From the IMG/VR virus record IMGVR_UViG_3300033146_003848, positions 62,001 to 126,000 of that record: DNA of 64,000 nt; one strand, 5' to 3'. Position numbers and translations under genes: made by a program. Numbering within the stretch: position 1 is the stretch's first letter; every line of letters starts with the position of its first letter. The notes beneath the pieces are model-generated. The model was given only the letters and a program-made list of their open reading frames with translations, ran no database searches and was not told the DNA's origin. Below are positions 1 to 64,000 of the stretch, one piece after another. The stretch comes from a virus.

Positions 1-147
1 GGGCGTCCAGATGATGCTGATAATATTAGATATTTAGATTGGCTTTATGTGAAAGAAGTTGGTAGGAAGCCTCAAAATAACGTTAATTCGTTGTTACATG
101 AGTGTTTAGAAGTTACATTAAAAATTAAGAGAAGTGTTGGAGAATAA
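1..147 (+). CDS. C-terminal fragment of an unidentified protein
   Basis: An open frame enters from the left edge and stops with TAA two bases before the dUTPase start, giving the last 48 residues only. The fragment is charged and probably helical (it ends KIKRSVGE). The close spacing to dut suggests the same transcription unit. I do not recognise the family, and the missing N-terminus prevents assignment. Confidence 0.6.
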   Translation, partial: GRPDDADNIRYLDWLYVKEVGRKPQNNVNSLLHECLEVTLKIKRSVGE

Positions 148-149
148 TT

Positions 150-665
150 ATGAATTGGAATTGTGTTTTATCACATGGTGGCGAATTGCCAAAACGAAAT
201 CATGCAACAGATGCAGGATTAGATATTAAAGCGAAAGGATATCAAAGGATTATTAATAATAAATTGGACGATCGTCCATATTGGTTCGATGAGCAACCTA
301 TTGGAGATATTAGGTTGGATCCGGGAGATAGGATATTAATTAAAACTGGAATTCAACTTCAAATACCATCGATGGAAAAAGATATGGTAGGATATGAAGT
401 TCAGGTTAGACCTAGGTCTGGACTTGCATTGAAACATGGTATTTCAATGGTAAATGCCCCAGGTACGATTGATGAGGAATATCGAGGAGACATAGGAGTC
501 ATTATCATAAATCATGGAACTGAGTCATTTGTTATTACAGATGGCATGAGAATTGCTCAATTAGTTATTAATGAAGTGTCGATGTTTAATTTCCAAGAGA
601 TTGAATATTTCGATAGTACGACAAAAAGAGGAGATAAAGGATATGGGTCGTCAGGAACTGACTAA
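150..665 (+). CDS. dut: dUTP diphosphatase (trimeric dUTPase)
   Basis: Hydrolyses dUTP to dUMP and pyrophosphate, keeping uracil out of phage DNA and feeding dTMP synthesis. All five motifs of the trimeric family are in order over 171 residues: TDAGLDIKA (about 22-30), RPRSGLALKHG (about 90), the GTIDEEYRGDIG segment with the catalytic Asp region (about 105-118), RIAQLVI (about 135) and the flexible C-terminal RGDKGYGSSG. The length is slightly over the usual 140-155 residues because of an insert after motif 1. The downstream gene starts inside its 3' end. Family assignment is secure. Confidence 0.95.
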   Translation: MNWNCVLSHGGELPKRNHATDAGLDIKAKGYQRIINNKLDDRPYWFDEQPIGDIRLDPGDRILIKTGIQLQIPSMEKDMVGYEVQVRPRSGLALKHGISMVNAPGTIDEEYRGDIGVIIINHGTESFVITDGMRIAQLVINEVSMFNFQEIEYFDSTTKRGDKGYGSSGTD

Positions 666-957
666 TAATGAAATAATAGTTCGAGATGTTCTCCGTCAGA
701 TTGATTTTAATAAAATCAATCGAACTATGGAATGTTTAGTGTGGACTTGGGCATCGTCGAATACTGAGAGTGGAGTACCATCTGTTGTCGAATTGGTATT
801 ATTTGCTCAGGATTTGTTATTTGAGATATTACATTCTGATTTATCGCAACTTTCTTCGGGCGGATTCACTGCTCGAAGAGATGATGATGGAGTGAGTTTG
901 ATTTTCTCAATAGAGAATGGTAATTACACGTTTACTGATGGAGATAGCAATGAATAA
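643..957 (+). CDS. small protein, unknown function
   Basis: A 104-residue acidic protein. I chose ATG 643 (MGRQELTNNE) because it follows a GAGGAGATAAAGG ribosome-binding region. This makes it overlap the end of dut by 23 bases in another frame. An in-frame ATG at 571 lies deep in dut and has no such site. The N-terminal half looks helical and the C-terminus beta-rich. The two genes are probably translationally coupled. No family recognised. Confidence 0.7.
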   Translation: MGRQELTNNEIIVRDVLRQIDFNKINRTMECLVWTWASSNTESGVPSVVELVLFAQDLLFEILHSDLSQLSSGGFTARRDDDGVSLIFSIENGNYTFTDGDSNE

Positions 958-1306
958 TAGTTCAATAAACTCATTTGAGTATGACCGATTTTGTCCAATT
1001 TGTGGAGAGAATTTAGTCATGACATCTGAGGATGTAGATGATGATTTATTTAGAATCGAGTGTTCTAATATAAATTGTTCGTTCCATACCGAATGGATGA
1101 GATATAAAGAGAATGTCATCGAGAATTTAGATGAAGAGTTGAAATTTTTATATGACAATCGAGATCGATTGATGTGTATATTTCCGAATTTGAATTCATC
1201 TATACGAAGTCTTATTTTATCTGGAGTTGAAAAAATAATCGATCGAGGTAATTTAGATGTAATGTTGAATTTAGTACTGAATAGTGGAAAACATCATGAG
1301 CACTGA
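950..1306 (+). CDS. zinc-ribbon protein, unknown function
   Basis: A 118-residue protein with FCPICGENL near residue 14 and a second pair CSNINCSFH near residue 43, the layout of a four-Cys zinc ribbon resembling Lar-type restriction-alleviation ribbons. The rest is helical. ATG 950 follows GGAG and overlaps the upstream stop by eight bases, and two upstream in-frame start codons lack a site. Function is inferred no further than metal binding. Confidence 0.65.
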   Translation: MNNSSINSFEYDRFCPICGENLVMTSEDVDDDLFRIECSNINCSFHTEWMRYKENVIENLDEELKFLYDNRDRLMCIFPNLNSSIRSLILSGVEKIIDRGNLDVMLNLVLNSGKHHEH

Positions 1307-1517
1307 AATAGTATCATTAGATTCTAAATCAATCAGGGCGTTTATAGGATTACATGGAATCGATGCTACTCAACTTCTATTGGAAGAAGTGATGTTGATG
1401 ATTGCTGAATATATTCATCCTGAAATTTTAAGAATAGCGACAACACAAAATAATGATGAAAAATTTTCAGTTCATCTAATATCGCAGAAATCCAAGAAAA
1501 AAGAAGTTATTCACTAA
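1296..1517 (+). CDS. small protein, unknown function
   Basis: A 73-residue protein (MSTEIVSLDS...) starting inside the end of the zinc-ribbon gene. The start at 1296 is the internal Met after a GTGGAA site. Mostly helical, with no recognisable domain. It is the last gene before phoH and probably part of the dut unit. Confidence 0.6.
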   Translation: MSTEIVSLDSKSIRAFIGLHGIDATQLLLEEVMLMIAEYIHPEILRIATTQNNDEKFSVHLISQKSKKKEVIH

Positions 1518-1553
1518 ATAATAATGTATTATTAATTTTTAAGGTAAAATGCA

Positions 1554-2876
1554 ATGAATAAAATTTATGTTTTAGATACGAATGTGATCCTTACGGATCC
1601 AAAATCAATATTTTCATTTGAAGATAATGAAGTGATTATTCCATTGGTGGTAATTGAAGAGATAGATCATTTTAAAAAGAAAATGGATCCCACAGGCTTT
1701 GCCGCAAGAAAGTTTTCTCGAATAATTGATGATTTAAGGAGTCGAGGAGATCTAATTACTGGAGTTGAAACTAGAGAAGGTGGAACTATTAGAATTGTAT
1801 CTCCAAAAAAAGATGATAGCGTTGAATTAGATCTTACAATCAACGATAATATTATAATTTTCACAGCATTATCCGTGAGAAATGCAGATAAGAAAGTTAT
1901 TCTTGTAAGTAGAGACATTAATGTTAGAATAAAGGCGGATTTCTTGAAACTGCAAGCCGAAACTTATACTACCGATTCAGTCAACCTAACTTCTTTACCT
2001 AAAGGATATGAAGAGGTTTCTGTTGCAGGTAGTTTAATTGATGATTTATTCATAAATAAATCATTACCTAAAGATGCATTATTGAACGTTGAAATATTCC
2101 CAAATGCATATTATCATTTAAAAAATGAAGATGGTGGAAATCAACAAGCGATTGTTAGATATGATCCGTTTCTTGAAAAGTTTACTCCATTGAAGACGAA
2201 TAAAAATATTTCTAGTATAAGTCCTAGGAATGCGGCTCAAAAGATTGCATTGGAGTTAATATTAGATGATAGAGTTAAGTTGGTGAGTTTACTAGGAAAG
2301 GCAGGAACGGGAAAGACTCTATTAGCCATTGCCGCAGGACTTCAGATGGTCGCAGAAGATGGTAAATATTCTAAAATGTCTGTTTCTAAACCCGTTATTC
2401 CTATGGGAAAAGATATTGGATATCTTCCCGGTAGTATGGAAGAGAAAATGCGACCTTGGATACAACCTATTATGGATAATTTAGAGGTAGTTCTATATGG
2501 TCATGGATTCAATTATACTCATTCTAAACTGGGAAAAATGAATAGTGTGGAAGATTTCGTTGAAAGTGGTCTTATAGAAGTTGAAGCCTTAACTTATATT
2601 AGAGGTAGAAGTATTCCTAATCAATTTATTATAGTCGATGAAGTTCAAAATCTTAGTTCTGCTGAAATTAAAACTATTCTAACTAGAGTTGGAGAGGGAA
2701 CAAAGATTATTCTAACTGGAGATCCATATCAAGTAGATAATGTTTATCTCGATGAGAATTCAAATGCTCTAGTATATATCATGGAAAAATTTAAAGATCA
2801 GCCAATAGCCGGACATATCATTCTCGAGAAAGGTGAGAGAAGTGAACTCGCCGAAATAGCCTCTAATATCCTATAA
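1554..2876 (+). CDS. phoH: PhoH-like ATPase with N-terminal PIN domain
   Basis: A 440-residue two-domain protein of the PhoH2/YlaK type. The N-terminal PIN nuclease domain (about 1-140) begins KIYVLDTNVILTDP with the first catalytic Asp, and later acidic positions lie around VILVSRD. The C-terminal P-loop PhoH domain has Walker A LLGKAGTGKT near residue 250 and Walker B FIIVDEVQN near residue 360, followed by the LTGDPYQVD motif. Known relatives couple RNA unwinding to cleavage, and phage copies are common but their role is unsettled. It follows a 36-bp gap after the dut cluster. Confidence 0.92.
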   Translation: MNKIYVLDTNVILTDPKSIFSFEDNEVIIPLVVIEEIDHFKKKMDPTGFAARKFSRIIDDLRSRGDLITGVETREGGTIRIVSPKKDDSVELDLTINDNIIIFTALSVRNADKKVILVSRDINVRIKADFLKLQAETYTTDSVNLTSLPKGYEEVSVAGSLIDDLFINKSLPKDALLNVEIFPNAYYHLKNEDGGNQQAIVRYDPFLEKFTPLKTNKNISSISPRNAAQKIALELILDDRVKLVSLLGKAGTGKTLLAIAAGLQMVAEDGKYSKMSVSKPVIPMGKDIGYLPGSMEEKMRPWIQPIMDNLEVVLYGHGFNYTHSKLGKMNSVEDFVESGLIEVEALTYIRGRSIPNQFIIVDEVQNLSSAEIKTILTRVGEGTKIILTGDPYQVDNVYLDENSNALVYIMEKFKDQPIAGHIILEKGERSELAEIASNIL

Positions 2877-2894
2877 TTCCACAATAAATTATAT

Positions 2895-2923
2895 TTGACA
2901 TTTTTCTTTTTTTATGATATATT
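2895..2923 (+). promoter_or_regulatory. sigma-70 promoter for the 2959-4063 triplet
   Basis: TTGACA, 17-bp spacer, TATATT preceded by TGA (extended -10). It lies 36 bases before the first two-TM protein. No stem-loop at the predicted transcript start. Confidence 0.8.
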
Positions 2924-2958
2924 AATATGTACTTGATGAACTTTATGTTGAGGGAATT

Positions 2959-3330
2959 ATGATTATTCTTGGGATTATTTTTTTAGTAGTATCATTCTTA
3001 ATATTGTTTATTGCGATAGCCACTGATGATATTGATGAGTTATGGAAAATGATTTTACTTTTTTTCATACTTGGAGTTTTAATAACAACTTATGATTTAT
3101 CAAGTTCGACTACTGCTGAATCCAATTTAACATATGAATTAAATCTAACCGATGATATGAATTCGTCATGTGGACTTTGGATCGTCAATCGAATCGAATT
3201 TTCACCTACATTTTTGGGCACATTGAGTCAATATTCAACTAAAATTGAAAAGATTCGTCGAGTTATGACTTGTTCGGAGTTACAGAATAATATTATGAGT
3301 GTGAGTATGAAAAATGGAGATAAAAAATGA
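2959..3330 (+). CDS. two-TM membrane protein, tandem paralog 1
   Basis: A 123-residue protein with two hydrophobic segments (about 2-20 and 30-46), then a cytoplasm- or periplasm-exposed tail holding a conserved Cys/Trp pair (SCGLW) and a late VMTCSELQ. It is the first of three adjacent genes with the same plan: TM-TM, a YD(L/I) step, C..W, and (S/T)CxxL. Start follows TTGAGGGAATT. It has its own promoter, and function is unknown. Confidence 0.75.
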   Translation: MIILGIIFLVVSFLILFIAIATDDIDELWKMILLFFILGVLITTYDLSSSTTAESNLTYELNLTDDMNSSCGLWIVNRIEFSPTFLGTLSQYSTKIEKIRRVMTCSELQNNIMSVSMKNGDKK

Positions 3331-3692
3331 TCATGTTGGGATTTTGTATTATATTTTCTATGATCTCGTTATTATTCCAACAATTCCTAGAGCAAGAGTT
3401 ATTTACTAAAGCATCTAGTATTTTTACTTTAATTTTATTATTAGGAGTATCATGTATCATGTATGACCTGATGAGTCCTGTTACCACAACATCATCAGGT
3501 ACTCCTATATTTACTATTGATGCTGATGCTGATGAGTGTGTTGTTTGGGTTACACGATCCACTATTACTGAATCTACATGGATAGGAGCCATATCTGGCG
3601 ATGAGATCTTGGAAACAAACGTGAAATTACATAGAAGTTGTTCGGAGTTACAGCGATTTTTAAATAAAAAGAATGTGGAGAATATTAAATGA
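3327..3692 (+). CDS. two-TM membrane protein, tandem paralog 2
   Basis: A 121-residue sister of the preceding gene: two TM segments, MYDLMSP after the second one, ECVVWVT for the Cys/Trp pair, and RSCSELQ near the end. Starts at an ATGA overlap with the previous stop, with GGAG in the preceding gene's tail. The three copies have diverged strongly in the tail but keep Cys positions, which points to disulfide or metal roles. Confidence 0.75.
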   Translation: MIMLGFCIIFSMISLLFQQFLEQELFTKASSIFTLILLLGVSCIMYDLMSPVTTTSSGTPIFTIDADADECVVWVTRSTITESTWIGAISGDEILETNVKLHRSCSELQRFLNKKNVENIK

Positions 3693-4063
3693 TAGTTGTA
3701 GGGGTGTTGATTTTTGTAATTACGTTAATTATAGCGATGGAGAGAATGAGATTCGGGATCACACTCATAGTCTCTCTTCTGTTGAGTATTTTGATTGGAG
3801 CATATGATATTTTTAGTCCTACTATAGAGAAGATTTCATATTCAATTCGCGTTATTGATAGTGAAGTTGAAGGTGTTGATGACTATGATTGTGGTATTTG
3901 GAAATATAAGATTTATAATTATCCTCCGATTTTCCCAGGAGCAGTTATAAGTTCTCCAACAAAGGTAGTGAAAATAAAGAAACTTATGAGTTGTGTTGAT
4001 TTAAAACTTGAGTTGAATCCAATTCAAGTATCAGATGAAAATGAGGATATTCATATGAAATAA
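3689..4063 (+). CDS. two-TM membrane protein, tandem paralog 3
   Basis: A 124-residue third copy: two TM segments (about 2-17 and 23-40), AYDIFSP, DCGIWKY and LMSCVDLK in the same order as its sisters. ATGA overlap with the upstream gene, TGGAG site. Last gene of this small operon, because a new promoter begins four bases after its stop. Confidence 0.75.
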   Translation: MIVVGVLIFVITLIIAMERMRFGITLIVSLLLSILIGAYDIFSPTIEKISYSIRVIDSEVEGVDDYDCGIWKYKIYNYPPIFPGAVISSPTKVVKIKKLMSCVDLKLELNPIQVSDENEDIHMK

Positions 4064-4066
4064 TAA

Positions 4067-4095
4067 TTGACAATGTATCAATTATATGTTATATT
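4067..4095 (+). promoter_or_regulatory. sigma-70 promoter for the telA-like operon
   Basis: TTGACA, 17-bp spacer, TATATT with an upstream TGT (extended -10). No stem-loop at the predicted transcript start. Confidence 0.85.
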
Positions 4096-4137
4096 ATATA
4101 TGTAATTTGATGACTGAAGTTTAGTGAGGAAAATAAA

Positions 4138-5241
4138 ATGGCAGAAATTGTAGTAGAAAAAGATTTAGATACTAATCGGAAAATTGATGATATGATTCAA
4201 TCGTTAGTCACTCAAAAGAAGTATGGAGATGCTTTTACTAAACTTGAGGAATTGGGACGAGAAGAATTGAAAGATAATCAACGTAAGATTGAGTTGTTGG
4301 GAGTAAGAGTTTCCAATGTTATGAATAGGTATAAGTCAAAAGGAGTTCAGAATCAAACTGATGCTTTAGTGGAACTAAAGAATGTTATGGAATCGGTTAA
4401 TCCTCATTCGATAGAACAGGGAGGATTTTTAGCGAAACTTCCAATTTTAGGACCCATATTTAAGCCAGCATTGAAGAAAGTTATAAGTACTATCTCTGAA
4501 AATTATGGGACAGTTCAAGATCAAATATCAGACATTCGAAATAGTATTCAAATAACTATGGATGAAATATTGAAAGATTCAAATGAATTGAAGCAGTTCC
4601 ATGCTCAAATTGAAGAAAGTGTTGATAATTTAGAAGAGGTTCAAAACTTTGCTACAATGTTGATTGATAAATTGGAAGTTTTAAAAGATGAAAAGATCGC
4701 TGAAAATGCTCCTCAGAATGAGATTGATCATATCGATAGTGCTATCATGCAAGCAAGTAGGAAAGCCAGAACAGTTGCTGAAAAATTAGTTGTTAATTCA
4801 CAATCACTATTGACTATAGATACTATCATTAAAGATAATGTATTAGTTCATGCTGAAATGGAAAGTACTTCGGATATCACCCAAACAGTTATGATGGTAG
4901 GAATTACTCAATCTATGGCATTAGAGAGACAAAGTAATAATATCAATGGTATCAAAAAGATGCGAGATTTTAACAATATTACGCTAAAACAAAACGCAGA
5001 AAACTTAGCCACTAATACTGAAAATATAGTGAGACTTTATAATAGTTCAGTTATAGATTTACCTGAATTTAAGAATAACTATGATAAGATTATGAAATCG
5101 ATATCAAAAATTAAAAATGTTCAATCCGAAGGTTATGAGCAAATGAAAAATGATATTAATCAAATGAAATTTATGAATGAACAGATGAAACGTGAAACAG
5201 CATTATTAGACTCCAACTCAACGATACAAATTGAGAGATAA
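4138..5241 (+). CDS. TelA-like toxic-anion-resistance family protein
   Basis: A 367-residue, almost fully helical protein whose plan matches the TelA/KlaA family: an N-terminal helical segment, then LAKLPILGPIFKPALKK (compare the family's LP-G-F step, about 97-115), then long helices with the NFATMLIDKLEVL and TIDTIIKDNVLVHAEME regions. The family is linked to tellurite and colicin resistance in plasmids, but the mechanism is unknown and phage copies have no established role. First gene after promoter 4067, strong AGTGAGGAAAAT site. The two genes behind it, one of them coiled coil, probably act with it. Confidence 0.7.
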   Translation: MAEIVVEKDLDTNRKIDDMIQSLVTQKKYGDAFTKLEELGREELKDNQRKIELLGVRVSNVMNRYKSKGVQNQTDALVELKNVMESVNPHSIEQGGFLAKLPILGPIFKPALKKVISTISENYGTVQDQISDIRNSIQITMDEILKDSNELKQFHAQIEESVDNLEEVQNFATMLIDKLEVLKDEKIAENAPQNEIDHIDSAIMQASRKARTVAEKLVVNSQSLLTIDTIIKDNVLVHAEMESTSDITQTVMMVGITQSMALERQSNNINGIKKMRDFNNITLKQNAENLATNTENIVRLYNSSVIDLPEFKNNYDKIMKSISKIKNVQSEGYEQMKNDINQMKFMNEQMKRETALLDSNSTIQIER

Positions 5242-5243
5242 CT

Positions 5244-5684
5244 ATGATAATTTCAAGTTTTGATAAAATAGTATTTAATGACGTGAGTGAACGCGATGTT
5301 GAAGATATTCAACTTTTCTTGGAGCATAAGAGACAGGAAAGTTCTTCTGAATTATTTGAGTCGGTTGAGTTCAGTCTGGAATCTCAGTTTGATTGGTTAA
5401 ATAGTAAGCAACAATTAACTGTAAAGTTTAGTTCTTCGCTCCCTGTGAAGTTTTATCGAGAGTTGATTAATAGAGGACACAATAAGTTTTGGGAATTATC
5501 ATATGAATCAAAATCGTGGATGCAGTTGTATGAAAATGATATTGCTGAATTATTCCATAGAATAGTTCATGTTGACGAAATGGATGGAAATTTAGTTTTC
5601 ATTGTCAATAATGATACTGATATAAATTTTAAAAAGGTCATTTATGATATTAAAAATAATTATTTTAAAGAGAGTAGCAAATGA
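5244..5684 (+). CDS. unknown protein in telA-like operon
   Basis: A 146-residue acidic protein, two bases after the TelA-like stop and overlapping the next gene by four bases. Predicted mixed alpha/beta with no motif I recognise. Its fixed position between the TelA-like and coiled-coil genes is the only hint of role. Confidence 0.7.
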   Translation: MIISSFDKIVFNDVSERDVEDIQLFLEHKRQESSSELFESVEFSLESQFDWLNSKQQLTVKFSSSLPVKFYRELINRGHNKFWELSYESKSWMQLYENDIAELFHRIVHVDEMDGNLVFIVNNDTDINFKKVIYDIKNNYFKESSK

Positions 5685-6835
5685 TACCTAGTAGCAATCA
5701 ACATATTATAACATCCTTGCGTGATAGACTATTGCAGAAACAGAGAGAAGATTTAACATCCAACTCTCAAATGGAACCAATTAGTCAAACTATTTATAAT
5801 TCAGTGGGTTTCCAAAATGTTATTGAATCTGATGATTTTAGAGATGATATACGTAGAGTTCAAGATATTATGAAAACGTTTAATACAGATAAAGGACGAA
5901 AAGGATTTGAGTTAGGAGATAAAGTGATAATTAATCCTGAAACTTATCTTGCAACAATATCTTCAGTTATTTCAGAATCAAGTGGTCAAAAGTATGGTTT
6001 AACTTTGGCTGATGGGTCAAAACTCAAGTGTCTTTATCCTGAAAATGAATTGATTGCTCGAAGATATGATGAAAGTCGAGTTGATGAAATAATTAAAGTG
6101 TTGGTTGAGGTTCAAGAATTGAATTTGAAATTGGCATCTAGACATGCTTCAGATCAAAAGAATATTGAAGATCTCGTTAGTGTTTATGATGTTTTAGAGA
6201 TCTCTAGGGATAAATTGAAAGAATCTCTCCAAAAGATAGAACTTGAATTCAAAGAATTTCAAGATAATCAAGACGAGAAACTGGAAGATTTATCGTTAAG
6301 GCTAACTAAACAACTGTATGATGAAAAAAAAGAAGAAATTCGTCAATTGAATGCTAAGGTTAAATATGCTGAAAAGACTGTTCGAGAATATAAGAAAAAT
6401 GATAGTGAAAATACTAAAAGTCGTTCAGTTTTAAATGATAGAGTTAGTATTTTGGAGCGACAATTGTCAAGCCAACTTGAACGTGAACGAGTAGCAATTG
6501 CAGAAAAGCATACTATTTTGGAAGATGTTGAGCGACGAGAAAAGTCTAGTATTGCAGAGAGAATGGAATTATTAGATTTTTTTAATGAGCAGTTATCTTT
6601 TATTCAAAATGCTGAGTCTGAGAATGAGTTTTCTATAGATCAATTATTTACTAGATTGATTAAAATGATGAGACGAACTAAATGGTCAGATAATTCTCAT
6701 GAAATTATTTGGAGAATACCAAAGTATCAGAATCTGTTACGATATCTTTGTGAATCTTGTGATAGAACCTCACATAATACGATATTAATGCTTCATGATG
6801 GCGGTAAGATTGATTTGATTGATTTTTTAAATTAG
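5681..6835 (+). CDS. coiled-coil protein, unknown function
   Basis: 384 residues: a disordered N-terminus, a small beta-rich segment around 75-115 (GDKVIINPETYLATI, reminiscent of an SH3-like KOW fold), a long coiled coil at about 135-300, and a helical C-terminus with RTKWSDNSHEIIWRIPKYQ. ATGA overlap with the upstream gene. Likely a scaffold or membrane-associated partner of the TelA-like protein. This is inferred from context only. Confidence 0.7.
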   Translation: MIPSSNQHIITSLRDRLLQKQREDLTSNSQMEPISQTIYNSVGFQNVIESDDFRDDIRRVQDIMKTFNTDKGRKGFELGDKVIINPETYLATISSVISESSGQKYGLTLADGSKLKCLYPENELIARRYDESRVDEIIKVLVEVQELNLKLASRHASDQKNIEDLVSVYDVLEISRDKLKESLQKIELEFKEFQDNQDEKLEDLSLRLTKQLYDEKKEEIRQLNAKVKYAEKTVREYKKNDSENTKSRSVLNDRVSILERQLSSQLERERVAIAEKHTILEDVERREKSSIAERMELLDFFNEQLSFIQNAESENEFSIDQLFTRLIKMMRRTKWSDNSHEIIWRIPKYQNLLRYLCESCDRTSHNTILMLHDGGKIDLIDFLN

Positions 6836-6843
6836 GAGATATA

Positions 6844-6957
6844 ATGCAAAGTTATTTAGAAATGGTTACTGAATCATTATTGGAGAATAAATCCAACTAT
6901 TGTACTCGTGAAGTTCATGGAACTTGTTGTAATGTTGAAGTGGATGTGGAATTTTAA
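6844..6957 (+). CDS. 37-residue Cys-containing peptide
   Basis: Short frame (MQSYLEMVTESLLE...) with three cysteines (YCTREV, TCCNV), preceded by TAGGAGATATA, an excellent ribosome-binding site starting at the upstream stop codon. Ends 91 bases before the next gene, a stretch in which I see nothing. Function unknown. Confidence 0.55.
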   Translation: MQSYLEMVTESLLENKSNYCTREVHGTCCNVEVDVEF

Positions 6958-7048
6958 TCCTCATTCTTTAGAGAGTTTTTGAGTGATTGATGCTAGGAAT
7001 AAATGAATTATCAACCAAAATAATAATTGAGTCAAGGGAGAATTTTCA

Positions 7049-7408
7049 ATGAAAGAAACAAAAACTAGACGATGGTTAGTCCGAGGGATATTTGTAACAT
7101 TTGTCGTTGGTATCTCTTCGTTTATTGTTCATGAAAAAAGAGAAAGTGTATCTATCACTACTAATATTGGCAAACATATATTGGAGAATAAGCCATTGAA
7201 TGGGTTTAAACTCTCATCGTTGCGACCTGGTGAATGTTATCCTCAGACTGACATTAAAAAATCTTTTGATGATGGCTATTATATGATATTGAAAGATGGA
7301 ATATGTAGAGATTTGAATAATGATATATATCATATTAGGTTGAGCGGATGTAATAGAGAGATATGTTTAATTAATGCTAAATTAGATGCGGGAGTACATA
7401 TACGATGA
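7049..7408 (+). CDS. single-TM anchored protein, unknown
   Basis: 119 residues with a positively charged N-tip (KETKTRRWLVR) and one TM segment at about 11-27, so the remaining 90 residues probably lie outside the cytoplasm. Four cysteines follow (ECYP, GICRD, GCNREIC), suitable for two disulfides. Start after AAGGGAGAATTTTCA. Overlaps the next start by four bases. Confidence 0.65.
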   Translation: MKETKTRRWLVRGIFVTFVVGISSFIVHEKRESVSITTNIGKHILENKPLNGFKLSSLRPGECYPQTDIKKSFDDGYYMILKDGICRDLNNDIYHIRLSGCNREICLINAKLDAGVHIR

Positions 7409-7608
7409 CATCTACAACAAGACATTGTGTGATTATAGGAAAAAACAGCACGAGTGAACATTCATTCACTATAGTATTAGGAGACAACTTAATCACAACA
7501 GATCAATTTCAATTAGTATTTGGTACCGCTGAGTCTCCAAAATATATTAAATTAAATGCTAATGACTATTTTAATATGAGAGATATTTTAGTGAGGTATG
7601 ATGACTAA
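7405..7608 (+). CDS. small protein, unknown function
   Basis: 67 residues, beta-rich pattern (HCVIIGK, FTIVLGD, FQLVFG). ATGA overlap with the anchored protein and overlapped at its end by the sigma-like gene, so it sits inside one operon. No family recognised. Confidence 0.6.
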   Translation: MTSTTRHCVIIGKNSTSEHSFTIVLGDNLITTDQFQLVFGTAESPKYIKLNANDYFNMRDILVRYDD

Positions 7609-8167
7609 ATTGAATTTTAATTATGATGAAGCATTGCGATATAGTAAATATTTTGCAAAGAAGTTTTTTCATAATACAATATATTATGATGATGCTGTAT
7701 CTCATGGACTTTTGGAAACTGCTAGAGCGTGGGAAAAATTTGATCCATCTCGAGATATTAAATTTAAAACGTTTTTGGGTAAGCATTTAACTCTTTCTAT
7801 GCAGAATTATTGGAGATCAATGAATCGGAATCTAGAACGGAATATTGGAGTAACTTCAATTGATGATGTTATTGAATCTCATTTGCCTAGTGAAAATGAT
7901 CAAATAAATTTAGATCTTCAACGTTGTTCGCGACTAGTTAATCAGGCTCTTATTGAATTTAAAATGGGGGAAAACCATAAAATGCGACTTGATATAATTA
8001 AGGTGTTATATGAAAAGTTTTATTTAGAGCGAGAGCAAACTGAAACAGCAAAGGATATGAATCTTAGTCGTCAGAGAATTAAACAACTGGAACTACAGGG
8101 ACTAACATACATTAAGAATCATTTAAATAGAGTTCTAGGAAAACGTCATGCTAATCCATTTAAATAG
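7601..8167 (+). CDS. sigma-70-like RNA polymerase factor
   Basis: 188 residues. Residues about 27-75 follow sigma region 2: DDAVSHGLLETARAWEKFDP, then IKFKTFLGKHLTLSMQNYWR, comparable to the family's GxxGLxxAxxxFDPxxGxxFxTYA core. Residues about 145-180 form a region 4 helix-turn-helix (ETAKDMNLSRQRIKQLE). Regions 1 and 3 are missing, as in phage or ECF-like sigmas. ATG 7601 is preferred over 7598 for spacing from GTGAGG. It may switch transcription to a later gene class, and no matching non-canonical promoter was identified here. Confidence 0.75.
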   Translation: MTKLNFNYDEALRYSKYFAKKFFHNTIYYDDAVSHGLLETARAWEKFDPSRDIKFKTFLGKHLTLSMQNYWRSMNRNLERNIGVTSIDDVIESHLPSENDQINLDLQRCSRLVNQALIEFKMGENHKMRLDIIKVLYEKFYLEREQTETAKDMNLSRQRIKQLELQGLTYIKNHLNRVLGKRHANPFK

Positions 8168-8204
8168 CAGGATTACATAGATACAATTTTAAGTTATATA
8201 AAAA

Positions 8205-8233
8205 TTGACTTTTTCAAATAAAAACGCTATACT
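8205..8233 (+). promoter_or_regulatory. sigma-70 promoter for the helicase gene
   Basis: TTGACT, 17-bp spacer, TATACT. The predicted start near 8240 makes TTG 8246 an unlikely initiation codon and supports ATG 8267 for the helicase. Confidence 0.8.
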
Positions 8234-8266
8234 AAATATAGAAAATTGAGAATAAAGAGGAAAATA

Positions 8267-9919
8267 ATGCTACAGTATCGAGAATTAATTCAAAAGTATT
8301 TTATGAAATCGAAATTTAAACCTCGTAAAGGTCAAATTGAAATCATTAATGATATTCTAACTAAGTATGTTGATGAGCAAAAACGATATGTGATTTTAGC
8401 CGGAAGTACAGGTATAGGAAAGTCGTTGATTGCGTTGATAGTTTCTGAATGTTTAAATGAATTGAAAGGACATAAAGATGTAAATCAATCATATATCGTG
8501 GCTCATACTAATGCATTATTGAAACAATATTATGATTCATATGAGGATGGATTTGATATTCTCAAGGTAATGGGTCGAAGTAATTATAAATGTTCGGTTA
8601 TGATGGGAACAGCAGAGCATTGCATTCGCTCACCTAAAAATTCTAGTGGAATTGATAATTGGTGTCGCACTTGTGAATATTTGAGAATTAAGCGAGAAGT
8701 GCATAAAGTGGATCATTTTTGCACAAATTACTCATATCTATTTACTGCTATGGGTTCTATGAAAAAGAGGATGATTACTATATTTGATGAGACACATTTG
8801 TTGAATGAGCAATATGTTAATCATGCTAAGATTGAATTGACTCCAATCATTTTGACAAAAATGATTGGAGATATGAAGAAACTTGGATATACTCAACAAG
8901 AAGATGTATTGAAGCAAACTCAAAGATTCTTAACTGCAAATAAGGTTCATGATAATAATTATATTGCATTTTTAGAAAAAATGCGAGATGTGTTTGAAAA
9001 GGTAGTGAGTCTAATTTCCGTTGAAATGGTGTCAGCATTGACTAATGATAATAAGAAAGAGTATGTGATGTTAAATAGCATAAATGCGAAATATGATATT
9101 ATGCTCGATAGAATTAATAAATTTTTAGATGAAAACTATGAGCATGTTGTTGATATTAAAGAAGGGTCATTCATTCTCTCTGCTATATTTATGAGAGATA
9201 TGTTCCAAACTATTGATACATCTAAGTATTATTTATTCATGAGTGCTACTATAGATAAGGAATATTTAATAACAACTCTATCGTTAGATTCGGATGATGT
9301 TGCATTTGTACAACCAGAACCAGTATTTAATCCTGAACACAAGAATGTTATTCTTTGTGATTTTGCATCTTTAAATTATAGGAACATGAGTGATGATAAA
9401 TTTATGACCTCATTATCTGATCAGATCCATACTATAATAAAAAATCATCCAGATGAAAAGGGAGTTATTCAAGTCACAAGTTTCAAAACAGGAAACTTTA
9501 TAGCCAAACGATTAAAAAATTATATTTTTGATAATCGATTGAATTTGAAAGTAGTACTACAATCATCTAAGAAGCCTTTGAAAGTGTTATTGGAAGAACA
9601 TAAAGATAGTGAGAAGCCAACTATATTAATAAGTCCTAGTTTATTTGAAGGAATTGATTTGCCAGATGACGATTGTAGATTTCAAATCTTAGTTAAGGCT
9701 CCGTATTACTCTTTAGGAGATAAACGAATAAAATATATACTAGATCGATTCCCAAAGATTTATACTAAGTTAGCGACGTTTAGAATGGTTCAAGCGATAG
9801 GTAGAGGAGTTCGTTCGGAAGAGGACTTTTGTGATAATTATTTTATAGATTCTAATTTGAATAGGTTATTCTTTAGTGAACATAATCTATGGCAAAATGA
9901 ATGTACAATCATTAAGTAG
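8267..9919 (+). CDS. DinG/XPD-like iron-sulfur DNA helicase
   Basis: 550 residues, superfamily 2 helicase. Walker A GSTGIGKS (about 46), DEAH-type box FDETH (about 173), SATID (motif III), SPSLFEGIDLP (motif V region, about 460) and QAIGRGVRS (motif VI, about 505). Between motifs I and II, GRSNYKC followed by HCIRS, WCRTC and HFCTNYSYLF gives the spaced cysteines expected for the 4Fe-4S cluster of DinG/XPD helicases. Probably unwinds D-loops, R-loops or forked DNA during phage replication or recombination. ATG 8267 follows AGAGG. It has its own promoter. Confidence 0.85.
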   Translation: MLQYRELIQKYFMKSKFKPRKGQIEIINDILTKYVDEQKRYVILAGSTGIGKSLIALIVSECLNELKGHKDVNQSYIVAHTNALLKQYYDSYEDGFDILKVMGRSNYKCSVMMGTAEHCIRSPKNSSGIDNWCRTCEYLRIKREVHKVDHFCTNYSYLFTAMGSMKKRMITIFDETHLLNEQYVNHAKIELTPIILTKMIGDMKKLGYTQQEDVLKQTQRFLTANKVHDNNYIAFLEKMRDVFEKVVSLISVEMVSALTNDNKKEYVMLNSINAKYDIMLDRINKFLDENYEHVVDIKEGSFILSAIFMRDMFQTIDTSKYYLFMSATIDKEYLITTLSLDSDDVAFVQPEPVFNPEHKNVILCDFASLNYRNMSDDKFMTSLSDQIHTIIKNHPDEKGVIQVTSFKTGNFIAKRLKNYIFDNRLNLKVVLQSSKKPLKVLLEEHKDSEKPTILISPSLFEGIDLPDDDCRFQILVKAPYYSLGDKRIKYILDRFPKIYTKLATFRMVQAIGRGVRSEEDFCDNYFIDSNLNRLFFSEHNLWQNECTIIK

Positions 9920-10016
9920 TGAAGAAAAGAATAATGATTTAACTCTCAATGCACTTATCGATATGTATCAGCGAGAAATTAACGAATCTCATGCTGTCAA
10001 TGATCATATATTTTGA
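9897..10016 (+). CDS. 39-residue peptide, doubtful
   Basis: Open frame MNVQSLSSEEKNNDLTLN... overlapping the helicase end by 23 bases. Composition is protein-like (acidic, helical) but the ribosome-binding site is weak (CTATGG). It could be translated by coupling or be chance. Confidence 0.35.
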   Translation: MNVQSLSSEEKNNDLTLNALIDMYQREINESHAVNDHIF

Positions 10017-10060
10017 ATAGAGTTATTTTAGATTTAGAAATTGATTTAGGACATTAAATG

Positions 10061-10089
10061 TGTCGATTTTAATTGAATATTGATATATT
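10061..10089 (+). promoter_or_regulatory. possible extended -10 promoter for radical SAM gene
   Basis: TGATATATT gives an extended -10 (TATATT 10084-10089), but the -35 region TGTCGA is poor. The same TGATATATTATA core recurs before 18974 and 29540. Confidence 0.45.
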
Positions 10090-10112
10090 ATACTAATTAA
10101 TATGAGGAAATA

Positions 10113-11138
10113 ATGAAGTTAGAAAGAATAAAAATAGTTGAAACTGAATATGGAAAGACCGGTAGATCTAAGAATTATAATTTCAACTTTAATAAAATCG
10201 ATGGATCATTTATGCGTTGGGGTCAAACTAAAGATGATGATCCTGAGTTTGGATATCCTGAGATTTTAGATTTAGAAATATCTGAGATTTGTAATATGGG
10301 ATGTAAGTTTTGCTACAAATCAAATGTTGAATATTCTGGTAGGAATATGACTTTGGACACATTTAAAATCATTGTTTCTAAGATGCCCAAGACAATTACT
10401 CAAATTGCATTCGGAATTGGAGATATAGATACAAATCCAGATTTAGCAGACATCATTAGATATAGTAGAAATCACGGTATAATTCCAAATTTAACGATTA
10501 ATGGAAGTGGATTGACTGATTGGTGGGCAGACTTTTTCTCAGAATGGTTAGGAGCAATAGCCGTTAGTATTTACGATAAGAATTTATCATTTAATGCTAT
10601 TGAAAAATTAACGTCTAGAGGGATGAAGCAGGTAAATGTTCATTTTATGATATCAAAAGAAACAAAGAGTCAAGCGATTGCAATGATTGATCATATTAAA
10701 AGTGATCCTCGTTTGAAGAAAATGAATGCTTTAGTGTTTTTATCATTAAAGCCTAAAGGTAGAGGAGAAACGTTCCATGCTCTTTCTCAAGATGAATTTA
10801 ATGAAATAGTAAACTATGCTATTCGTCAGGAAATATCAATGGGATTTGATTCATGTAGTGCTCCGAAATATTTAGAATGTATTAAGAATGATTTGGATTT
10901 TAAAGAAAAGGAACAATTAGTGGAGCCTTGTGAGAGTGGACTATTCTCTTCATATATCAATGTTGCTGGGGAATTTTTCCCTTGTAGTTTCGCAGAGAAT
11001 CATTCGTCATGGACTACAGGAATTGATGTGATTCATTGTGATACTTTTTTGCAAGATGTTTGGTCGCATCCTAGAGTTATAGAATGGAAAAAGAATTTAC
11101 TTAAAAACTGTAGAAATTGTCCGATTTATAATGTTTGA
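10113..11138 (+). CDS. radical SAM / SPASM-type enzyme
   Basis: 341 residues. CNMGCKFC near residue 61 is the CxxxCxxC motif that ligates the SAM-cleaving 4Fe-4S cluster, GIGDIDTNPD and GIIPNLTINGSG fit the following barrel strands. The C-terminus carries a SPASM-like cysteine set (SCSAPKYLEC, EPCESG, FFPCSF, NCRNCP) that would hold auxiliary clusters. SPASM enzymes usually modify peptides or proteins. The next gene, starting nine bases later, and a related one 1.8 kb on share an unusual Ser-rich N-terminus, which makes them candidate substrates. Enzyme class is firm, substrate is inference. Confidence 0.88.
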   Translation: MKLERIKIVETEYGKTGRSKNYNFNFNKIDGSFMRWGQTKDDDPEFGYPEILDLEISEICNMGCKFCYKSNVEYSGRNMTLDTFKIIVSKMPKTITQIAFGIGDIDTNPDLADIIRYSRNHGIIPNLTINGSGLTDWWADFFSEWLGAIAVSIYDKNLSFNAIEKLTSRGMKQVNVHFMISKETKSQAIAMIDHIKSDPRLKKMNALVFLSLKPKGRGETFHALSQDEFNEIVNYAIRQEISMGFDSCSAPKYLECIKNDLDFKEKEQLVEPCESGLFSSYINVAGEFFPCSFAENHSSWTTGIDVIHCDTFLQDVWSHPRVIEWKKNLLKNCRNCPIYNV

Positions 11139-11146
11139 GGTATATA

Positions 11147-11821
11147 ATGAAAATTAGACATGGATTCGTAAGTAATAGTAGCAGTTCAAGTTTTATTGTT
11201 GCTATGAACGCTGATATTAATGATGATGTTGACCGTATGATGAGTCAATTAGGGGATGTTAGTGGTAAATATTCAAGTGCGTATTTTGATAATGAACAGA
11301 TAGCATCTCGAATTTGTTTAGATAAAGGTCAAATAGTTAGTCGAAAAATGTTTGTTCAATTATTGAAGAATAGTTATTATAATTTAATTGATGAATTCGA
11401 ATTAGAACGCACATTATCTGATGTATTTTTGGAGTATTTTCTTTATGATGATGAGGAGGAGGATGAAATTATTATTGAAGATTTGAGCGATAGAGAAGTT
11501 GCGTATTATTGGAGTCGAATATTACATAAGTATGATTTATATGTAGAGTGGGTTGAGGAGATGCGAGTGAATCGTAGACCTGATTTTTCAGAAATCAAAA
11601 AACAAATGAGCCCAAAGGCTACACTTGAAGAACTATCTCAAGAGTATGATTATCAAACTGAAGCGTGGGCAAATCGAGAATATGATTTATTATTATCAAA
11701 AATGAAGAATTATCAGCGATTGTATTTATTTGAATATGATGATTATTCTGAGTTTGAGGAGTATTTACAATATGGTAATATTTTTAGGAATTTACCGCAT
11801 ATAGTGTTGGGGAATCATTAA
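11147..11821 (+). CDS. SNSSSSSF-leader protein A (candidate radical SAM substrate)
   Basis: 224 residues beginning MKIRHGFVSNSSSSSFIV, then a very acidic helical body (DDEEEDEIIIEDL around 107-118). The start at 11147 follows TTTGAGGTATATA; a TTG at 11135 is in frame but has no site. The first 17 residues match those of the gene at 12986 almost exactly while the bodies do not, as expected for a processed or modified leader. I recall similar N-termini on unrelated hypothetical proteins of bacteria and phages, with no known function. Confidence 0.8.
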   Translation: MKIRHGFVSNSSSSSFIVAMNADINDDVDRMMSQLGDVSGKYSSAYFDNEQIASRICLDKGQIVSRKMFVQLLKNSYYNLIDEFELERTLSDVFLEYFLYDDEEEDEIIIEDLSDREVAYYWSRILHKYDLYVEWVEEMRVNRRPDFSEIKKQMSPKATLEELSQEYDYQTEAWANREYDLLLSKMKNYQRLYLFEYDDYSEFEEYLQYGNIFRNLPHIVLGNH

Positions 11822-12144
11822 TGAGTTTACGAAAGATTTTGAGTAGATGGTTTAAAAAAGACTTCATTAGTCTAAAATGGGCATTTATTGACTTTAGATT
11901 GTGGGTTTTTGAATTGGAAGATAACAGTTCTGATCCTATTTGGATCGAAGAGTGCGATGTGGATATTAGATTTAAAAGTCATTATAAGGCTGTACCTTGG
12001 TATAAATGTATGTTTACATTTCGAATTCCATCACGAATTAGAAGTTATATATCTCATATAATATCGATTTTAGTGGGATTAATAGTGGGAATTGTTATAT
12101 CTGAAAATTATGAATTTTTAATGGAGGTATTTAATGTTAGTTGA
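11821..12144 (+). CDS. protein with C-terminal TM segment
   Basis: 107 residues, basic N-terminus (LRKILSRWFKKDF), a middle rich in aromatic residues, and one hydrophobic segment at about 80-97 (ISHIISILVGLIVGIVIS). TAATG junction with the upstream gene (shared A at 11821). Unknown function. Confidence 0.65.
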   Translation: MSLRKILSRWFKKDFISLKWAFIDFRLWVFELEDNSSDPIWIEECDVDIRFKSHYKAVPWYKCMFTFRIPSRIRSYISHIISILVGLIVGIVISENYEFLMEVFNVS

Positions 12145-12778
12145 TACTATTTTGAATCGTGTTAGTGTAGTTGAGGTGTTGGATTTAATTGGAGAGTATT
12201 ATTATGATGGTGACTATGAGTACTCGAATCGACAAGGATTCTTGAAAACAATTCAAGAATTATGTCAAACAACATATTTGAAATCGAACGATGGGTTGAT
12301 ATTAACTATCAATCATTATGTGGATGAATATGATGGTGATGAATTCGAACAAGTGTCAGCAATAAAGAAAGATGAATCATTCTCATGGTCATTATCTTTA
12401 ACACCGTGGGCAGAATGGTTGGGATTAGAAGTGTCTAAGGAGACATTGAATAAATACACTGAAGGTGAAATTATGGCTCACATTCTTTGGGAAATGACAT
12501 TTTATGGATTTGATAGTAAGTCCGTTGAATCTCAAAGAGCAGAAATTTTTCAATTAAGTGAGGATGCGAAGAATGATCCGTCTAGTTACGTTTCAATGGA
12601 TGAATTATTTGCTGATTATGATATTGATTCGAATTTAACTTTGTCTGAATCGTTCGCAAAAGAGAGTGCTGACATCCTCGATGATAAAGATCGAACTATT
12701 GCTTTTTTCCAAAAAGCGGGGACACATAACAATGATGGAACATTAACTGAAAGAAATTCGTCAGGAGAAACCGAATGA
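12134..12778 (+). CDS. DUF6557-like protein
   Basis: 214 residues. The N-terminal half (ILNRVSVVEVLDLIGEYY, later SLSLTPWAEWLGLEVSK and EGEIMAHILWEMTFYGF) resembles the DUF6557 family, which has no known activity. The acidic C-terminal 60 residues look like an extension. GGAGG precedes ATG 12134, which lies inside the previous gene's end. Family match from memory of the motif order. Confidence 0.55.
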   Translation: MLVDTILNRVSVVEVLDLIGEYYYDGDYEYSNRQGFLKTIQELCQTTYLKSNDGLILTINHYVDEYDGDEFEQVSAIKKDESFSWSLSLTPWAEWLGLEVSKETLNKYTEGEIMAHILWEMTFYGFDSKSVESQRAEIFQLSEDAKNDPSSYVSMDELFADYDIDSNLTLSESFAKESADILDDKDRTIAFFQKAGTHNNDGTLTERNSSGETE

Positions 12779-12984
12779 ATTGGAAGTATAGTCATATAAC
12801 TCCATCTGGAGGGCATTTATATGAGCATATTAAAGAAGATCGAATAGTTGTGATTTATTCAAATCATTGTATATTTTATATGAATAGACATTTGAATATT
12901 CCATCAGCAACTGAGTTGTATTCTAGAATGCTACCGTTTATGTATAGTAAAAGTATTCGACGAAATGTCACGTTACGGAGATAA
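12775..12984 (+). CDS. small protein, unknown function
   Basis: 69 residues, aromatic and basic, starting at an ATGA overlap and ending two bases before the second SNSSSSSF protein. Beta-rich start (WKYSHITPSGGHLYEHI). No family recognised. Confidence 0.6.
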   Translation: MNWKYSHITPSGGHLYEHIKEDRIVVIYSNHCIFYMNRHLNIPSATELYSRMLPFMYSKSIRRNVTLRR

Positions 12985-12985
12985 T

Positions 12986-13405
12986 ATGAAGTTTAGATGT
13001 GGATTTGTAAGTAATAGTAGTAGTTCAAGTTTCATTGCGGTTTACGCCAAAGTGGAATTCAAGAAAGCAGAAGATGTTTTGAAAAAATTAAATCTAGAAT
13101 CGATGACGAAAGATGAATTCATTGCTAAGTGGAAATATGAATTTGATGATGGGTTTGAAAATGATTGGGCAGGAGTTCAGTTAGATGTCCCATCAATTGA
13201 TGAATTGAATGATAAATCTAGATATGTGTATTTTGAATCATGCGACGAACACAATGACTCTGATTTTTGGGATGGAGGTGAGTATGATTATGACATTGGA
13301 CTGGACGATTTCAGCAGTCGAACTAAACAAATATTCAAACAGGTTAGCAACGAAAATGGGTTTACTGATATTAGTAAGGGCTTTGGAGCAGGACGAAATG
13401 GATAA
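12986..13405 (+). CDS. SNSSSSSF-leader protein B
   Basis: 139 residues beginning MKFRCGFVSNSSSSSFIA, a near copy of the N-terminus at 11147, including the K-x-R-x-G-F-V-S-N-S5-F-I frame. The body is acidic and unrelated (DSDFWDGGEYDYDIGLDDF). ATG 12986 follows ACGGAGATAAT; an upstream in-frame ATG at 12965 lies in the preceding gene. Last gene before the next promoter, so it is probably co-transcribed with the radical SAM enzyme. Confidence 0.8.
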   Translation: MKFRCGFVSNSSSSSFIAVYAKVEFKKAEDVLKKLNLESMTKDEFIAKWKYEFDDGFENDWAGVQLDVPSIDELNDKSRYVYFESCDEHNDSDFWDGGEYDYDIGLDDFSSRTKQIFKQVSNENGFTDISKGFGAGRNG

Positions 13406-13436
13406 TTTTATTTGGAGTTAACTCGTTTCATTATTT

Positions 13437-13465
13437 TTGACTTAATTGTTATTATATGTTATATT
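13437..13465 (+). promoter_or_regulatory. sigma-70 promoter for 13504-rtcB
   Basis: TTGACT, 17-bp spacer, TATATT with upstream TGT. Predicted start near 13472. Confidence 0.85.
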
Positions 13466-13503
13466 ATATATGTGAGTAGATGATAATAATTTCGGAGAAG
13501 ATT

Positions 13504-13950
13504 ATGTTAAGTGTGTATGATTGGGCATTAATGATAAATCAAAATTGTCAAACTCGTCAAGGTAAGATAGTGAAATTGATAGGAATTAAGATTGAAGGAG
13601 TAAATTTATCATTGTTCACAAGTAATGGGACATATAAATCATTGGAATTGACTCCTATTCTGAAATCATTCGATCAAATGAGCGAAGACGTTCGAAATGA
13701 ATTTGAGACCTTCATGATTGAAAGTAATATTGACTTTGGCTTTGAAAATCCTGAGTCATTTGATTATGATGAGTTTGGAATATCTTTTCATGAGGTATGT
13801 GAGAGCATTTGCTCTGAGAATCCTTGTTATAATTGTTATCAGCAATTACAGTTAGACTCAATGTTATCTGACTGGCTAACAAGACGAGGAGTCGATTGTA
13901 GAGAGTGGATTCCACAGAAATTAGCAATTAAATATTCAAAGGAGACATGA
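13504..13950 (+). CDS. unknown protein upstream of rtcB
   Basis: 148 residues. ATG 13504 has GGAG exactly six bases before it, the spacing used by most genes here, and ATG 13480 is too near the transcription start. The middle is acidic (ESFDYDEFGISFHEVCESIC) with five cysteines between 97 and 140. Directly coupled to rtcB, whose start lies two bases after its stop. Confidence 0.65.
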   Translation: MLSVYDWALMINQNCQTRQGKIVKLIGIKIEGVNLSLFTSNGTYKSLELTPILKSFDQMSEDVRNEFETFMIESNIDFGFENPESFDYDEFGISFHEVCESICSENPCYNCYQQLQLDSMLSDWLTRRGVDCREWIPQKLAIKYSKET

Positions 13951-13951
13951 A

Positions 13952-15379
13952 ATGATTCAAGTGAAAGGTAAACATACGAACGCTACAATATTCACTGATG
14001 ATGTGGAGAAAAGTTGTTTGTTGCAAATCCAAACATTCTGTAATCATCCAGTGTTTGATAAATTAAACATAGCAATGATGCCCGATACTCATGCAGGAAA
14101 AGGAGTTCCAATTGGAACTGTGGTAGCATTATCAGATAAGATAATTCCATCAGTAATTGGAGTTGATATTGCATGTGGAATGTTGAGTTTTTGTTTGGAA
14201 GTTGGAGATGAAAAATTTAAAGACTTTGATTGGATTAAATTTGATAAATTACTGAGAAGAAAATTGCCAACAGGAATGCATATTCATTCTCAAGGTATCA
14301 ATTTCAAACAGGAATTCCCGTGGTATGAAGCACAAAAACAATTTGATGCATTTAGAGATGAGTATATAAAACGATATGATAAAGAAATGCCGTATGTGGA
14401 ATATAATTACGAATGGTTCTTGAATCTTTGCACTAAAATTGGAAGTAATTCTCAAAATGTTACTCGTTCAATTGGAACTTTAGGTGGAGGAAATCACTTC
14501 TTAGAGATAGGAAGAAGTAAGGAAACTGGGAAATATTGGCTTACAATTCATTCGGGAAGTAGGAACTTTGGATTGAAAGTTGCAACATATCATCAAAAAA
14601 AGGCAGAAGATGTCTTGAAAGAAAAGAGAGTTCAATTGGAGAAAAATATTAAAGAAACAATATTGAATGACTCCACGAATTTACATAAGCGAAAAGAGTT
14701 ATTGCATGATGTAAAAGTGAATGCTAATTTAGATTTTGACTTAAATATTAAAGGACTTGAATGGCTTGAAGATGAAGATGCTGTTGAATATATGACAGAT
14801 ATGATTTTCACTCAAATGTATGCGGGATTCAATAGACAAACTATAGAGTATATTGCATTAGATTGTCTTCAAGAAAGTTTAGACATTCAATTTATTTATA
14901 ATGAGAGTATTGAGTGTATTCATAACTATATTGATCCTCATGATTGGTTCATTAGAAAAGGAGCCATACGAGCATATCAAGGAGAGAAAAGTGTTATTCC
15001 GTTTAATATGAGAGATGGACTTTTAATCTGCACTGGTAAAAACAATAGTGATTGGAACTATTCTGCTCCGCATGGTGCAGGACGAGTGTTGAGTCGTAGT
15101 GTGGCAAAACAAACAATTAAATTGGAAGATTTTCAAGAGACAATGGAAGGCATTCATACTACATCCGTCACAGCATCAACATTAGATGAAAGTCCATTTG
15201 TATATAAAGATTCGGAATTGATTGAAATATTAATTGAAGATACGTGTAATGTTTTAGAGCATGTTATACCAATATATAATATGAAAAATGCTTCTGAAAT
15301 ATATATGAAACAAAAAAAAGAGCGAGATGATGAGGAGAAGAAGAATTATTCTAATACAATGGGCTGGGAAATTAAATGA
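13952..15379 (+). CDS. rtcB: RtcB-type RNA ligase
   Basis: 475 residues. Joins 2',3'-cyclic phosphate or 3'-phosphate RNA ends to 5'-OH ends using GTP and Mn2+. Visible signature motifs: MPDTHAGKG (about 42), GVDIACGM with the metal-binding Cys (about 71), GTLGGGNHFLEI (about 175), IHSGSRNFG (about 197) and SAPHGAGR with the guanylated His (about 372). In a phage the obvious job is repair of tRNAs cut by host anticodon nucleases. A second ligase of another family is encoded at 19731. The last 15 codons overlap another reading frame. Confidence 0.95.
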   Translation: MIQVKGKHTNATIFTDDVEKSCLLQIQTFCNHPVFDKLNIAMMPDTHAGKGVPIGTVVALSDKIIPSVIGVDIACGMLSFCLEVGDEKFKDFDWIKFDKLLRRKLPTGMHIHSQGINFKQEFPWYEAQKQFDAFRDEYIKRYDKEMPYVEYNYEWFLNLCTKIGSNSQNVTRSIGTLGGGNHFLEIGRSKETGKYWLTIHSGSRNFGLKVATYHQKKAEDVLKEKRVQLEKNIKETILNDSTNLHKRKELLHDVKVNANLDFDLNIKGLEWLEDEDAVEYMTDMIFTQMYAGFNRQTIEYIALDCLQESLDIQFIYNESIECIHNYIDPHDWFIRKGAIRAYQGEKSVIPFNMRDGLLICTGKNNSDWNYSAPHGAGRVLSRSVAKQTIKLEDFQETMEGIHTTSVTASTLDESPFVYKDSELIEILIEDTCNVLEHVIPIYNMKNASEIYMKQKKERDDEEKKNYSNTMGWEIK

Positions 15380-15500
15380 AAATGATTCGTTAGGTGTTCG
15401 AGAGATATATGCTGAAACGTTTGGAGAAGGGATTCGTTGGAAGAAAGATGAGCGAGAATCAATTATGAAATATATTGGAGAAAAGTATGAAATATCTTGA
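15327..15500 (+). CDS. 57-residue protein overlapping the rtcB end
   Basis: Starts at ATGATG inside rtcB (MMRRRRIILIQWAGKL...) and runs 121 bases past the rtcB stop, overlapping the next gene by 14. Composition beyond the overlap is convincingly protein-like (SLGVREIYAETFGEGIRWKK). GAGCGAG precedes it. The overlap on both sides suggests translational coupling. Unknown function. Confidence 0.5.
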   Translation: MMRRRRIILIQWAGKLNENDSLGVREIYAETFGEGIRWKKDERESIMKYIGEKYEIS

Positions 15501-15855
15501 TCATATAATTTCACATAGAAAGTGTATTATTGCATTAGAGAAGCATTTGACAGGGAAAAATACTTGGGCAATTAAGTTGCATGATTTAGATAAAGTGATA
15601 TTAACTAGATTGGGAGTTTCAAAGAATCGAACTCATAAAATTCATAGATTTTTCTCTAGGCATCATGCGGAATCATTTTGGATTAAAAAGAATGTGTTTG
15701 AGATGTTTTTGGATTGGGAGTGTGCTAGATATACTAAACCGGATAAACCATTAACTGCGATTGAAACTGCTCAGAAATATTATCCACAACATCTATCTCA
15801 GATATTAGATTTTCAAGATAAGTATGCTGTGAAATTAGTTGATTTTAAATTTTAA
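15487..15855 (+). CDS. DUF5662-like His/Asp-rich protein
   Basis: 122 residues with histidines and aspartates placed as in an HD-like metal site: ISHRKCI, KLHDLDKV, RFFSRHHAES, FLDWECAR. This order resembles DUF5662 phage proteins. ATG 15487 has GGAG six bases upstream. Any hydrolase activity is conjecture. Confidence 0.5.
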   Translation: MKYLDHIISHRKCIIALEKHLTGKNTWAIKLHDLDKVILTRLGVSKNRTHKIHRFFSRHHAESFWIKKNVFEMFLDWECARYTKPDKPLTAIETAQKYYPQHLSQILDFQDKYAVKLVDFKF

Positions 15856-15862
15856 TGATGAT

Positions 15863-15952
15863 ATGAATAGAATGAAGAATAAAATGACATTTATTAAACG
15901 AATGATATATCAAGAGAAAGATGATATATTAAAAGTCATCGATGGTCAGTAA
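15863..15952 (+). CDS. 29-residue peptide, doubtful
   Basis: Frame MNRMKNKMTFIKRM... between two genes, basic then acidic, with only a TGATGATAT upstream sequence and no clear ribosome-binding site. It overlaps the next small frame by 11 bases. Confidence 0.25.
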   Translation: MNRMKNKMTFIKRMIYQEKDDILKVIDGQ

Positions 15953-16094
15953 TAGAGAAATTGAAGTTCTATTTTGGAGACAAAATCGAAGTGTGACTCA
16001 CTTATTCAAAACAGGATATAAATTTTACTTTACTGGACGAGATGAAGATAGAGAATATATGGAAACGATTCTTATTGCCTATATCAAAATTTAA
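15942..16094 (+). CDS. 50-residue protein, tentative
   Basis: Frame MVSNREIEVLFWRQNRSV... is protein-like with alternating charged and aromatic residues, but the start site has no strong GGAG. It fills the gap before the clpX promoter and overlaps the 29-residue frame. Could be a genuine coupled gene or a remnant. Confidence 0.4.
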   Translation: MVSNREIEVLFWRQNRSVTHLFKTGYKFYFTGRDEDREYMETILIAYIKI

Positions 16095-16154
16095 AGCAAT
16101 GCTTTCAACTAAGTAGTCCACAAAACATTCGAATATCATCATCTTGAATATTAA

Positions 16155-16183
16155 TTGACAAAAACAAAAAAATATGATATATT
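16155..16183 (+). promoter_or_regulatory. sigma-70 promoter for the clpX-like gene
   Basis: TTGACA, 17-bp spacer, TATATT with upstream TGA, 37 bases before the start codon. Confidence 0.85.
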
Positions 16184-16220
16184 ATATTTGTAGTTTAATA
16201 ATAATCAATGTGAGAAAATT

Positions 16221-17276
16221 ATGATACCAAGTGAAATTTACAACAAATTAAATGAACATGTTATTGGTCAAGAACATGCTAAGAAAGTTTTATCGGTAGC
16301 AGTATATAATCACTATAAGAGAATTGACACAGAAGGACTCCAAGTTGATATTCAAAAGAGTAATGTGATGTTATTGGGTCCTACAGGAAGTGGGAAGACA
16401 TATTTGATTCAGACTCTTGCTAAAATGTTGGATGTACCATTAGCAATAGCCGATGCATCTTCATTAACACAAGCAGGATATGTTGGAGCAGATACTGAAA
16501 CTATTCTTAGAACGTTGGTAATCAATGCTGATGGAGATATAGTGAAAGCCCAACGAGGAATTATTTATATTGATGAGATTGATAAATTAGCCAAACGAGA
16601 TTTAGGGACCAGTTTGACTGCAAATCCATCATCAGAAGGAGTTCAACAAGCACTGTTGAAAATAGTTGAGGGAACCATTTGTGAAGTCCCAACTACAGGA
16701 CAACGGAAGAATCCTCACGGACAAACATTCCCAATTGACACAACTAATATTCTATTCATTGTTGGTGGAGCATTCATTGGAATGGAAGAGATGATTTCTG
16801 AAAATGGAAGTACATCTACAGTAGGATTCGGAGAGAATGTTGTGAAGATGAAAAGTGAAGATGTGAAAATATCAAAAACGTTAACTAGTCAAGATATCAT
16901 TCATTATGGTATGATACCTGAATTCGTTGGACGATTCCCAATTCACGCTGTTTTAAATGAATTGAGTGATGATGACATGAGAAGAATATTAGTTGAACCT
17001 AAGAATTCCATCATCAAACAATATCAAGAATTATTTAGAATTGATGGTGTCACTTTAACCTTCGATGATGAAAGTTTAGATAGTATAATTCAAAAAACAA
17101 AAGATGAAAAATTAGGAGCAAGAGGTCTTCGACGAACATTGGAGAGTGTAATGTTAGATATAATGTTTAATGCTCCGACTATGGAAAATTTAGATGGAAT
17201 TATTATTAATAAGAATGTTATCGAAAACGTAGAAGATCCTATTTATAAGTTTGTTGATGTTCAATGTGCATCTTAA
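16221..17276 (+). CDS. clpX: ClpX-like AAA+ unfoldase without zinc domain
   Basis: 351 residues covering the whole ClpX AAA+ module: Walker A GPTGSGKT (about 54), pore loop AGYVGADTE, Walker B IIYIDEIDKL (about 115), sensor-1 region LFIVGGAF, and sensor-2 GARGLRRTLE (about 295). The roughly 60-residue N-terminal Cys4 zinc-binding domain of bacterial ClpX is absent. The ClpP-docking IGF tripeptide corresponds to VGF in STVGFGEN, and the RKH pore loop reads RKN. It may dock on host ClpP with altered substrate choice or act alone as an unfoldase. Own promoter. Confidence 0.9.
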   Translation: MIPSEIYNKLNEHVIGQEHAKKVLSVAVYNHYKRIDTEGLQVDIQKSNVMLLGPTGSGKTYLIQTLAKMLDVPLAIADASSLTQAGYVGADTETILRTLVINADGDIVKAQRGIIYIDEIDKLAKRDLGTSLTANPSSEGVQQALLKIVEGTICEVPTTGQRKNPHGQTFPIDTTNILFIVGGAFIGMEEMISENGSTSTVGFGENVVKMKSEDVKISKTLTSQDIIHYGMIPEFVGRFPIHAVLNELSDDDMRRILVEPKNSIIKQYQELFRIDGVTLTFDDESLDSIIQKTKDEKLGARGLRRTLESVMLDIMFNAPTMENLDGIIINKNVIENVEDPIYKFVDVQCAS

Positions 17277-17353
17277 TGAGTTGTATTTTAATCGGATGTA
17301 ATGATATAGTGATTTTTAGTGAGAATTGATAGTGTCACATAGGAGAAACAAAA

Positions 17354-18169
17354 ATGGAAGTTATAAATGTAAGTTTACGAATGAGTAATGATACGCAGTT
17401 GGTTAAAATATATGAATGTGATCGACACCGAAATTGTTCATATTTTAAGAATGATACCTGTTGCAATATGAATCAAATGTCAAAATGTGAGTTTGGACAA
17501 GCAACTGTTGAATGGGGATTTAAAGAAGGGACTCCTGAATTTGAAGAATTTCGAGAAAAGTGGGAATATCATGCTGAATTTAATAAGTTAAATCCTGCTA
17601 ATGCTGTATTAGGATTAATAAATGATGATGTAATATTCCCATATCCATATGTAGTAATAAAAGACGATTATTCTATTGCGGGACCATCATTAGCATCTGA
17701 CTTAGTAGGAGTTATTCCGAAAAAAGTGTTTACTGTGGAGTATATTCGCACTCTTTGTGAATTTGTTCCTGAAAGCATATTAGGAGGAGCAATTATTAAA
17801 TATCAAAAAGACATTGTTCCACTTTTCCTTTTGAACTTGAGAACGTTGTTCCCAGACTTGTATGCACAATTTATCGATAAATATCCAACATATGCGATTC
17901 CAAATCAATTAATCGGGAGATTTGTATTGTTACACACATTATCTCCGTCAATTCTCGAATATCATTCTCCACAATTCCCATCATTAGATTCTTCATGGTA
18001 TTGGGACGGAACATGTTTGAAATATATGAGTGGTCATTTTGATAATCCTCTGATTGCAAAATCGAAAACTATTTTGGAGTTTAAATATATTCCATTTAAA
18101 TACGCAACAGTAGAAATTACAAATTTAAATGTGAATCAAATAGTTGAAACCACAGAGTTTGTGAAGTAA
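17354..18169 (+). CDS. unknown protein with N-terminal Cys cluster
   Basis: 271 residues. Five cysteines within 22-45 (ECDRHRNCSYF, DTCCNM, KCEFG) look like a zinc or iron-sulfur knuckle. The rest is mixed alpha/beta with many prolines (FPYPYVVIKDD, HSPQFPSLDSSWYW). ATAGGAGAAACAAAA precedes the start. I do not recognise the family. Confidence 0.7.
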   Translation: MEVINVSLRMSNDTQLVKIYECDRHRNCSYFKNDTCCNMNQMSKCEFGQATVEWGFKEGTPEFEEFREKWEYHAEFNKLNPANAVLGLINDDVIFPYPYVVIKDDYSIAGPSLASDLVGVIPKKVFTVEYIRTLCEFVPESILGGAIIKYQKDIVPLFLLNLRTLFPDLYAQFIDKYPTYAIPNQLIGRFVLLHTLSPSILEYHSPQFPSLDSSWYWDGTCLKYMSGHFDNPLIAKSKTILEFKYIPFKYATVEITNLNVNQIVETTEFVK

Positions 18170-18265
18170 ATTATATGTATATTGAAGAGTCAATTAATAC
18201 GAGATGTTAACTTTATATAACACTAAACTAGAATATGAAATGATACAATTGGAGGAGAATAAGAA

Positions 18266-18919
18266 ATGAGATATTTATTGGACGATGATGATTTTGATAT
18301 CAATACTTGGTTACAACAAGTTGTAGTGAGAGATTTTGGAATTTTTGCGGGAACTAGAGAATTATATGAGATGACTCATGATGAGTTACTATCGTATCTT
18401 CAAGGGGAGAGGACAAAAGATATTGAACGTAGACAAACTAAATTGAAACTGGTTAAAGATGAAGTTGATCGAATCAATATCAAGTCTAATGAGGATTGGG
18501 AAAAAGAATACAATGAAGAATTGACTGAGGATGAAACTCGTCGAGACGATCAAGTGAAGCGAAATACCATGTTAAAGGAAAGATATCATGAGAATATTCA
18601 AAAAATCACGACTGCAATTGAAACCGCTACTGATGATATGTCTTTAAAGATGCTATCGTCAGCAAAAGAACAACTTGAGGATGATGTATTGGCGATAAAG
18701 AGAGGTGAAGAGGGTCTTGAAGCACATAGGTTTAAAAATGTATTCCCTAATTGGGAGTATTACAAACAAAGTAATATTGATATTGCTAAGAATAACTTAG
18801 TGCGAGAAATTACCGAATCAACAAAACGATCTAATCAAAACGAATTAGATCAACATATCGAGTGGTATAAAAGATTCGTGAGGGATATGAATTCAACATT
18901 TGGTCAAAAAAATGATTGA
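18266..18919 (+). CDS. coiled-coil protein, unknown
   Basis: 217 residues, very charged, with a long helical coiled-coil stretch at about 45-150 and an acidic start (LLDDDDFDINTW). TTGGAGGAGAATAAGAA is a strong site. The 96-bp gap upstream shows no convincing promoter. Function unknown. Confidence 0.7.
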   Translation: MRYLLDDDDFDINTWLQQVVVRDFGIFAGTRELYEMTHDELLSYLQGERTKDIERRQTKLKLVKDEVDRINIKSNEDWEKEYNEELTEDETRRDDQVKRNTMLKERYHENIQKITTAIETATDDMSLKMLSSAKEQLEDDVLAIKRGEEGLEAHRFKNVFPNWEYYKQSNIDIAKNNLVREITESTKRSNQNELDQHIEWYKRFVRDMNSTFGQKND

Positions 18920-18942
18920 GGTTCTAAATTATCTGATATATT
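18914..18942 (+). promoter_or_regulatory. possible extended -10 promoter before 18974
   Basis: TATATT preceded by TGA, 17 bases after a weak GATTGA -35. Same core as the element before the radical SAM gene. Confidence 0.4.
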
Positions 18943-18973
18943 ATATTGTTATTAATTAATATTGGAGAGAGTT

Positions 18974-19480
18974 GTGGCTTTAAAAGTTATTGAGTGGTGT
19001 TATTCTACATTAAAGCGAAATTGGTTTATCGAAAAGTATTTGTTGAAAACTGAGTTTTCAAAGGCAATTACCATGAGTAAATATATTGAACAGATCGTTA
19101 TTCCTCGTATATTGACGGATTTTAAATTTAATGAACGACAATATGTTCGCAAAATGGATTTATTATTTCTTTCATTAAAACAATCGGCATTGAGAAGAGA
19201 AATTGAGAGTTCACTTCAGACCAATACAGATGTTATTTGTACAATTCAAGGGACTTGGATGAATCATTTTACTGAGAGGACCGATTGGAATTTAATCCCA
19301 ATGTTAGAGAAACTTTCAACGGCAATTCAAACATATGCACAAAACCTCACTCAGAATAATCTTATTGAGATTCAAGTGCTATGGTGGCTTACTCGAAGTC
19401 AATTGTTATATTCTAAAGAAGATATGGGTTGGATAGAGAATGTGATAATTCCATACTCAGCAAAATGGAGAAGTAAATGA
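18974..19480 (+). CDS. helical protein, GTG start, unknown
   Basis: 168 residues. GTG 18974 is chosen because GGAG lies exactly six bases upstream; the TTG at 18962 would include the ribosome-binding site in the coding frame. Helical and Trp-rich (WCYSTLKRNWF, GTWMNHFTERTDWN). First of three overlapping genes ending in an RNA ligase. Confidence 0.65.
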   Translation: MALKVIEWCYSTLKRNWFIEKYLLKTEFSKAITMSKYIEQIVIPRILTDFKFNERQYVRKMDLLFLSLKQSALRREIESSLQTNTDVICTIQGTWMNHFTERTDWNLIPMLEKLSTAIQTYAQNLTQNNLIEIQVLWWLTRSQLLYSKEDMGWIENVIIPYSAKWRSK

Positions 19481-19734
19481 AACAGAATGATGTGTTGTTT
19501 TCCAAGCGATTTAAAGGTGAAACTGAAATTATAGCATATTATCTAGTGGAAAATGTTATTGATGATTTTCGAGTAGAATGCTTTAGAATTAACTATGATA
19601 ATGGTGAATATGAAGTGAATCCTATTTTGTTTGAAAAACAAACTAAAAAGGTATTAATTTTAAATGAAGATATCATTGATAATTTACCGAAATTAAAAAA
19701 GGCGATTGATATATTTAACCGGAGAAGAAAATGA
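19477..19734 (+). CDS. small protein upstream of RNA ligase
   Basis: 85 residues, ATGA overlaps at both ends, so translation is coupled to the RNA ligase behind it. Mixed alpha/beta, basic C-terminus (DIFNRRRK). No family recognised. Position suggests a ligase accessory role. Confidence 0.65.
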   Translation: MKQNDVLFSKRFKGETEIIAYYLVENVIDDFRVECFRINYDNGEYEVNPILFEKQTKKVLILNEDIIDNLPKLKKAIDIFNRRRK

Positions 19735-20831
19735 AAAGGTTTATTAGGTTTGGAAAAATAGGACAATTAAGAGATGTTATTAGAAATTTTTCTAGTCACG
19801 TTCAGTATGTCGGAATAGAAAACGGTGAAGCGAAATATGATTCATCAATTAAATTGCCGACAGTGAAAATTATAGCATCTGAGAAGATTCATGGAACCAA
19901 TGCGGGAGTTTGCTTTAGTGCTCCGGATGGGTTTTGGATACAAAGTAGGAGGAATATTATAACTCCAGAGAAAGATAATCATTCTTGTGCATTGAATGCT
20001 ACACATAATCAAGAGACTTGGATGAATATCATTCAACATCAAGCCAAAGTGTATGATATTGATTTGAATGAGAATATCATATCTATATTTTTTGAGTGGT
20101 CAGGACAAGGAATACAAAAGAATTCAGCGTTAACTGGATTATCGAAACGCTCTATGATATTCCAACATTTCAAGGTCAGTCCTATTTTGGAGCAATCAAC
20201 TGAGGATGGAAATGATGAGAATTCAAGTTCATCATATTGGCTAGAAATAAAAGATTTCGATTCTAGTGCGAATGAAGTTGGTATTTATTCTATCATGGAT
20301 TTCCCAACATATTCTTTTGATATTGATTTTAGTAATCCAAAACTTAGTGTGAATTCAATGATTCAATTAGTTGAAGAAATTATTGAGCCTAATTCACCAG
20401 TCGGGAAACAATTTGATATTGAGAATAATGTAGGTGAAGGGATTGTTTGCACTTTTATGTGGGAAAACATTCTATATCGATTTAAAGTGAAAGGTGAAAA
20501 GCATTCTGCAACAAAAGTGAAGACTCTGACTCCTGTTGATGAAGAAAAGGAGCGAGTTAAAATCGAGTTTGCAAATCTAGTATGTAGTGCTTCACGATTA
20601 GAACAAGCCTGGGACGAATGTTTTCATGTGGGCCAAAGTGAAGAAATAGAGAATAAGAATAGAAAACATACTGGTTCATTTATTCGTCTAGTTATGAATG
20701 ATATTCTTGCTGAAGAAGTTGATATAATGATGGAGCGAAAACTTGAAGTGTCAGATATTAAAGAAAGTGTTGGAAACATTTCAAGGAAATGGTTTTTTGA
20801 ACAAATCGATGCTAATGTTGGACTAATATAA
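19731..20831 (+). CDS. T4 Rnl2-type RNA ligase
   Basis: 366 residues, nucleotidyltransferase superfamily. Motif I EKIHGTN with the adenylated Lys (about 52), motif Ia SRR, motif III IISIFFEW (about 118), motif IV GEGIVC (about 240) and motif V YRFKVKGE (about 252). Rnl2-type enzymes seal nicked double-stranded RNA from 3'-OH and 5'-phosphate ends using ATP. The C-terminal helical part (280-366) matches the extra domain of the family. Complements RtcB, which uses the other end chemistry. Confidence 0.9.
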   Translation: MKRFIRFGKIGQLRDVIRNFSSHVQYVGIENGEAKYDSSIKLPTVKIIASEKIHGTNAGVCFSAPDGFWIQSRRNIITPEKDNHSCALNATHNQETWMNIIQHQAKVYDIDLNENIISIFFEWSGQGIQKNSALTGLSKRSMIFQHFKVSPILEQSTEDGNDENSSSSYWLEIKDFDSSANEVGIYSIMDFPTYSFDIDFSNPKLSVNSMIQLVEEIIEPNSPVGKQFDIENNVGEGIVCTFMWENILYRFKVKGEKHSATKVKTLTPVDEEKERVKIEFANLVCSASRLEQAWDECFHVGQSEEIENKNRKHTGSFIRLVMNDILAEEVDIMMERKLEVSDIKESVGNISRKWFFEQIDANVGLI

Positions 20832-20832
20832 T

Positions 20833-20861
20833 TTGACTTAGAGTGATATTTATGTTATATT
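20833..20861 (+). promoter_or_regulatory. sigma-70 promoter for the GHKL ATPase
   Basis: TTGACT, 17-bp spacer, TATATT with upstream TGT. It starts two bases after the ligase stop. Predicted start near 20868 excludes the in-frame codon there as initiator. Confidence 0.85.
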
Positions 20862-20900
20862 ATTATTGTGAAAACAATAACTTTTATAGAGGAAATCAAA

Positions 20901-22049
20901 ATGGCAAGAATTGAATTAACATTGTCCCCAGATTACGTTAGTACGTGGGGAATTTCGGAAGCGTTGAGAGAATTGGAACAGAACATTATCGATAGAGCAA
21001 ATGAGGATTATTACGCCAAAAAGATACATATATTTGAGCCTGAAAATGAGAGACTGATTGTTGGTAATCAAAACACAACGATTCCAAAAAAGACATTGCT
21101 ACTGGGACAAACAACAAAACGAAATGATAGCAATAGTATTGGTACTTTCGGTGAAGGATATAAATTAGCGTTGTTGATTTTAAATAGATTGGGATTAAAA
21201 ACTAAGATATATAATGGTTCTGAATTGTGGGAGCCAAAAATTATCGAATCGAGGAAATTTGGTGGTAAATTATTAGTGATCGACACTTCTTTGCCAAATT
21301 ATGTGGATACTCCAAAAGACCTAATTTTTTACATTGAAGGTGTTACCAAAGAAATGTACGCGGACTTTAAAAATAAATGTCTATTTCATCAAGAGGTTGG
21401 ATCAGTTATTGATGTTGCAGGAACAGGACAAATACTTCTAAATCCTAAATTTGGTGGTAAATTGTTCGTTGAAGGCTTATTCATTTGTGATTCTAAAACA
21501 AAGTATGGATATAATTTCAAGTCTCATAAAATTCAATTGAATAGAGATAGAAGTCAAGTGGGAGATTTTGATCTTTCATATGAATCCTCTAGATTGTGGA
21601 TGCATCATAACGTAACTGCTGAAGATGAACTTAATAAAATTGATACTTTAGTTGTAGATATGATGAAGAGTGATAGTTTAGACATTCGATTTATTTCTTC
21701 ATTTGGAGGTTCTAATTTTAGACGAGTCTGTGAGTTAAAAATGAAAAAATTCAATGCCGATTTTAATCCAAATAGTGTTCCTGTGAAGACATCAGAAGAG
21801 GCCAAACATTTAAGAGAAATTTATGATAATGTTGATCCAATAATCGTTACTAGTAGCGATTATGAATACTATTCTTGTACTCCAACATATAAAGAGAGAT
21901 TGAAATCTTTGGGAGCCGATAATATGAAATTGGATAGTCCTCAATCGATATTAAAGACATTTAAATATAAATATCAAAATAATTTAGGATATAATGAACT
22001 TCAAGCATTAGATGAAATTATTGGTCAAGCATATTATTGGTCAAATTAA
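20901..22049 (+). CDS. GHKL-type (HSP90/MutL-fold) ATPase
   Basis: 382 residues. Residues about 16-30 (ISEALRELEQNIIDRANED) form the N-box with its Asn, and IGTFGEGYKLALLIL (about 80) is the glycine-rich lid of the Bergerat fold. After about 200 residues no known kinase or mismatch-repair module follows, so it is a stand-alone phage member. Such proteins are often linked to chaperone-like or defence functions, but none is proven here. ATG 20901 follows AGAGG. Confidence 0.7.
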   Translation: MARIELTLSPDYVSTWGISEALRELEQNIIDRANEDYYAKKIHIFEPENERLIVGNQNTTIPKKTLLLGQTTKRNDSNSIGTFGEGYKLALLILNRLGLKTKIYNGSELWEPKIIESRKFGGKLLVIDTSLPNYVDTPKDLIFYIEGVTKEMYADFKNKCLFHQEVGSVIDVAGTGQILLNPKFGGKLFVEGLFICDSKTKYGYNFKSHKIQLNRDRSQVGDFDLSYESSRLWMHHNVTAEDELNKIDTLVVDMMKSDSLDIRFISSFGGSNFRRVCELKMKKFNADFNPNSVPVKTSEEAKHLREIYDNVDPIIVTSSDYEYYSCTPTYKERLKSLGADNMKLDSPQSILKTFKYKYQNNLGYNELQALDEIIGQAYYWSN

Positions 22050-22059
22050 ATATTTTAAA

Positions 22060-22197
22060 ATGTCGATTGCATGCTCAAGTGAGCCTAGATTATCTCGAAC
22101 GTTTGATGTGAGATTGAAAGAAAATTCGATTCCCGTCAAAACAATGAAGCAAATAAACGAGTTCTGTCCGTTTTTAGGACAGAACGCAAACAAATAG
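22060..22197 (+). CDS. 45-residue protein, tentative
   Basis: Frame MSIACSSEPRLSRTFD... ending ...FCPFLGQNANK. Protein-like, three cysteines, but no clear ribosome-binding site. A perfect 9-bp stem (22161-22185) lies inside its 3' half. It could be the end of the GHKL transcript rather than a gene. Confidence 0.35.
   Translation: MSIACSSEPRLSRTFDVRLKENSIPVKTMKQINEFCPFLGQNANK
22161..22185 (+). terminator. hairpin after the GHKL ATPase, no U-tract
   Basis: GTTCTGTCC, 7-base loop, GGACAGAAC. Stable, but followed by GCAAACAAA rather than T residues, so it is either a processing or stabilising hairpin or a weak terminator. Confidence 0.35.
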
Positions 22198-22207
22198 AGG
22201 AGACAAA

Positions 22208-22681
22208 ATGGAGATAAAAGTTTTAAGAGTCAATGATAATAGTGACTCAACTATCGGTCTATTTTATATAGATGATGTATTTCAATGTTTTACTATTGAA
22301 GATGAGGGTAGAACTGAGAAAGTGAGCGGTCAGACTAGAATCTGGTCAGGTACATATGAAATAGGACTTCGAAGAGTTGGTGGGTTTCATGAGCGATACT
22401 TGAAAAAATTCCCTGATATGCACGAGGGAATGTTGGAAGTTTTAGATGTTGAGGGCTTTGAATATATTTTGATACATATAGGCAACGAAGAAGATGATAC
22501 AGATGGTTGTTTATTAGTAGGAACAAGTTGCACGTCTAATTTAGATAATAGAGGATTTATAGGTCATTCAACTAATGCATATAAACAGATTTATCCTCAA
22601 ATACTTCAAGCATTAAAGAATGATGAAGAGGTAACAATCACATATATTAATCCCAATTTCATAGAGAATATCAATGAGTGA
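22208..22681 (+). CDS. DUF5675 family protein
   Basis: 157 residues. The core GQTRIWSGTYEIGLRRVGG, FPDMHEG, then LIHIGNEEDDTDGCLLVG follows the DUF5675 pattern (IH-x-GN-x-DT-x-GC), which has a conserved His/Asp/Cys set suggestive of catalysis. Family function is not established, and proximity to wall-active enzymes has been noted in other phages. AGAGGAGACAAA precedes the start. Confidence 0.7.
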   Translation: MEIKVLRVNDNSDSTIGLFYIDDVFQCFTIEDEGRTEKVSGQTRIWSGTYEIGLRRVGGFHERYLKKFPDMHEGMLEVLDVEGFEYILIHIGNEEDDTDGCLLVGTSCTSNLDNRGFIGHSTNAYKQIYPQILQALKNDEEVTITYINPNFIENINE

Positions 22682-23231
22682 TATATCAAAAGACATATCA
22701 TTTCAAGGGAGATTCACTTTTGAATATGGTCTTATAGAAGTTAAAGATAATCGAACGTTATTACTGGTGTCTAATAATATTGAACCCTTCAAATATTTAT
22801 TTTCGAGAAAGGAGTTGGCAGGTAAATTATATCAAAATGTTGGATTTATTCCAGGATCAACATTACATTTTGATGCAGATAAAATCATTTGGATGTTGTT
22901 ATCGAAAGACGATAATATTGAGTTCAATATTAACGATAAAGATACCTTTAATTCGTTACATGCAATAGAGAAGCAATTGATACAATCAGGAGACACTGAT
23001 GAGTTTCAACTGCGAACGTTTGTTCCACAAGTCAAGGGAATATTTTCATCTAAAGACAAGAATGAGCCTGAGAAGAGTTTATTGGAACCTACTAAAAAGG
23101 AAGTGTTTCTGATGAGTAGTTTGTCCGTAAGAAGTGAAAAGTATATTACTGGTTCACATATGATAGAAATATTGGATGATGAATTTATGACAACATATTC
23201 ATCATTTCCAAAGGAAATGATTTTAATTTAA
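22674..23231 (+). CDS. unknown protein downstream of DUF5675
   Basis: 185 residues, eight-base overlap with the DUF5675 gene. Mixed alpha/beta with a long acidic-basic middle (FSSKDKNEPEKSLLEP). No motif recognised. Probably co-translated. Confidence 0.65.
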   Translation: MSDISKDISFQGRFTFEYGLIEVKDNRTLLLVSNNIEPFKYLFSRKELAGKLYQNVGFIPGSTLHFDADKIIWMLLSKDDNIEFNINDKDTFNSLHAIEKQLIQSGDTDEFQLRTFVPQVKGIFSSKDKNEPEKSLLEPTKKEVFLMSSLSVRSEKYITGSHMIEILDDEFMTTYSSFPKEMILI

Positions 23232-23241
23232 GGAGGAAGAT

Positions 23242-23661
23242 ATGAAATGTAAAGTTTGCGGTATTGAAAATGGAACTAGAAGTGTTTGTGAGAGTTGTGG
23301 AGCCAAATTGGAAGAGTTTGTGCTTGAGGATGGAATTCGAAAGAATCATCTTCGTAAATTGGTTAGAGATAAGATGCCATTGGTATATAAACATCAGTTG
23401 AAGAAGTTTGATGGACATAAAGTTGAAGATCCTAAACAATTGCGAATGTTAATAATGGAGAACATTCAAGAAGAGATAGATAAACTCAAAAAGGGAGAAT
23501 CTGAAGTATTTGCTATGGTAGAGATTATTGACTTAGTGTTAGCGTTAGGAGGAACTTCTAAGTTAGCCTTTGAGGATATTTTCCAAAAGAGGAAGGAGAC
23601 AATCGACAAGTATGGTTCGTTTGCTAATTCTTGTTATATTAAGTGGGTAGAAGAAAAGTAA
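23242..23661 (+). CDS. zinc ribbon fused to MazG-like NTP pyrophosphatase
   Basis: 139 residues. Residues 1-22 hold a rubredoxin-like ribbon (MKCKVCGI, CESCGAKLEE). From about 38, KLVRDKMPLVYKHQ, then NIQEEIDKLKKGE and EIIDLVLALGG follow the MazG/PRA-PH all-alpha pyrophosphatase pattern with its EExE metal site. Such enzymes remove non-canonical or excess NTPs, and phage copies can deplete alarmones or clear damaged nucleotides. The ribbon fusion is unusual. AAGGAGGAAGAT is a very strong site. Confidence 0.7.
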   Translation: MKCKVCGIENGTRSVCESCGAKLEEFVLEDGIRKNHLRKLVRDKMPLVYKHQLKKFDGHKVEDPKQLRMLIMENIQEEIDKLKKGESEVFAMVEIIDLVLALGGTSKLAFEDIFQKRKETIDKYGSFANSCYIKWVEEK

Positions 23662-23667
23662 TTTAAG

Positions 23668-23696
23668 TTGACTTGGTTGATAAATTATGATATAGT
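23668..23696 (+). promoter_or_regulatory. sigma-70 promoter for the phosphatase operon
   Basis: TTGACT, 17-bp spacer, TATAGT with upstream TGA. Predicted start near 23703 rules out TTG 23700 as initiator. Confidence 0.8.
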
Positions 23697-23729
23697 GTAT
23701 TGAAAGTTATTAATTATTTGAGAGATATT

Positions 23730-24260
23730 ATGAATATTCAAGTTTGGTCGAGAGCAAAAATGAATTTCTTGATTGATAGGAAAATTGCATTGCCATTTCA
23801 TAAGAATGAACCATATGTGATTGTTTCAATATGTGGAGTTTATGATGCAGTATATGGATTAGATTCGTTGTCTGCAACAGGGATTCTAGAATTAAAATTT
23901 GCCGATATGACTCGTGAGTATTGGGAAAAACATCAATCAACATTACATCCAGATAGCATGTTTAATGAAACTCATGCTATTAAATTGTTAGACTTTATTT
24001 ATAAAAATAAAGATGTGGAAAATTGGATAATACATTGTGATGCTGGACTTAGTCGTTCGGGAGCAGTTGCTAGTTGGATAGCCAATCATTTTGGAATATC
24101 ATTCCAAGAGTTGCAAGATCAACAGGATCATAAAATTTATCCGAATTCGATCGTCTTAGATGTTATGAATGAAGTTTCAGGTAAAACTAAAGATGCTCAA
24201 AAATTATATGATGATTTATTTAATAATTCCCAGAGCAGAAGAGGTATAAAATATGACTAA
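23730..24260 (+). CDS. protein tyrosine/dual-specificity phosphatase
   Basis: 176 residues. WIIHCDAGLSRSGAVASW (about 98-115) carries the HCx5RS phosphatase loop with the nucleophilic Cys and the Arg, and ELKFADM may supply the general-acid loop Asp. Small phage members could act on phosphoproteins, RNA 5' ends or nucleotide signals. The neighbours (Nudix, MazG-like, CYTH) favour a phosphate-handling theme. ATG 23730 follows TTTGAGAG. Confidence 0.8.
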   Translation: MNIQVWSRAKMNFLIDRKIALPFHKNEPYVIVSICGVYDAVYGLDSLSATGILELKFADMTREYWEKHQSTLHPDSMFNETHAIKLLDFIYKNKDVENWIIHCDAGLSRSGAVASWIANHFGISFQELQDQQDHKIYPNSIVLDVMNEVSGKTKDAQKLYDDLFNNSQSRRGIKYD

Positions 24261-24837
24261 TATTAATAATTTAATTGAACAACAACGACACCAAGAATTA
24301 GAAAAATTTGAGGAAGAATATGTGTGGTTAAAGGAGGAATATAGTAGAGTTAGGGCTACTATGAATAATATGATAACTATTTCGATGAACAATTTAATTA
24401 ATTCTACTATCCCATTTATTTTAGTGGGAGTATTATTAATTGTTGCCATTTTTGCGATAGATTTTTCAAGCATAGTGTCTCATTCAAATCAAATCATTAA
24501 ATGGAGTATGATTGGGGGATTAGGAGCCTTCATTATAGTATTCTTAACTTCGGCTCACATTATTTATTTGAAATGGTCACTTATAGAAAAGACACTTGAG
24601 AGTATGTATTTATTAGATAATATATCTCTTCAAGAGGTTATAGATAAAACTGAATTGTCAATTATAGAATCCCGAGGAGTTCTGTTAGAAACTTACAGGA
24701 ATTGGCTTCAACATTGGGAACAAATTGGGAAGATTATCATTATGACTCCAGTTTCAGATTCAGTTTTTGAACTTACATTTAAATTTGGATGGGTTAAAAT
24801 ATTATTATTAATGATTCAGCGAGAAAAAGTCAAATGA
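24253..24837 (+). CDS. two-TM membrane protein
   Basis: 194 residues: a charged N-terminal coiled coil (about 5-38), two TM segments at about 50-68 and 82-104, then a helical tail (120-165) and a hydrophobic end. Overlaps the phosphatase by eight bases and the Nudix gene by four. Unknown role. Confidence 0.7.
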   Translation: MTNINNLIEQQRHQELEKFEEEYVWLKEEYSRVRATMNNMITISMNNLINSTIPFILVGVLLIVAIFAIDFSSIVSHSNQIIKWSMIGGLGAFIIVFLTSAHIIYLKWSLIEKTLESMYLLDNISLQEVIDKTELSIIESRGVLLETYRNWLQHWEQIGKIIIMTPVSDSVFELTFKFGWVKILLLMIQREKVK

Positions 24838-25352
24838 AAGTAATTAGTCAAGAAACTTCATATGTGTGTCCGGTATTTTTGGTAGAACAACTCAAATATG
24901 ATACTGGGCAAACAATGATGGTTCAAAAATGTCCATCTGTTGTACATATTGCTCCATATATTAAAGATAGTGACCGATATATATTAATCGAGGAATTTCG
25001 AGCAGGAGCAGAAGAGGTGTTATTAACATTTCCTGCCGGAAAAATAGATGCTGGAGAATCATCTTTAATTGCCGCATATCGAGAATGCATTGAGGAAACA
25101 GGATATGTCCCACTTGCATTAGAGTTAATACATGAGGGATATACTAATCCTGGAATTAGTGATGAGTACGCATTTTTCTATAAAGCCTCAGTTCGACCTG
25201 CTACAAACGCTGAGATGGAAACTCATTCGGCAGATGAGCATGAGAATATTCAAATTCGCACCATGACAACAGTTGAATTGAGGAAAAAATTAGGAGATAT
25301 CAAATCAATAAAAAGTTTCTTGCTTGCGAATTTGGTTTTGCAAAATAATTAA
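24834..25352 (+). CDS. Nudix hydrolase (ADP-ribose pyrophosphatase-like)
   Basis: 172 residues with a full Nudix box: GKIDAGESSLIAAYRECIEE followed by TGY (about 73-95), matching Gx5Ex7REUxEExGU. The upstream RAGAEEVLLTFPAG strand and C-terminal TNPGISDEYAFF match ADP-sugar or NADH pyrophosphatase members. Hydrolyses a nucleoside diphosphate linked to X; likely substrates are ADP-ribose, NAD-derived or capped nucleotides. ATGA overlap with the membrane protein. Confidence 0.9.
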   Translation: MKVISQETSYVCPVFLVEQLKYDTGQTMMVQKCPSVVHIAPYIKDSDRYILIEEFRAGAEEVLLTFPAGKIDAGESSLIAAYRECIEETGYVPLALELIHEGYTNPGISDEYAFFYKASVRPATNAEMETHSADEHENIQIRTMTTVELRKKLGDIKSIKSFLLANLVLQNN

Positions 25353-25366
25353 TTATATGCTATACT
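25338..25366 (+). promoter_or_regulatory. sigma-70 promoter for 25420-27569
   Basis: TTGCAA, 17-bp spacer, TATACT with upstream TGC. It overlaps the end of the Nudix gene. Confidence 0.7.
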
Positions 25367-25419
25367 ATTAATAGAGAGTGTGAGAAAACAATTTATTAAT
25401 TTTTTTAGGGAGACTAAAT

Positions 25420-25698
25420 ATGAGTGATTTTTTATTATCATTTTGGTCAGAAAAAGACTACACATTAGAGCAGGAGTTAAGAATTTTACAGAAAGTGATT
25501 GAATTTTATTTAGGTCAATTGCCAAACATGACAATTGAATTTTTGAAAAAAAGAAGAACTAGAGAAGTGATAAAAGTTTTTCAAGTGAGATATAATCATT
25601 TGGGATTAGGAGCAGAGAATTTTGCTATATTGCAGGATATATATAAACTGGAGAAATTAAGAACGAGGTCGTTTAATATTAATTTATTTGTTGAATAG
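25420..25698 (+). CDS. helical small protein, unknown
   Basis: 92 residues, basic in the middle (KKRRTREVIKVFQ), predicted all-helical. TAGGGAGACTAAAT precedes ATG. First gene after promoter 25338. No family recognised. Confidence 0.65.
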   Translation: MSDFLLSFWSEKDYTLEQELRILQKVIEFYLGQLPNMTIEFLKKRRTREVIKVFQVRYNHLGLGAENFAILQDIYKLEKLRTRSFNINLFVE

Positions 25699-25707
25699 GA
25701 GAAAGTT

Positions 25708-25860
25708 ATGCCAATGTATGATTATGTTTGTAAGAATTGTAAAGAGAAGTTTTCAAAGAATGTGCCAATGAAAGATTATAAAAAGCCACAGAAGTGTCCG
25801 AGTTGTAAATCGTTATGCGAAAAAAAGGTTTCCTGTGCGGCATTAAAGGATGTGCATTAG
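25708..25860 (+). CDS. FmdB-like zinc ribbon protein
   Basis: 50 residues: MPMYDYVCKNCKEKFS, then KCPSCKSLCEKKVSC. The N-terminal MPxY(D/E)Y-C-x2-C and later CPxC ending in a V-S step are the FmdB regulatory-protein signature, a short zinc ribbon of unclear function. AGGAGAAAGTT gives the start. Confidence 0.75.
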   Translation: MPMYDYVCKNCKEKFSKNVPMKDYKKPQKCPSCKSLCEKKVSCAALKDVH

Positions 25861-25869
25861 GAGTGAAAC

Positions 25870-26619
25870 ATGAAATATGAAGTTTTAATAAGTAAGCCTA
25901 AAGATTTAATAACCACTGGACTTCTATTAGATTTAGACAAATCTTTGGTTTTAGTTTTGAATGATAACAATGTGACAATACTCCATTCAGACATAAGTCA
26001 TAAAGAGTCAATGATAGTATGGAATTTCACACCTGAAGTCAATGATATAGATGATAAAAAAATCACGAATGCGATTAAAGAGTATATGGATTCTGTATAT
26101 CATTGTTCATTTGATGTGAAATTGTTTGAAATAATAAAGCCGACATTTATTTCAATATCTCAATCGTCATTTGAGCAAGAATGTAAAGCCGAGGCTCAAC
26201 GATTTTTTAAAAGTCTTAGAGAGAATACCTCTAAAGAGAGTATAAAAAGTTTTTGTAGAAAGGCTAAGTTTATTGATTCTATTCAAGAACAAATGGATCC
26301 CAAACAAAAGATTATCTTAGAGATAGTGGATGGAGAAATCATTTGGAATTTTAGAGATTTTACCAAGAATTTCATGAATAGAGTGTATATTATTGTGAAA
26401 AATATTGCCACAGAAACTTTCATTTCTGTACCACAATATGCAAAATTTTTAGATGCTCTGTATTTCTTAAAATCATCTGAAGAACATTATGACCTTGCCA
26501 TGTTAGATAAATACTCTCAGAATTCAGAAGGGGAGCGAGATTCCATTAAGTCAGGTGATATATGTTTCGCTGAAGGATGGAATCTGTTGAGAGAGTCTGA
26601 TGATATATCCATCACATGA
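25870..26619 (+). CDS. unknown protein
   Basis: 249 residues, N-terminal beta-rich (about 1-80), middle helical with basic KAEAQRFFKSLRE and a possible regulatory tail. TAGGAGTGAAAC precedes ATG. Same operon as the FmdB-like gene. I see no catalytic motif. Confidence 0.65.
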   Translation: MKYEVLISKPKDLITTGLLLDLDKSLVLVLNDNNVTILHSDISHKESMIVWNFTPEVNDIDDKKITNAIKEYMDSVYHCSFDVKLFEIIKPTFISISQSSFEQECKAEAQRFFKSLRENTSKESIKSFCRKAKFIDSIQEQMDPKQKIILEIVDGEIIWNFRDFTKNFMNRVYIIVKNIATETFISVPQYAKFLDALYFLKSSEEHYDLAMLDKYSQNSEGERDSIKSGDICFAEGWNLLRESDDISIT

Positions 26620-26632
26620 CTAGGAGAATTAA

Positions 26633-27250
26633 ATGTCAACTGTAATAGAACTAGAGCGAAAATATCTTATGAGTGAAATTCCTATGGGAATAGTGAATTT
26701 TGGAATTCAACCTCCAAAAATCATTGAACAATTTTATGTGAAAAATGAGCAAGAAAGGTATAGACATGTTGAGTTTCAAGGGGAACATACTTTTTTTAAG
26801 CAATCAAAACGTTCATTGCCGATTGGATGTATTGAGAACTCCAATGTAATCAGCAAAGTTCGATATTGGTACAATAGAGTTTTTCACAAACAAGGGAATT
26901 TAATCCGAAAAGTTCGATATGAATTGCCAAGTGATATGTATGATGAGATAATAATTGATTCCCAGTTTGTGAATAATATCATTATAGATAAATTTAAATT
27001 GACTGAAAATCGAAAGTTTTTTGTTATGGAAATAGAATTTGCTAATACTGAGGGATATCTAAATGGACAACATTTAACCGCAGAATTTGATGATTTAATG
27101 ATTGATGTTACTGGCGATACACGGTTTTATAATCGAAGTATATCTAAACCGAATAGTTTTATTGAATTATATCCTCTTCTAGATTCTCTTTATCGAAAAA
27201 TTGACGTTAAAAGGATAACTCATATGAAGGAGAAAAAACGTGAAAAATAA
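26633..27250 (+). CDS. CYTH-domain (triphosphate tunnel) protein
   Basis: 205 residues. Starts with the strand VIELERKYLM (ExExK-type signature), followed by EQFYV, RYRHVEF, IRKVRYELP, IIDKFKL and VMEIEFANT, the order of basic and acidic strands that line a triphosphate tunnel. Family members hydrolyse thiamine triphosphate or inorganic triphosphate, or make cAMP. Which reaction applies cannot be told. Confidence 0.7.
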   Translation: MSTVIELERKYLMSEIPMGIVNFGIQPPKIIEQFYVKNEQERYRHVEFQGEHTFFKQSKRSLPIGCIENSNVISKVRYWYNRVFHKQGNLIRKVRYELPSDMYDEIIIDSQFVNNIIIDKFKLTENRKFFVMEIEFANTEGYLNGQHLTAEFDDLMIDVTGDTRFYNRSISKPNSFIELYPLLDSLYRKIDVKRITHMKEKKREK

Positions 27251-27569
27251 AATATTATTATTATTCATAGGTCTGTTGTTCATATCATGTGCTCATGTTC
27301 CGATAGAGATTAATATCCCTGACTGTTCCCGAATCATAAAATTTCAACGGAATATTCAAGAACGAGATATTTTAATAATCATGAATATACATAAGGAAAT
27401 CATAGACTTACAATTAAATATTTTCGATAATGACATTTTGGTGTGTAATGAATTTAAATTAGAAGTGTCAAAGATAAAAGAATATTTACCATCATCAGAG
27501 AGTATTGTTAAGTTGGGTGTTGAGAATTGTAATCGGATAAACTTGGATTCAAAAGAACCTTCAAAATGA
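27240..27569 (+). CDS. small predicted lipoprotein
   Basis: 109 residues from GTG 27240 (GAAGGAGAAAAAAC site). KNKILLLFIGLLFISCAHV is a lipoprotein signal peptide with an acceptable lipobox (FISC), so the mature protein starts at the Cys and sits in a membrane facing outward. Three further cysteines (PDCS, LVCNE, ENCN). An outer-membrane spanin subunit or superinfection-exclusion protein are possible; neither is shown. Confidence 0.7.
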   Translation: MKNKILLLFIGLLFISCAHVPIEINIPDCSRIIKFQRNIQERDILIIMNIHKEIIDLQLNIFDNDILVCNEFKLEVSKIKEYLPSSESIVKLGVENCNRINLDSKEPSK

Positions 27570-27587
27570 TAAGAGTAATATAATCAA

Positions 27588-28337
27588 ATGAATTTTTTAA
27601 ATGAAACACGACGGTATTTAATATATGCGTTTATGGATCCCAAAGATCGTCCATATTACATTTACTATAGTGACTTGTCTTATGGTGAGATATGTCGAAA
27701 AGAAGGGCATAAATTGACTGTTACTGGATATTTTGATCCTGAATATATCAAGGCTAAGGAATTTCAAAATCAAGGGTTTCCATTCGTGATTAGTGTCCTT
27801 GAGGATGGAATAGTTGAAGAAAATGATGCTATCAAAAAAGTATTTTCTTGGATAAAACATTATCAGCGAAAGAATTTAATGTTAATGAATCGGTTTTATG
27901 ATGCAGAAGGCAATGAAAGAGATGATTCTCCACATAAAATATATTTAGCATACGAAAAACATAAGAAGAAACTAAAAGATGATGCATTTAGTTGGCAACA
28001 ATATTATGAAGATATCGAGAGATATTATTCACCTAAAGATAAAAGTAAATTTAAAGGAGCAAAGAGTTATAGAGCAAAGATTTGGACATTTATAAGTCCA
28101 AGCGGAAAAAAATATGAGATATTTGGAGAGTTAAAGGAGTTTTGTAAGAAGCGAGGATTAAGATATAATTCAGTAAAGAATTATGTTCAAGGTAAATGGA
28201 AACATCCCACATATAAAGGATGGATCATTACTAAAAGAGATCCTACAGATGAAGAAAGAAAAAAGTTGAAAATCATTGACACGGCTGATGTAATAGAGTA
28301 TACTATAAGAGTAAAGACTTTAAATAATGAAGATTAA
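27588..28337 (+). CDS. degenerate GIY-YIG-type homing-endonuclease-like protein
   Basis: 249 residues. The N-terminal part (LIYAFMDPKDRPYYIYYS, then GFPFVISVLEDGIVEENDA) follows GIY-YIG strand order, but the catalytic GIY and YIG are replaced. The C-terminal FISPSGKKYEIFGELKEFCK plus YKGWIITK is the DNA-binding module common to phage free-standing endonucleases. Possibly a decayed or diverged homing nuclease. Weak start context and no overlap with neighbours suit a mobile insertion. Confidence 0.5.
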   Translation: MNFLNETRRYLIYAFMDPKDRPYYIYYSDLSYGEICRKEGHKLTVTGYFDPEYIKAKEFQNQGFPFVISVLEDGIVEENDAIKKVFSWIKHYQRKNLMLMNRFYDAEGNERDDSPHKIYLAYEKHKKKLKDDAFSWQQYYEDIERYYSPKDKSKFKGAKSYRAKIWTFISPSGKKYEIFGELKEFCKKRGLRYNSVKNYVQGKWKHPTYKGWIITKRDPTDEERKKLKIIDTADVIEYTIRVKTLNNED

Positions 28338-28356
28338 TAATTTTAGGAGATTTAGT

Positions 28357-28812
28357 ATGAGTAAATCAAAACAAAAAACATTAATGAAGTTAGAACAAAA
28401 ATATTCTAATCTCAAGCACCAACGAGAAAAGGTTATTATGAAACTACAAAGCATTAATGAGCAGTTAAAAAAAAGTCGCGGTGAAGTAAGAGCATTTAAA
28501 GCAAAATGGTACAAAAGTAATGAGAGGAGTAATATTAATATTACTGTTCATGCGGTGTTAAGATATGTGGAGAGAGTGTTGAATATTAATGTTGACCAAT
28601 ATCGCAATCAAGAGCCAAATGATAATAAATTGTTGCCATTATTACTGCAACAAGAGAGTTTGGTTTTAACTGAATTATATGATGAGATGCTTCCCGAAGC
28701 ATTAGCAAAAGCAATTCCACTTTGTGGAGATAATAGATACAAAGTGAAGACTGAACGAGGAGAATTTGATTTAAAAGTAGCCAACGATACAATAATAACA
28801 GTACTAACGTAA
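28357..28812 (+). CDS. coiled-coil protein with HAVLRYVER motif
   Basis: 151 residues from ATG 28357 (AGGAG site); an earlier in-frame ATG at 28327 lies in the preceding gene. Residues 5-60 form a basic coiled coil; then ITVHAVLRYVERVL and a C-terminal strand pair ending FDLKVANDTIITVLT. The H-x3-R-x2-ER helix and TV ending are seen in many phage hypotheticals. No function known. Confidence 0.6.
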   Translation: MSKSKQKTLMKLEQKYSNLKHQREKVIMKLQSINEQLKKSRGEVRAFKAKWYKSNERSNINITVHAVLRYVERVLNINVDQYRNQEPNDNKLLPLLLQQESLVLTELYDEMLPEALAKAIPLCGDNRYKVKTERGEFDLKVANDTIITVLT

Positions 28813-28822
28813 GGAGTAAAAA

Positions 28823-29038
28823 ATGAAAAATTTCATAAAATTAAAAACTATTCGAGAGGATATGAATAAAAAATATTCATCTCAATCAGCATGGTTAGAT
28901 GCTGATGTTTTAGATTTAGGGCGAATGATACGAGGAGTGTCCAAAGAAGATGATGATATTATCGTTGCAAATGTGATTCGTTGGGTTTATAAATGGGAAA
29001 TAATATCTAAACGATATTTAGATTTAAGAAGAGGTTAA
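28823..29038 (+). CDS. small protein, unknown
   Basis: 71 residues, helical, AAGGAGTAAAAA start. Ends three bases before the next gene. No motif recognised. Confidence 0.6.
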   Translation: MKNFIKLKTIREDMNKKYSSQSAWLDADVLDLGRMIRGVSKEDDDIIVANVIRWVYKWEIISKRYLDLRRG

Positions 29039-29041
29039 AAT

Positions 29042-29470
29042 ATGGAAATTGTTAAATATGAGAAATTAATAGATGTATTAATGGTTAATGAAGCATTGGT
29101 TTTTTTAAATGTGGATGAACCAGCAGAATGGGAAACAGCGATAGTAAGTCACATGATAGAATATGATATTGTGCCGGTAGATTTTCAATTTCAAAATGCG
29201 TTTATTACAAAGAGAGATGCTGATCATTGGGATTTAGTCTTCATGTTGCCTGAAAATAAGGATAATTTAGATTTATTGAAACTCAAGAAGTGGAAAGATT
29301 TAGTTAGTCCCGAAAATGAATTATCCGATGAGTATGTTGATGCTATAATGTCAGGTGATGATGATTATCATGTGGAGAGTAATGATTTAAATCGTATCGA
29401 ATGGCTTTCAGATTACGTTGAAAAATATGCTCAGGATCATAATCAATTAATAATGTCTAGTGAGGCATAA
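29042..29470 (+). CDS. acidic protein, unknown
   Basis: 142 residues, strongly acidic (VESNDLNRIEWLSDY; SGDDDYHV), Trp-rich. AAGAGGTTAAAAT site. Co-transcribed with the two genes before it. An acidic DNA-mimic role is possible but unsupported. Confidence 0.6.
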   Translation: MEIVKYEKLIDVLMVNEALVFLNVDEPAEWETAIVSHMIEYDIVPVDFQFQNAFITKRDADHWDLVFMLPENKDNLDLLKLKKWKDLVSPENELSDEYVDAIMSGDDDYHVESNDLNRIEWLSDYVEKYAQDHNQLIMSSEA

Positions 29471-29475
29471 ATTAA

Positions 29476-29504
29476 TTTAAAGTTTTTGTTTCTTTTGATA
29501 TATT
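29476..29504 (+). promoter_or_regulatory. possible extended -10 promoter for 29540
   Basis: TGATATATT (TATATT 29499-29504) with no recognisable -35. Confidence 0.4.
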
Positions 29505-29539
29505 ATATTGTATTTATAACCAATATTAGGAGAAATTAA

Positions 29540-29734
29540 ATGAACGCTTTTGATGTATTAGATGGTAAAGAAGAATTTATCATGATTGATGAGAAAGCCT
29601 TGACGAAAACGAAATGTGTTTTCATAGAATGGTCACATAATAATAAACGAGCAATTGTGAAAAACTTGGACTTAAATAAAAATATGTCCATTGATGGTGA
29701 AGAATTTTTAGAGTTTATTGGTTGGCAGCAATAA
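29540..29734 (+). CDS. small protein, unknown
   Basis: 64 residues after ATTAGGAGAAATTAA. Beta-rich with a Trp pair (FIEWSH, FIGWQQ). Single-gene unit between two promoters. Confidence 0.6.
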   Translation: MNAFDVLDGKEEFIMIDEKALTKTKCVFIEWSHNNKRAIVKNLDLNKNMSIDGEEFLEFIGWQQ

Positions 29735-29748
29735 ATTTTAGATTATTA

Positions 29749-29777
29749 TTGACAGGGCTCAAAATTAATGATATAAT
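29749..29777 (+). promoter_or_regulatory. early-type promoter with 5' stem-loop, for 29839
   Basis: TTGACA, 17-bp spacer, TATAAT with upstream TGA. The transcript begins with ACAATTGA-aaatg-TCAATTGT. First member of the stem-loop promoter class. Confidence 0.9.
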
Positions 29778-29838
29778 ATGATTATAAACAATTGAAAATG
29801 TCAATTGTAGTTTTTATTATTCATTGATGGAGAGACTT

Positions 29839-30345
29839 ATGAAATTTGTACTAATTCAAAACACAAACAACGAATTGTATTGCATCGAATCGGACAAACT
29901 CAATGACGTTGAATATCCATTCAACGTCATTGTTCCTGAGTTTGAGGGCGAACTCAGTACTAGAACCACATCACATGCGGCAGAAGACTTCAGTGTAAAT
30001 GTAAATGATACTATTTATTGCGATTCATTAGGTAAACACATTCAAGTTACCAAAATAGATTCCACCAAAGTAAATTTTGATAATATGTATCAAAATTATT
30101 TTTTAATTGAAGAAAATGAAAAAATTGATGAGGATGAAAAATCAGAAGCGGATCAAATGATAGTTCCTAGTTCATATATGATAGCGACATATCAGACAGT
30201 TAAGGATGTGTTCGTGGGAGTTCGTATTCCAACCTCAGAATATAAATGCATTAAAGAAACTAGGGTTTCGGTGAACGATATTGTTTATTGTGGAGCCAAT
30301 AGAAGTTGGATCAAAGTAATAGCAGTGTATTCTATAGGAGAGTAA
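29839..30345 (+). CDS. protein with internal duplication, unknown
   Basis: 168 residues from ATG 29839 (GGAG six bases upstream; TTG 29824 and ATG 29827 precede the site). Two related segments, SVNVNDTIYCDSLGKHIQV and RVSVNDIVYCGANRSWIKV, indicate an internal repeat of a small beta unit. A 13-bp perfect hairpin (29901-29932) and a 7-bp one (29936-29957) lie within the first 40 codons. Confidence 0.7.
   Translation: MKFVLIQNTNNELYCIESDKLNDVEYPFNVIVPEFEGELSTRTTSHAAEDFSVNVNDTIYCDSLGKHIQVTKIDSTKVNFDNMYQNYFLIEENEKIDEDEKSEADQMIVPSSYMIATYQTVKDVFVGVRIPTSEYKCIKETRVSVNDIVYCGANRSWIKVIAVYSIGE
29901..29957 (+). promoter_or_regulatory. two intragenic hairpins near the 5' end of a CDS
   Basis: CAATGACGTTGAA-tatcca-TTCAACGTCATTG, then CTGAGTT-8 nt-AACTCAG. 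Both are perfect stems within coding sequence about 20 codons after the start, where they could pause ribosomes or mark an RNase site. Confidence 0.5.
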
Positions 30346-30346
30346 T

Positions 30347-30781
30347 GTGAAATATACAGACGAACAAATAATTTTATTGGCGATTTCTCAAAAGAAATAT
30401 CCTGAAATTTCAAGTTCCAATGCCATTCAATCTACTATATCAGGGCTTTCTCGAATATATATTTACCAAGATGACATTCAAATGCTTACTTTGGCTTGCG
30501 ATATAGGTATAGAAATTATAATTCGAGAATACTCTAATCGTCCTGATATATTAGTTAGTAAAATGAAGGATATCATGAGACAAAAGTTATCGTTAATGCC
30601 CGATGCTCATAGTTTTATATCGAAGAAGTTTAAAAGGACGCATCATGTGAAGATATTGGATGTTATATATAAACATTTATCCGATATTCCGTTTTCTGTT
30701 GGAGAAAGTAATATTTTATCGATCATTAAACAAGAGGCTGATGATACTTTAAAAAATCAGATAATTAATGTTTTTAATTGA
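30347..30781 (+). CDS. helical protein, GTG start, unknown
   Basis: 144 residues. GTG 30347 has GGAG six bases upstream. The overlapping ATG at 30345 is immediately closed by a stop. All-helical pattern, no motif. Second gene of the 29749 transcript. Its stop overlaps the next promoter's -35. Confidence 0.65.
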   Translation: MKYTDEQIILLAISQKKYPEISSSNAIQSTISGLSRIYIYQDDIQMLTLACDIGIEIIIREYSNRPDILVSKMKDIMRQKLSLMPDAHSFISKKFKRTHHVKILDVIYKHLSDIPFSVGESNILSIIKQEADDTLKNQIINVFN

Positions 30782-30806
30782 CACGGATAAAAAATAATGC
30801 TATAAT
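30778..30806 (+). promoter_or_regulatory. early-type promoter with 5' stem-loop, for DUF932 gene
   Basis: TTGACA, 17-bp spacer, TATAAT, TGC upstream; leader begins TGAAACAA...TTGTTTCA. Promoter plus leader recur almost unchanged at 32796. Confidence 0.9.
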
Positions 30807-30872
30807 ATTTATATGAAACAATCGTTTTTGTTTCATGAGTTTTAAAAATTTAAATGATGGAGATTCATTATG
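30778..30872 (+). repeat. promoter-leader direct repeat, copy 1
   Basis: The 95 bases from the -35 to the start codon match 32796-32890 with two differences. Copy 1 drives the DUF932 protein, copy 2 a DMP19-like protein. Confidence 0.9.
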
Positions 30873-31706
30873 ACATTTGGTAATGCAGAACTTAAAGACA
30901 TTTTATTTGATGTGAAAGAGATGCCAGTACTTTATCCAAACCCTGAAGAGTATGATAGTGCAAGTGGAGAATTCGAAAGTATTTCTCAATTTTCTCATAG
31001 GAAAGTCCTTTTGAGAGCCGACAATAATCGAGAATTAGGTATTGTTGGGAGTGACTGGCAACCCATTCTCAATCAAACTGCTTTGGACAGATTTGATGAA
31101 ATTTGTAAAGAAAGTAAAATCAAGTATGAACTCGGAGAAGTTCTTATGAAAGATGGAGGAGCAAAAACTTCTGTGGAAATTAAATTCCCAGAGAAAACTA
31201 TTCAAACTGGAAAAGGTGATGTCATAGAACTAAGAGGATATCTTCATAATGGATTTAATGGAAGTACATCAGTAGGCTTAGAATTAGGGTTCTTCAGATA
31301 CTGGTGTTCCAATGGAGCAATAATTGGAAGCAAAGAGCACCAATTAAAATTTAAACATACATTAAGTGCTGAAGATAAAATGGCGAATGCATTTAAAATG
31401 TATATCGAAACACGATTTAATGAGACGGAGCAATTTATTCAGAAATTGACAGCCACAAATATAACTGATGCACAAATCAAAACCGAATTCGAGGAGCAAG
31501 AAATTATTGCTAAAAAATACGAAAGTAATTATTTTGAATCATTGAATAAAGAGAGTGCTGATATGAACGGAGCACAAACACTTTGGTTAATGTATAATAT
31601 TTATACTAGAGTGATAACTCATGGACTTGAAGTGAATAACTATCGAAAACTTCAATTGTTGGCTCAAGTATCGAATAGAGCAAAGAATGTGTGGTTAGCA
31701 AAGTAA
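30870..31706 (+). CDS. DUF932 phage/plasmid protein
   Basis: 278 residues. RKVLLRADNNRELGIVGSDW near the start and FFRYWCSNGAIIGSKEHQ with the following FKHT are typical of DUF932 proteins, found on phages and plasmids next to replication or anti-restriction genes; biochemical role unknown. Own promoter with a stem-loop leader, and a hairpin terminator behind it, so this is a single-gene unit. Confidence 0.8.
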   Translation: MTFGNAELKDILFDVKEMPVLYPNPEEYDSASGEFESISQFSHRKVLLRADNNRELGIVGSDWQPILNQTALDRFDEICKESKIKYELGEVLMKDGGAKTSVEIKFPEKTIQTGKGDVIELRGYLHNGFNGSTSVGLELGFFRYWCSNGAIIGSKEHQLKFKHTLSAEDKMANAFKMYIETRFNETEQFIQKLTATNITDAQIKTEFEEQEIIAKKYESNYFESLNKESADMNGAQTLWLMYNIYTRVITHGLEVNNYRKLQLLAQVSNRAKNVWLAK

Positions 31707-31718
31707 ATATTATATCAA

Positions 31719-31752
31719 GAGGAGATAGTCGAACTATCTCCTCATTATTATA
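31719..31752 (+). terminator. intrinsic terminator after DUF932 gene
   Basis: GAGGAGATAG-tcgaa-CTATCTCCTC followed by the T/A-rich ATTATTATA. Strong 10-bp stem, short U-tract, so read-through into 31763 is likely. Confidence 0.65.
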
Positions 31753-31762
31753 GGAGAATAAA

Positions 31763-32116
31763 ATGAAAATTGATTTTAATTTTGAACGAGTTGATATATA
31801 TAAGACGGCAGAAATTGATATGCGACCAATATATTCGATGAGAGTTGGAGATTATATGTTCATCCTCGTTAATAAATATTACTATTGGAAAAAGGTCGAG
31901 AAACGAGTTTCTCATGAAAGATCCGCAACAATTTATGTTATAGATAATAATAATCGAGGACTTTATGTGACTGGAACTCATGATTCGGGGATGAATGCAT
32001 TCATTGATTTGATTGAACGTTATCCTAAAAAACATTTCCCAAAGAAGTTCGATGAAGCATTTAATGAGGAGGCACAACTCTCTAAAATTAAGGCGAGAGA
32101 TAATGAAATAAAATGA
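31763..32116 (+). CDS. unknown protein
   Basis: 117 residues, aromatic and basic (YYYWKKVEKRVSHERS), beta-rich first half. ATAGGAGAATAAA site. Overlaps the next gene by four bases. No promoter of its own, so it depends on read-through. Confidence 0.65.
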   Translation: MKIDFNFERVDIYKTAEIDMRPIYSMRVGDYMFILVNKYYYWKKVEKRVSHERSATIYVIDNNNRGLYVTGTHDSGMNAFIDLIERYPKKHFPKKFDEAFNEEAQLSKIKARDNEIK

Positions 32117-32412
32117 GTATTCTAGGTAGATTAGTGAGACGAGCCATTTATGATGAGTTAGATAATAACCAGATTCGGAATTATAAAATAACCTCTCAAC
32201 ATGGAAAAAGTTTTGTTTATCATATTTATAATGTCCACGATCACGATAGTCATATATGTACCATTACAATTAATGACTCATTAGATGTTATAGTCAAGGA
32301 TACTATTAGTTGTAAAGATATTGAAAGACTACAGATTTTTAACACGTTGGATAAGATGTATGATAATACCATATACAAAGTTAAATATCATCCTCGAAAT
32401 TTTTGGAGATAG
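32113..32412 (+). CDS. unknown protein
   Basis: 99 residues, His-rich loop (YNVHDHDSHICTI) that could bind metal, otherwise beta-rich. ATGA overlap upstream; its stop region contains the GGAG of the Cys-repeat gene. Confidence 0.6.
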   Translation: MSILGRLVRRAIYDELDNNQIRNYKITSQHGKSFVYHIYNVHDHDSHICTITINDSLDVIVKDTISCKDIERLQIFNTLDKMYDNTIYKVKYHPRNFWR

Positions 32413-32421
32413 GAGAAAAAA

Positions 32422-32649
32422 ATGAAAAAAATAAAGATTTATGATGTAGAATATTGGGAAGATGATAATTATAATAGATGGTCTAATTGCACTAAACAAC
32501 AGGCTCAAGATATGTCCGACTCTTTATTGAATTGTTATAATTGCGAAAATTGTCAAATATGTACCAATTGTTCTTCTTGTGTATTTTGTTATAATTGTTT
32601 AAACTGCAATAACGCAATAAATGAAGTGAATGGCAGAGATATTGGATAA
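32422..32649 (+). CDS. CxxC-repeat protein, family member 1 (short)
   Basis: 75 residues. N-terminal module DVEYWEDDNYNRWSNC, then a Cys every third residue (CYNCENCQICTNCSSC and on to CLNCNN), 12 cysteines in all. The same plan recurs in genes at 45236, 46716 and 53888. Regular CxxCxxC spacing could stack as a disulfide-rich solenoid or hold a metal cluster. Known families with this pattern do not come to mind. TAGGAGAAAAAA precedes ATG. Confidence 0.75.
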   Translation: MKKIKIYDVEYWEDDNYNRWSNCTKQQAQDMSDSLLNCYNCENCQICTNCSSCVFCYNCLNCNNAINEVNGRDIG

Positions 32650-32815
32650 CACACTAAATAAAATAAAAAAACTTGCAGATTTAATATCCAAGAATAAGTT
32701 TCAATCATTCAAATCATATAGGTTGCCATTTATCAAAACACCTAATAGTTCATGTGTGATTTATAACATGAAAGAATATAAACAATTGATATTAATTGAC
32801 ACGGATAAAAAATAA
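32630..32815 (+). CDS. 61-residue protein, tentative
   Basis: Overlaps the Cys-repeat gene by 20 bases and ends inside the next promoter (its last codons are the -35 region). Basic, helical N-terminus. Weak ribosome-binding site. It could be real or a by-product of the duplicated promoter. Confidence 0.4.
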   Translation: MAEILDNTLNKIKKLADLISKNKFQSFKSYRLPFIKTPNSSCVIYNMKEYKQLILIDTDKK

Positions 32816-32824
32816 TGCTATAAT
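32796..32824 (+). promoter_or_regulatory. early-type promoter with 5' stem-loop, for 32888
   Basis: Near-identical copy of the 30778 promoter and leader (TTGACA, 17 bp, TATAAT, then TGAAACAA...TTGTTTCA). Confidence 0.9.
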
Positions 32825-32890
32825 ACTTATATGAAACAATCGTTTTTGTTTCATGAGTTTTAAAAATTTAAATGATGGAGATTTATTATG
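32796..32890 (+). repeat. promoter-leader direct repeat, copy 2
   Basis: Pairs with 30778-30872; two substitutions in 95 bases, none in the core promoter or the stem. Confidence 0.9.
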
Positions 32891-33511
32891 AAGAAATTCA
32901 CACAAAAATTACTAGATAATTTTGATAGTTCAAAGGAGAACTATCACCAACAAATTTTAGATGTTGCATATGATGCTTGGACAACAGATATGGAGTGGAC
33001 ATATGCCGACATGATAGATAATACTATTGAGCAATTTGGTCAACTTACTGCTCTATTAGTGTTAGTTGGCAAATTTAATCAACAAGTTACAAATGGGGGT
33101 CATATTCAATATATAATGAATGATTTTGCATCAAGAGGATCTAAGTATGATTTAGATATTCATAATAAAATGATATCATTGATGAGTAGCACTTATTTGA
33201 AGCCTTGTGACAACTATGATATGATATTAAAAATTATGCGGTCATTAGATGTGGTTTATTATCCATCTGAGTATGAAACTGAAACTTGTTCTTCGTGTGG
33301 TGGAAGTGGAATGAGTGATTATGGAGAAGAGGATGAGGAGTGCGATGATTGTTGTGGGACAGGAGAAATAGAATTTCTTAATGATGAGGAGTTCGTACAT
33401 AACGGAGAACATTTAGATGAACAATATTATGAGGTGTATGAAGATTGGCTTCAATCAATCGAAAAGTTATTGCATCATATGCCTGAATTAAATGGAGAGA
33501 ATCATGAGTGA
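32888..33511 (+). CDS. DMP19/DUF4375-like protein with DnaJ-type zinc motif
   Basis: 207 residues. KFNQQVTNGGHIQYIMND matches the NGG-x-Qy core of DMP19 (DUF4375), known in some bacteria as a DNA-mimic-like fold. A CSSCGGSG ... CDDCCGTGE pair near 140-160 copies the DnaJ zinc-finger repeat. The fusion is unusual. Very acidic C-terminal third. Overlaps the next start by eight bases. Confidence 0.65.
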   Translation: MKKFTQKLLDNFDSSKENYHQQILDVAYDAWTTDMEWTYADMIDNTIEQFGQLTALLVLVGKFNQQVTNGGHIQYIMNDFASRGSKYDLDIHNKMISLMSSTYLKPCDNYDMILKIMRSLDVVYYPSEYETETCSSCGGSGMSDYGEEDEECDDCCGTGEIEFLNDEEFVHNGEHLDEQYYEVYEDWLQSIEKLLHHMPELNGENHE

Positions 33512-33941
33512 TATATCCGTGTATCAAATGGCAATTAATAATGCCTCAAATTATATCGTAGCCTTAAATAACCGAATGAGTGCTGATGATCCAAGACGAG
33601 ATGCTGAAATTGGAATTTTTGATATTACATCGGTTTTAGAAATCATCTTTTGTAAGGCAAAAGAAGAGATTGCATCCGATATTATTAAAACTGTGAATGA
33701 TATTAGTCCTCAATCGACAATAGAAACTAGAAGTCCTAAGCAAGAGGTACGAATATTATTCCATAACATTGAGATTGATTGGGAAAAAGGGAATTATGAG
33801 GTGTATGATATTGGAGAAGATGATAAAAAACAAATAATAGATAAAATGATTGATGGTGAGTGTGCGGGAATCATACGAATTGCCGAAAATGATTCCAGTG
33901 AAGTTTTAATTGGACATTGGACTATTAAAGGAGATAAATGA
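33504..33941 (+). CDS. unknown protein, paralog of 34125
   Basis: 145 residues from ATG 33504 (GGAG, six-base spacing; the ATG in ATGGAG at 33492 is the site itself). Shares VLEIIFCKAKEEIASDII, EVRILFHNIEIDWE and a GHWTI ending with the gene at 34125 (VLSIIYHKSKMHISNDIV, VLFHDIEICWE, GEWRI). Function unknown. Confidence 0.7.
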   Translation: MSDISVYQMAINNASNYIVALNNRMSADDPRRDAEIGIFDITSVLEIIFCKAKEEIASDIIKTVNDISPQSTIETRSPKQEVRILFHNIEIDWEKGNYEVYDIGEDDKKQIIDKMIDGECAGIIRIAENDSSEVLIGHWTIKGDK

Positions 33942-34135
33942 TGAATCAAATTGATAGAGACCTTCATATGAAAGTATACCGTTTAATTGAGAAAAATTAT
34001 ACTCCTCTAGATACTGCTCATATGGTTTGGGAAAAAATAAAGAGTCACTTCACTGAGGATAGAGAGACTCGAATTATAATGACTAGTCGGATCGGAAGAT
34101 GGATTGAATGGGAGGAATGTAATTATGATGAATGA
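33941..34135 (+). CDS. small helical protein between two paralogs
   Basis: 64 residues from the second of two tandem ATGs (33938 is also possible). Helical, ends WIEWEECNYDE. Stop/start overlap upstream, and it overlaps the next gene by 11 bases. Confidence 0.6.
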   Translation: MNQIDRDLHMKVYRLIEKNYTPLDTAHMVWEKIKSHFTEDRETRIIMTSRIGRWIEWEECNYDE

Positions 34136-34559
34136 AATTTCAACAAAGGATTATATTAATGCGATTACAGCCATAGCGAATCACATTATGAGTCCTGAGT
34201 TTGTACATGAAAATAAAGAGAATCGACTTGATGTGGAGAATGTTACCGAAGTATTGTCAATTATATATCATAAATCGAAAATGCATATATCCAATGATAT
34301 TGTAAAAAAGATATCAGAATTTTGTTTATTGGACAAGGAATCAAGTGAATTTACTCAGGTCATTGAAGTATTATTTCATGATATTGAGATCTGTTGGGAA
34401 GGTCATGTGACTTCAGTAGACCTTCATCCGTTAGATTATAAACTTATTGAAACTCTCATTATAAAGGCTTCTAATAAAGGACCCATCACAGTTCCTTATA
34501 TTGATATTCAGGGCGAACAACGCTATTATGTTGGAGAATGGAGAATCAGAAAATGTTAA
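34125..34559 (+). CDS. unknown protein, paralog of 33504
   Basis: 144 residues. Clear diverged duplicate of 33504 with the same helix-strand order and the FHDIE-CWE motif. GGGAGGAATGTAATT precedes ATG 34125. Overlaps the ribbon gene by seven bases. Confidence 0.7.
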   Translation: MMNEISTKDYINAITAIANHIMSPEFVHENKENRLDVENVTEVLSIIYHKSKMHISNDIVKKISEFCLLDKESSEFTQVIEVLFHDIEICWEGHVTSVDLHPLDYKLIETLIIKASNKGPITVPYIDIQGEQRYYVGEWRIRKC

Positions 34560-34744
34560 TTTGTCCTATATGTAAATCTAGTGTTGAAATGAAACGATCC
34601 GATGAAAATGATTTTTTATTTACTTGTACCAATCAATGCTTTAAAAATATTTCTATTTTCGCACATTCGGATTTAGAAGCAAAAGGCTTTTGGTTAGGGA
34701 GAAGTGCTGAAATAGTTTCTAGTGAGTTGAGAAACAATCAATAG
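34553..34744 (+). CDS. Lar-like zinc ribbon protein
   Basis: 63 residues: MLICPICKSSVEMKRS, FTCTNQCFKN, then HSDLEAKGFWLGRS. The ribbon and EA-x-W ending are like Lar-type restriction alleviation proteins, which weaken type I restriction; similarity is to the fold only. ATG 34553, GGAG nine bases upstream. Confidence 0.6.
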   Translation: MLICPICKSSVEMKRSDENDFLFTCTNQCFKNISIFAHSDLEAKGFWLGRSAEIVSSELRNNQ

Positions 34745-34850
34745 TAACATATCACTTTTGTTGTTTTTGTTGTTATACGAGTAACCTAGAGTATGAGAAT
34801 TGAGCCTAATTAATCAATAAAATATATTATATTCATTATTTCAATATTAT

Positions 34851-34879
34851 TTGATTTGAGTGATTATTTATGTTATAAT
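34851..34879 (+). promoter_or_regulatory. early-type promoter with 5' stem-loop, for 34928
   Basis: TTGATT, 17-bp spacer, TATAAT, TGT upstream. Leader begins AATGAAAAA-g-TTTTTCATT, so ATG 34886 lies inside the stem and is not the start. Confidence 0.8.
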
Positions 34880-34927
34880 TAATGAATGAAAAAGTTTTTC
34901 ATTATTATTAATTTATTTGAGGGAAAA

Positions 34928-35245
34928 ATGAATATAAAATCTATTATTCAATCGGGAAAAATTATTCGAACAAATGAAGGATTGTATACAACTGATGAGG
35001 AGTTATGGTTAGAATGTGAAATAGAAATTTTAATAGAGACTCCAATTCAAGAGACAGACTTGGAGTCTATATTTGATACCTCTCCTGAAATATTTTATAA
35101 ATTCATAGAGTTTGATGTTTATGATAAGGTTCAAGTCGAATTGCATTCTAATCATATAGAAATTCTTATTATTTTTGAAGCATATGAACCTTTTCAAACT
35201 GATCCTGAATATGATTCGTTAGAATTGGATTATTGGAAACATTAA
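34928..35245 (+). CDS. acidic protein, unknown
   Basis: 105 residues, acidic (pI clearly low; ETPIQETDLESIFD), beta-rich second half. ATG 34928 follows TTGAGGGAAAA and a stem-loop leader. Single-gene unit. Confidence 0.65.
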   Translation: MNIKSIIQSGKIIRTNEGLYTTDEELWLECEIEILIETPIQETDLESIFDTSPEIFYKFIEFDVYDKVQVELHSNHIEILIIFEAYEPFQTDPEYDSLELDYWKH

Positions 35246-35247
35246 AT

Positions 35248-35276
35248 TTGACTTGGTGTTAAAATTGTGATATACT
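35248..35276 (+). promoter_or_regulatory. early-type promoter for 35317
   Basis: TTGACT, 17-bp spacer, TATACT, TGA upstream, two bases after the preceding stop. Leader pairing (TAATTA/TTAATTA) is weak. Confidence 0.85.
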
Positions 35277-35316
35277 ATATATGTAATTATGATTAATTAT
35301 TATTATGGAGTAAATG

Positions 35317-35751
35317 ATGAAAAAAGAAGACATTGTTATTGATTTAGAATCCTCAAGAACATTTAAAGTGGAATGTATTTGGGAAGAAAATGAATTCGTT
35401 TGTGTGGTCGGATACGAAGACCGAGAAAACTTTTGGCGAGTAGGATATATATTGTTGCCTTCGAGTAACACTTTCTATGAGAGAGATTATGATGACGACC
35501 GAGTTAAAAATTTGGAAGTGTATGGAGGAATAACATATGCGAATCATTTAAGTAAATCTATATTTAAAGACCTCATATCAGTCAAAGATGATCTTTGGCT
35601 ACTAGGGTTTGATGCAGGACACGGAGAAGATGGGTTATCCTTAGAGTTCATGAAAGATGAAATGAAATCTTTAGCGAGTCAAATATTTACCAAAGAATCT
35701 GAACACGCCTTCGATGTGTTAAATGACATAATATTTTCAAAAAAGAATTGA
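35317..35751 (+). CDS. conserved phage-type hypothetical (GFDAGH motif)
   Basis: 144 residues. VYGGITYANHL followed by WLLGFDAGHGEDG reproduces a pattern I know from many phage proteins (hGGxT...GFDxxH), with His/Asp placement hinting at metal binding. Activity unknown. Second ATG (35317) preferred over 35314: GGAG is then six bases away. Confidence 0.65.
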   Translation: MKKEDIVIDLESSRTFKVECIWEENEFVCVVGYEDRENFWRVGYILLPSSNTFYERDYDDDRVKNLEVYGGITYANHLSKSIFKDLISVKDDLWLLGFDAGHGEDGLSLEFMKDEMKSLASQIFTKESEHAFDVLNDIIFSKKN

Positions 35752-35776
35752 CTCGGTTGACTTTATATGTTATACT
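35748..35776 (+). promoter_or_regulatory. early-type promoter with 5' stem-loop, for 35828
   Basis: TTGACT, 17-bp spacer, TATACT, TGT upstream; leader ACACTT...GAGTGT. The -35 overlaps the stop of 35751. Confidence 0.85.
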
Positions 35777-35827
35777 ATTAATATAAACACTTGATAAAGT
35801 ATTGAGTGTAACTTAATGGAGAATATC

Positions 35828-36100
35828 ATGATTTTAAGTACCGAAATGCAAGATACTATCGAAGAGTTAACTGGAGTTTCTGTGCAAGCCTTACATTATA
35901 ATGATGAGGAGATTTCGTTTAAACAAAATGGAATCTGGCGAGACATGGAAATGAAAACCTTTTCTGACATCAATCGTCGGTTTAAAATATCAAAACAACC
36001 TGACAAAAAACAGAACTTTTATTATATAAGTCGGGGATCTGAAGCGTTTGACCTGATGATTTTGATTAATGATTTTAGCAATGCGATAATTGAGATTTAA
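35828..36100 (+). CDS. small protein, unknown
   Basis: 90 residues. ATG 35828; the ATG at 35816 is part of the ATGGAG ribosome-binding site. Mixed alpha/beta (KQNGIWRDMEMKTFSDI). No family recognised. Confidence 0.65.
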   Translation: MILSTEMQDTIEELTGVSVQALHYNDEEISFKQNGIWRDMEMKTFSDINRRFKISKQPDKKQNFYYISRGSEAFDLMILINDFSNAIIEI

Positions 36101-36101
36101 C

Positions 36102-36272
36102 ATGGTGAGTTCATGTAATATGTTTAAGTTCTCAACAGTCCATCAACAACATAACACTTCGGGCTGTGAGTATTCTATCACTGAAAATCATGTGACACCA
36201 TCTATAGAATGGGCAAAATATAACGATTATAAAAAATTTAAAAAAAGTGAATTAAAGTTTGACACGGATTAA
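36102..36272 (+). CDS. 56-residue protein, tentative
   Basis: Frame MVSSCNMFKFSTVHQQHN... immediately after the previous stop, with TTGAGATTTAAC before it. Ends inside the next promoter. Two cysteines, polar. Possible coupled gene. Confidence 0.35.
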   Translation: MVSSCNMFKFSTVHQQHNTSGCEYSITENHVTPSIEWAKYNDYKKFKKSELKFDTD

Positions 36273-36287
36273 ATAATATGTTATACT
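36259..36287 (+). promoter_or_regulatory. early-type promoter with two leader hairpins, for 36366
   Basis: TTGACA, 17-bp spacer, TATACT, TGT upstream; leader AAACAA-ttgatt-TTGTTT followed by the GTC...GAC hairpin at 36335. Confidence 0.9.
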
Positions 36288-36334
36288 ATTATTATAAACA
36301 ATTGATTTTGTTTGTATGTTTATTAATTTTTTGA

Positions 36335-36346
36335 GTCAGACAAGAC
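36335..36346 (+). promoter_or_regulatory. conserved leader hairpin (GTC-AGACAA-GAC)
   Basis: One of eleven copies of the second leader hairpin, 11 bases before the CGGAG site of 36366. Confidence 0.7.
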
Positions 36347-36365
36347 GTTAAAATCGGAGAGTATT

Positions 36366-36662
36366 ATGGGATTTATAGTTAAACTTATCGATAAAGACAA
36401 TTCGATTCGAGAGGATGAATTTGCGACTGCGATTAAAGAACTGAAGCCTGAATTTAATAGTGATATTAAAGAAAAATCAGGAGTGTTCATTCATTTGGAC
36501 TCAAATGAAATTGAACTCAAGAATGGAGTAGTTAAAATATTTGGGTCATTTACTACTATGGGAGATGAGATTGAAGGACTAATTTTAAATTTACTTTTAA
36601 ATTTACAAAAGTTCGGATATAAAATAGAAGTTATTTGCCCAGAATTAGGGTATGAGAGTTAG
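36366..36662 (+). CDS. small protein, unknown
   Basis: 98 residues, alpha/beta; the KNGVVKIFGSF segment resembles KNGKVKIKGNF in the next gene, so the pair may share a small domain. CGGAGAGTATT site behind a two-hairpin leader. Confidence 0.65.
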   Translation: MGFIVKLIDKDNSIREDEFATAIKELKPEFNSDIKEKSGVFIHLDSNEIELKNGVVKIFGSFTTMGDEIEGLILNLLLNLQKFGYKIEVICPELGYES

Positions 36663-36672
36663 ATTATTAAAC

Positions 36673-36698
36673 TGAGGACTTCAATAATGAAGTCCTCA
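36673..36698 (+). terminator. hairpin between 36366 and 36718 genes
   Basis: TGAGGACTTC-aataat-GAAGTCCTCA, perfect 10-bp stem without a U-tract; more likely an RNA stabiliser or attenuator than a full terminator. The GAGGACT core recurs in the terminator at 49076. Confidence 0.5.
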
Positions 36699-36717
36699 AC
36701 AACGTAAGGAGATTATT

Positions 36718-37344
36718 ATGAGTATGAGTGACACAAAACAAAAATTAAATTTTTTATTAGACAATTTAGAGTTGGCAGATTATTTTGGTTCAAGAGATGT
36801 GGATAGAGTGTATGGTGCGGTATATAAAAAACTAATTCAAAATGGAGTATTAGTTAATAATTTAAGATTTACTCAAGGGAAAAATGTTTTACCTTTTGAA
36901 ATTGATAAAACTGAAAGTATAAAGGACAATATTACTAGAATTAAAACATATCTTCTTAGTAAGGTTGATAATTCAGAAAGGAGACTACGAGAGTGGACAG
37001 CATTCCATACAATCTATAGTTGGAGATACATTAAAGTGTCCAATCTTTCTCGTCTCAAAAATGGAAAAGTGAAAATCAAAGGTAACTTTGATGCGGCAAA
37101 TGATTTAATTGAGATTTTAGGCTATATCCAAAGTGATGAGATACCAAAAGACTTAGGGTTTTCATATGGTGTATTAGACTATGCTAGAAAGCAAAATGTC
37201 CCTTTAGATACTCATGCGGTAGATGTTATTCATTTTACAGTATCATATAAAAGAGGCTCATTTGAAATAACAGGAATGGATGATGCTCAAGTTCAACAAT
37301 TAAAGGATATTCTTTCTAATAATGAGATACAAATGATGAGGTAA
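36718..37344 (+). CDS. unknown protein
   Basis: 208 residues. Helical N-terminal half with RRLREWTAFHTIYSWRYI, then a beta-rich part (KVKIKGNFDAANDLIEILG; FTVSYKRGSFEITGMDD). AAGGAGATTATT site. Expressed from 36259 through a hairpin. No family recognised. Confidence 0.65.
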   Translation: MSMSDTKQKLNFLLDNLELADYFGSRDVDRVYGAVYKKLIQNGVLVNNLRFTQGKNVLPFEIDKTESIKDNITRIKTYLLSKVDNSERRLREWTAFHTIYSWRYIKVSNLSRLKNGKVKIKGNFDAANDLIEILGYIQSDEIPKDLGFSYGVLDYARKQNVPLDTHAVDVIHFTVSYKRGSFEITGMDDAQVQQLKDILSNNEIQMMR

Positions 37345-37349
37345 TTATC

Positions 37350-37589
37350 ATGAAAGAGTATTATGAATTGGTTGACAATCAAACTATTTCTTCGAATAAG
37401 AGGTTTATTAAATGTATTTGTTCTGAATGGCATCCAATCGTTCGGAATAATATGAGACGACTTACAGTCACTTGCCCGTTCTTTGGAATAATTGGAACGG
37501 GCAAAACAAATGGAGATTTAAAACGATCTTGGAGAAAAAATAGTGAGTTGTGGATAAAAAATGAACTTTTAGTTGAGGAGGGATTGTGA
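37350..37589 (+). CDS. small protein with internal hairpin
   Basis: 79 residues, Cys and aromatic rich (KCICSEWHP; TCPFFGIIGTGK). A 10-bp perfect stem (37472-37504) lies inside the frame. Weak start context (GAGGTAATTATC). Unknown function. Confidence 0.6.
   Translation: MKEYYELVDNQTISSNKRFIKCICSEWHPIVRNNMRRLTVTCPFFGIIGTGKTNGDLKRSWRKNSELWIKNELLVEEGL
37472..37504 (+). promoter_or_regulatory. intragenic GC-rich hairpin
   Basis: TTGCCCGTTC, 13-base loop, GAACGGGCAA. Unusually GC-rich for this genome and inside a coding frame. Confidence 0.5.
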
Positions 37590-37591
37590 TT

Positions 37592-37876
37592 ATGAAAAAA
37601 CAATGTTTAATGAATAAAGAAGAGGTTGTTCATTTTGAAAGTGAAGGACGAGATCATATTTATTTCAATTTGGAATCTTGGGAAGTTTTAAGTCAATTGA
37701 CAAAGTATCATTGGCAACATAAGATGTTAGAAGAACCATTAAGAGAATTTTGTAAACAATTGTTCCCACATTTGGAAATATTTCAAGTAAAGGTTCAAGA
37801 AACATATTTTGTTAAAATGAATCAATTAGGGCGAGGTACATTATTTATAACAATAAATCCACAAGATGAGGATTAA
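37592..37876 (+). CDS. small protein, unknown
   Basis: 94 residues from ATG 37592 (GTG 37586 also possible) after GAGGAGGGA. Helical, His/Trp-rich (LTKYHWQHKMLEE). Overlaps the next gene by 11 bases. Confidence 0.6.
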   Translation: MKKQCLMNKEEVVHFESEGRDHIYFNLESWEVLSQLTKYHWQHKMLEEPLREFCKQLFPHLEIFQVKVQETYFVKMNQLGRGTLFITINPQDED

Positions 37877-38177
37877 TACATTGAGATATACAACAAATGA
37901 AATTATTGGTAATTGTAGAATTTTAATACCTAATAAAATTAATAGTCCTTGTACGTTGCAATTTATTTTAAATTGGATCGGAAAGACTGCCTGTTCAGAA
38001 GATGTATCTTTGATTAATTTGAATCAACAATCTAATGGTTATCAAATTGAGGTTTTAAATAGAAATACAAGTGAAATAACTATTTTAGGTCAAATTATAA
38101 CAAAAACTCAAATTTCTGAAAATGATTTTATTTCAGAAATAGGATGTAAAATATCAATTAACAAATGCGGAGAATAA
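37866..38177 (+). CDS. small protein, unknown
   Basis: 103 residues if ATG 37866 is used; TTG 37881, preceded by GAGG, is an alternative that would shorten it by five. Beta-rich, four cysteines. No family recognised. Confidence 0.55.
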   Translation: MRINTLRYTTNEIIGNCRILIPNKINSPCTLQFILNWIGKTACSEDVSLINLNQQSNGYQIEVLNRNTSEITILGQIITKTQISENDFISEIGCKISINKCGE

Positions 38178-38178
38178 T

Positions 38179-38448
38179 ATGAAAAGTTTAAAGAGTCTGG
38201 AAAAATGCAAACCTTATACTAGAAATAGACCACTAAAAGATATAGGAATGAAAGTTAATGTGAAAGGACAAATTGTTCAGTTCTTACAAGAAGATGATGG
38301 ACTCGATTTAAGTCCCATTCTCGCCAAATATAACGATTGTATTGTATATAGTGGTCGTAATGAAATCGAGGATCTATTGAATATGGAAGATTATGTGCCT
38401 GTGTTTTTTGAAACTGAGGCGTATAGTTCATTCAACTTCATGAATTAG
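38179..38448 (+). CDS. small protein, unknown
   Basis: 89 residues after GCGGAGAATAAT. Basic N-terminus, acidic C-terminus. One base after the previous stop. No motif. Confidence 0.6.
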   Translation: MKSLKSLEKCKPYTRNRPLKDIGMKVNVKGQIVQFLQEDDGLDLSPILAKYNDCIVYSGRNEIEDLLNMEDYVPVFFETEAYSSFNFMN

Positions 38449-38457
38449 GAGAAGATT

Positions 38458-38742
38458 ATGAAAAATTTAGAGCAAGAGTACTATCTAACTTTTGAGGACA
38501 CGATTAGAGAACGAGTTGTTATTCTGGTTGTAGATAAAAATTCATTAAGCGGGAGTTATATGTTTGCCTTTAGTGAGAATGCTAATTCGAATAGTGATTT
38601 ATGGAGACATTGTAATTATGCCACGAAAAGTGCAATAAAACAAAAAATTAAGAATATTAAAAATGATAAGTCCTTAATTATCATTTCTGAAGAATTCCCC
38701 ACAAACAATAAAGTTATGGAAATACTTGACGTGGTATCATAA
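38458..38742 (+). CDS. small protein, unknown
   Basis: 94 residues, TTAGGAGAAGATT site, alpha/beta. The last codons form the -35 of the following promoter (TTGACG in ILDVVS). No motif recognised. Confidence 0.6.
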   Translation: MKNLEQEYYLTFEDTIRERVVILVVDKNSLSGSYMFAFSENANSNSDLWRHCNYATKSAIKQKIKNIKNDKSLIIISEEFPTNNKVMEILDVVS

Positions 38743-38754
38743 ATGTATTATACT
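38726..38754 (+). promoter_or_regulatory. early-type promoter for 38808
   Basis: TTGACG, 17-bp spacer, TATACT; no TGn. Leader pairing is poor compared with its neighbours. Confidence 0.75.
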
Positions 38755-38807
38755 ATATAAGACATTGAAAAAAATATCATTGATTAATTATAAAAAAGGA
38801 GAATACT

Positions 38808-39227
38808 ATGGGCTACACACATTATTGGGAACTAAAGCGTAAGTTGTCGGATGAAAAATGGAATGAAATTGTATCGGATTGTAAGACATTATCTGAATTA
38901 TTACCTAAACATTCAACATCTAGTGGTGGATTGTTTAAAGATGAGCCGTTGCAATTAGATGATAATTCATATTTTGGTAAATTTATTCAATTCAATGGGA
39001 TTGAAAACTTAGGACATGAAGATTTCTTTTTTACTAATACTCCAACTGCTGGGTTTTGTAAGACTAATCGAAAACCATATGATTTAATGGTTCAAATTTG
39101 CATTTTAACTTTTGTTCATCATTTAGGTGATGATTTGATAAAAACATCTAGTGATGGAGAAAGCGATGATTGGGAAGAATCTCGTAAAATAGTAACGAAT
39201 TATTTTAAGAAAAAGGAGAGTCAGTAA
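38808..39227 (+). CDS. conserved MGYTHYW-family phage protein
   Basis: 139 residues beginning MGYTHYWELKR, with TAGFCKTNRKPYDLMVQI in the centre. This MGYTHYW opening and FCKT-x-KPYD block are shared by many phage hypotheticals; function unknown. AAAGGAGAATACT site. Confidence 0.7.
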   Translation: MGYTHYWELKRKLSDEKWNEIVSDCKTLSELLPKHSTSSGGLFKDEPLQLDDNSYFGKFIQFNGIENLGHEDFFFTNTPTAGFCKTNRKPYDLMVQICILTFVHHLGDDLIKTSSDGESDDWEESRKIVTNYFKKKESQ

Positions 39228-39228
39228 A

Positions 39229-39636
39229 ATGAAAGTAACTCGAACCAACGATTTATGGATATATATGAACGATGAGGATCAAGAGGTCGCAACAGTAAGT
39301 TTACATGAAGGTGATCAAAATGATGTGCAATATCTGCATCCATGCACTGAAAGGATTATTGATTTTTTATCAGAGAATCCTCCACCATGTTCTGCGGGGT
39401 CACAAGCAATTGTGAGCAGAGAAATAGTAGCAACTCACCATCATCACTTGACTCCAAAGTATCACGCTAAGTCAGGTCACATCACGCAAGTTAAAATGGA
39501 GACAAAGGTTGCCATTAAAAATCGGAATCGTGATAGATATGTTCCCTATTTTTATCCTATTTTTCTTTGTGAATTTGACGATTCTAATTTAGATGCACTT
39601 TGGTTACCCTTAGAAATGATTGCATTATTAGATTAA
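39229..39636 (+). CDS. unknown protein with His cluster
   Basis: 135 residues. A run THHHHLTPKYHAKSGH near residues 64-79 looks like a metal ligand cluster. Beta-rich. Starts after AAAGGAGAGTCAGTAAA. Co-transcribed with the MGYTHYW gene. Confidence 0.6.
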   Translation: MKVTRTNDLWIYMNDEDQEVATVSLHEGDQNDVQYLHPCTERIIDFLSENPPPCSAGSQAIVSREIVATHHHHLTPKYHAKSGHITQVKMETKVAIKNRNRDRYVPYFYPIFLCEFDDSNLDALWLPLEMIALLD

Positions 39637-39643
39637 AAAATAT

Positions 39644-39672
39644 TTGACGTGGTGTCATAAATGTGTTATACT
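39644..39672 (+). promoter_or_regulatory. early-type promoter with 5' stem-loop, for 39729
   Basis: TTGACG, 17-bp spacer, TATACT, TGT upstream; leader AACAT-gaaa-ATGTT. Confidence 0.85.
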
Positions 39673-39728
39673 ATACTTATGAAACATGAAAAATGTTATT
39701 ATTAATTAATTGACTTTAGGAGGTCATT

Positions 39729-39932
39729 ATGTTAAAATTTATCAAAAAAATATTATCTGAGGGTTCAGATGATGAGAAGCAAGTGGTTCTTTTTCTATTA
39801 AGTAAAATGGAGTATACATCAAAGGTTAAATTCCATGCGAAAAAATACATGACGATAATGAACGAAGCGGGAATTACGATTCCACGAGGGTTTAATCCAA
39901 CTTTAGATGATGAGGATAATAATGAAAAATAG
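39729..39932 (+). CDS. small protein, unknown
   Basis: 67 residues after TTAGGAGGTCATT. Helical basic N-terminus (MLKFIKKILSE), acidic tail. Overlaps the next gene by 11 bases. Confidence 0.6.
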   Translation: MLKFIKKILSEGSDDEKQVVLFLLSKMEYTSKVKFHAKKYMTIMNEAGITIPRGFNPTLDDEDNNEK

Positions 39933-40428
39933 ATATCAAGTGGAGATTATAGAAACCTTGGGACGAATTCTGTATGTGAATGCTTTAGATGAGGAGACAG
40001 CATATCAAGAAGTATTTCGGCAGCATAAAGATGGAGAGATAGTATTAGATTCAAATGACTACCGAGATGTTTACATTGAGGTTGTGGAAATTGATAGTGC
40101 AACCTGTATTTTATGTAAATTTTCTGCGGACTGTGATGATGAGTTTGATATAACAGGGCAAAAAATATTCTCGCAATCAGAATGGTTGGAATTTCAACGT
40201 CAAAGTAAGGTGTACTTTGAAAAATATGGTAATTTAGAGATACACTTTGGTTCAAATCAAAGTTTATACTTTAAAAATATAAGCGAGTTGTTCGAGTGTT
40301 TTTTCACCATGCAAATATCTGAAGATGCATATAACGAACTCTCCAAAGTATATCACAAAAATAAATTTGGCTTGTTTATCGATTGGGATGATATTTTTCA
40401 ACGAAAGAGTGAAGAAGAGGAGATATAA
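39922..40428 (+). CDS. acidic protein, unknown
   Basis: 168 residues from ATG 39922 (GAGG site; ATG 39907 is in the upstream gene). Two CxxC-like cysteines (CILCKFSADC). Acidic overall. No family recognised. Confidence 0.6.
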   Translation: MKNRYQVEIIETLGRILYVNALDEETAYQEVFRQHKDGEIVLDSNDYRDVYIEVVEIDSATCILCKFSADCDDEFDITGQKIFSQSEWLEFQRQSKVYFEKYGNLEIHFGSNQSLYFKNISELFECFFTMQISEDAYNELSKVYHKNKFGLFIDWDDIFQRKSEEEEI

Positions 40429-40431
40429 ATT

Positions 40432-40785
40432 ATGACTATTGATTATTGGCAAAAAAATAAAGATGTGAAATTTATTGAAAGTGAGTCTGGAGACATTGAA
40501 ACCATTAATCTTCTATATAATTATAGAGGAGTTAATATCACGGAAGTTGTAATTTCTCCACGTCATTGGGGAAAACAGACTTGGTCTTATGCAGTTGTTG
40601 CCTTAGATTTAGAAAAAACGAAATCTAAGGCATTATGTGAAAAATATCCAATGAGATTGGAAACCTATTATTCCGAAAAAACTCATGGATATCCAACGTT
40701 TCGCCAATACGATGATGAGGAGTATTGTTATGAAGAGGATGTTATAAAATTAATAGATGAATGTTTAGCCAACAATTTAAACTAA
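40432..40785 (+). CDS. small protein, unknown
   Basis: 117 residues after GAGGAGATATAAATT. Aromatic, acidic C-terminus (YDDEEYCYEEDV). Last gene of the 39644 transcript; a short imperfect hairpin (GAGC-ctttt-GCTC) follows. Confidence 0.6.
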   Translation: MTIDYWQKNKDVKFIESESGDIETINLLYNYRGVNITEVVISPRHWGKQTWSYAVVALDLEKTKSKALCEKYPMRLETYYSEKTHGYPTFRQYDDEEYCYEEDVIKLIDECLANNLN

Positions 40786-40885
40786 TATTTCAGTGAGCCT
40801 TTTGCTCGTCACTCAACGAAAATAAAAAATTAATACTTTACTATTTAGAAGTAAAAAAACTATTTAAAATTAATTAAAATTATCA

Positions 40886-40914
40886 TTGACTTGGTTAAAA
40901 TTATATGTTATACT
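40886..40914 (+). promoter_or_regulatory. early-type promoter with 5' stem-loop, for 40965
   Basis: TTGACT, 17-bp spacer, TATACT, TGT upstream; leader ATTGAAAA-c-TTTTCAAT. Confidence 0.9.
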
Positions 40915-40964
40915 TATATTATAAATGATTGAAAACTTTTCAATTATAATTGATGGAGATAATC

Positions 40965-41093
40965 ATGTTTGATGATATTGCGATATTTATACCATACAAC
41001 GATGAAGTTAAAATATCAGAAGGATATTATTCATTGCGAGAGTATAAGAATTCACCTGAAGCAATTCAATATATTGCAGATATGTTAGAATAA
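40965..41093 (+). CDS. 42-residue protein
   Basis: MFDDIAIFIPYNDEV... preceded by GATGGAGATAATC and a full stem-loop promoter of its own, which makes this tiny frame convincing. Acidic. Followed four bases later by the next promoter. Function unknown. Confidence 0.7.
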   Translation: MFDDIAIFIPYNDEVKISEGYYSLREYKNSPEAIQYIADMLE

Positions 41094-41096
41094 ATG

Positions 41097-41125
41097 TTGA
41101 CTTGGTTAAAATTAAATGTTATACT
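41097..41125 (+). promoter_or_regulatory. early-type promoter with 5' stem-loop, for 41181
   Basis: TTGACT, 17-bp spacer, TATACT, TGT upstream; leader AACACTT-agatgtt-AAGTGTT. Confidence 0.9.
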
Positions 41126-41180
41126 ATTATTATAAAACACTTAGATGTTAAGTGTTACAAACAATTTATGGAGAGTTATT

Positions 41181-41423
41181 ATGTGGGTAAACAGAAAAGA
41201 TTGTAGAAAAGAAGGACTTAAACAACGATTTGAAGCGTATGATTTATTAGATGGTGTAAGATATCTTAAGCCCGATTCAGATAAAGACTTCTTGGGATCA
41301 GTAAGTGCAATAGACACAACTAGAGGTCTTATTGAATTAACATCAGTGGAGAATAATGAGAAACTCAATGTCCCTGCTGAATTGTGTAGAATTTTATTAA
41401 TAAGAGGAGAGATTCCTGTTTAA
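41181..41423 (+). CDS. small protein, unknown
   Basis: 80 residues (MWVNRKDCRKEG...). ATG 41181 has GGAG at the usual distance, and codons from 41145 lie in the leader hairpin. Basic start, beta-rich end. Single-gene unit. Confidence 0.65.
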   Translation: MWVNRKDCRKEGLKQRFEAYDLLDGVRYLKPDSDKDFLGSVSAIDTTRGLIELTSVENNEKLNVPAELCRILLIRGEIPV

Positions 41424-41437
41424 ATGAAAGTGTAAAT

Positions 41438-41466
41438 TTGACACGGCTCAATTTATATGTTATAAT
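41438..41466 (+). promoter_or_regulatory. early-type promoter with 5' stem-loop, for 41532
   Basis: TTGACA, 17-bp spacer, TATAAT, TGT upstream; leader ACAATGTT-aatagt-AACATTGT. Confidence 0.9.
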
Positions 41467-41531
41467 ATACTTATAAACAATGTTAATAGTAACATTGTAG
41501 AATGAATATTAATTTAATTGCGGAGATTATG

Positions 41532-41843
41532 ATGGAAATAAAAACACACTTTAGCCCTCAAGAAGTATTGAATAACCCAGAACTTACTCAAGATGCAATG
41601 AATCATTGTGGAGAATTGACTTATGAGATGACAGACGGAGAAATTGATTGGGTCAATTTCATTAAAGGTAAATATAGCATTGCTGATTATATTTTAAAGA
41701 GAATGGTAGATAATGTTGTTACAATTGACATGGACTTCTCTAAGAGTCTTGATGATGATTGTGAAGGAGCAGGAAAGGCAGTTATGCTAAGTGATGATAG
41801 TGCCCTTCAATCGATTTTCTTTTATAATTATATGGAGAGTTAA
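41532..41843 (+). CDS. acidic protein, unknown
   Basis: 103 residues from the second of two adjacent ATGs (GGAG six bases before it). Acidic, helical. First of four tightly packed genes. Confidence 0.65.
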   Translation: MEIKTHFSPQEVLNNPELTQDAMNHCGELTYEMTDGEIDWVNFIKGKYSIADYILKRMVDNVVTIDMDFSKSLDDDCEGAGKAVMLSDDSALQSIFFYNYMES

Positions 41844-42026
41844 ATGAGTAGCATTAAAATAAAAGATTTGGTCATCTCTCAAGAAGGTCAAGAAAAAATA
41901 CTTCGTCGTCATTATGAAAAGATGACCAAATCGCAAGTTATAGATGCTCTTATTATGGAGTTATTTGTAAATAATAAAGATAGTGTTCCCAGACGAATTG
42001 AAAATATTAGTTATGGAGAAAATTAA
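41844..42026 (+). CDS. small protein, unknown
   Basis: 60 residues directly after the previous stop (GGAGAGTTAA). A basic helix KILRRHYEKMTKSQVIDAL could bind nucleic acid. TAATG junction with the next gene. Confidence 0.6.
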   Translation: MSSIKIKDLVISQEGQEKILRRHYEKMTKSQVIDALIMELFVNNKDSVPRRIENISYGEN

Positions 42027-42274
42027 TGATGAATAGGTTTGATTTTGGTATGACTGGAATTATTAAAAAATTTATTGAAGGATTAAAAATTGAATTTGAT
42101 GAAAAAGGACAATATTGGCTTGTTGACTGTTGGGATAATTGTCAGTATATTGCCAAATATAATAAACAGAGCAAGGTTTTTGCCATGTATGATGAATTAG
42201 AATGGTGTAAAACTCTAACAGAAGGTCAAAAGATAGTGAAAAACCATTTCCCTCACTTGAAAATTAAGGTTTGA
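42026..42274 (+). CDS. small protein, unknown
   Basis: 82 residues, GGAGAAAATTA site; C-terminal part KTLTEGQKIVKNHFPHLKIKV. The first half is a beta pattern with two Trp/Cys. No family recognised. Confidence 0.6.
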   Translation: MMNRFDFGMTGIIKKFIEGLKIEFDEKGQYWLVDCWDNCQYIAKYNKQSKVFAMYDELEWCKTLTEGQKIVKNHFPHLKIKV

Positions 42275-42299
42275 TATAAATTTTTAGATGGAGAAAATT

Positions 42300-42566
42300 A
42301 TGAGTGATGTAGCAAAAATAAGAGCGGATATTAATAAGAGAGGACTCAAGACAGTCATGAAAGAACACTTGAATATTCCCGATGAAGACTTTGATTCCCA
42401 TTGTTCGGATTTATATGTTATTTGTACTTCGGAGCGACAAGAGTGGCTAAAGAAGAATTATGAATTTTATACTAATATTGTCCTCTCATATTCAAATGTT
42501 GATGGTCAATCTTGGTTGGGAAAATCATTCTTCGATATCCCATTTGCACACATTGAATATTATTAA
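42300..42566 (+). CDS. small protein, unknown
   Basis: 88 residues from ATG 42300 (the ATG in ATGGAG at 42288 is the site). Helical then beta, ends IPFAHIEYY. Last full gene of the 41438 transcript. Confidence 0.6.
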   Translation: MSDVAKIRADINKRGLKTVMKEHLNIPDEDFDSHCSDLYVICTSERQEWLKKNYEFYTNIVLSYSNVDGQSWLGKSFFDIPFAHIEYY

Positions 42567-42581
42567 AAGAGAGGTATAATT

Positions 42582-42626
42582 ATGAGTAGTGTTAACCACT
42601 ATGAAGTTGATACTGAATATACATAA
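42582..42626 (+). pseudogene. 14-codon frame, probable gene remnant
   Basis: MSSVNHYEVDTEYT follows a good AGAGGTATAATT site but stops at once. Looks like the 5' end of a gene whose body was lost, or a leader peptide before the 42662 promoter. Confidence 0.35.
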
Positions 42627-42661
42627 AACATTAAAAAAAGTGTAATTAATAGTATAATGAT

Positions 42662-42690
42662 TTGACACGGTCAATATTATATGTTAGAAT
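42662..42690 (+). promoter_or_regulatory. early-type promoter with 5' stem-loop, for 42757
   Basis: TTGACA, 17-bp spacer, TAGAAT, TGT upstream; leader GAAAC...GTTTC. Confidence 0.8.
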
Positions 42691-42756
42691 ATACTTATGA
42701 AACAATTTAAAAAAGTTAGTTTCTAAGTGTTATTAATGAATTTTGAGGAGAGTAAA

Positions 42757-42960
42757 ATGAAAAAAACAGAAGCGACTGCGAGATTCGGCAAGAAAATTGT
42801 CGAACGAGTGAAGTATCGTAAATATGGCGGAGACGATTGTTATTCTTGGGCAATCTTCATCGATAGACGATTGTACAAAGGAGGTTACTCCAGATCAGAA
42901 GTTATGTATGAAGTAGGGTTAATTTATAAACATTTATCTGATGAAAGTAGAGGAGAGTAA
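42757..42960 (+). CDS. small basic protein, unknown
   Basis: 67 residues from ATG 42757 (TTGAGGAGAGTAAA); GTG 42727 and ATG 42736 lie before the site. Basic with a KYRKYGGDDCYSWAIFIDRR core. First gene of a three-gene transcript. Confidence 0.65.
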   Translation: MKKTEATARFGKKIVERVKYRKYGGDDCYSWAIFIDRRLYKGGYSRSEVMYEVGLIYKHLSDESRGE

Positions 42961-42961
42961 A

Positions 42962-43582
42962 ATGGAAACTATACAAAAAATAAATTATAAGGATCATACG
43001 ATTGAAATTTCATATGATGATTATTTTGAAAGTCCAAGATGTTGGGATCAAAACTCAACAATGTTAATATTTCATCGAGAATATGATTTTGGTGATAAAA
43101 ATGAATTGGGTATTGATAAAAATGATTTTAATGATTGGGATGAAATGGAAGAATTCCTACAAAAGGAGATGAATATAGTAGTAATTTTACCAATTTACAT
43201 GATGGAACATAGTGGGATAAGTATTCAAACAACTCCATTTAGTTGCTCATGGGATTCAGGAAGAGTGGGATTTATATATATTACTCGGGATCAGATGAAG
43301 GATGCATATGGGTATAAACTATTAAATGCCAGACGAGAAAAAGAAATCATAAGATACTTAACCAACGAAGTCAAATTAATGAATAACTATGTCACAGGAG
43401 ATGTTTATGCATATTGTATTCGCAATGAGGACGACGAAGTACTCGATTCATGTTCAGGGTTTTATGGTGATGATTGTATTCCCGAAATAATAGATGAATG
43501 TAAACGAATCATTGATACTTATCCTTCTTCTCAACAAATGACTATTGCTGATTTTATACAGGAGAAAAAAGATGACCAATAA
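42962..43582 (+). CDS. conserved phage hypothetical (WDSG motif)
   Basis: 206 residues. MMEHSGISIQTTPFSCSWDS followed by GRVGFIYI, then VTGDVYAY and SCSGFYGDD, a pattern I know from many phage proteins of unknown function. ATG 42962 follows AGAGGAGAGTAAA. Overlaps the triple-HTH gene by 11 bases, so the pair is co-translated. Confidence 0.7.
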   Translation: METIQKINYKDHTIEISYDDYFESPRCWDQNSTMLIFHREYDFGDKNELGIDKNDFNDWDEMEEFLQKEMNIVVILPIYMMEHSGISIQTTPFSCSWDSGRVGFIYITRDQMKDAYGYKLLNARREKEIIRYLTNEVKLMNNYVTGDVYAYCIRNEDDEVLDSCSGFYGDDCIPEIIDECKRIIDTYPSSQQMTIADFIQEKKDDQ

Positions 43583-44234
43583 AGAACTGATGGAACTGAT
43601 GGGAGTCTCAAGAGAGACCGTTAGATTCTGGATCACAAAGGGAATTCCACATGTGGGAGAAACTCCCACAACAATGACTTTCCCCGAAAAAGAATGTCAA
43701 CAATGGTTTATTGACAATAAAATAATAGGATACTTAAATGTGAAGGAGATAAAAGAAAAATATAACCTCTCACAAAAACAATTAACAGTTTGGCGAAATA
43801 ATGGATTGCCCGAAGAGTGGAGTCCAATTCGTAAAAAGAAGGCAATATATAACATTGTAAAATTAGAAACTTGGGTTGAAGAAACAAATGCCCTTTCTAT
43901 GTTTGATGAAGATCCTCGAATGAGCACTGCGGATATTTGTGAAATGTATAATGTAACTAGAGCGACAGTTTCTCTTTGGGTAAAAAATGGACTTCGAGGA
44001 GAAGATACTATTCATGGGTTTAGATTTGAACATAGTGAGGTTAGACGTTGGATAGAAAGTCACAAAAAATCCCAGAATAAATTAATTCTCATACAAGGTC
44101 AAGTATTCATTAGTAAACATAAAGATGTCGACCTTGTTGAACGATATTACTCCATAAGTGAATTGGGAAAAATACTATCTGAAAATAAAAATGATCCTAA
44201 AACCATTCAACATATTTCTAATATGTTAATTTGA
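43572..44234 (+). CDS. triple helix-turn-helix DNA-binding protein A
   Basis: 220 residues with three MerR/Xis-like winged HTH units: MELMGVSRETVRFWITKGIP (about 6-25), KEKYNLSQKQLTVWRNNGLP (about 60-79) and CEMYNVTRATVSLWVKNGLR (about 123-142), each followed by a wing and WI/WF-x2 helix. Paralog at 45934. Terminase small subunits and excisionases use such units; here the early location favours transcription control. ATG 43572 has AGGAG before it. Confidence 0.75.
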   Translation: MTNKELMELMGVSRETVRFWITKGIPHVGETPTTMTFPEKECQQWFIDNKIIGYLNVKEIKEKYNLSQKQLTVWRNNGLPEEWSPIRKKKAIYNIVKLETWVEETNALSMFDEDPRMSTADICEMYNVTRATVSLWVKNGLRGEDTIHGFRFEHSEVRRWIESHKKSQNKLILIQGQVFISKHKDVDLVERYYSISELGKILSENKNDPKTIQHISNMLI

Positions 44235-44259
44235 CTTGGTCATTTTTATGTGTTATACT
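44231..44259 (+). promoter_or_regulatory. early-type promoter with two leader hairpins, for 44340
   Basis: TTGACT, 17-bp spacer, TATACT, TGT upstream; leader AAACAAT...ATTGTTT, then GTC...GAC hairpin at 44309. Confidence 0.9.
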
Positions 44260-44308
44260 ATATATATAAACAATTAATTTTGATTGTTTGTTTTTAATAA
44301 TTTTTTGA

Positions 44309-44320
44309 GTCAGAAAAGAC
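44309..44320 (+). promoter_or_regulatory. conserved leader hairpin (GTC-AGAAAA-GAC)
   Basis: Copy of the second leader hairpin; the surrounding TTTTTTGAGTC...TCGGAGACTATTATG is nearly identical to that at 48376. Confidence 0.7.
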
Positions 44321-44339
44321 TATAACATCGGAGACTATT

Positions 44340-44585
44340 ATGAATTTACAAGTGAATGGTGAATTACATTTGAGAATTTCCAACATGGAAGGTGTAGAAA
44401 TTCAAAAAGATGAAGAAAAAATGGTTAGGTCGAAATTAAAGAGTGGAGATTATTTACTTAGCCTCAATAATAAATTTATTGTTGAATTAAAGAATTTTCA
44501 AACTCCAATATATACTTTTGATTTCGATGTCGATTCAATTACCGAATATGATTTCATTGAAGATGCGGAGGAAAATGATGAGTGA
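44340..44585 (+). CDS. small acidic protein, unknown
   Basis: 81 residues, beta-rich (LHLRISNMEGVEIQ), acidic tail DAEENDE. CGGAGACTATT site behind a two-hairpin leader. Overlaps the next gene by eight bases. Confidence 0.65.
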   Translation: MNLQVNGELHLRISNMEGVEIQKDEEKMVRSKLKSGDYLLSLNNKFIVELKNFQTPIYTFDFDVDSITEYDFIEDAEENDE

Positions 44586-44847
44586 TAAAAATACAAAAAA
44601 AGCCCTGTTGAAAGAACAATTGGACAAATTAATGAGCCAATTCTCAGATACAATTGATGAGAAGGTCAATCATGTGTTCGCATCGGGAACACTAGACGTG
44701 GACAATTTAGATGTCAGTGATGATAATTATACATTGGCTAAATTCTTCATGTGTGCATTAGGGAAAGAAATGTCGCACCAATATAAACATCCCAATTCTT
44801 CACGAAAACAAACCAAAACAATTGAGAGTATATATGGAGCAATGTGA
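44578..44847 (+). CDS. small helical protein, unknown
   Basis: 89 residues from the second of two adjacent ATGs (GGAG seven bases away). Helical, with KTKTIESIYGAM at the end. TGATG junction with the following 24-residue frame. Confidence 0.6.
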   Translation: MSDKNTKKALLKEQLDKLMSQFSDTIDEKVNHVFASGTLDVDNLDVSDDNYTLAKFFMCALGKEMSHQYKHPNSSRKQTKTIESIYGAM

Positions 44848-44921
44848 TGAAATATTTTGTAGCAATGTATTATGGCGAACGATATTTGACCACCATTAAG
44901 ACTATTAATGAGGAGAATTAA
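44847..44921 (+). CDS. 24-residue peptide
   Basis: MKYFVAMYYGERYLTTIKTI... starts at the TGATG junction with GGAG seven bases before it and ends one base before the next gene. Hydrophobic-aromatic start. Its overlap pattern is that of a real gene. Confidence 0.55.
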   Translation: MKYFVAMYYGERYLTTIKTINEEN

Positions 44922-44922
44922 A

Positions 44923-45225
44923 ATGAATATATTGCCAAAAACAATGTCGAGTAGTAACGAAGCCACAATGAGAATTAAAAAATTCCATCATCCCTTTATT
45001 CACGTCCAATTACATGAGGTAAAGGATAACAAAACAAATAAAAAGTATTCAATATTACAGTGGCAATATTGGACACATGGTGATAATATTAATGTGACTA
45101 GAGTCGCAATTAAGGATATCACTAGTGACGAGGCCATTTTACTTTGCGATGAATTGCCTGTTTTGACCGAGACCCTTCATGATGAAATTGCGGAGAAATT
45201 TACAATATTAAGTGTTCAATCATAG
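44923..45225 (+). CDS. small protein, unknown
   Basis: 100 residues from ATG 44923 (GAGGAGAATTAAA). Beta-rich, His/Trp (FHHPFIHVQLHEV, WQYWTHGD). Precedes the Cys-repeat gene by ten bases. Confidence 0.6.
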   Translation: MNILPKTMSSSNEATMRIKKFHHPFIHVQLHEVKDNKTNKKYSILQWQYWTHGDNINVTRVAIKDITSDEAILLCDELPVLTETLHDEIAEKFTILSVQS

Positions 45226-45235
45226 GAGAATTAAA

Positions 45236-45562
45236 ATGAGAAAAATAGTAACATGGGTTGACGATAATGGAAATTCTTGGTCAGACTGTACTGAGAGAGA
45301 GGCAATCAAGAAGTCTAAGACCCTTAGAAATTGCACTAATTGCAAAGATTGCACCTATTGTGTGAATTGCACAAATTGCACTAATTGTACTGAATGTGGG
45401 AATTTAGACGGTTGTGAACATTGTCACCAATGTGTGAATTGTAATAATTGTTTTCACTGTGATTATTGCACTGATTGCACCGACTGCAAAAATTGCACTA
45501 AATGTTTAGAGATTCGTGTTTCTAATGGTTCTAATTACGTTAACGTGAAACGAGGAGAATAA
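45236..45562 (+). CDS. CxxC-repeat protein, family member 2
   Basis: 108 residues from ATG 45236 (TAGGAGAATTAAA). N-module VTWVDDNGNSWSDCTEREA, KKSKTLRNC, then triplet repeats with Cys every third residue (CTNCKDCTYCVNCTNC and on), an interruption GNLDG, and more triplets. The N-module is shared with 32422, 46716 and 53888. Cytoplasmic by lack of a signal peptide, so metal binding is more likely than disulfides. Confidence 0.8.
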   Translation: MRKIVTWVDDNGNSWSDCTEREAIKKSKTLRNCTNCKDCTYCVNCTNCTNCTECGNLDGCEHCHQCVNCNNCFHCDYCTDCTDCKNCTKCLEIRVSNGSNYVNVKRGE

Positions 45563-45563
45563 A

Positions 45564-45842
45564 ATGATAGAAAAGAAAATTGCCCAATTTAGAGAAGAAT
45601 TGAAATTCGACACTAAAGGGTTAAAAATGTTTAATGATATCATCGAACACTCAAAGACCGATTCCAAATGTAATGCCTTATTTGAATTATACTTGACTTC
45701 ACCTGTTCATAAGACTTTAACCCTCTTTAAAATCCTCAGACTGACATTTCCAAATGAGGCAAAAGAAGACTCCTTGGAATTTACAAATAAATGGACATCA
45801 ATAGACTCCGCATCAAATGAAATTTCCATCAGAAATAATTGA
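45564..45842 (+). CDS. small protein, unknown
   Basis: 92 residues, helical, one base after the Cys-repeat stop (CGAGGAGAATAAA site). The last codons form the -35 of the next promoter. No motif recognised. Confidence 0.6.
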   Translation: MIEKKIAQFREELKFDTKGLKMFNDIIEHSKTDSKCNALFELYLTSPVHKTLTLFKILRLTFPNEAKEDSLEFTNKWTSIDSASNEISIRNN

Positions 45843-45867
45843 CATGGTCTAAAATAAATGTTATACT
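45839..45867 (+). promoter_or_regulatory. early-type promoter with 5' stem-loop, for 45934
   Basis: TTGACA, 17-bp spacer, TATACT, TGT upstream; leader GATAGT...ACTATC. Confidence 0.9.
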
Positions 45868-45933
45868 AGTATTATGATAGTATCAATAGTGACACTATCA
45901 ATTGATTATTAATTTAACACTATGGAGATCAAG

Positions 45934-46623
45934 ATGAATGGAAAGGAATTAATGCGAGGATATCATTGCACAAAGGCAACAGTCTTGATGTGGGTCTCAC
46001 ACGGTCTTCCACACGAAGGAGAAATATTCTCTAAAATGTCATTCGATGCCAATGAAGTAGAAAAATGGTTAATAGAGAATAAAGTCATGAATCATTGGAC
46101 AACCCAGGAATTAAAACAAAATTATAACCTCAAAAAAAGACAGTACGACGTTTGGAGAAGTCACGGACTCCCTGAACAAAAAAGTCCCCTGTTCCCAAAA
46201 AGTATGAGAGTATATAATATCCTCGAAGTAGAACAATGGGTGTTAGAGAATGATGCCCTAAATTTCCACGAATCAAAGTCGACAACCAACGATATATGTG
46301 CCCGATATAATATCACTAGAGCCGCAGTCTCACTATTCATCAAACAAGGACTCCCAAATGAAAAGACAATATATGGCCTCCGTTACGATATGAATGAAGT
46401 ACACAAATGGATGATTAAGAATAATAAAGTCAACGGGAAAAAGAATCGCAAAAAGAAAAGGCAATCAGAAACAAAAGAAGACCTCATCATCACACTAAAA
46501 GGCCTCAATAAGTGGAAAAGTGATTGGCAAAAAAGAGGTGTTGATGACTCCAATAAAATTCAATCGTTGAATAATTTAATTGAAGGTGTGAAAAAAGACT
46601 TAGAAAAATTCGATAAATGTTGA
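45934..46623 (+). CDS. triple helix-turn-helix DNA-binding protein B
   Basis: 229 residues, paralog of 43572: MRGYHCTKATVLMWVSHGLP, NYNLKKRQYDVWRSHGLPEQ and ARYNITRAAVSLFIKQGLPN mark three HTH units in register with protein A. A Lys-rich linker (KKNRKKKRQ, about 175-183) and a coiled-coil-like tail are added. Codon use shifts to CTC/CCC/ACC compared with protein A. Own stem-loop promoter. ATG 45934 has GGAG six bases upstream. Confidence 0.75.
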   Translation: MNGKELMRGYHCTKATVLMWVSHGLPHEGEIFSKMSFDANEVEKWLIENKVMNHWTTQELKQNYNLKKRQYDVWRSHGLPEQKSPLFPKSMRVYNILEVEQWVLENDALNFHESKSTTNDICARYNITRAAVSLFIKQGLPNEKTIYGLRYDMNEVHKWMIKNNKVNGKKNRKKKRQSETKEDLIITLKGLNKWKSDWQKRGVDDSNKIQSLNNLIEGVKKDLEKFDKC

Positions 46624-46648
46624 CTCGGTTGATATTATATGTTATAGT
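46620..46648 (+). promoter_or_regulatory. early-type promoter with 5' stem-loop, for 46716
   Basis: TTGACT, 17-bp spacer, TATAGT, TGT upstream; leader AAGTC-aatagt-GACTT. Confidence 0.85.
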
Positions 46649-46715
46649 ACTATTATAAAGTAAAAGTCAATAGTGACTTGTTAGAGTGATTAATTCATAC
46701 AAAGGAGAGACAACA

Positions 46716-47069
46716 ATGCAAAAAATTGTAACACAAAAAATGATATACTGGCAAGACGACAACGACAACAAGTGGTCAGACTGCACTGAAGAAGAAGCCA
46801 TTGAGAAGTCTAAGACCCTCAAAAATTGTACTAATTGTACCGACTGCGAACGATGTGAAGACTGCCATGATTGTGAGAATTGCACAGACTGCAGATGGTG
46901 TGTAGATAGTGCCAATGCGTCCTTTTGCGAAGACTGCACCGATTGCAACCATTGTTCAGGATGCGAATCTTGTATAAAGTGTAACAATTGCGAAGACTGC
47001 ATTGGTTGCGATGAATGTGAACAAAGTGAAGGTCTTGCGAATGAATATCAAAGTGTCGGAAAAGAATAA
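46716..47069 (+). CDS. CxxC-repeat protein, family member 3
   Basis: 117 residues. N-module MIYWQDDNDNKWSDCTEEEA, EKSKTLKNC, then two blocks of Cys triplets (CTNCTDCERCEDCHDC; later CEDCTDCNHCSGCESC) separated by VDSANASF. 24 cysteines. Interposed residues are acidic here, where member 2 is more neutral. AAAGGAGAGACAACA site, own promoter. Confidence 0.8.
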   Translation: MQKIVTQKMIYWQDDNDNKWSDCTEEEAIEKSKTLKNCTNCTDCERCEDCHDCENCTDCRWCVDSANASFCEDCTDCNHCSGCESCIKCNNCEDCIGCDECEQSEGLANEYQSVGKE

Positions 47070-47260
47070 TGAAGAAACCAAAACAACGATGTCGAATGTT
47101 GAGTAGACAAAACCAAATAAATCCATATGCAACCCTTCAACGAAATGAAAGTGTGAGTAGTAAGTCACTCCCCCTCTATTATATCGTCAGCCCTCAAATG
47201 AAACCAATTAGTCGACGAAAACCCAACACCCCCGGTGTTAAACAAAGGAGAATATTATGA
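47069..47260 (+). CDS. small basic protein, unknown
   Basis: 63 residues starting at a TAATG junction (shared A at 47069) and ending at an ATGA overlap, so the frame is locked between two genes. Very basic, Pro/Arg-rich (QMKPISRRKPNTPGVKQRR), probably disordered or RNA-binding. Confidence 0.6.
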   Translation: MKKPKQRCRMLSRQNQINPYATLQRNESVSSKSLPLYYIVSPQMKPISRRKPNTPGVKQRRIL

Positions 47261-47679
47261 ACGCCCAAATAACCAATATAAAATTCTTCATACAAGGGAA
47301 TGCAATATTTACAGTATCAAACCCACAAAATGAACACTACACCTTTAAAGTGTCAAAAAAACCCAATGATGAAGACTCCCCACTATTCGTAGGATTATTA
47401 ACAGGACCCAATAATGAATATAATTACCAGTATATAGGAATACTAGACAAGTACCAATTAAAATTAACAAAAAAGTCCAATATAACACCATCATCAAAAG
47501 TCCTTAAAGTGTTCAATTGGACTTTAAAACAAGTGTACTTCAATAAAAGGCCTCCAAAAGGATACTCAATACAACATGTAGGTAAGTGTTGTAAGTGTGG
47601 AAGAACCCTAACAACACCAGAATCAATCGCCCTAGGAATAGGCCCTTCATGTAGAAAACAATCAAAGTCCTGGTCATAA
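47257..47679 (+). CDS. DUF6011-like protein
   Basis: 140 residues. The C-terminus GKCCKCGRTLTTPESIALGI then GPSC matches DUF6011, a small Cys4 zinc motif (CxxCGRxLT...GxGPxC) seen in phage and bacterial accessory proteins. N-terminal 90 residues are beta-rich. AAAGGAGAATATT site. Confidence 0.7.
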   Translation: MNAQITNIKFFIQGNAIFTVSNPQNEHYTFKVSKKPNDEDSPLFVGLLTGPNNEYNYQYIGILDKYQLKLTKKSNITPSSKVLKVFNWTLKQVYFNKRPPKGYSIQHVGKCCKCGRTLTTPESIALGIGPSCRKQSKSWS

Positions 47680-48058
47680 AATTTACTGCATCCTATTCCC
47701 TCTTCATATTAGTCCATCCAAATAACCGCAACCCATCCAATGAAAATCACCATTTTTTGTCCGTCCAATGTCGAACCAATACGTGTGTTGTTGCGTGTAG
47801 ACAAATTAAACCGTCCGACCATTACCAACCAATACCAACCAACCAATACCAACCAACCAATACCAACCAATACCAAATTATCCATTGTCGACTTATAAAA
47901 TATAGGGATCCTCAATTAATCATTTTCAATACTATTAATTGGTCCTCATTTTTTACCATAAGGACCTCCAATTTCTTATAATTTATAGGCGACTTTTGTT
48001 TGTTTTTTTGGTCTTCATCCTTTTTCCTTATATAAGGCGAATTACTTATATGGAATAT
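47680..48058. other. gene-free stretch with ACCAACCAAT repeats
   Basis: No supported gene. Contains the short tandem repeat at 47822-47875, two GTCCGTCC(A/G)A-like motifs (47760, 47812) and pyrimidine-rich tracts near 48000. Confidence 0.6.
47822..47875. repeat. tandem ACCAACCAAT/ACCAATACCA microsatellite
   Basis: Irregular array of TACCAACCAA and ACCAATACC units over 54 bases. Unusually C-rich on this strand for an AT-rich genome. Confidence 0.8.
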
Positions 48059-48087
48059 TTGACAGGGTCATTTAATTATGATATACT
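48059..48087 (+). promoter_or_regulatory. early-type promoter without a following gene
   Basis: TTGACA, 17-bp spacer, TATACT, TGA upstream. No frame with a ribosome-binding site lies before the next promoter at 48296. Confidence 0.85.
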
Positions 48088-48093
48088 ATTAAA

Positions 48094-48295
48094 GTGAGTG
48101 AGACTTTTTGTTTTTTCAACACTCACCCTGGTTTCCCTTAACCGATAAAATTAAGGGACCCTGCGTACTTGTGATGATGGATCCTATTAGTGATTGCCTT
48201 GGGCGTGACGCGTTGAAGGTGACTTCGACTTTTAGGATCCTCACTTTAATGACAATTGTAAGGGCCAGTGCGAATAAAAATAAAAGTCATTTTAT
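48094..48295 (+). ncRNA. candidate structured small RNA
   Basis: Begins with GTGAGTG...CACTCAC (48094-48126), then GGT-tt-CCCTTAA, 9-base loop, TTAAGGG-ACC (48130-48160), followed by about 130 bases relatively rich in GC. The segment ggtttcccttaacc recurs in the non-coding region at 49415. No plausible CDS, so the promoter seems to make an RNA of up to 200 bases. Confidence 0.5.
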
Positions 48296-48324
48296 TTGAC
48301 TTGGTTGTTTTATTGTGTTATAAT
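48296..48324 (+). promoter_or_regulatory. early-type promoter with two leader hairpins, for 48407
   Basis: TTGACT, 17-bp spacer, TATAAT, TGT upstream; leader AAACAAT-tgaaattg-ATTGTTT, then the GTC...GAC hairpin. Closest to consensus of the set. Confidence 0.9.
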
Positions 48325-48375
48325 ATGTATATAAACAATTGAAATTGATTGTTTGTGTTTTTAATACTTTTTTGA

Positions 48376-48387
48376 GTCAGAAAAGAC
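48376..48387 (+). promoter_or_regulatory. conserved leader hairpin (GTC-AGAAAA-GAC)
   Basis: Same loop and flanks as the copy at 44309. Confidence 0.7.
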
Positions 48388-48406
48388 TATAACATCGGAG
48401 ACTATT

Positions 48407-49057
48407 ATGAGTGAAGTAAAAAAAGAAATCGTTAATGGCAATGAGGCTCCAATTGTACACGGCATTGATTCATTAGAGGCTGAAATGAATGCGATGAACG
48501 GTATTCCTGTTGAGGTGTCTAAGAAGTCTATCAAATTAAAAGGGACTGCAAGGGTCGAGAGGCCTGTTCCTAGAGAGCCGAAGAAGAAATTGAAGATGGC
48601 TGCACATGCAAAATTTTTTAAGGCGAATGGTGGAAAGAAGAATGCGGATCAATTGAAAGTGAATTACAAAATGGTTGCAGAGTGGGTTCGTAGTATCATT
48701 GAAATTTACAACGTGAAGGATCACTTTGAAGTACATTGTAAGAGGAGTAAAAAGGACGTAAAGAACGTGGACTTCAATAAGGACGTTGCAGTGAGTAAAG
48801 AGAACCCTCGTACAGTGAAGAAAGAAGTGTATGCGGTTGTTTTTAATCGTAAAGAGGGTGATGAAGTGATTGAAGTACGCAAGGATCAATACAAGTCAGA
48901 AGAAATGTTGGTTAGGTCTCTCGCAAATATGGTGTACTTTGCGACTGCGAAAGTAAAAGAGTACGCGGCTGACCATAAAATTGAGCCACAATACGAGAAA
49001 AAAGTGGCTACTGAGGCTAAAACAGTGAAAGAGACTGTGTCCAACGAAAAGAAGTAA
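48407..49057 (+). CDS. Lys-rich basic protein, probably highly expressed
   Basis: 216 residues with about one fifth lysine. Disordered N-terminal 65 residues, then a helical domain (HAKFFKANGGKKNADQ; VNYKMVAEWVRSIIEIYN) and Lys/Glu tail. Codon use is GC-richer (AAG, GAG, GTT) than neighbours. Near-consensus promoter, double-hairpin leader and a strong terminator form an isolated high-output unit. A DNA-coating or host-takeover protein is plausible; no homolog recognised. Confidence 0.75.
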   Translation: MSEVKKEIVNGNEAPIVHGIDSLEAEMNAMNGIPVEVSKKSIKLKGTARVERPVPREPKKKLKMAAHAKFFKANGGKKNADQLKVNYKMVAEWVRSIIEIYNVKDHFEVHCKRSKKDVKNVDFNKDVAVSKENPRTVKKEVYAVVFNRKEGDEVIEVRKDQYKSEEMLVRSLANMVYFATAKVKEYAADHKIEPQYEKKVATEAKTVKETVSNEKK

Positions 49058-49075
49058 TCATTAGGACTATTATGA

Positions 49076-49112
49076 AGTGAGGACTTATTCAGTCCTCACT
49101 TTGGCTTTTTTC
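49076..49112 (+). terminator. strong intrinsic terminator
   Basis: AGTGAGGACT-tattc-AGTCCTCACT followed by TTGGCTTTTTTCG. Ends the 48296 transcript. Confidence 0.85.
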
Positions 49113-49779
49113 GTATTGATTCCCTATTAGGACGGACTCCACTTAGGGAGGTAGGGTGTGGGACGAAGGCTCTCAATTAATATAGTGGAAATAGTGTATG
49201 CCCTTTTCATTAATGGGTATTAGTGGTTGACTTGTATGCAACGATAAAAAATTCTTAATAGTAAAGTGCAAGTGAAGTAATTTTTGTTCTTAAAGTCACA
49301 CTATCATATATTGTTGGTCATTATATTGATTCGCCGGTTCGTCTGTGTCGCGAAAGGGCACGTACTTAGTAGTATAGTATTGATGAATCCTGTGTTTTTA
49401 TGGGAACGAGTGCCGGTTTCCCTTAACCATCGAGGATCCTGGACTTATGGTCAATGGATATGCGTGTTTGCGAGGATTGGATCCATTTAGGACGGACTCC
49501 ACTTAGGACGGTCGAATTCGGGATAAAATTGGAAACCGGCACGGTTGAAATCATTAGAGAAAATCGTCACTAGGACTTGTTTATATTGGACTGATAGGAT
49601 TTGAGTGGACTTTTTCGTTTTCGCCTCGAGGTGATCCTATTTCTTGGGTTGGATGGTTGAATGGTTATGAGTACTTAGTGGTAACCGACTTTTTATTGAT
49701 TTGAGTCGGATTTGTATGGTGTTGCCGGTTGAAATCATTGACGGATTTCGTCACTACACAATTGGTTGGAATTTTCACT
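49113..49779. other. non-coding region with recurring structured motifs
   Basis: No frame has a ribosome-binding site. Recurring elements: TTAGGACGGACTCCACTTAGG (49131 and 49489, 20-bp core), ggttgaaatcatt...tcgtcacta (49544 and 49730), and ggtttcccttaacc (49415). Local GC is above the genome average. Confidence 0.6.
49410..49542 (+). ncRNA. candidate RNA closed by a 12-bp long-range stem
   Basis: GTGCCGGTTTCC (49410-49421) is the exact reverse complement of GGAAACCGGCAC (49531-49542). Between them lie GGATCC twice and two AGGACGG motifs. No promoter with good -10 was found, so transcription is uncertain. The same stem sequence reappears as a compact hairpin at 52580. Confidence 0.45.
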
Positions 49780-50061
49780 TTATTTGATGATTCCCATTCG
49801 TTCGAATTCGAAGTCTACGGCTTCGTTGAAGGATGACTTGTACAATTCATCAATTTGTTCTTGTAATATTGTCATTCTCAAGTGGGACCTTCCGATATCA
49901 CGGAGTTGCATGGTTCGTTCTTCATAGAACAATTCTTTTGTTTCGAAGTCTTCGGGTTGCATAATCCTTACTACTTCTGTGAGTACTTTTGCGGCCCTTT
50001 GGTTTCCGAAGTACTCTCTTTGGAGGTCTTCCATTTTTGTTTTGTCGTGGTGATTCATCAT
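49780..50061 (-). CDS. helical protein, unknown
   Basis: 93 residues, all-helical and charged (LQREYFGNQRAAKVLTEVVR). GAGGGAAGTAAA precedes the start on this strand. Single gene behind promoter 50130-50158. No family recognised. Confidence 0.65.
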   Translation of the reverse strand: MMNHHDKTKMEDLQREYFGNQRAAKVLTEVVRIMQPEDFETKELFYEERTMQLRDIGRSHLRMTILQEQIDELYKSSFNEAVDFEFERMGIIK

Positions 50062-50129
50062 TTTACTTCCCTCATCATACTAAATTAATAATCAATTGAA
50101 AGTAACACTATTGATACTTTCATAATAAT

Positions 50130-50158
50130 AGTATAACATATAATATCAACCGAGTCAA
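50130..50158 (-). promoter_or_regulatory. early-type promoter with 5' stem-loop, for 50061
   Basis: Leftward TTGACT, 17-bp spacer, TATACT, TGT upstream; leader GAAAGT...ACTTTC. It lies back to back with the rightward promoter at 50192. Confidence 0.9.
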
Positions 50159-50191
50159 CGTTATAATGAATTATTTTAAATTATTATTTTA

Positions 50192-50220
50192 TTGACACGG
50201 TTGATATTATATGTTATTAT
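50192..50220 (+). promoter_or_regulatory. early-type promoter for 50278
   Basis: TTGACA, 17-bp spacer, TATTAT, TGT upstream. Divergent from 50130-50158. Confidence 0.75.
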
Positions 50221-50277
50221 TGACTCGTATTATTAATATTGATATTACAAACGATAACAACAAAAAGGAGACTTATT

Positions 50278-50502
50278 ATGACTAATGCAGAAATTAAACA
50301 AGTACTTAATGAAAAAATGGAATTGATGGAACGCCACTACAAGAACAGACTTATTACCGAGGAAGTGTGGAAAGAAGTACTAATCATGGACAATTACTAT
50401 AAGAAAATTGTAAAGAATTACGCCTTCGCACTTCGTCAACGCCAAAAACAAATTGAAGAAACGTATGATCCTAGAAGTCGTAAGAAAAGTAATGAAATAT
50501 AG
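50278..50502 (+). CDS. small basic protein, lone rightward gene
   Basis: 74 residues from ATG 50278 (AAGGAGACTTATT). Helical, basic C-terminus (RQRQKQIEETYDPRSRKKSN). The only rightward gene between 49 and 61.8 kb, converging with the leftward operon from 51708. Unknown function. Confidence 0.65.
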   Translation: MTNAEIKQVLNEKMELMERHYKNRLITEEVWKEVLIMDNYYKKIVKNYAFALRQRQKQIEETYDPRSRKKSNEI

Positions 50503-50506
50503 TAAA

Positions 50507-50704
50507 TTATATAACGATTAATTCTAAAAGTCCACACTTAATTATCCCAGAAGTCAACGTCATATTTGGTATATTCATTTGACTATTAATTGTTTGATCG
50601 ATGGCTTCACTTAAGTCCTTTGTGTTTATGTTAATTGTTTTGTTTGATACCATCACTTTATCATTGACTTGGAAAGTCCTTTTGACTAATAGGCTAAATT
50701 GCAT
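50507..50704 (-). CDS. small protein, unknown
   Basis: 65 residues from ATG 50704 (CAGGGAGAATCAAGG site), overlapping the upstream gene by 11 bases. The NINTKDLSEAIDQTIN segment resembles QVNTDDLHEAIEKVLQ of 53357-53587, so the two may be paralogs. Last gene of its operon. Confidence 0.6.
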   Translation of the reverse strand: MQFSLLVKRTFQVNDKVMVSNKTININTKDLSEAIDQTINSQMNIPNMTLTSGIIKCGLLELIVI

Positions 50705-50879
50705 CCTTGATTCTCCCTGTTTCCTTGAATTGTAAGTACTTTTTAATATCATTGATGGTGATATGGTCAAGTATACCATAGGCATTCTTTGTATTCATTG
50801 TTCCGGACCCTTCAATTAACGTTGTTGTTGCCAACATTATTTGATTTAATTGGGTATCATTCATTTTATTTTGTTGCAT
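50694..50879 (-). CDS. small protein, unknown
   Basis: 61 residues after AAAGGAGGAAATT. Helical; NTKNAYGILDHITINDIKKY could be a small DNA-binding helix pair. No family recognised. Confidence 0.6.
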   Translation of the reverse strand: MQQNKMNDTQLNQIMLATTTLIEGSGTMNTKNAYGILDHITINDIKKYLQFKETGRIKDAI

Positions 50880-50892
50880 AATTTCCTCCTTT

Positions 50893-51144
50893 TTAATATA
50901 TTAAGTGACCATTTTTAAGGCGATGAATAAATTCTTTCATTGCATTAGTGATGGTTTTTACTTCAATTTTTTCTGTCTCAGTCCATTCATCAGTAATATC
51001 CTTGATTAACAAGTCTACGTTTCCCTCTTCATCACTCAATTGGTGATAATATGCAAACAAGAATGACTTGGCATCATATGAGAATTTTGTGTCCCTTAAT
51101 TTCTTCAAGAAAGTCCTTTTAGTCGTTGTTGTTTTAAATAACAT
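50893..51144 (-). CDS. small protein, unknown
   Basis: 83 residues from ATG 51144; the ATG in ATGGAG (51156) is the ribosome-binding site. Basic start LFKTTTTKRTFLKKL, acidic middle. The TITNAMKEFIHRL end parallels RTIKMIIEEMVRK of the 51483 gene. Confidence 0.6.
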   Translation of the reverse strand: MLFKTTTTKRTFLKKLRDTKFSYDAKSFLFAYYHQLSDEEGNVDLLIKDITDEWTETEKIEVKTITNAMKEFIHRLKNGHLIY

Positions 51145-51157
51145 AATGACCTCCATT

Positions 51158-51403
51158 TTAAATTGTTCCCTTCACGTACTCAGTGAAGGAGAATGCAAAT
51201 ATTTCTGATTCATTGGCATCATCCAATGAATATACTTCTAGGCTTTCCAAGAAGTCAATCACTTCTTCTTCCCCATACTTTTCACCATACACTTCACAAA
51301 TGGAATCGGCAATACTTTCCAATTCATAAACCTCATTGACTTCCACACAGTGACAGTAATGTCCATTCCTTTCCTCAAGTACTTCTTCGAAAATCATATT
51401 CAT
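51158..51403 (-). CDS. acidic protein, unknown
   Basis: 81 residues from ATG 51403 (GAAGGAGAATAAA). Very acidic, helical (SICEVYGEKYGEEEVIDFLE). Preceded by a 10-bp hairpin at 51441-51470. DNA-mimic-like charge, function unknown. Confidence 0.6.
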   Translation of the reverse strand: MNMIFEEVLEERNGHYCHCVEVNEVYELESIADSICEVYGEKYGEEEVIDFLESLEVYSLDDANESEIFAFSFTEYVKGTI

Positions 51404-51482
51404 TTTATTCTCCTTCAAATTGTTATTCTCATCATAATGCAAGGATCATTCCACTATTGAAATGACCCTTCGTTGTTGTACC

Positions 51483-51641
51483 CTAATTATACTTTCTGAC
51501 CATTTCTTCGATGATCATTTTAATCGTCCTTGTTTCCTCTTCAGACTCCTTTGTCTTGGTGATGATTGCAAAGTGGCTTAATTTATCATACTCGTCTAAT
51601 GAGTATGCGACTTTGTGGTTTTGAATCGTTGTTGTTAACAT
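51483..51641 (-). CDS. 52-residue protein
   Basis: MLTTTIQNHKVAYSLDEYDK... from ATG 51641 after AACGGAGGCTATC, first gene behind promoter 51708-51736. Helical second half. Clear regulatory context makes it a confident small gene. Confidence 0.65.
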   Translation of the reverse strand: MLTTTIQNHKVAYSLDEYDKLSHFAIITKTKESEEETRTIKMIIEEMVRKYN

Positions 51642-51707
51642 GATAGCCTCCGTTTTAAGTAATCAATAATCAATTGATAGTAACACTATTGTTACTATCA
51701 TAATACT

Positions 51708-51736
51708 AGTATAACATATAATATCAACCAAGTCAA
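51708..51736 (-). promoter_or_regulatory. early-type promoter with 5' stem-loop, for 51641-50507 operon
   Basis: TTGACT, 17-bp spacer, TATACT, TGT upstream; leader GATAGTAAC-aatagt-GTTACTATC, a 9-bp stem. Confidence 0.9.
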
Positions 51737-51966
51737 TTACTTTTGTTGATATACTCTAAAAAATTAATTGACACTTGCCCATATTGAATGTCGCAGACTC
51801 CGTCTCCTATTAACGCCTCTCTGTGATACTTGTCGACTACTTCACCATCATGCCTCACTATTTGGTTAATAAATTCATTTTCTGCGGCATCCCTATCGTG
51901 AAAGTCAAACACGAATTGGTCATTCACTTGATTTTTATACGTTACGGTTACAACAATTACTTTCAT
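51733..51966 (-). CDS. small protein, unknown
   Basis: 77 residues from the second of two adjacent ATGs (GGAG seven bases away). Alpha/beta: VIVVTVTYKNQVNDQFVFD, then HDRDAAENEFINQIVRHDGE. Its leader is identical to that of the next gene upstream. Stop overlaps the -35 of the following promoter. Confidence 0.65.
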   Translation of the reverse strand: MKVIVVTVTYKNQVNDQFVFDFHDRDAAENEFINQIVRHDGEVVDKYHREALIGDGVCDIQYGQVSINFLEYINKSN

Positions 51967-52062
51967 CATAAGTCTCCTTTCTTCTAAATTAATAATCAAT
52001 TGAAAGTAACACTATTGATACTTTCATAATACTAGTATAACATATAATATTAGCCAAGTCAA
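51967..52062 (-). repeat. promoter-leader direct repeat, copy A
   Basis: 96 bases identical to 52400-52495, covering -35 to ribosome-binding site. Confidence 0.95.
52034..52062 (-). promoter_or_regulatory. early-type promoter with 5' stem-loop, for 51966
   Basis: TTGACT, 17-bp spacer, TATACT, TGT upstream; leader GAAAGT...ACTTTC. Confidence 0.9.
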
Positions 52063-52171
52063 TTAATTTATGTTTGAAGTAAAAAAATTCAAATAAGTGT
52101 TACTTTTCTTTGATTGTTTTTGATTGTCTGGGACTTGATTTTTGAGTAATATTGAAGTACTTTACTTTATG

Positions 52172-52399
52172 TTATTGATACTTTTCGAAAATAGGAAGTG
52201 AGACTTCATTACCGTGTATTACACTATCATCATAATTCAAGGAGTCCGAATACACTTTGTTATTAATAAGGGCCATTCTTCGTCGTCGGTTCTTTTCCAT
52301 ATTAATGATGAAATTATTTCCCCTCACTTTCCATTCATCATTGGTTAACCTCATTTGATTCACCAATATCATCAAGTCTTTTCTTTTAGGCATTACCAT
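52172..52399 (-). CDS. small basic protein, unknown
   Basis: 75 residues from ATG 52399 (52402 also possible). Basic middle with EKNRRRRMALINNK. Leader identical to that of 51966 while the proteins are unrelated, so the control region was duplicated without its gene. Confidence 0.65.
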   Translation of the reverse strand: MVMPKRKDLMILVNQMRLTNDEWKVRGNNFIINMEKNRRRRMALINNKVYSDSLNYDDSVIHGNEVSLPIFEKYQ

Positions 52400-52495
52400 C
52401 ATAAGTCTCCTTTCTTCTAAATTAATAATCAATTGAAAGTAACACTATTGATACTTTCATAATACTAGTATAACATATAATATTAGCCAAGTCAA
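52400..52495 (-). repeat. promoter-leader direct repeat, copy B
   Basis: 96 bases identical to 51967-52062. Confidence 0.95.
52467..52495 (-). promoter_or_regulatory. early-type promoter with 5' stem-loop, for 52399
   Basis: TTGACT, 17-bp spacer, TATACT, TGT upstream; same leader as 52034. Confidence 0.9.
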
Positions 52496-52523
52496 CGTTA
52501 TATGAAAGTATTTTTTGATGATC

Positions 52524-52539
52524 GGTTAGGTACCTAACC
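52524..52539. repeat. 16-bp perfect palindrome
   Basis: GGTTAGGTACCTAACC, between two transcription units, followed by GGAGAGGGCCC and an AGGACGG motif. Could be an operator for a dimeric regulator. Confidence 0.5.
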
Positions 52540-52579
52540 AATGGAGAGGGCCCAAGTAGGACGGTTGAAAGTCACCTCA

Positions 52580-52611
52580 GAAACCGGCACTCTGTGACGA
52601 GTGCCGGTTTC
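52580..52611 (-). terminator. 13-bp hairpin after the 53784-52613 operon
   Basis: GAAACCGGCACTC-6 nt-GAGTGCCGGTTTC, one base after the last stop on the minus strand. Very stable but no U-tract on either strand. The arm equals the long-range stem at 49410/49531. Confidence 0.6.
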
Positions 52612-52612
52612 C

Positions 52613-52894
52613 CTATCCCGTTATATACTCAATTCCATGGCTCTCACAATGACACTTTTGACTAGAGTCGTTCGCCTCATATATGTCATCACCACTCACT
52701 TCTACTGAGTCAGTGGACTTATAATAGTATATGTAATTAGCCTTCATTGTCGCACTCTCCCAATTCCACTTATTAATAATGGTCAGGAAGTCTTCTACTT
52801 TAAAACACCACACTTTTTGTTCTAACCCTCGATTATAGTAAGTGAATTCCCTATAATTACATAAGTACATTGCATCTGCCTTTGATATTAACAT
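52613..52894 (-). CDS. small protein, unknown
   Basis: 93 residues, Trp/Tyr-rich (IINKWNWESATMKANYIYYY), late HCESH. TAATG junction with the upstream membrane protein. Last gene of a five-gene operon. Confidence 0.65.
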   Translation of the reverse strand: MLISKADAMYLCNYREFTYYNRGLEQKVWCFKVEDFLTIINKWNWESATMKANYIYYYKSTDSVEVSGDDIYEANDSSQKCHCESHGIEYITG

Positions 52895-53283
52895 TAGTGT
52901 CTCCCATGTCGTCTGTTATCAAGCCTCATTTGTTCCGTTTTTAATATTACTTTATTCATTAACCATACAGGAATTGTTAGTATTCCACCCAATATCACGT
53001 TGAAGGTTGACGTAAACAAAAACAAATTGAACCAAGGAATTTCAAAGAAAGGAGTATGATAGTGTGTTCCAACAATTAAAACGCCAAAGTATGCCGCAGA
53101 AAACGTTCCTGAAATAATATAGGGCAATGGTCCTGCAATAAGTATTATTATCATTGCCCAAAGTCCCATATATATATTCCAATCGTCTAATGGAATACCA
53201 CTAAATGCACCTGTTGATAAGTACACGTATGGTCCCAAAATTATTAATATTGCAATTAGTCGCCATTTGATAAAGTCCCACAT
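52894..53283 (-). CDS. polytopic membrane protein
   Basis: 129 residues from ATG 53283 (CGGAGAAAGTG). Four hydrophobic segments (about 8-26, 38-58, 62-80 and 88-112) and a basic Arg/His tail (RLDNRRHGRH). No family recognised; could be a small channel or a membrane-remodelling protein. Confidence 0.7.
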   Translation of the reverse strand: MWDFIKWRLIAILIILGPYVYLSTGAFSGIPLDDWNIYMGLWAMIIILIAGPLPYIISGTFSAAYFGVLIVGTHYHTPFFEIPWFNLFLFTSTFNVILGGILTIPVWLMNKVILKTEQMRLDNRRHGRH

Positions 53284-53360
53284 CACTTTCTCCGTTTTCT
53301 AATTGGAGGTCGTTTTTTGAATAAGTCTAGTAAAGTCTTTTTGCGTGGCCTATTTCTCAT
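53283..53360 (-). CDS. 25-residue highly basic peptide
   Basis: MRNRPRKKTLLDLFKKRPPI and RKRRK: 13 of 25 residues are Lys or Arg. AAAGGAGAATATT precedes it; ATGA overlap with the gene before and TGATG junction with the membrane protein behind it. The locked overlaps on both sides make it a real gene. RNA or membrane binding is likely from charge. Confidence 0.65.
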   Translation of the reverse strand: MRNRPRKKTLLDLFKKRPPIRKRRK

Positions 53361-53587
53361 AATATTCTCCTTTTATGTAAGTCGTCCTTATTGAATTTAA
53401 TAATTCTACCTCCGACTTTCTGATGTCGGTAGTGAATTTCTTCATTAAGGAGAACCAAGTCTTCCATAGTGTGATTTTTTGCCTGTAATACTTTTTCGAT
53501 TGCCTCGTGCAAGTCGTCTGTATTGACTTGCACTATTTCACAGGTTTCCAATAAGTCGTATTGTTTTTTAATTTCCAATTCAATCAT
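53357..53587 (-). CDS. small protein, unknown
   Basis: 76 residues, ATGA overlap with both neighbours. VQVNTDDLHEAIEKVLQAKN resembles the 50507 gene product. Otherwise charged and alpha/beta. Confidence 0.6.
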   Translation of the reverse strand: MIELEIKKQYDLLETCEIVQVNTDDLHEAIEKVLQAKNHTMEDLVLLNEEIHYRHQKVGGRIIKFNKDDLHKRRIL

Positions 53588-53784
53588 AATATTCCCATGC
53601 CTTTTAATTCACACTTGATTTTCGCAGGTACTTCAGAGAGTGATACTTTGGTTTCCATCACTTTCCAATAAGTGCAACGACCATACTCATACATTTCTCT
53701 CATAGTCTCGTCTGCCTCTTCTTGATTGTTGTAATAGCCGATTCCAATGATTCCAATTAAGGCGATAAGTAATACTTTCTTCAT
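53584..53784 (-). CDS. small exported or membrane-anchored protein
   Basis: 66 residues from ATG 53784 (CGGAGACTATT behind a two-hairpin leader). MKKVLLIALIGIIGIGYYNN is a signal peptide or N-terminal anchor; the remaining 45 residues have two cysteines (GRCTYW, IKCELKG). First gene of the operon. Confidence 0.7.
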   Translation of the reverse strand: MKKVLLIALIGIIGIGYYNNQEEADETMREMYEYGRCTYWKVMETKVSLSEVPAKIKCELKGMGIL

Positions 53785-53803
53785 AATAGTCTCCGATTTT
53801 AAA

Positions 53804-53815
53804 GTCTTCTCTGAC
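53804..53815 (-). promoter_or_regulatory. conserved leader hairpin (GTC-AGAGAA-GAC)
   Basis: Second leader hairpin before 53784. Confidence 0.7.
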
Positions 53816-53862
53816 TTAAAAATTAATAAAACAAACAATCAATATCGATTGTTTATATATAT

Positions 53863-53891
53863 AGTATAACATATAAAAGTAGCCAAGTCAA
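53863..53891 (-). promoter_or_regulatory. early-type promoter with two leader hairpins, for 53784 operon
   Basis: TTGACT, 17-bp spacer, TATACT, TGT upstream; leader AAACAATC-gatatt-GATTGTTT. Confidence 0.9.
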
Positions 53892-54241
53892 TTAATTATT
53901 GAGAATTGTGATGATGGTGTCGCATTATCAATACCATTCTCATTCAAACAATTTGAACAATCAGAACACTCTTGGCAATTATCACAATTTAAACACCATT
54001 GACAATACGAAAGGCTCGTGCAATCGGTACAGTCATATGAATATGATACATTTTTACAATTGATGAGCCTTGTCGAGTAATAACAATGGTGACTTCTTGT
54101 GCAGTCAGTGCAATTGGTGCAATCAGTACAATTGTCTAATGAAGAAGACTTCTTAATTGCCTCTTCTTCAGTGCAGTCTGACCATTTGTTGTTGTTCTCG
54201 TCTTGCCAATATTCCACGTGGTTCAATATTACTTTTTTCAT
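53888..54241 (-). CDS. CxxC-repeat protein, family member 4
   Basis: 117 residues from ATG 54241 (AAGGAGAATAAA). N-module VEYWQDENNNKWSDCTEEEA, KKSSSLDNC, then Cys triplets (CTDCTNCTDC), a Tyr/Ser-rich break (RSHHCYYSTRLINC) and a second triplet block (CQWCLNCDNCQECSDC). Opposite strand and different operon from its three relatives, so the family has spread by copying rather than simple tandem duplication. Confidence 0.8.
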   Translation of the reverse strand: MKKVILNHVEYWQDENNNKWSDCTEEEAIKKSSSLDNCTDCTNCTDCTRSHHCYYSTRLINCKNVSYSYDCTDCTSLSYCQWCLNCDNCQECSDCSNCLNENGIDNATPSSQFSIIN

Positions 54242-54242
54242 T

Positions 54243-54458
54243 TTATTCTCCTTTTGTTGTTCGTACTTCATACTTCCCATTTGATGAGAAGTGATTGGCA
54301 ATACTTTCCACCACTTCGTCTTCTGTGTTACCAATTGCCCAAGAGTCTAAGTCCTTCACGTATGCCCAATATTCACCGTCTCTAAAAACAGTATCGACAC
54401 TGAATCTTTCAAACACATACTTCGCATTTTTCACAAGGACTTCAAAATTAATTCTCAT
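54243..54458 (-). CDS. HicB-like domain protein
   Basis: 71 residues from ATG 54458. DTVFRDGEYWAYVKDLDSWA then IGNTEDEVVESIANHF follows the HicB antitoxin fold (strand-strand-loop, G-x-T-x-EA helix). No HicA toxin gene or HicB C-terminal DNA-binding helix is present. A stand-alone HicB domain might neutralise host HicA; this is inference. Confidence 0.5.
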   Translation of the reverse strand: MRINFEVLVKNAKYVFERFSVDTVFRDGEYWAYVKDLDSWAIGNTEDEVVESIANHFSSNGKYEVRTTKGE

Positions 54459-54477
54459 AATAGTCTCCGATTTTAAA

Positions 54478-54489
54478 GTCTTTACTGAC
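54478..54489 (-). promoter_or_regulatory. conserved leader hairpin (GTC-AGTAAA-GAC)
   Basis: Second leader hairpin before 54458. Confidence 0.7.
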
Positions 54490-54536
54490 TTAACAATTAA
54501 TAAAACAAACAATCAATATCGATTGTTTATAATACT

Positions 54537-54565
54537 ACTATAACATTTAAATGAAACCATGTCAA
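54537..54565 (-). promoter_or_regulatory. early-type promoter with two leader hairpins, for 54458
   Basis: TTGACA, 17-bp spacer, TATAGT, TGT upstream; leader AAACAATC...GATTGTTT. Confidence 0.9.
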
Positions 54566-55087
54566 GACTTTTTAATATCATTTTATCATTATTTTACCCT
54601 CATTGAAACCATTGCAATTTCATTTCAAGTCAATATGGAACCTTGTATCAATAAACAAGTGAGGACTTCAGTAATAATGAAATGAATTGAACCGGTGTTG
54701 ATTCTGAGTCAAAATGATATCACTAATACTTTACTATTCAAAAATTGTTTTCGTTGCAAATATCATAAAAGGATCACTTGAAAATGAAATAGGATGAAAT
54801 GAATTGAAAGTGAAACAAAATGAAGTAGGGTTAATTAAAGTGAGACTGAAGTGGAGGGAATTTGTATTTGATACTGATTGACTTCGGTTGGTAATATTTC
54901 AATTGCAACCTCGTTAGGGTTTAACCGTCCCGATTGATATGATACCTCAATATTGAATTTAATTAGGTGGAATCCAAGTATGAACCCTAAATGAGGATGG
55001 TTACCAAAAAGGACGGTACAGTGTAAATTGAAAATAAACCCTTAATTTTTTTAAGTGTCCATCGTTGATATTATTATTACTACTTCC
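54566..55087. other. gene-free stretch, start of the cassette array
   Basis: No supported frame. Contains AATACTTTACTATTC (54725), two AACCGTCC / AGGACGGTAC motifs (54928, 55010), and many short GAAATGAA-type repeats around 54780-54830. A weak CTTAA-TTTTT-TTAAG hairpin near 55042 may end the 55360 transcript. Confidence 0.5.
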
Positions 55088-55360
55088 TTAAATTGTTTCT
55101 AAGTCAAATTTAAGTGAAGTAGTGTTTTTTATATATTCATAAAATTTATACGACCCTGTTGATAGTAGAGACGATATTAATGATGATGATATTTCAATAT
55201 TACTTGTATCAATTAAAAACATGAATAATTGATACTCTTCTGTCTCGGTCAAATCAGTATCAGACTGAGCCAAAATCATGAGGGTTTGGGTAAGTGTGGA
55301 ATTGATAAAAAGTGATCTGAAGTCTTTTTCTGATACTTTACAATCGTTTATAATAATCAT
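55088..55360 (-). CDS. cassette gene 1, paralog of cassette gene 3
   Basis: 90 residues after CAGGAAAAGAAA. FINSTLTQTLMILAQSDTDL, EEYQLFMFLID and TGSYKFYEYIKNTTSLKFDL align with the product of 57184-57585. Helical, function unknown. Single-gene unit with its own promoter. Confidence 0.65.
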   Translation of the reverse strand: MIIINDCKVSEKDFRSLFINSTLTQTLMILAQSDTDLTETEEYQLFMFLIDTSNIEISSSLISSLLSTGSYKFYEYIKNTTSLKFDLETI

Positions 55361-55380
55361 TTTCTTTTCCTGTTTTTAAA

Positions 55381-55392
55381 GTCTCTACTGAC
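55381..55392 (-). promoter_or_regulatory. conserved leader hairpin (GTC-AGTAGA-GAC)
   Basis: Second leader hairpin before cassette gene 1. Confidence 0.7.
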
Positions 55393-55442
55393 TAAAAAAT
55401 TAATAAGAACACAAACAATTAATATCAATTGTTTATAATACT

Positions 55443-55471
55443 AGTATAACACTTAAATGAGACCTTGTCAA
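55443..55471 (-). promoter_or_regulatory. early-type promoter with two leader hairpins, cassette 1
   Basis: TTGACA, 17-bp spacer, TATACT, TGT upstream; leader AAACAATT-gatatt-AATTGTTT, differing from its neighbours by a compensated C-G to T-A pair. Confidence 0.9.
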
Positions 55472-55690
55472 TTCCATTTCAAATTAATTTTATAAAAAAA
55501 AAGAAATATACTTACTTCAAATAGTCTCATATTCAATCGAGATCAAACGATATGGAAAAATGAATAGTAAAGTATATACTTGAAATAAAAAATGATTATT
55601 ATCAAAACACAATAGGTCTCAATGTTATTTTATTCAATCAATACCTTCCCTAATTTATATCGTCCATTTAGGACGGTTCCCAACCATAAT

Positions 55691-55850
55691 AGGTCGTCAC
55701 TAAAGTAAAATTGAACCTCGATGAGAATTAATGATTCCCAAATAGGACGGTACAGAGACATTGACCTCGATAGGTCGTCACTAAAGTAAAATTGAACCTC
55801 GATGAGAATTAATGATTCCCAAATAGGACGGTACAGAGACGATTCGACCT
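55691..55850. repeat. 81-bp tandem repeat, two copies
   Basis: Unit AGGTCGTCACTAAAGTAAAA ... TAATGATTCCCAAATAGGAC ... GACCTCGAT at 55691 and 55772, almost identical. The GACCT-cgat-AGGTC junction can form a small hairpin. Confidence 0.9.
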
Positions 55851-55871
55851 CGATAGGGAATAGTATTATAT

Positions 55872-55905
55872 AAAAAAAAGTAGTTGCTATTCGCAACTAC
55901 TTTTT
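55872..55905 (-). terminator. intrinsic terminator of cassette gene 2
   Basis: On the minus strand AAAAAGTAGTTGC-gaata-GCAACTACTTTTT, ending in eight U. The same hairpin closes cassettes 3, 4 and 5. Confidence 0.9.
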
Positions 55906-55914
55906 ATCAAATAT

Positions 55915-56373
55915 CTAACGCTTCACAAGTTCTGCAATATTTTCTAGTTTTGAAAAATGTGACATCTCATCAAAATGTATATTCAATAGTGAGTTTGTGA
56001 TTAATAAAGCAATCTCTAAAGCATTTTGTTCCAGATCATCAAAATGATTTAGAATAAAATTTAAATCATCAAAACTTTCATATTCCAATGCTAGTTTTAA
56101 TTCTTGAATTCGAAATTTAAAATCTCTTTTTCCCAGTTCCTCTGCTTCGTCGGCAATTCCCGCAACATCAATTATATGAAAAAGAAATATTGCTTTTTCT
56201 TCAATTGAATATTCATGTTTTCTTGAGTCAATAAAAGCAAGCGTAAAATCAAAATCTTTTGTATACTCATCTATAGCATACAGTCTCTCTAATTCAGTAT
56301 CAAATTGTTTTTCAAAAGCAATGTGAAACAATTCATGATCAATTTCTTTTCCGAACACATTAATTTTTTTCAT
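55915..56373 (-). CDS. cassette gene 2, distant paralog of cassette gene 5
   Basis: 152 residues from ATG 56373 (ACAGGAAAATTATC). All-helical, acidic. IDHELFHIAFEKQFDTELE and LFHIIDVAGIADEAEELG parallel IPYALFHDSFIKEYDNDVY and LFHMLDNNGIDEMSEKMI in the 59483-59953 product. Unknown function. Confidence 0.65.
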   Translation of the reverse strand: MKKINVFGKEIDHELFHIAFEKQFDTELERLYAIDEYTKDFDFTLAFIDSRKHEYSIEEKAIFLFHIIDVAGIADEAEELGKRDFKFRIQELKLALEYESFDDLNFILNHFDDLEQNALEIALLITNSLLNIHFDEMSHFSKLENIAELVKR

Positions 56374-56394
56374 GATAATTTTCCTGTTTTTAAA

Positions 56395-56406
56395 GTCTGT
56401 ACTGAC
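56395..56406 (-). promoter_or_regulatory. conserved leader hairpin (GTC-AGTACA-GAC)
   Basis: Second leader hairpin before cassette gene 2. Confidence 0.7.
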
Positions 56407-56453
56407 TAAAAAGTTTAAAAACACAAACAAGCAATATCGATTGTTTATAAGTA

Positions 56454-56482
56454 ACTATAACATAAAATAATTCCCGTGTCAA
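56454..56482 (-). promoter_or_regulatory. early-type promoter with two leader hairpins, cassette 2
   Basis: TTGACA, 17-bp spacer, TATAGT, TGT upstream; leader AAACAATC-gatatt-GCTTGTTT (one G-C to C-T change weakens one pair). Confidence 0.85.
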
Positions 56483-57132
56483 TTCTATTTCAAATTATTT
56501 TAAATTAAAATTATTTTAAAGTAAAAATATTTTAAAAATAATAAAATGATATAATAATAAACAAAATAAACTTACTTCAAATAGTTCCATATTCAATCGA
56601 GATCAAACGATATGGAAAAATGAATAGTAAACTATATACTTAAAAAAAATCAATTATCATAACGAAAAAATAAAATAAAATTTGTCAATTTTATTCATTA
56701 AAATTAAAAAAAATAATTATAAATAATTATAAAATCACAATAGGCTTCTATATTATTTTATTAGATCGATACCTTCCCTAAATTTATAATTGAATTAAAA
56801 AAATGATTCATTTTGTTTCAATAATTATTTAAATCAATTCACTAAAGGGAATTTCCATCTTGCATTCGACCGTCCTATTCGGGAATTATATGTTCATATA
56901 GGTTTAAATCCATTTAGGACGGTTCCCAACCACGATAGGTCGTCATTTAAGTAAAATTGAACCTCGATGAGAATTAATGATTCCCAAATAGGACGGTACA
57001 GAGACATTGACCTCGATGAGAAATAATGATTCCCAAATAGGACGGTACAGAGACATTGACCTCGATGAGAAATAATGATTCCCAAATAGGACGGTACAGA
57101 GACATTGACCTCGATAGGGAATAATATTATAT
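56483..57132. other. cassette spacer with conserved blocks
   Basis: AT-rich start, then the AATCGAGATCAAACGATATG block (56596), AAATTTGTCAATTTTATTCA, ATACCTTCCCTAAATTTA (56768), CATCTTGCATTCGACCGTCC (56856), and the 49-bp repeats at 56962. Confidence 0.7.
56962..57108. repeat. 49-bp tandem repeat, three copies
   Basis: Unit CCTCGATGAGAA(T/A)TAATGA ... CCCAAATAGGACGGTACAGA ... CATTGA starting at 56962, 57011 and 57060. A shortened form of the 81-bp unit of cassette 2. Confidence 0.9.
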
Positions 57133-57166
57133 AAAAAAAAGTAGTTGCTATTCGCAACTACTTTTA
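57133..57166 (-). terminator. intrinsic terminator of cassette gene 3
   Basis: GTAGTTGC-tattc-GCAACTAC flanked by A8 and T4, same element as at 55872. Confidence 0.9.
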
Positions 57167-57183
57167 TCAAATATCTTTCAAAT

Positions 57184-57585
57184 TTATGAAAATTGCAAGA
57201 TTTCTTCTTTTGTTAAATCACTATTATTTAACATTTCAACTAAAATATTTTTATTTAATGTTTTTTTATCAAAATGAATTTGAATAGTTTTTTTATCAAA
57301 TTTCAAACAACTAATTTTTTTCATATACTCATAAAATTTATATGAAGTTTGTAGTAAATTCGCTAGAAGTTCCATTGCAATTTTTTTATTTTCAATATCA
57401 ATATTAGTATCATTATTAAGTTCCTCAAACGCTCTTTTATGCATATCAATTAATGATTTAAATAAATCATACTCTTGATCTTCATTTAATCTAGTTTTTG
57501 ATTTTGCTAAAAAAAGTACACTATCACTTAAAGTTGCATCAAAAATTTGTTCAAATTCATACGATGTTAATTTAATTTTTTTCAT
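57184..57585 (-). CDS. cassette gene 3, paralog of cassette gene 1
   Basis: 133 residues from ATG 57585. YEFEQIFDATLSDSVLFLAK and LQTSYKFYEYMKKISCLKFD align with cassette gene 1; a 40-residue C-terminal extension (HFDKKTLNKNILVEML) is added. Helical, function unknown. Confidence 0.65.
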   Translation of the reverse strand: MKKIKLTSYEFEQIFDATLSDSVLFLAKSKTRLNEDQEYDLFKSLIDMHKRAFEELNNDTNIDIENKKIAMELLANLLQTSYKFYEYMKKISCLKFDKKTIQIHFDKKTLNKNILVEMLNNSDLTKEEILQFS

Positions 57586-57606
57586 GATAATTTTCCTGTT
57601 TTTAAA

Positions 57607-57618
57607 GTCTGTACTGAC
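57607..57618 (-). promoter_or_regulatory. conserved leader hairpin (GTC-AGTACA-GAC)
   Basis: Second leader hairpin before cassette gene 3. Confidence 0.7.
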
Positions 57619-57664
57619 AAAATTAATAAAAAAACAAACAATCAATATCGATTGTTTATAAGTA

Positions 57665-57693
57665 ACTATAACACATAAATTTTCCCGTGTCAA
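57665..57693 (-). promoter_or_regulatory. early-type promoter with two leader hairpins, cassette 3
   Basis: TTGACA, 17-bp spacer, TATAGT, TGT upstream; leader AAACAATC-gatatt-GATTGTTT. Confidence 0.9.
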
Positions 57694-58337
57694 TTCTATT
57701 TTAAATTAATTTAAATTAAAACTATTTTAATTCTATTCTATTATATTATATTATATTCTATTTTAAAACAATTAAAATGGAAATTGTTTTACTTTCATTT
57801 TAATGATACTTCAAATAGTTCCATATTCAATCGAGATCAAACGATATTCAAAAACTAATAGTAAAGGAAAGACTTGAAAAAATCAATTGACATAACGAAA
57901 AAATAAAATAAAATTTGTCAATTTTATTCCTTAAAATTAAAAAAAAATAACTATAAAATAATTTTAAAATCACAATAGGCTTCTATATTATTTTATTAGA
58001 TCGATACCTTCCCTAATTTAAACTCACTTAAAAAATGATTCATCTTGTTTCAATAAGTATCAACATAAATCAGTCGAGGGAATTTCCATCTTGCATTCGA
58101 CCGTCCTATTCGGGAATTATATGTTCATATAGGTTTGACTCCATCTAGGACGGCTCCCAACCACGATAGGTCGTCACTAAAGTAAAATCAAACCGTGATG
58201 ATAAATATAATTCCCAAATAGGACGGTTCCCAACCACGATAGGTCGTCACTAAAGTAAAATCAAACCATGATGATAAATATAATTCCCAAATAGGACGGT
58301 ACAGAGACATTGACCTCGATAGGGAATAGTATTATAT
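57694..58337. other. cassette spacer with conserved blocks
   Basis: Same order of blocks as the previous spacer (ATTCAATCGAGATCAAACGA at 57826, ATACCTTCCCTAATTTA at 58004, CATTCGACCGTCCTATTCGG at 58092), then the 73-bp repeats. A TTATATTATATT run lies at 57738. Confidence 0.7.
58148..58293. repeat. 73-bp tandem repeat, two copies
   Basis: Unit GGACGG(C/T)TCCCAACCACGA ... GTCACTAAAGTAAAATCAAA ... ATAATTCCCAAATA at 58148 and 58221. Third variant of the cassette repeat. Confidence 0.9.
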
Positions 58338-58372
58338 AAAAAAAAGTAGTTGCTATTCGCAACTACTTTTTG
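58338..58372 (-). terminator. intrinsic terminator of cassette gene 4
   Basis: AAAAAGTAGTTGC-tattc-GCAACTACTTTTT, same element as at 55872. Confidence 0.9.
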
Positions 58373-58386
58373 TCAAAATCTTGAAA

Positions 58387-58725
58387 TTAAAAATCAAAAT
58401 TCTCTTTGATTATAAGTTTAAATTCGTCAATGTTTCTATCATCATCATATGAAAATTGAAACTTTACTTTTGTAAGATCAAAATCATCATCATTAACTAT
58501 TATTTCATATGATTCTACTTTCAAAGAATCTAAAGTTATCATATGAAAATTTTTGAGACACTGAAAATAAATAAAATTTCTGATAATTTCTGAATTTAGA
58601 TCAATTTCAGAAATTATCATTTCCTCAATATCATTTTTATGATAATCTCTGCAAGCGTTATTTTCTGATAACGCGAATTGGGAAATGAAATTGAAATACA
58701 TTGTAACAGTTGTTGATTTTTTCAT
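58387..58725 (-). CDS. cassette gene 4, unknown
   Basis: 112 residues from ATG 58725, beginning MKKSTTVTMYFNF. Acidic, alpha then beta (VESYEIIVNDDDFDLTKVKF). Shares only the MKKST opening with cassette gene 5. Function unknown. Confidence 0.65.
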   Translation of the reverse strand: MKKSTTVTMYFNFISQFALSENNACRDYHKNDIEEMIISEIDLNSEIIRNFIYFQCLKNFHMITLDSLKVESYEIIVNDDDFDLTKVKFQFSYDDDRNIDEFKLIIKENFDF

Positions 58726-58746
58726 GATAATTTTCCTGTTTTTAAA

Positions 58747-58758
58747 GTCTCTACTGAC
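58747..58758 (-). promoter_or_regulatory. conserved leader hairpin (GTC-AGTAGA-GAC)
   Basis: Second leader hairpin before cassette gene 4. Confidence 0.7.
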
Positions 58759-58806
58759 TAAAAAGTTTAAAAAAAACAAACAATCAATATCGATTGTTTA
58801 TAAGTA

Positions 58807-58835
58807 ACTATAACACATAAATTTTCCCGTGTCAA
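58807..58835 (-). promoter_or_regulatory. early-type promoter with two leader hairpins, cassette 4
   Basis: TTGACA, 17-bp spacer, TATAGT, TGT upstream; nearly identical to 57665-57693. Confidence 0.9.
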
Positions 58836-59431
58836 TTCTATTTTAAATTAATTTAAATTAAAACTGTTTTAATTCTATTTTATTTTATTCCATTTTAAAA
58901 CAATTAAAATGGAAACTGTTTTACTTTCATTTTAATGATACTTAAATAGTTCCATATTCAATCGAGATCAAACGATATAGAAAAATGAATAGTAAACTAT
59001 ATACTTAAAAAAATCAATTATCATAACAAAAAAATAAAAATAAAATTGTCAATTTTATTTTAATATTTGATATTTAAAATCAAAAAAATCTATTATATAT
59101 ACTATCGGGAATATATATATATTCAAAAAAAAAATCAAAAATTAAGTGAGATAAAATCAAAAAAAATCAAAACAAAAATACTTCTAAGTTTTCAAAAACA
59201 ATGTAGACATATCGGGAATTTCTTTGCGAAATGATACCCGCCCTCATTTCAATTAATGAAAATCAACCCTATCCTATTTCAAAAAAATATGAAACAAAAT
59301 CGGGAAGGTACCTGCCCTATAATATCTAAATACTCCCGAATAGGACGGTACAAAGTGAAAGTGAAAGAGAAAGCCAGATTTTCATTTTGAAGTCAATTCC
59401 GTTGTCAAAAAATTGACACTAGGAATACGAT
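58836..59431. other. cassette spacer, AT-rich, few repeats
   Basis: Keeps the ATTCAATCGAGATCAAACGA block (58957) and one AGGACGGTAC motif (59342) but lacks a tandem repeat. Contains TATATATATATATTC runs near 59110 and two CGGGAAGGTACC / TGATACCCGCCC-like islands. No gene seen. Confidence 0.6.
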
Positions 59432-59462
59432 AAAAAGTAGTTGCTATTCGCAACTACTTTTT
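59432..59462 (-). terminator. intrinsic terminator of cassette gene 5
   Basis: AAAAAGTAGTTGC-tattc-GCAACTACTTTTT; the distal U-tract on the minus strand is five long. Confidence 0.85.
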
Positions 59463-59482
59463 GTCAAAATCTTGGAATTATA

Positions 59483-59953
<471 letters not shown>

Positions 59954-59974
59954 GATAATTTTCCTGTTTTTAAA

Positions 59975-59986
59975 GTCTATACTGAC
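59975..59986 (-). promoter_or_regulatory. conserved leader hairpin (GTC-AGTATA-GAC)
   Basis: Second leader hairpin before cassette gene 5, kept although no promoter core is visible. Confidence 0.65.
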
Positions 59987-60031
59987 TATTAGTTTTAAAA
60001 AGAAACTGTTTTAAACTATTTTAAAACAGTT

Positions 60032-60104
60032 TAAAAAACAACTTGCAAGACTTTGAAGTCTTGCAAGTTTCAAGTAATTCTATAGTTGCACTATAGAATT
60101 ACTT
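60032..60104 (-). terminator. double hairpin ending cassette gene 6
   Basis: First a 14-bp stem AAGTAATTCTATAG/CTATAGAATTACTT (60072-60104) spanning the stop codon, then AACTTGCAAGACTT-ca-AAGTCTTGCAAGTT (60040-60069) followed by a U-tract. Very strong. A further AAACTGTTTT...AAAACAGTTT stem (60004-60032) follows. Confidence 0.8.
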
Positions 60105-60799
60105 CGATTAAGCAAGATCATTATGTCGTTTACTCTTGATGTTGCATTTTTTCCTTTTCTTATCTTAGTGTATAAGACATTTTTAAGAGTTCGGAACGCA
60201 AAAGAATTTGCATTATTTTTCTGATTTTTAGCAAAGTTATGAATTATAACAATACTATTTTTCGATAAATTTGCAACTGAAAAAATTCCAGATTCAGAAA
60301 GTGTAAATTTCAGATTCATATTGTTTGTTTTTATAATGTCTTGACTTTCTGCTAAAATTTCACTTTTCATAACTGAAGCAATAAGTATAGTACTTGCATA
60401 AACATAATTTAAGCACTTTTCTTTATAATTCAATAAATTTGCAGTTTTTTCGACTTTAAACTTTTTTCCATTTTGCATCGTGATAACTAATTTTCCAGTG
60501 ATAAAATCTGAATTATTTTTTATATCATGTTTTGTGCAAAATTTTTCCGACATAAAGTACTTTTCAAAATTCTTTACTGCATACAGTGACTTGAAACTTA
60601 AATTTTCTAAAAGTTTATATCGTTTTGTAGAATTCAAATTATCAAAAAATTGAGAAACTTTTTTCTTTTCAAGTTCAACTTCTTTGATTTTTTCGTCATT
60701 TTTTTTTTCAGTTTCTAAATTTGCAAGATAACTTGTTCTTTCTTTATCTGACAAATTAAGATTAAAATTGTTGTTTGATTTTTCTGTTAAATTTTTCAT
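60080..60799 (-). CDS. cassette gene 6, Lys/Asn-rich protein
   Basis: 239 residues from ATG 60799 (TTAGGAAAATTTT). Charged helical N-terminal 60 residues (KKNDEKIKEVELEKKKVSQF), then alpha/beta; VITMQNGKKFKVEKTANLL and RTLKNVLYTKIRKGKNAT are basic. Extreme AT content (codons AAA, AAT, TTT) compared with the window. Function unknown. Confidence 0.7.
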   Translation of the reverse strand: MKNLTEKSNNNFNLNLSDKERTSYLANLETEKKNDEKIKEVELEKKKVSQFFDNLNSTKRYKLLENLSFKSLYAVKNFEKYFMSEKFCTKHDIKNNSDFITGKLVITMQNGKKFKVEKTANLLNYKEKCLNYVYASTILIASVMKSEILAESQDIIKTNNMNLKFTLSESGIFSVANLSKNSIVIIHNFAKNQKNNANSFAFRTLKNVLYTKIRKGKNATSRVNDIMILLNRSNSIVQL

Positions 60800-60819
60800 A
60801 AAATTTTCCTAATTTTTAA

Positions 60820-60832
60820 GTCTTATTTTGAC
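60820..60832 (-). promoter_or_regulatory. leader hairpin variant (GTC-AAAATAA-GAC)
   Basis: Seven-base loop instead of six; the outer AGTC/GACT pairs are kept. Confidence 0.55.
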
Positions 60833-60907
60833 TAAAATGTTTAAAAAAAACTGTATAACGATATTGTTATACAGTCAAGTAATTAAAAGAGCGTTGTTTC
60901 TTATAAA

Positions 60908-60936
60908 ATAATAGCATATAATTTCCATTTAGTCAA
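60908..60936 (-). promoter_or_regulatory. early-type promoter with two leader hairpins, cassette 6
   Basis: TTGACT, 17-bp spacer, TATTAT, TGC upstream; leader CTGTATAAC-aatatc-GTTATACAG. Confidence 0.8.
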
Positions 60937-61773
60937 TTATTTTTTGCAATTTTTTTAAACTGTTTTGTAAGTAATTAAAATTACTACAAAATAAAATCAC
61001 TTTTATTTTTAATAAAATCAATTAAAAATAAATAAAAATGTCTTTTTTTAAAAAAAAACTAAATTTTAAATTTTAAAATAGAGAAAAAAATACTCTTTTT
61101 ATTTTTCTCACGACTAGAACTTGCAATATGAAACTATTGCTATTCGCAAGTATTCTGAAAAATTAAAAAATCTATTTCTGAAAAAAATCAATAAATAAAT
61201 TTTTCTGTAAAATTGCAACGCAAGCAAGTCAAATTTTAATTTTCTGAAAAAAGTAATATAAAACTATTAAAAAATGAAAAAGTTTCTTAAAATCAAATTT
61301 TGTTCGTTTTTGGAAAAGACAAAAAAAGACAAAAAAATTCATTTTTTCAAAAATTAAAACATCTTGTTTTTTTTCAAATTTCTTGAATTGTTTCAAAATT
61401 GATACAAAACTGTATTTTTTCGCTTTTTATATATAGACGAACTATTGACTTAATTTTTTTGAACGGTTACCAGGCGACTGATGGATCTCATCCAGGATCC
61501 AGGGAATATTTTGGCTGATGGATCTCATCCAGGATCCAGGGAATATTTTGGCTGATGGATCTCATCCAGGATCCAGGGAATATTTTAACTGATGGATCTC
61601 ATCCAGGATCCAGGGAATATTTTAACTGATGGATCTCATCCAGGATCCAGGGAATATTTTGGCTCAGGATGTCGGAATATTTCGGAGGTGTTCGGAACGT
61701 GATGGAACTTCGTGGATTTTAATGGGAACCTGGGAAATTTTTTTAGGAAGGAGACTTTTTATTGAAATAATAA
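60937..61773. other. gene-free AT-rich zone with iterons
   Basis: About 500 bases of near-homopolymeric A/T sequence with no gene, followed by the 37-bp repeats and a GC-richer tail (GTTCGGAACGTGATGG). Layout resembles a replication origin or partition site. An inverted TTGC...GCAA pair lies at 61120-61150. Confidence 0.6.
61478..61662. repeat. five 37-bp iterons
   Basis: Unit CTGATGGATCTCATCCAGGA then TCCAGGGAATATTTTGG, copies at 61478, 61515, 61552, 61589 and 61626. The only variation is TTTTGG against TTTTAA at the 3' end. Each contains TGGAT-ctc-ATCCA and GGATCC. No spacers, so not CRISPR. Confidence 0.95.
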
Positions 61774-61802
61774 TTGACTTTTGAATAATTAAGTGTTATA
61801 TT
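61774..61802 (+). promoter_or_regulatory. sigma-70 promoter for 61846-63209 genes
   Basis: TTGACT, 17-bp spacer, TATATT, TGT upstream. No clear 5' stem-loop. Confidence 0.85.
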
Positions 61803-61845
61803 GATTTTGTAAGCGAGATAAAAATTAAACGAGAGAAGTGAAATG

Positions 61846-61941
61846 ATGAGATTAAATGAAACTGGAGGAGTTGTATTAGACACGTCTGGCATGAAAATCT
61901 CAATCAGCGAAGATGGTCGAGGATATACTATTAATGCTTGA
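61846..61941 (+). CDS. 31-residue peptide
   Basis: MRLNETGGVVLDTSGMKISI... from the second of two ATGs after CGAGAGAAGTGAA. VLDTSGMK recurs as QLDTSGMK in the middle of the next protein, indicating duplicated sequence. Overlaps the next frame by eight bases. Confidence 0.5.
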   Translation: MRLNETGGVVLDTSGMKISISEDGRGYTINA

Positions 61942-62356
61942 GTTATTATTATGGAAAAAATTAAAGGACATTGCTTCTGATTTTCTACAAGTTAGGGTGA
62001 AGGTTGGAGAGTTACAACGGAGAATTGAGCAATTGGAGCAGAATATTGAGGTTGAATCATTAGGGTCGGATGTTCAGTTGGACACATCTGGGATGAAAGA
62101 AATTGGAGTTGAGAAGTTTTATGGTTCTTGTTTAAGGATCATAATTGAGAATGGTAAATGTGAGTCTGTGGACTGCAAAGATTGTCCATTTTCTTATAAG
62201 AATTCAGTACTAAATATTGGTTGCTCTGAGAGTAAATTAAGTGGAGTAAGTGATAAAGCAAGTGAGGATGGAGTTTTATTACAGAATGCGAAAAAATTCA
62301 TTATCACATATGATTCTAAGTTTTCTGATCAGAAAGAATTATCATATCGGACTTAG
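61934..62356 (+). CDS. coiled-coil Cys protein, paralog of 62515
   Basis: 140 residues from ATG 61934 (MLELLLWKKLKDIASDF), chosen because two downstream relatives open with MIELL. Coiled coil at about 15-45, then FYGSCLRIIIENGKC, DCKDCPFS and a later Cys: a C-x10-C-x4-C-x2-CPFS metal site. ATG 61913 is the alternative start. Confidence 0.65.
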   Translation: MLELLLWKKLKDIASDFLQVRVKVGELQRRIEQLEQNIEVESLGSDVQLDTSGMKEIGVEKFYGSCLRIIIENGKCESVDCKDCPFSYKNSVLNIGCSESKLSGVSDKASEDGVLLQNAKKFIITYDSKFSDQKELSYRT

Positions 62357-62367
62357 GAGATTGCAAG

Positions 62368-62484
62368 ATGATTAATTGTGTTAGGTATTCTTTCTCTAGT
62401 ATGAATTCTAAAACTCACACTTCGGGTCTAAAATTTGGGAAGTGGAGGATCAAAGTCACAATCAACTATATTGAATTATGCTAA
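62368..62484 (+). CDS. 38-residue protein, tentative
   Basis: MINCVRYSFSSMNSKTHTSG... with TTAGGAGATTGCAAG before it. Basic C-terminal strand. THTSGLKFGKW faintly echoes DTSGMK of its neighbours, so it may be a decayed copy. Confidence 0.45.
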   Translation: MINCVRYSFSSMNSKTHTSGLKFGKWRIKVTINYIELC

Positions 62485-62514
62485 GAAGTTTAAGGAAAGG
62501 ATGGAGAAATTATC

Positions 62515-63174
62515 ATGATAGAATTATTATTTTTAAGGAAGTTGAAACGGGCTACTTCAGAATTGGCTCAAATGAAACAGAAGGTTCAACAATTGGAGTT
62601 TGAAAAGGAGACATGGGAGAAGAATAAATATTCATCGACGGACATTTCTCATAACTGGAAGGTTGACTTTAATGTGGATTTTTATGAGACATGTGTTATA
62701 TTAATTAACGAGAATGGTATTTGTGTAAAGGCTGATTGTTCAAAGTGTCCATTTTCCAAATCTAATCATAAGAAATATATTTATTGTTATGATGGATTGA
62801 AATGTGATAATGAAGTTGAGGATTGTTCAATTACTATTCAACGGGAGGCTATGAAATATTTAAATCGTCATAGTCAGCAATATCATAAATTGAAAGGTGA
62901 TAGAGAAGTTGATGGGACTCAACCGAATGTTTTTTCCGATATGATTGATACTGAGAAGAAAGAATTTCATGAAACGTGTTTGGAAATTACGAAAAACAAT
63001 GGTCGATGTGATGGTATCAAATGCGATATGTGTCCGTTCTCTAGTGGAAATTCTAAAGTATCTTGTATTTGCGAAGATAGTTCATATAGCAATAATTTTG
63101 AACCAGATGAAGTCGATTTAAAGTTATATCAGTCAGCACACACATTCTTATATTGGAATTGGAGATCAAAATGA
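62515..63174 (+). CDS. coiled-coil protein with two Cys modules
   Basis: 219 residues opening MIELLFLRKLKRATSEL, coiled coil at about 8-40, then two copies of the Cys module: FYETCVILINENGICVKADC SKCPFS (about 62-88) and FHETCLEITKNNGRCDGIKC DMCPFS (about 158-184). It is a doubled version of the 61934 protein. Zinc binding is likely, and function is unknown. Confidence 0.7.
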   Translation: MIELLFLRKLKRATSELAQMKQKVQQLEFEKETWEKNKYSSTDISHNWKVDFNVDFYETCVILINENGICVKADCSKCPFSKSNHKKYIYCYDGLKCDNEVEDCSITIQREAMKYLNRHSQQYHKLKGDREVDGTQPNVFSDMIDTEKKEFHETCLEITKNNGRCDGIKCDMCPFSSGNSKVSCICEDSSYSNNFEPDEVDLKLYQSAHTFLYWNWRSK

Positions 63175-63209
63175 TAGAATTATTATTATGGAAACATAAT
63201 TGCGAATAA
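63171..63209 (+). pseudogene. truncated third copy of the MIELLLW gene start
   Basis: ATGA overlap with the preceding stop, then MIELLLWKHNCE and stop. The opening matches the other two family members at both DNA and protein level, so this is a 5' remnant after loss of the body. Confidence 0.6.
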
Positions 63210-63256
63210 CGCCAAATTATTTTTAAAATTAATGAAACAACAAATGGAGAAAAATT

Positions 63257-63682
63257 ATGATTAAAGAATTTATTACATTATGGGACAAAAGGAAGGATGA
63301 GTTGGAACGAGTTTTCCGAGAAACTGACATTAAAGAGTTTTATAATTATGAGGACATAGTTCGAACTATATTTGAGGTTTGCTTTAATGAAGAAGCGATA
63401 GATCAATATATTCATTATGATTGTGAGTTTGAAAGTTTCGATATCACTAAAATGACGAAAATTGATGATGGACATTATCAAGGAACAATTATATTCATTA
63501 TTCCTAGAGATACTTATCAACCAGAAACAAGTGATTATGTTATGACATCAGTTGACTATGGCTCTTGTTCGGCTTGCGACACATTAGAAAGAATATTGCT
63601 TGAAGATTTGGTGGAAGTTCGAGTGAATGATTTGCTAACACTTTCTCTTCATATCGTTCAACGACTTAAATACTTAGATTAG
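63257..63682 (+). CDS. conserved phage hypothetical (YGSCSACDTL motif)
   Basis: 141 residues. IIFIIPRDTYQPETSDYVMT and VDYGSCSACDTLERI form a motif block (DYGSC-x-CDTL) I know from many phage hypotheticals; two cysteines three apart may bind metal. Acidic, helical N-terminus. AATGGAGAAAAATT site. Converges with the leftward gene below, sharing 17 bases. Confidence 0.7.
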   Translation: MIKEFITLWDKRKDELERVFRETDIKEFYNYEDIVRTIFEVCFNEEAIDQYIHYDCEFESFDITKMTKIDDGHYQGTIIFIIPRDTYQPETSDYVMTSVDYGSCSACDTLERILLEDLVEVRVNDLLTLSLHIVQRLKYLD

Positions 63683-63986
63683 AATCGGTAAAGTATGTTT
63701 TAGGGATGATATTTCCCTTTTCATCATAAAATTCTAGATATTTTATATTATATTGTCCTATAAAAGAGTCAATTGATGATCTATAGAATTTTCCTTCATT
63801 TAAAATTATTCGTCTTCCTGCAACAATTACGATACCTAATGATTGAAATTTAATCACTTCACCTAATGCGTTAATATGAACCACATGAATAATTCGATGT
63901 AATTTTATTCCCATCACCACTTCCAATAACTCACTAATATTCTTAGCGAAATCTAACGAATTCCCTTTAAAACCTAAACAAATCAT
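63666..63986 (-). CDS. unknown protein, probably cut by the window edge
   Basis: At least 106 residues. The frame stays open upstream of ATG 63986 to the right edge and that ATG has no ribosome-binding site, so the true start is probably outside. Beta-rich (HRIIHVVHINALGEVIKF, LGIVIVAGRRIIL). No family recognised. Confidence 0.5.
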   Translation of the reverse strand: MICLGFKGNSLDFAKNISELLEVVMGIKLHRIIHVVHINALGEVIKFQSLGIVIVAGRRIILNEGKFYRSSIDSFIGQYNIKYLEFYDEKGNIIPKTYFTDSNLSI

Positions 63987-64000
63987 ATTTTTTAGGGATG

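Follow-up and report, generated by a model that had tools for sequence, protein, structure and literature searches.

The window considered here, the whole stretch of DNA that was analysed, covers 64 kb (positions 62001-126000) of a virus record with a full length of 146,140 bp. On its + strand it encodes a radical-SAM enzyme of what we call type 1 (10113..11138, 341 aa), a putative modifier, and behind it two putative substrates, motif protein 1 (11147..11821, 224 aa) and motif protein 2 (12986..13405, 139 aa), which have the N-terminus MK[I/F]RxGFVSNSSSSSFI in common and bodies that are unlike each other; a preliminary description had placed two such ORFs at 11147 and 12986, and there they are. 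The tail, a putative recognition/modification site, is encoded by 11147..11197 in motif protein 1 (MKIRHGFVSNSSSSSFI) and, as the same tail, by 12986..13036 in motif protein 2 (MKFRCGFVSNSSSSSFI), and these two copies are the only ones in the whole 146-kb record. Between the two motif genes, on the same strand, lie two ORFs without the motif, one of 107 aa (11821..12144) with no family match above cut-off and one of 214 aa (12134..12778) that matches DUF6557 (PF20194, 100 bits); an ORF of 69 aa is listed between the latter and motif protein 2. The DUF6557 protein is absent from the recurrent neighbours of motif genes described below, and we assign neither it nor the 107-aa ORF to the system.

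The enzyme directly upstream of motif protein 1 carries the CxxxCxxC motif ascribed to it earlier (CNMGCKFC, residues 60-67), with C60, C64 and C67 as the radical-SAM-cluster cysteines, and its match to PF04055 (39.2 bits against a cut-off of 29.5) places it in the radical-SAM superfamily. Among 53 family members the second and third of these cysteines are invariant (53/53), and the first is aligned in column in 47, the spacing being variable. The further claim of SPASM-type cysteines has to be narrowed: four additional cysteines (C248, C273, C291 and C336) are invariant across the same 53 relatives and would be enough for one auxiliary cluster, but the seven-cysteine SPASM pattern is absent and PF13186 scores 18.2 bits, below its cut-off of 21.5. 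The enzyme matches phrog_7293 (E 5e-92), and none of the curated NCBIfam radical-SAM equivalogs is above cut-off, the listed hits having 15-47 bits against cut-offs of 131-850. In the AlphaFold2 model (pLDDT 94.7) a short N-terminal beta region precedes the barrel; the nearest solved folds are SkfB, CteB, SuiB, TigE and anSME, with viperin also among the near ones, and the structure comparison thus puts the fold closest to peptide/protein maturases. With the prokaryotic viperins (pVip) the enzyme has in common the radical-SAM core and a weak HMM hit (E 1e-10), but the viperin HMM gives only 34.3 bits against the curated 180, and the window enzyme differs from pVip in having protein partner genes and auxiliary cysteines and in having no kinase-type neighbour.

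How widespread is the tail? Searches with a DNA pattern for GFVSNSSSSSF, partly degenerate, gave 98 stretches in viral contigs; bacterial and archaeal genomes, 257 Gb in total, gave five, each on a contig of a metagenome-assembled genome. In the loci that we fetched, 453 distinct proteins start with this N-terminus; the motif begins at residue 1, the genes stand in tandem arrays, the longest with nine or more, and up to 11 different tagged proteins occur in one genome. The tail is a widespread, essentially viral, N-terminal element, and its sharing by the two window proteins is not a matter of chance. Across the 453 proteins conservation is 96-100% at K2, R4, G6, F7, V8, S9, N10, S11, S12, S15 and F16, is 86-90% at S13 and S14, and ends at residue 18; the invariance of the serines is partly imposed by our search patterns, which required S9, N10 and runs of S/T/A (the regular expression forces N10, S/T at position 9 and S/T/A at 11-12), while R4 and F16 were unforced.

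A shared 5' end of this kind might perhaps be an element of DNA or RNA, such as a recombination site or a translational control, with the amino acids incidental, and the motif DNA of the two window copies is nearly identical. Over the wider collection, however, synonymous codons vary at the same positions, with Arg, Gly, Val and Phe of the tail encoded differently from one protein to the next, and the reading frame is preserved at residue 1 without exception. Each core serine position uses all six serine codons, and therefore selection acts on the protein; this codon usage largely rules out the nucleic-acid explanation, to which we give hardly any credence. Within a genome, variants of the tail are shared despite unrelated bodies (SLVSN in locus L234, TF(V/A)SN in L224, GHVSN in L207, GFVTN in contig G036), and identity at the variable tail positions is 0.817 within genomes against 0.760 after permutation, a value reached in 0 of 300 permutations. 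Such co-variation would fit an adaptation of the tails to one enzyme per phage.

The bodies behind the tail form 97 clusters, of which 63 have a single member; most are about 80-280 aa long, and they make up recurrent families, each with a conserved C-terminus of its own. Those of the window belong to two different recurrent families: that of motif protein 1 comprises 40 proteins with an invariant C-terminal His, and that of motif protein 2 comprises 13 proteins, most of them ending in GAG[RN][ND]G or a similar sequence. The window bodies are thus not random variable cores. Most body families share no body residue; in alignment A5 mean column identity is 6%. Pfam gave single marginal hits only, none of them meaningful, for 110 representative motif proteins, 94 of which match phrog_7397; in the window proteins this match spans the N-terminus only, and phrog_7397 looks like a family of the shared tail rather than a protein family. 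PHROG thus lists both sides of the system (7293 for the enzyme, 7397 for the motif proteins), each as of unknown function and without an annotated link between them. A structure search with motif protein 1 found no solved fold alike (best E about 1), and PDB sequences searched with a profile yielded a single hit, which was irrelevant. The model of motif protein 1 has low confidence at residues 1-4 and 7-9, which are predicted to be disordered; its first strand spans residues 13-20, and its last strand contains the conserved C-terminus.

The preliminary description had made its case depend on whether radical-SAM genes lie near other proteins with this tail, and we surveyed genome neighbourhoods in both directions. 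In the forward direction, 50 viral contigs were picked by the motif alone and searched whole with the family alignment of the window enzyme (A1); the enzyme family is encoded in 44 of them, nearly always at E < 1e-100, and the six without it comprise one of 261 kb (G050) and five of 66-94 kb. In the 44 contigs the median distance from the enzyme to the nearest known motif gene is 628 bp, 25 distances are within 1 kb, and the two genes are on the same strand in every case (44/44), which gives a combined placement p of about 7e-19 when a few contigs that are close relatives are counted as independent. In the reverse direction, 73 loci were picked by the enzyme alone and scanned for tails; in 66 of them a motif gene lies no more than 10 kb away, 65 found by script and one (L247) carrying the variant DFVSNSSSSSF; a spurious, internal match in L232 was excluded. 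The seven loci without a nearby motif are four of RB43/KP15 type (L229, L232, L233 and L239), two cut by contig ends, and L246, in which no motif protein lies within 10 kb of the enzyme. Among gene families located up to 2.5 kb from a motif gene, that of the enzyme is present at 70 loci and the runner-up at six. The outcome that was to count against the idea, tailed proteins mostly without a radical-SAM gene nearby, was therefore not obtained.

The layout had also been read as that of a ribosomally made, modified peptide (RiPP), and this reading holds in part. A conserved N-terminal leader with an adjacent modifying enzyme is present, and the RiPP radical-SAM/SPASM maturases SkfB, CteB, SuiB and TigE, the nearest solved folds, resemble the type-1 enzymes in their auxiliary-cluster cysteines and in standing beside genes with a common N-terminal, recognition-like segment. 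On the other side, a RiPP system has a short core peptide that a protease cuts free, and an exporter is usually present, whereas the putative target here is a conserved tail carried by many larger, recurrent proteins with unrelated bodies; no peptide product is conserved in the phage loci, the survey of recurrent neighbours of motif genes found no conserved protease or exporter, and no canonical RiPP recognition element was found. The phage system is also unlike RiPPs in that what is conserved is itself the putative site of modification.

A second tail and enzyme, which we call type 2, came to light through a TFETNSSSxHS tail in one locus retrieved with the window enzyme. Scanning with a type-2 tail pattern gave 42 stretches with the consensus MKxxRRxVFETNSSSTHS[IL], and the enzyme that goes with them belongs to a separate radical-SAM family of about 300 aa with CxxxCxxCHE and without auxiliary cysteines, another difference from the RiPP maturases. 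It is encoded in 30 of 33 contigs with type-2 tails, and lies within 1 kb of the tail in 23 (22 found by script, G063 by reading). In type-2 contigs the type-1 model scores no higher than 59 bits, and it has no match in 17 viral contigs drawn at random, each at least 45 kb long; in type-1 contigs the type-2 model scores no higher than 55 bits, with the exception of one 106-bit match that is a fusion. The two enzyme families follow the two tails with hardly any crossing. A glycyl-radical reading, for which the R-x-G-F of the type-1 tail recalls a glycyl loop, drops out, the glycine not being kept in type 2.

The tail might instead be simply an address. The internal proteins of phage T4 carry a conserved N-terminal capsid-targeting tag on variable small proteins, and the conserved N-terminus, variable bodies and tandem genes seen here recall them, and the predicted disorder of the tail would suit a sorting signal; the enzyme would then be an unrelated passenger or other cargo. 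We regard this as improbable: the enzyme, fusions excepted, has no tail itself, it is the sole conserved neighbour of motif genes, and two enzyme families keep to two tails. The tag also differs from that of T4 in sequence and in being coupled to an enzyme, and does not resemble the T4 prohead-protease site.

Cultured phages have the same combination. In Citrobacter phage Miller (KM236237) the enzyme gene lies at 91-92 kb (91374-92528), and motif proteins are encoded at 72.4 kb (71969-72481) and 68.5 kb; these two belong to the body families of window motif proteins 1 and 2. The immediate neighbourhood of its enzyme has no motif, the motif genes being about 20 kb off, as they are in RB43-like phages. 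The body family of motif protein 1 also occurs in relatives of Miller. A blast search with window motif protein 1 found no match among cultured phages because the bodies diverge too far, and the Miller copy was located by direct genome search. In the cultured-phage collection 171 records contain most of the enzyme and 174 most of the Miller motif protein, with nearly identical genus counts for the two. More distant pairs, in which a protein with N-terminal [ST]NSSS is encoded next to or near the enzyme, are found in Microcystis phage LMM01 (gp130, Fe-S oxidoreductase gp128), Prevotella phage Lak-A2 (five tails), Rhodothermus phage RM378 (p106, enzyme p108) and Thermus phage phiYS40 (YS40_162, enzyme YS40_161). 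The common core of the tail is R-x2-[F/L]-x-[S/T]-N-S-S-S, with Cys also possible before N and with phiYS40 deviating at the F/L position.

Three proteins join both partners in one frame. In Salmonella phage Arash, gp146c (476 aa) consists of a MYLTQIRYGFATNSSSSHSV tail, then a body, then a radical-SAM domain, and two viral contigs encode fusions in the same order, of 495 aa with GFATNSSSSHS and of 609 aa with GFACNSSSTHS. The existence of the second motif/enzyme pair and of these three fusions strengthens the view that the enzyme acts on the tagged proteins. Fusions are also compatible with a stable complex of enzyme and motif protein in which nothing is modified, the substrate being a small molecule or nucleotide, as for viperin, and the tail a subunit-binding tag; the nearness of viperin in fold and the weak pVip hits point the same way. 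Up to 11 different tagged proteins in a genome would, however, be odd as subunits of one enzyme, the best folds are peptide maturases, and an N-S-S-S core kept in two enzyme families speaks for chemistry rather than generic binding. We consider such a complex very improbable.

We propose instead that these phages encode a protein-marking system, in which one radical-SAM enzyme marks the common tail of unrelated phage proteins, and we consider this likely. The enzyme-substrate pairing of the radical-SAM enzyme with the tagged proteins is, as far as comparison of genes and genomes can tell, strongly supported. In the proposed scheme, the single enzyme of each phage would recognise the R-x2-[F/L]-x-[S/T]-N-S-S-S tail of unrelated small proteins, dock on the exposed tail via R4 and F7 and take a hydrogen atom from one of the [S/T]NSSS residues; all of these proteins would in this way come to bear an identical covalent mark, made by radical chemistry within the core or at a residue adjoining it. 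Most likely, then, the shared [S/T]-N-S-S-S tail is what the enzyme modifies, and we infer that the modified residue lies within the NSSS core, with the serines as the modified atoms.

Let us assume, however, that the tail is only a docking leader and that modification takes place elsewhere in the body, for instance in a conserved C-terminal segment. RiPP maturases, including SuiB and CteB, bind a leader but modify elsewhere, and these two are among the nearest folds of the enzyme; moreover, two body families have strongly conserved C-termini (the terminal His and GAGRNG). Such a division of labour appears unlikely to us, though worth keeping in mind, as the conserved C-termini differ among body families, most of which share no body residue, and the core common to every pair, the distant ones included, is [ST]NSSS.

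A comparable case for the putative chemistry is anSME, likewise a radical-SAM modifier of Ser or Cys in a short protein motif and close in fold to the window enzyme. Its targets all belong to one enzyme family, in which it acts on an internal motif of CxPxR type, and it needs auxiliary clusters, whereas the phage tail is N-terminal, is common to unrelated bodies and has no CxPxR/SxPxR-type motif. Aldehyde formation would fit slightly less well because type-2 enzymes keep no auxiliary-cluster cysteine, and a redox-neutral reaction (such as epimerisation), or side-chain cleavage or dehydration, would be slightly better; the cysteine loss argues mildly for chemistry without need of an electron sink. 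On a broader reading, there might be a general phage-specific marking, one unusual modification placed on the NSSS tails of a whole array of viral effector proteins with no relation to each other, by at least two separately evolved enzyme/tail pairs, with D-serine, a dehydro-amino acid or an aldehyde as examples of the mark; for this the arguments on the two sides seem to us evenly balanced.

Because the bodies are diverse, tandem, variable and in no known family, we suspect that the marked proteins may be accessory host-takeover or counter-defence proteins. The family libraries searched give no function for the system, a literature search for phage radical-SAM systems gave no relevant result, one for a virion proteome found none, and the motif strings are absent from the 5.39 million papers covered. 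Phage genomes mostly encode proteins of unknown function, which gives value to a testable link, and under the chemical hypothesis one enzyme is tied to about 100 clusters of bodies that Pfam does not match in any meaningful way. Should it hold, viruses would have a protein modification not described before, which would occur in cultured T4-like phages as well as in Lak megaphages, cyanophages and thermophilic phages, and the tail could serve as a search key for phage effector proteins. RB43-type phages carry both the enzyme and tagged proteins, and the idea is therefore directly testable in E. coli.

Of 110 unrelated motif proteins, which have the N-terminal tail in common, 94 match PHROG family 7397. 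Because its matches on the two motif proteins of the window are restricted to the N-terminus, this family seems to describe the tail rather than a single protein family. The bodies have conserved ends of their own: mean column identity in the family of the protein at 11147-11821 is only about 21%, yet the C-terminal His, preceded by an EHG-x-IF segment, is invariant (40/40), and most members of the other window body family (window copy at 12986-13405) end in GAGRNG.

Tail, body and radical-SAM domain can also share one reading frame, as in two fusions at about 166.9-168.4 kb of contig G044:C1 (L402) and about 5.3-7.1 kb of G077:C1 (L403); in the tail of the latter, Cys takes the place of Ser/Thr before Asn. 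Salmonella phage Arash (OQ632216, L319:7491-8921) likewise has a GFATNSSSSHS tail, body and radical-SAM domain in one gene, annotated "methyltransferase." Among the type-1 enzymes, the family of the window enzyme (10113-11138), the gap between cluster Cys 1 and Cys 2 ranges from 3 to 12 residues and is often 7; such variation is unusual among CxxxCxxC enzymes. Within 10 kb of one divergent type-1 enzyme (L246, on the 321-kb contig G085) no recognisable tail protein was found; it may have a tail of yet another variant.

In the cellular collection, the motif matched only five MAG contigs (L113-L117), assigned to Chitinispirillales, Spirochaetia, Treponema, Thermoplasmata and Omnitrophota, which are perhaps phage contigs placed in bins.

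Between the two motif genes of the window lies a DUF6557 protein gene (12134-12778; PF20194, 100 bits). The same region encodes a sigma-70-like factor with regions 2 and 4 (7598-8167), a DEAD/XPD-like helicase (8246-9919), an RtcB-type RNA ligase (13952-15379) and a ClpX-like AAA+ ATPase (16221-17276), whose ATPase domain begins right at the protein's start.
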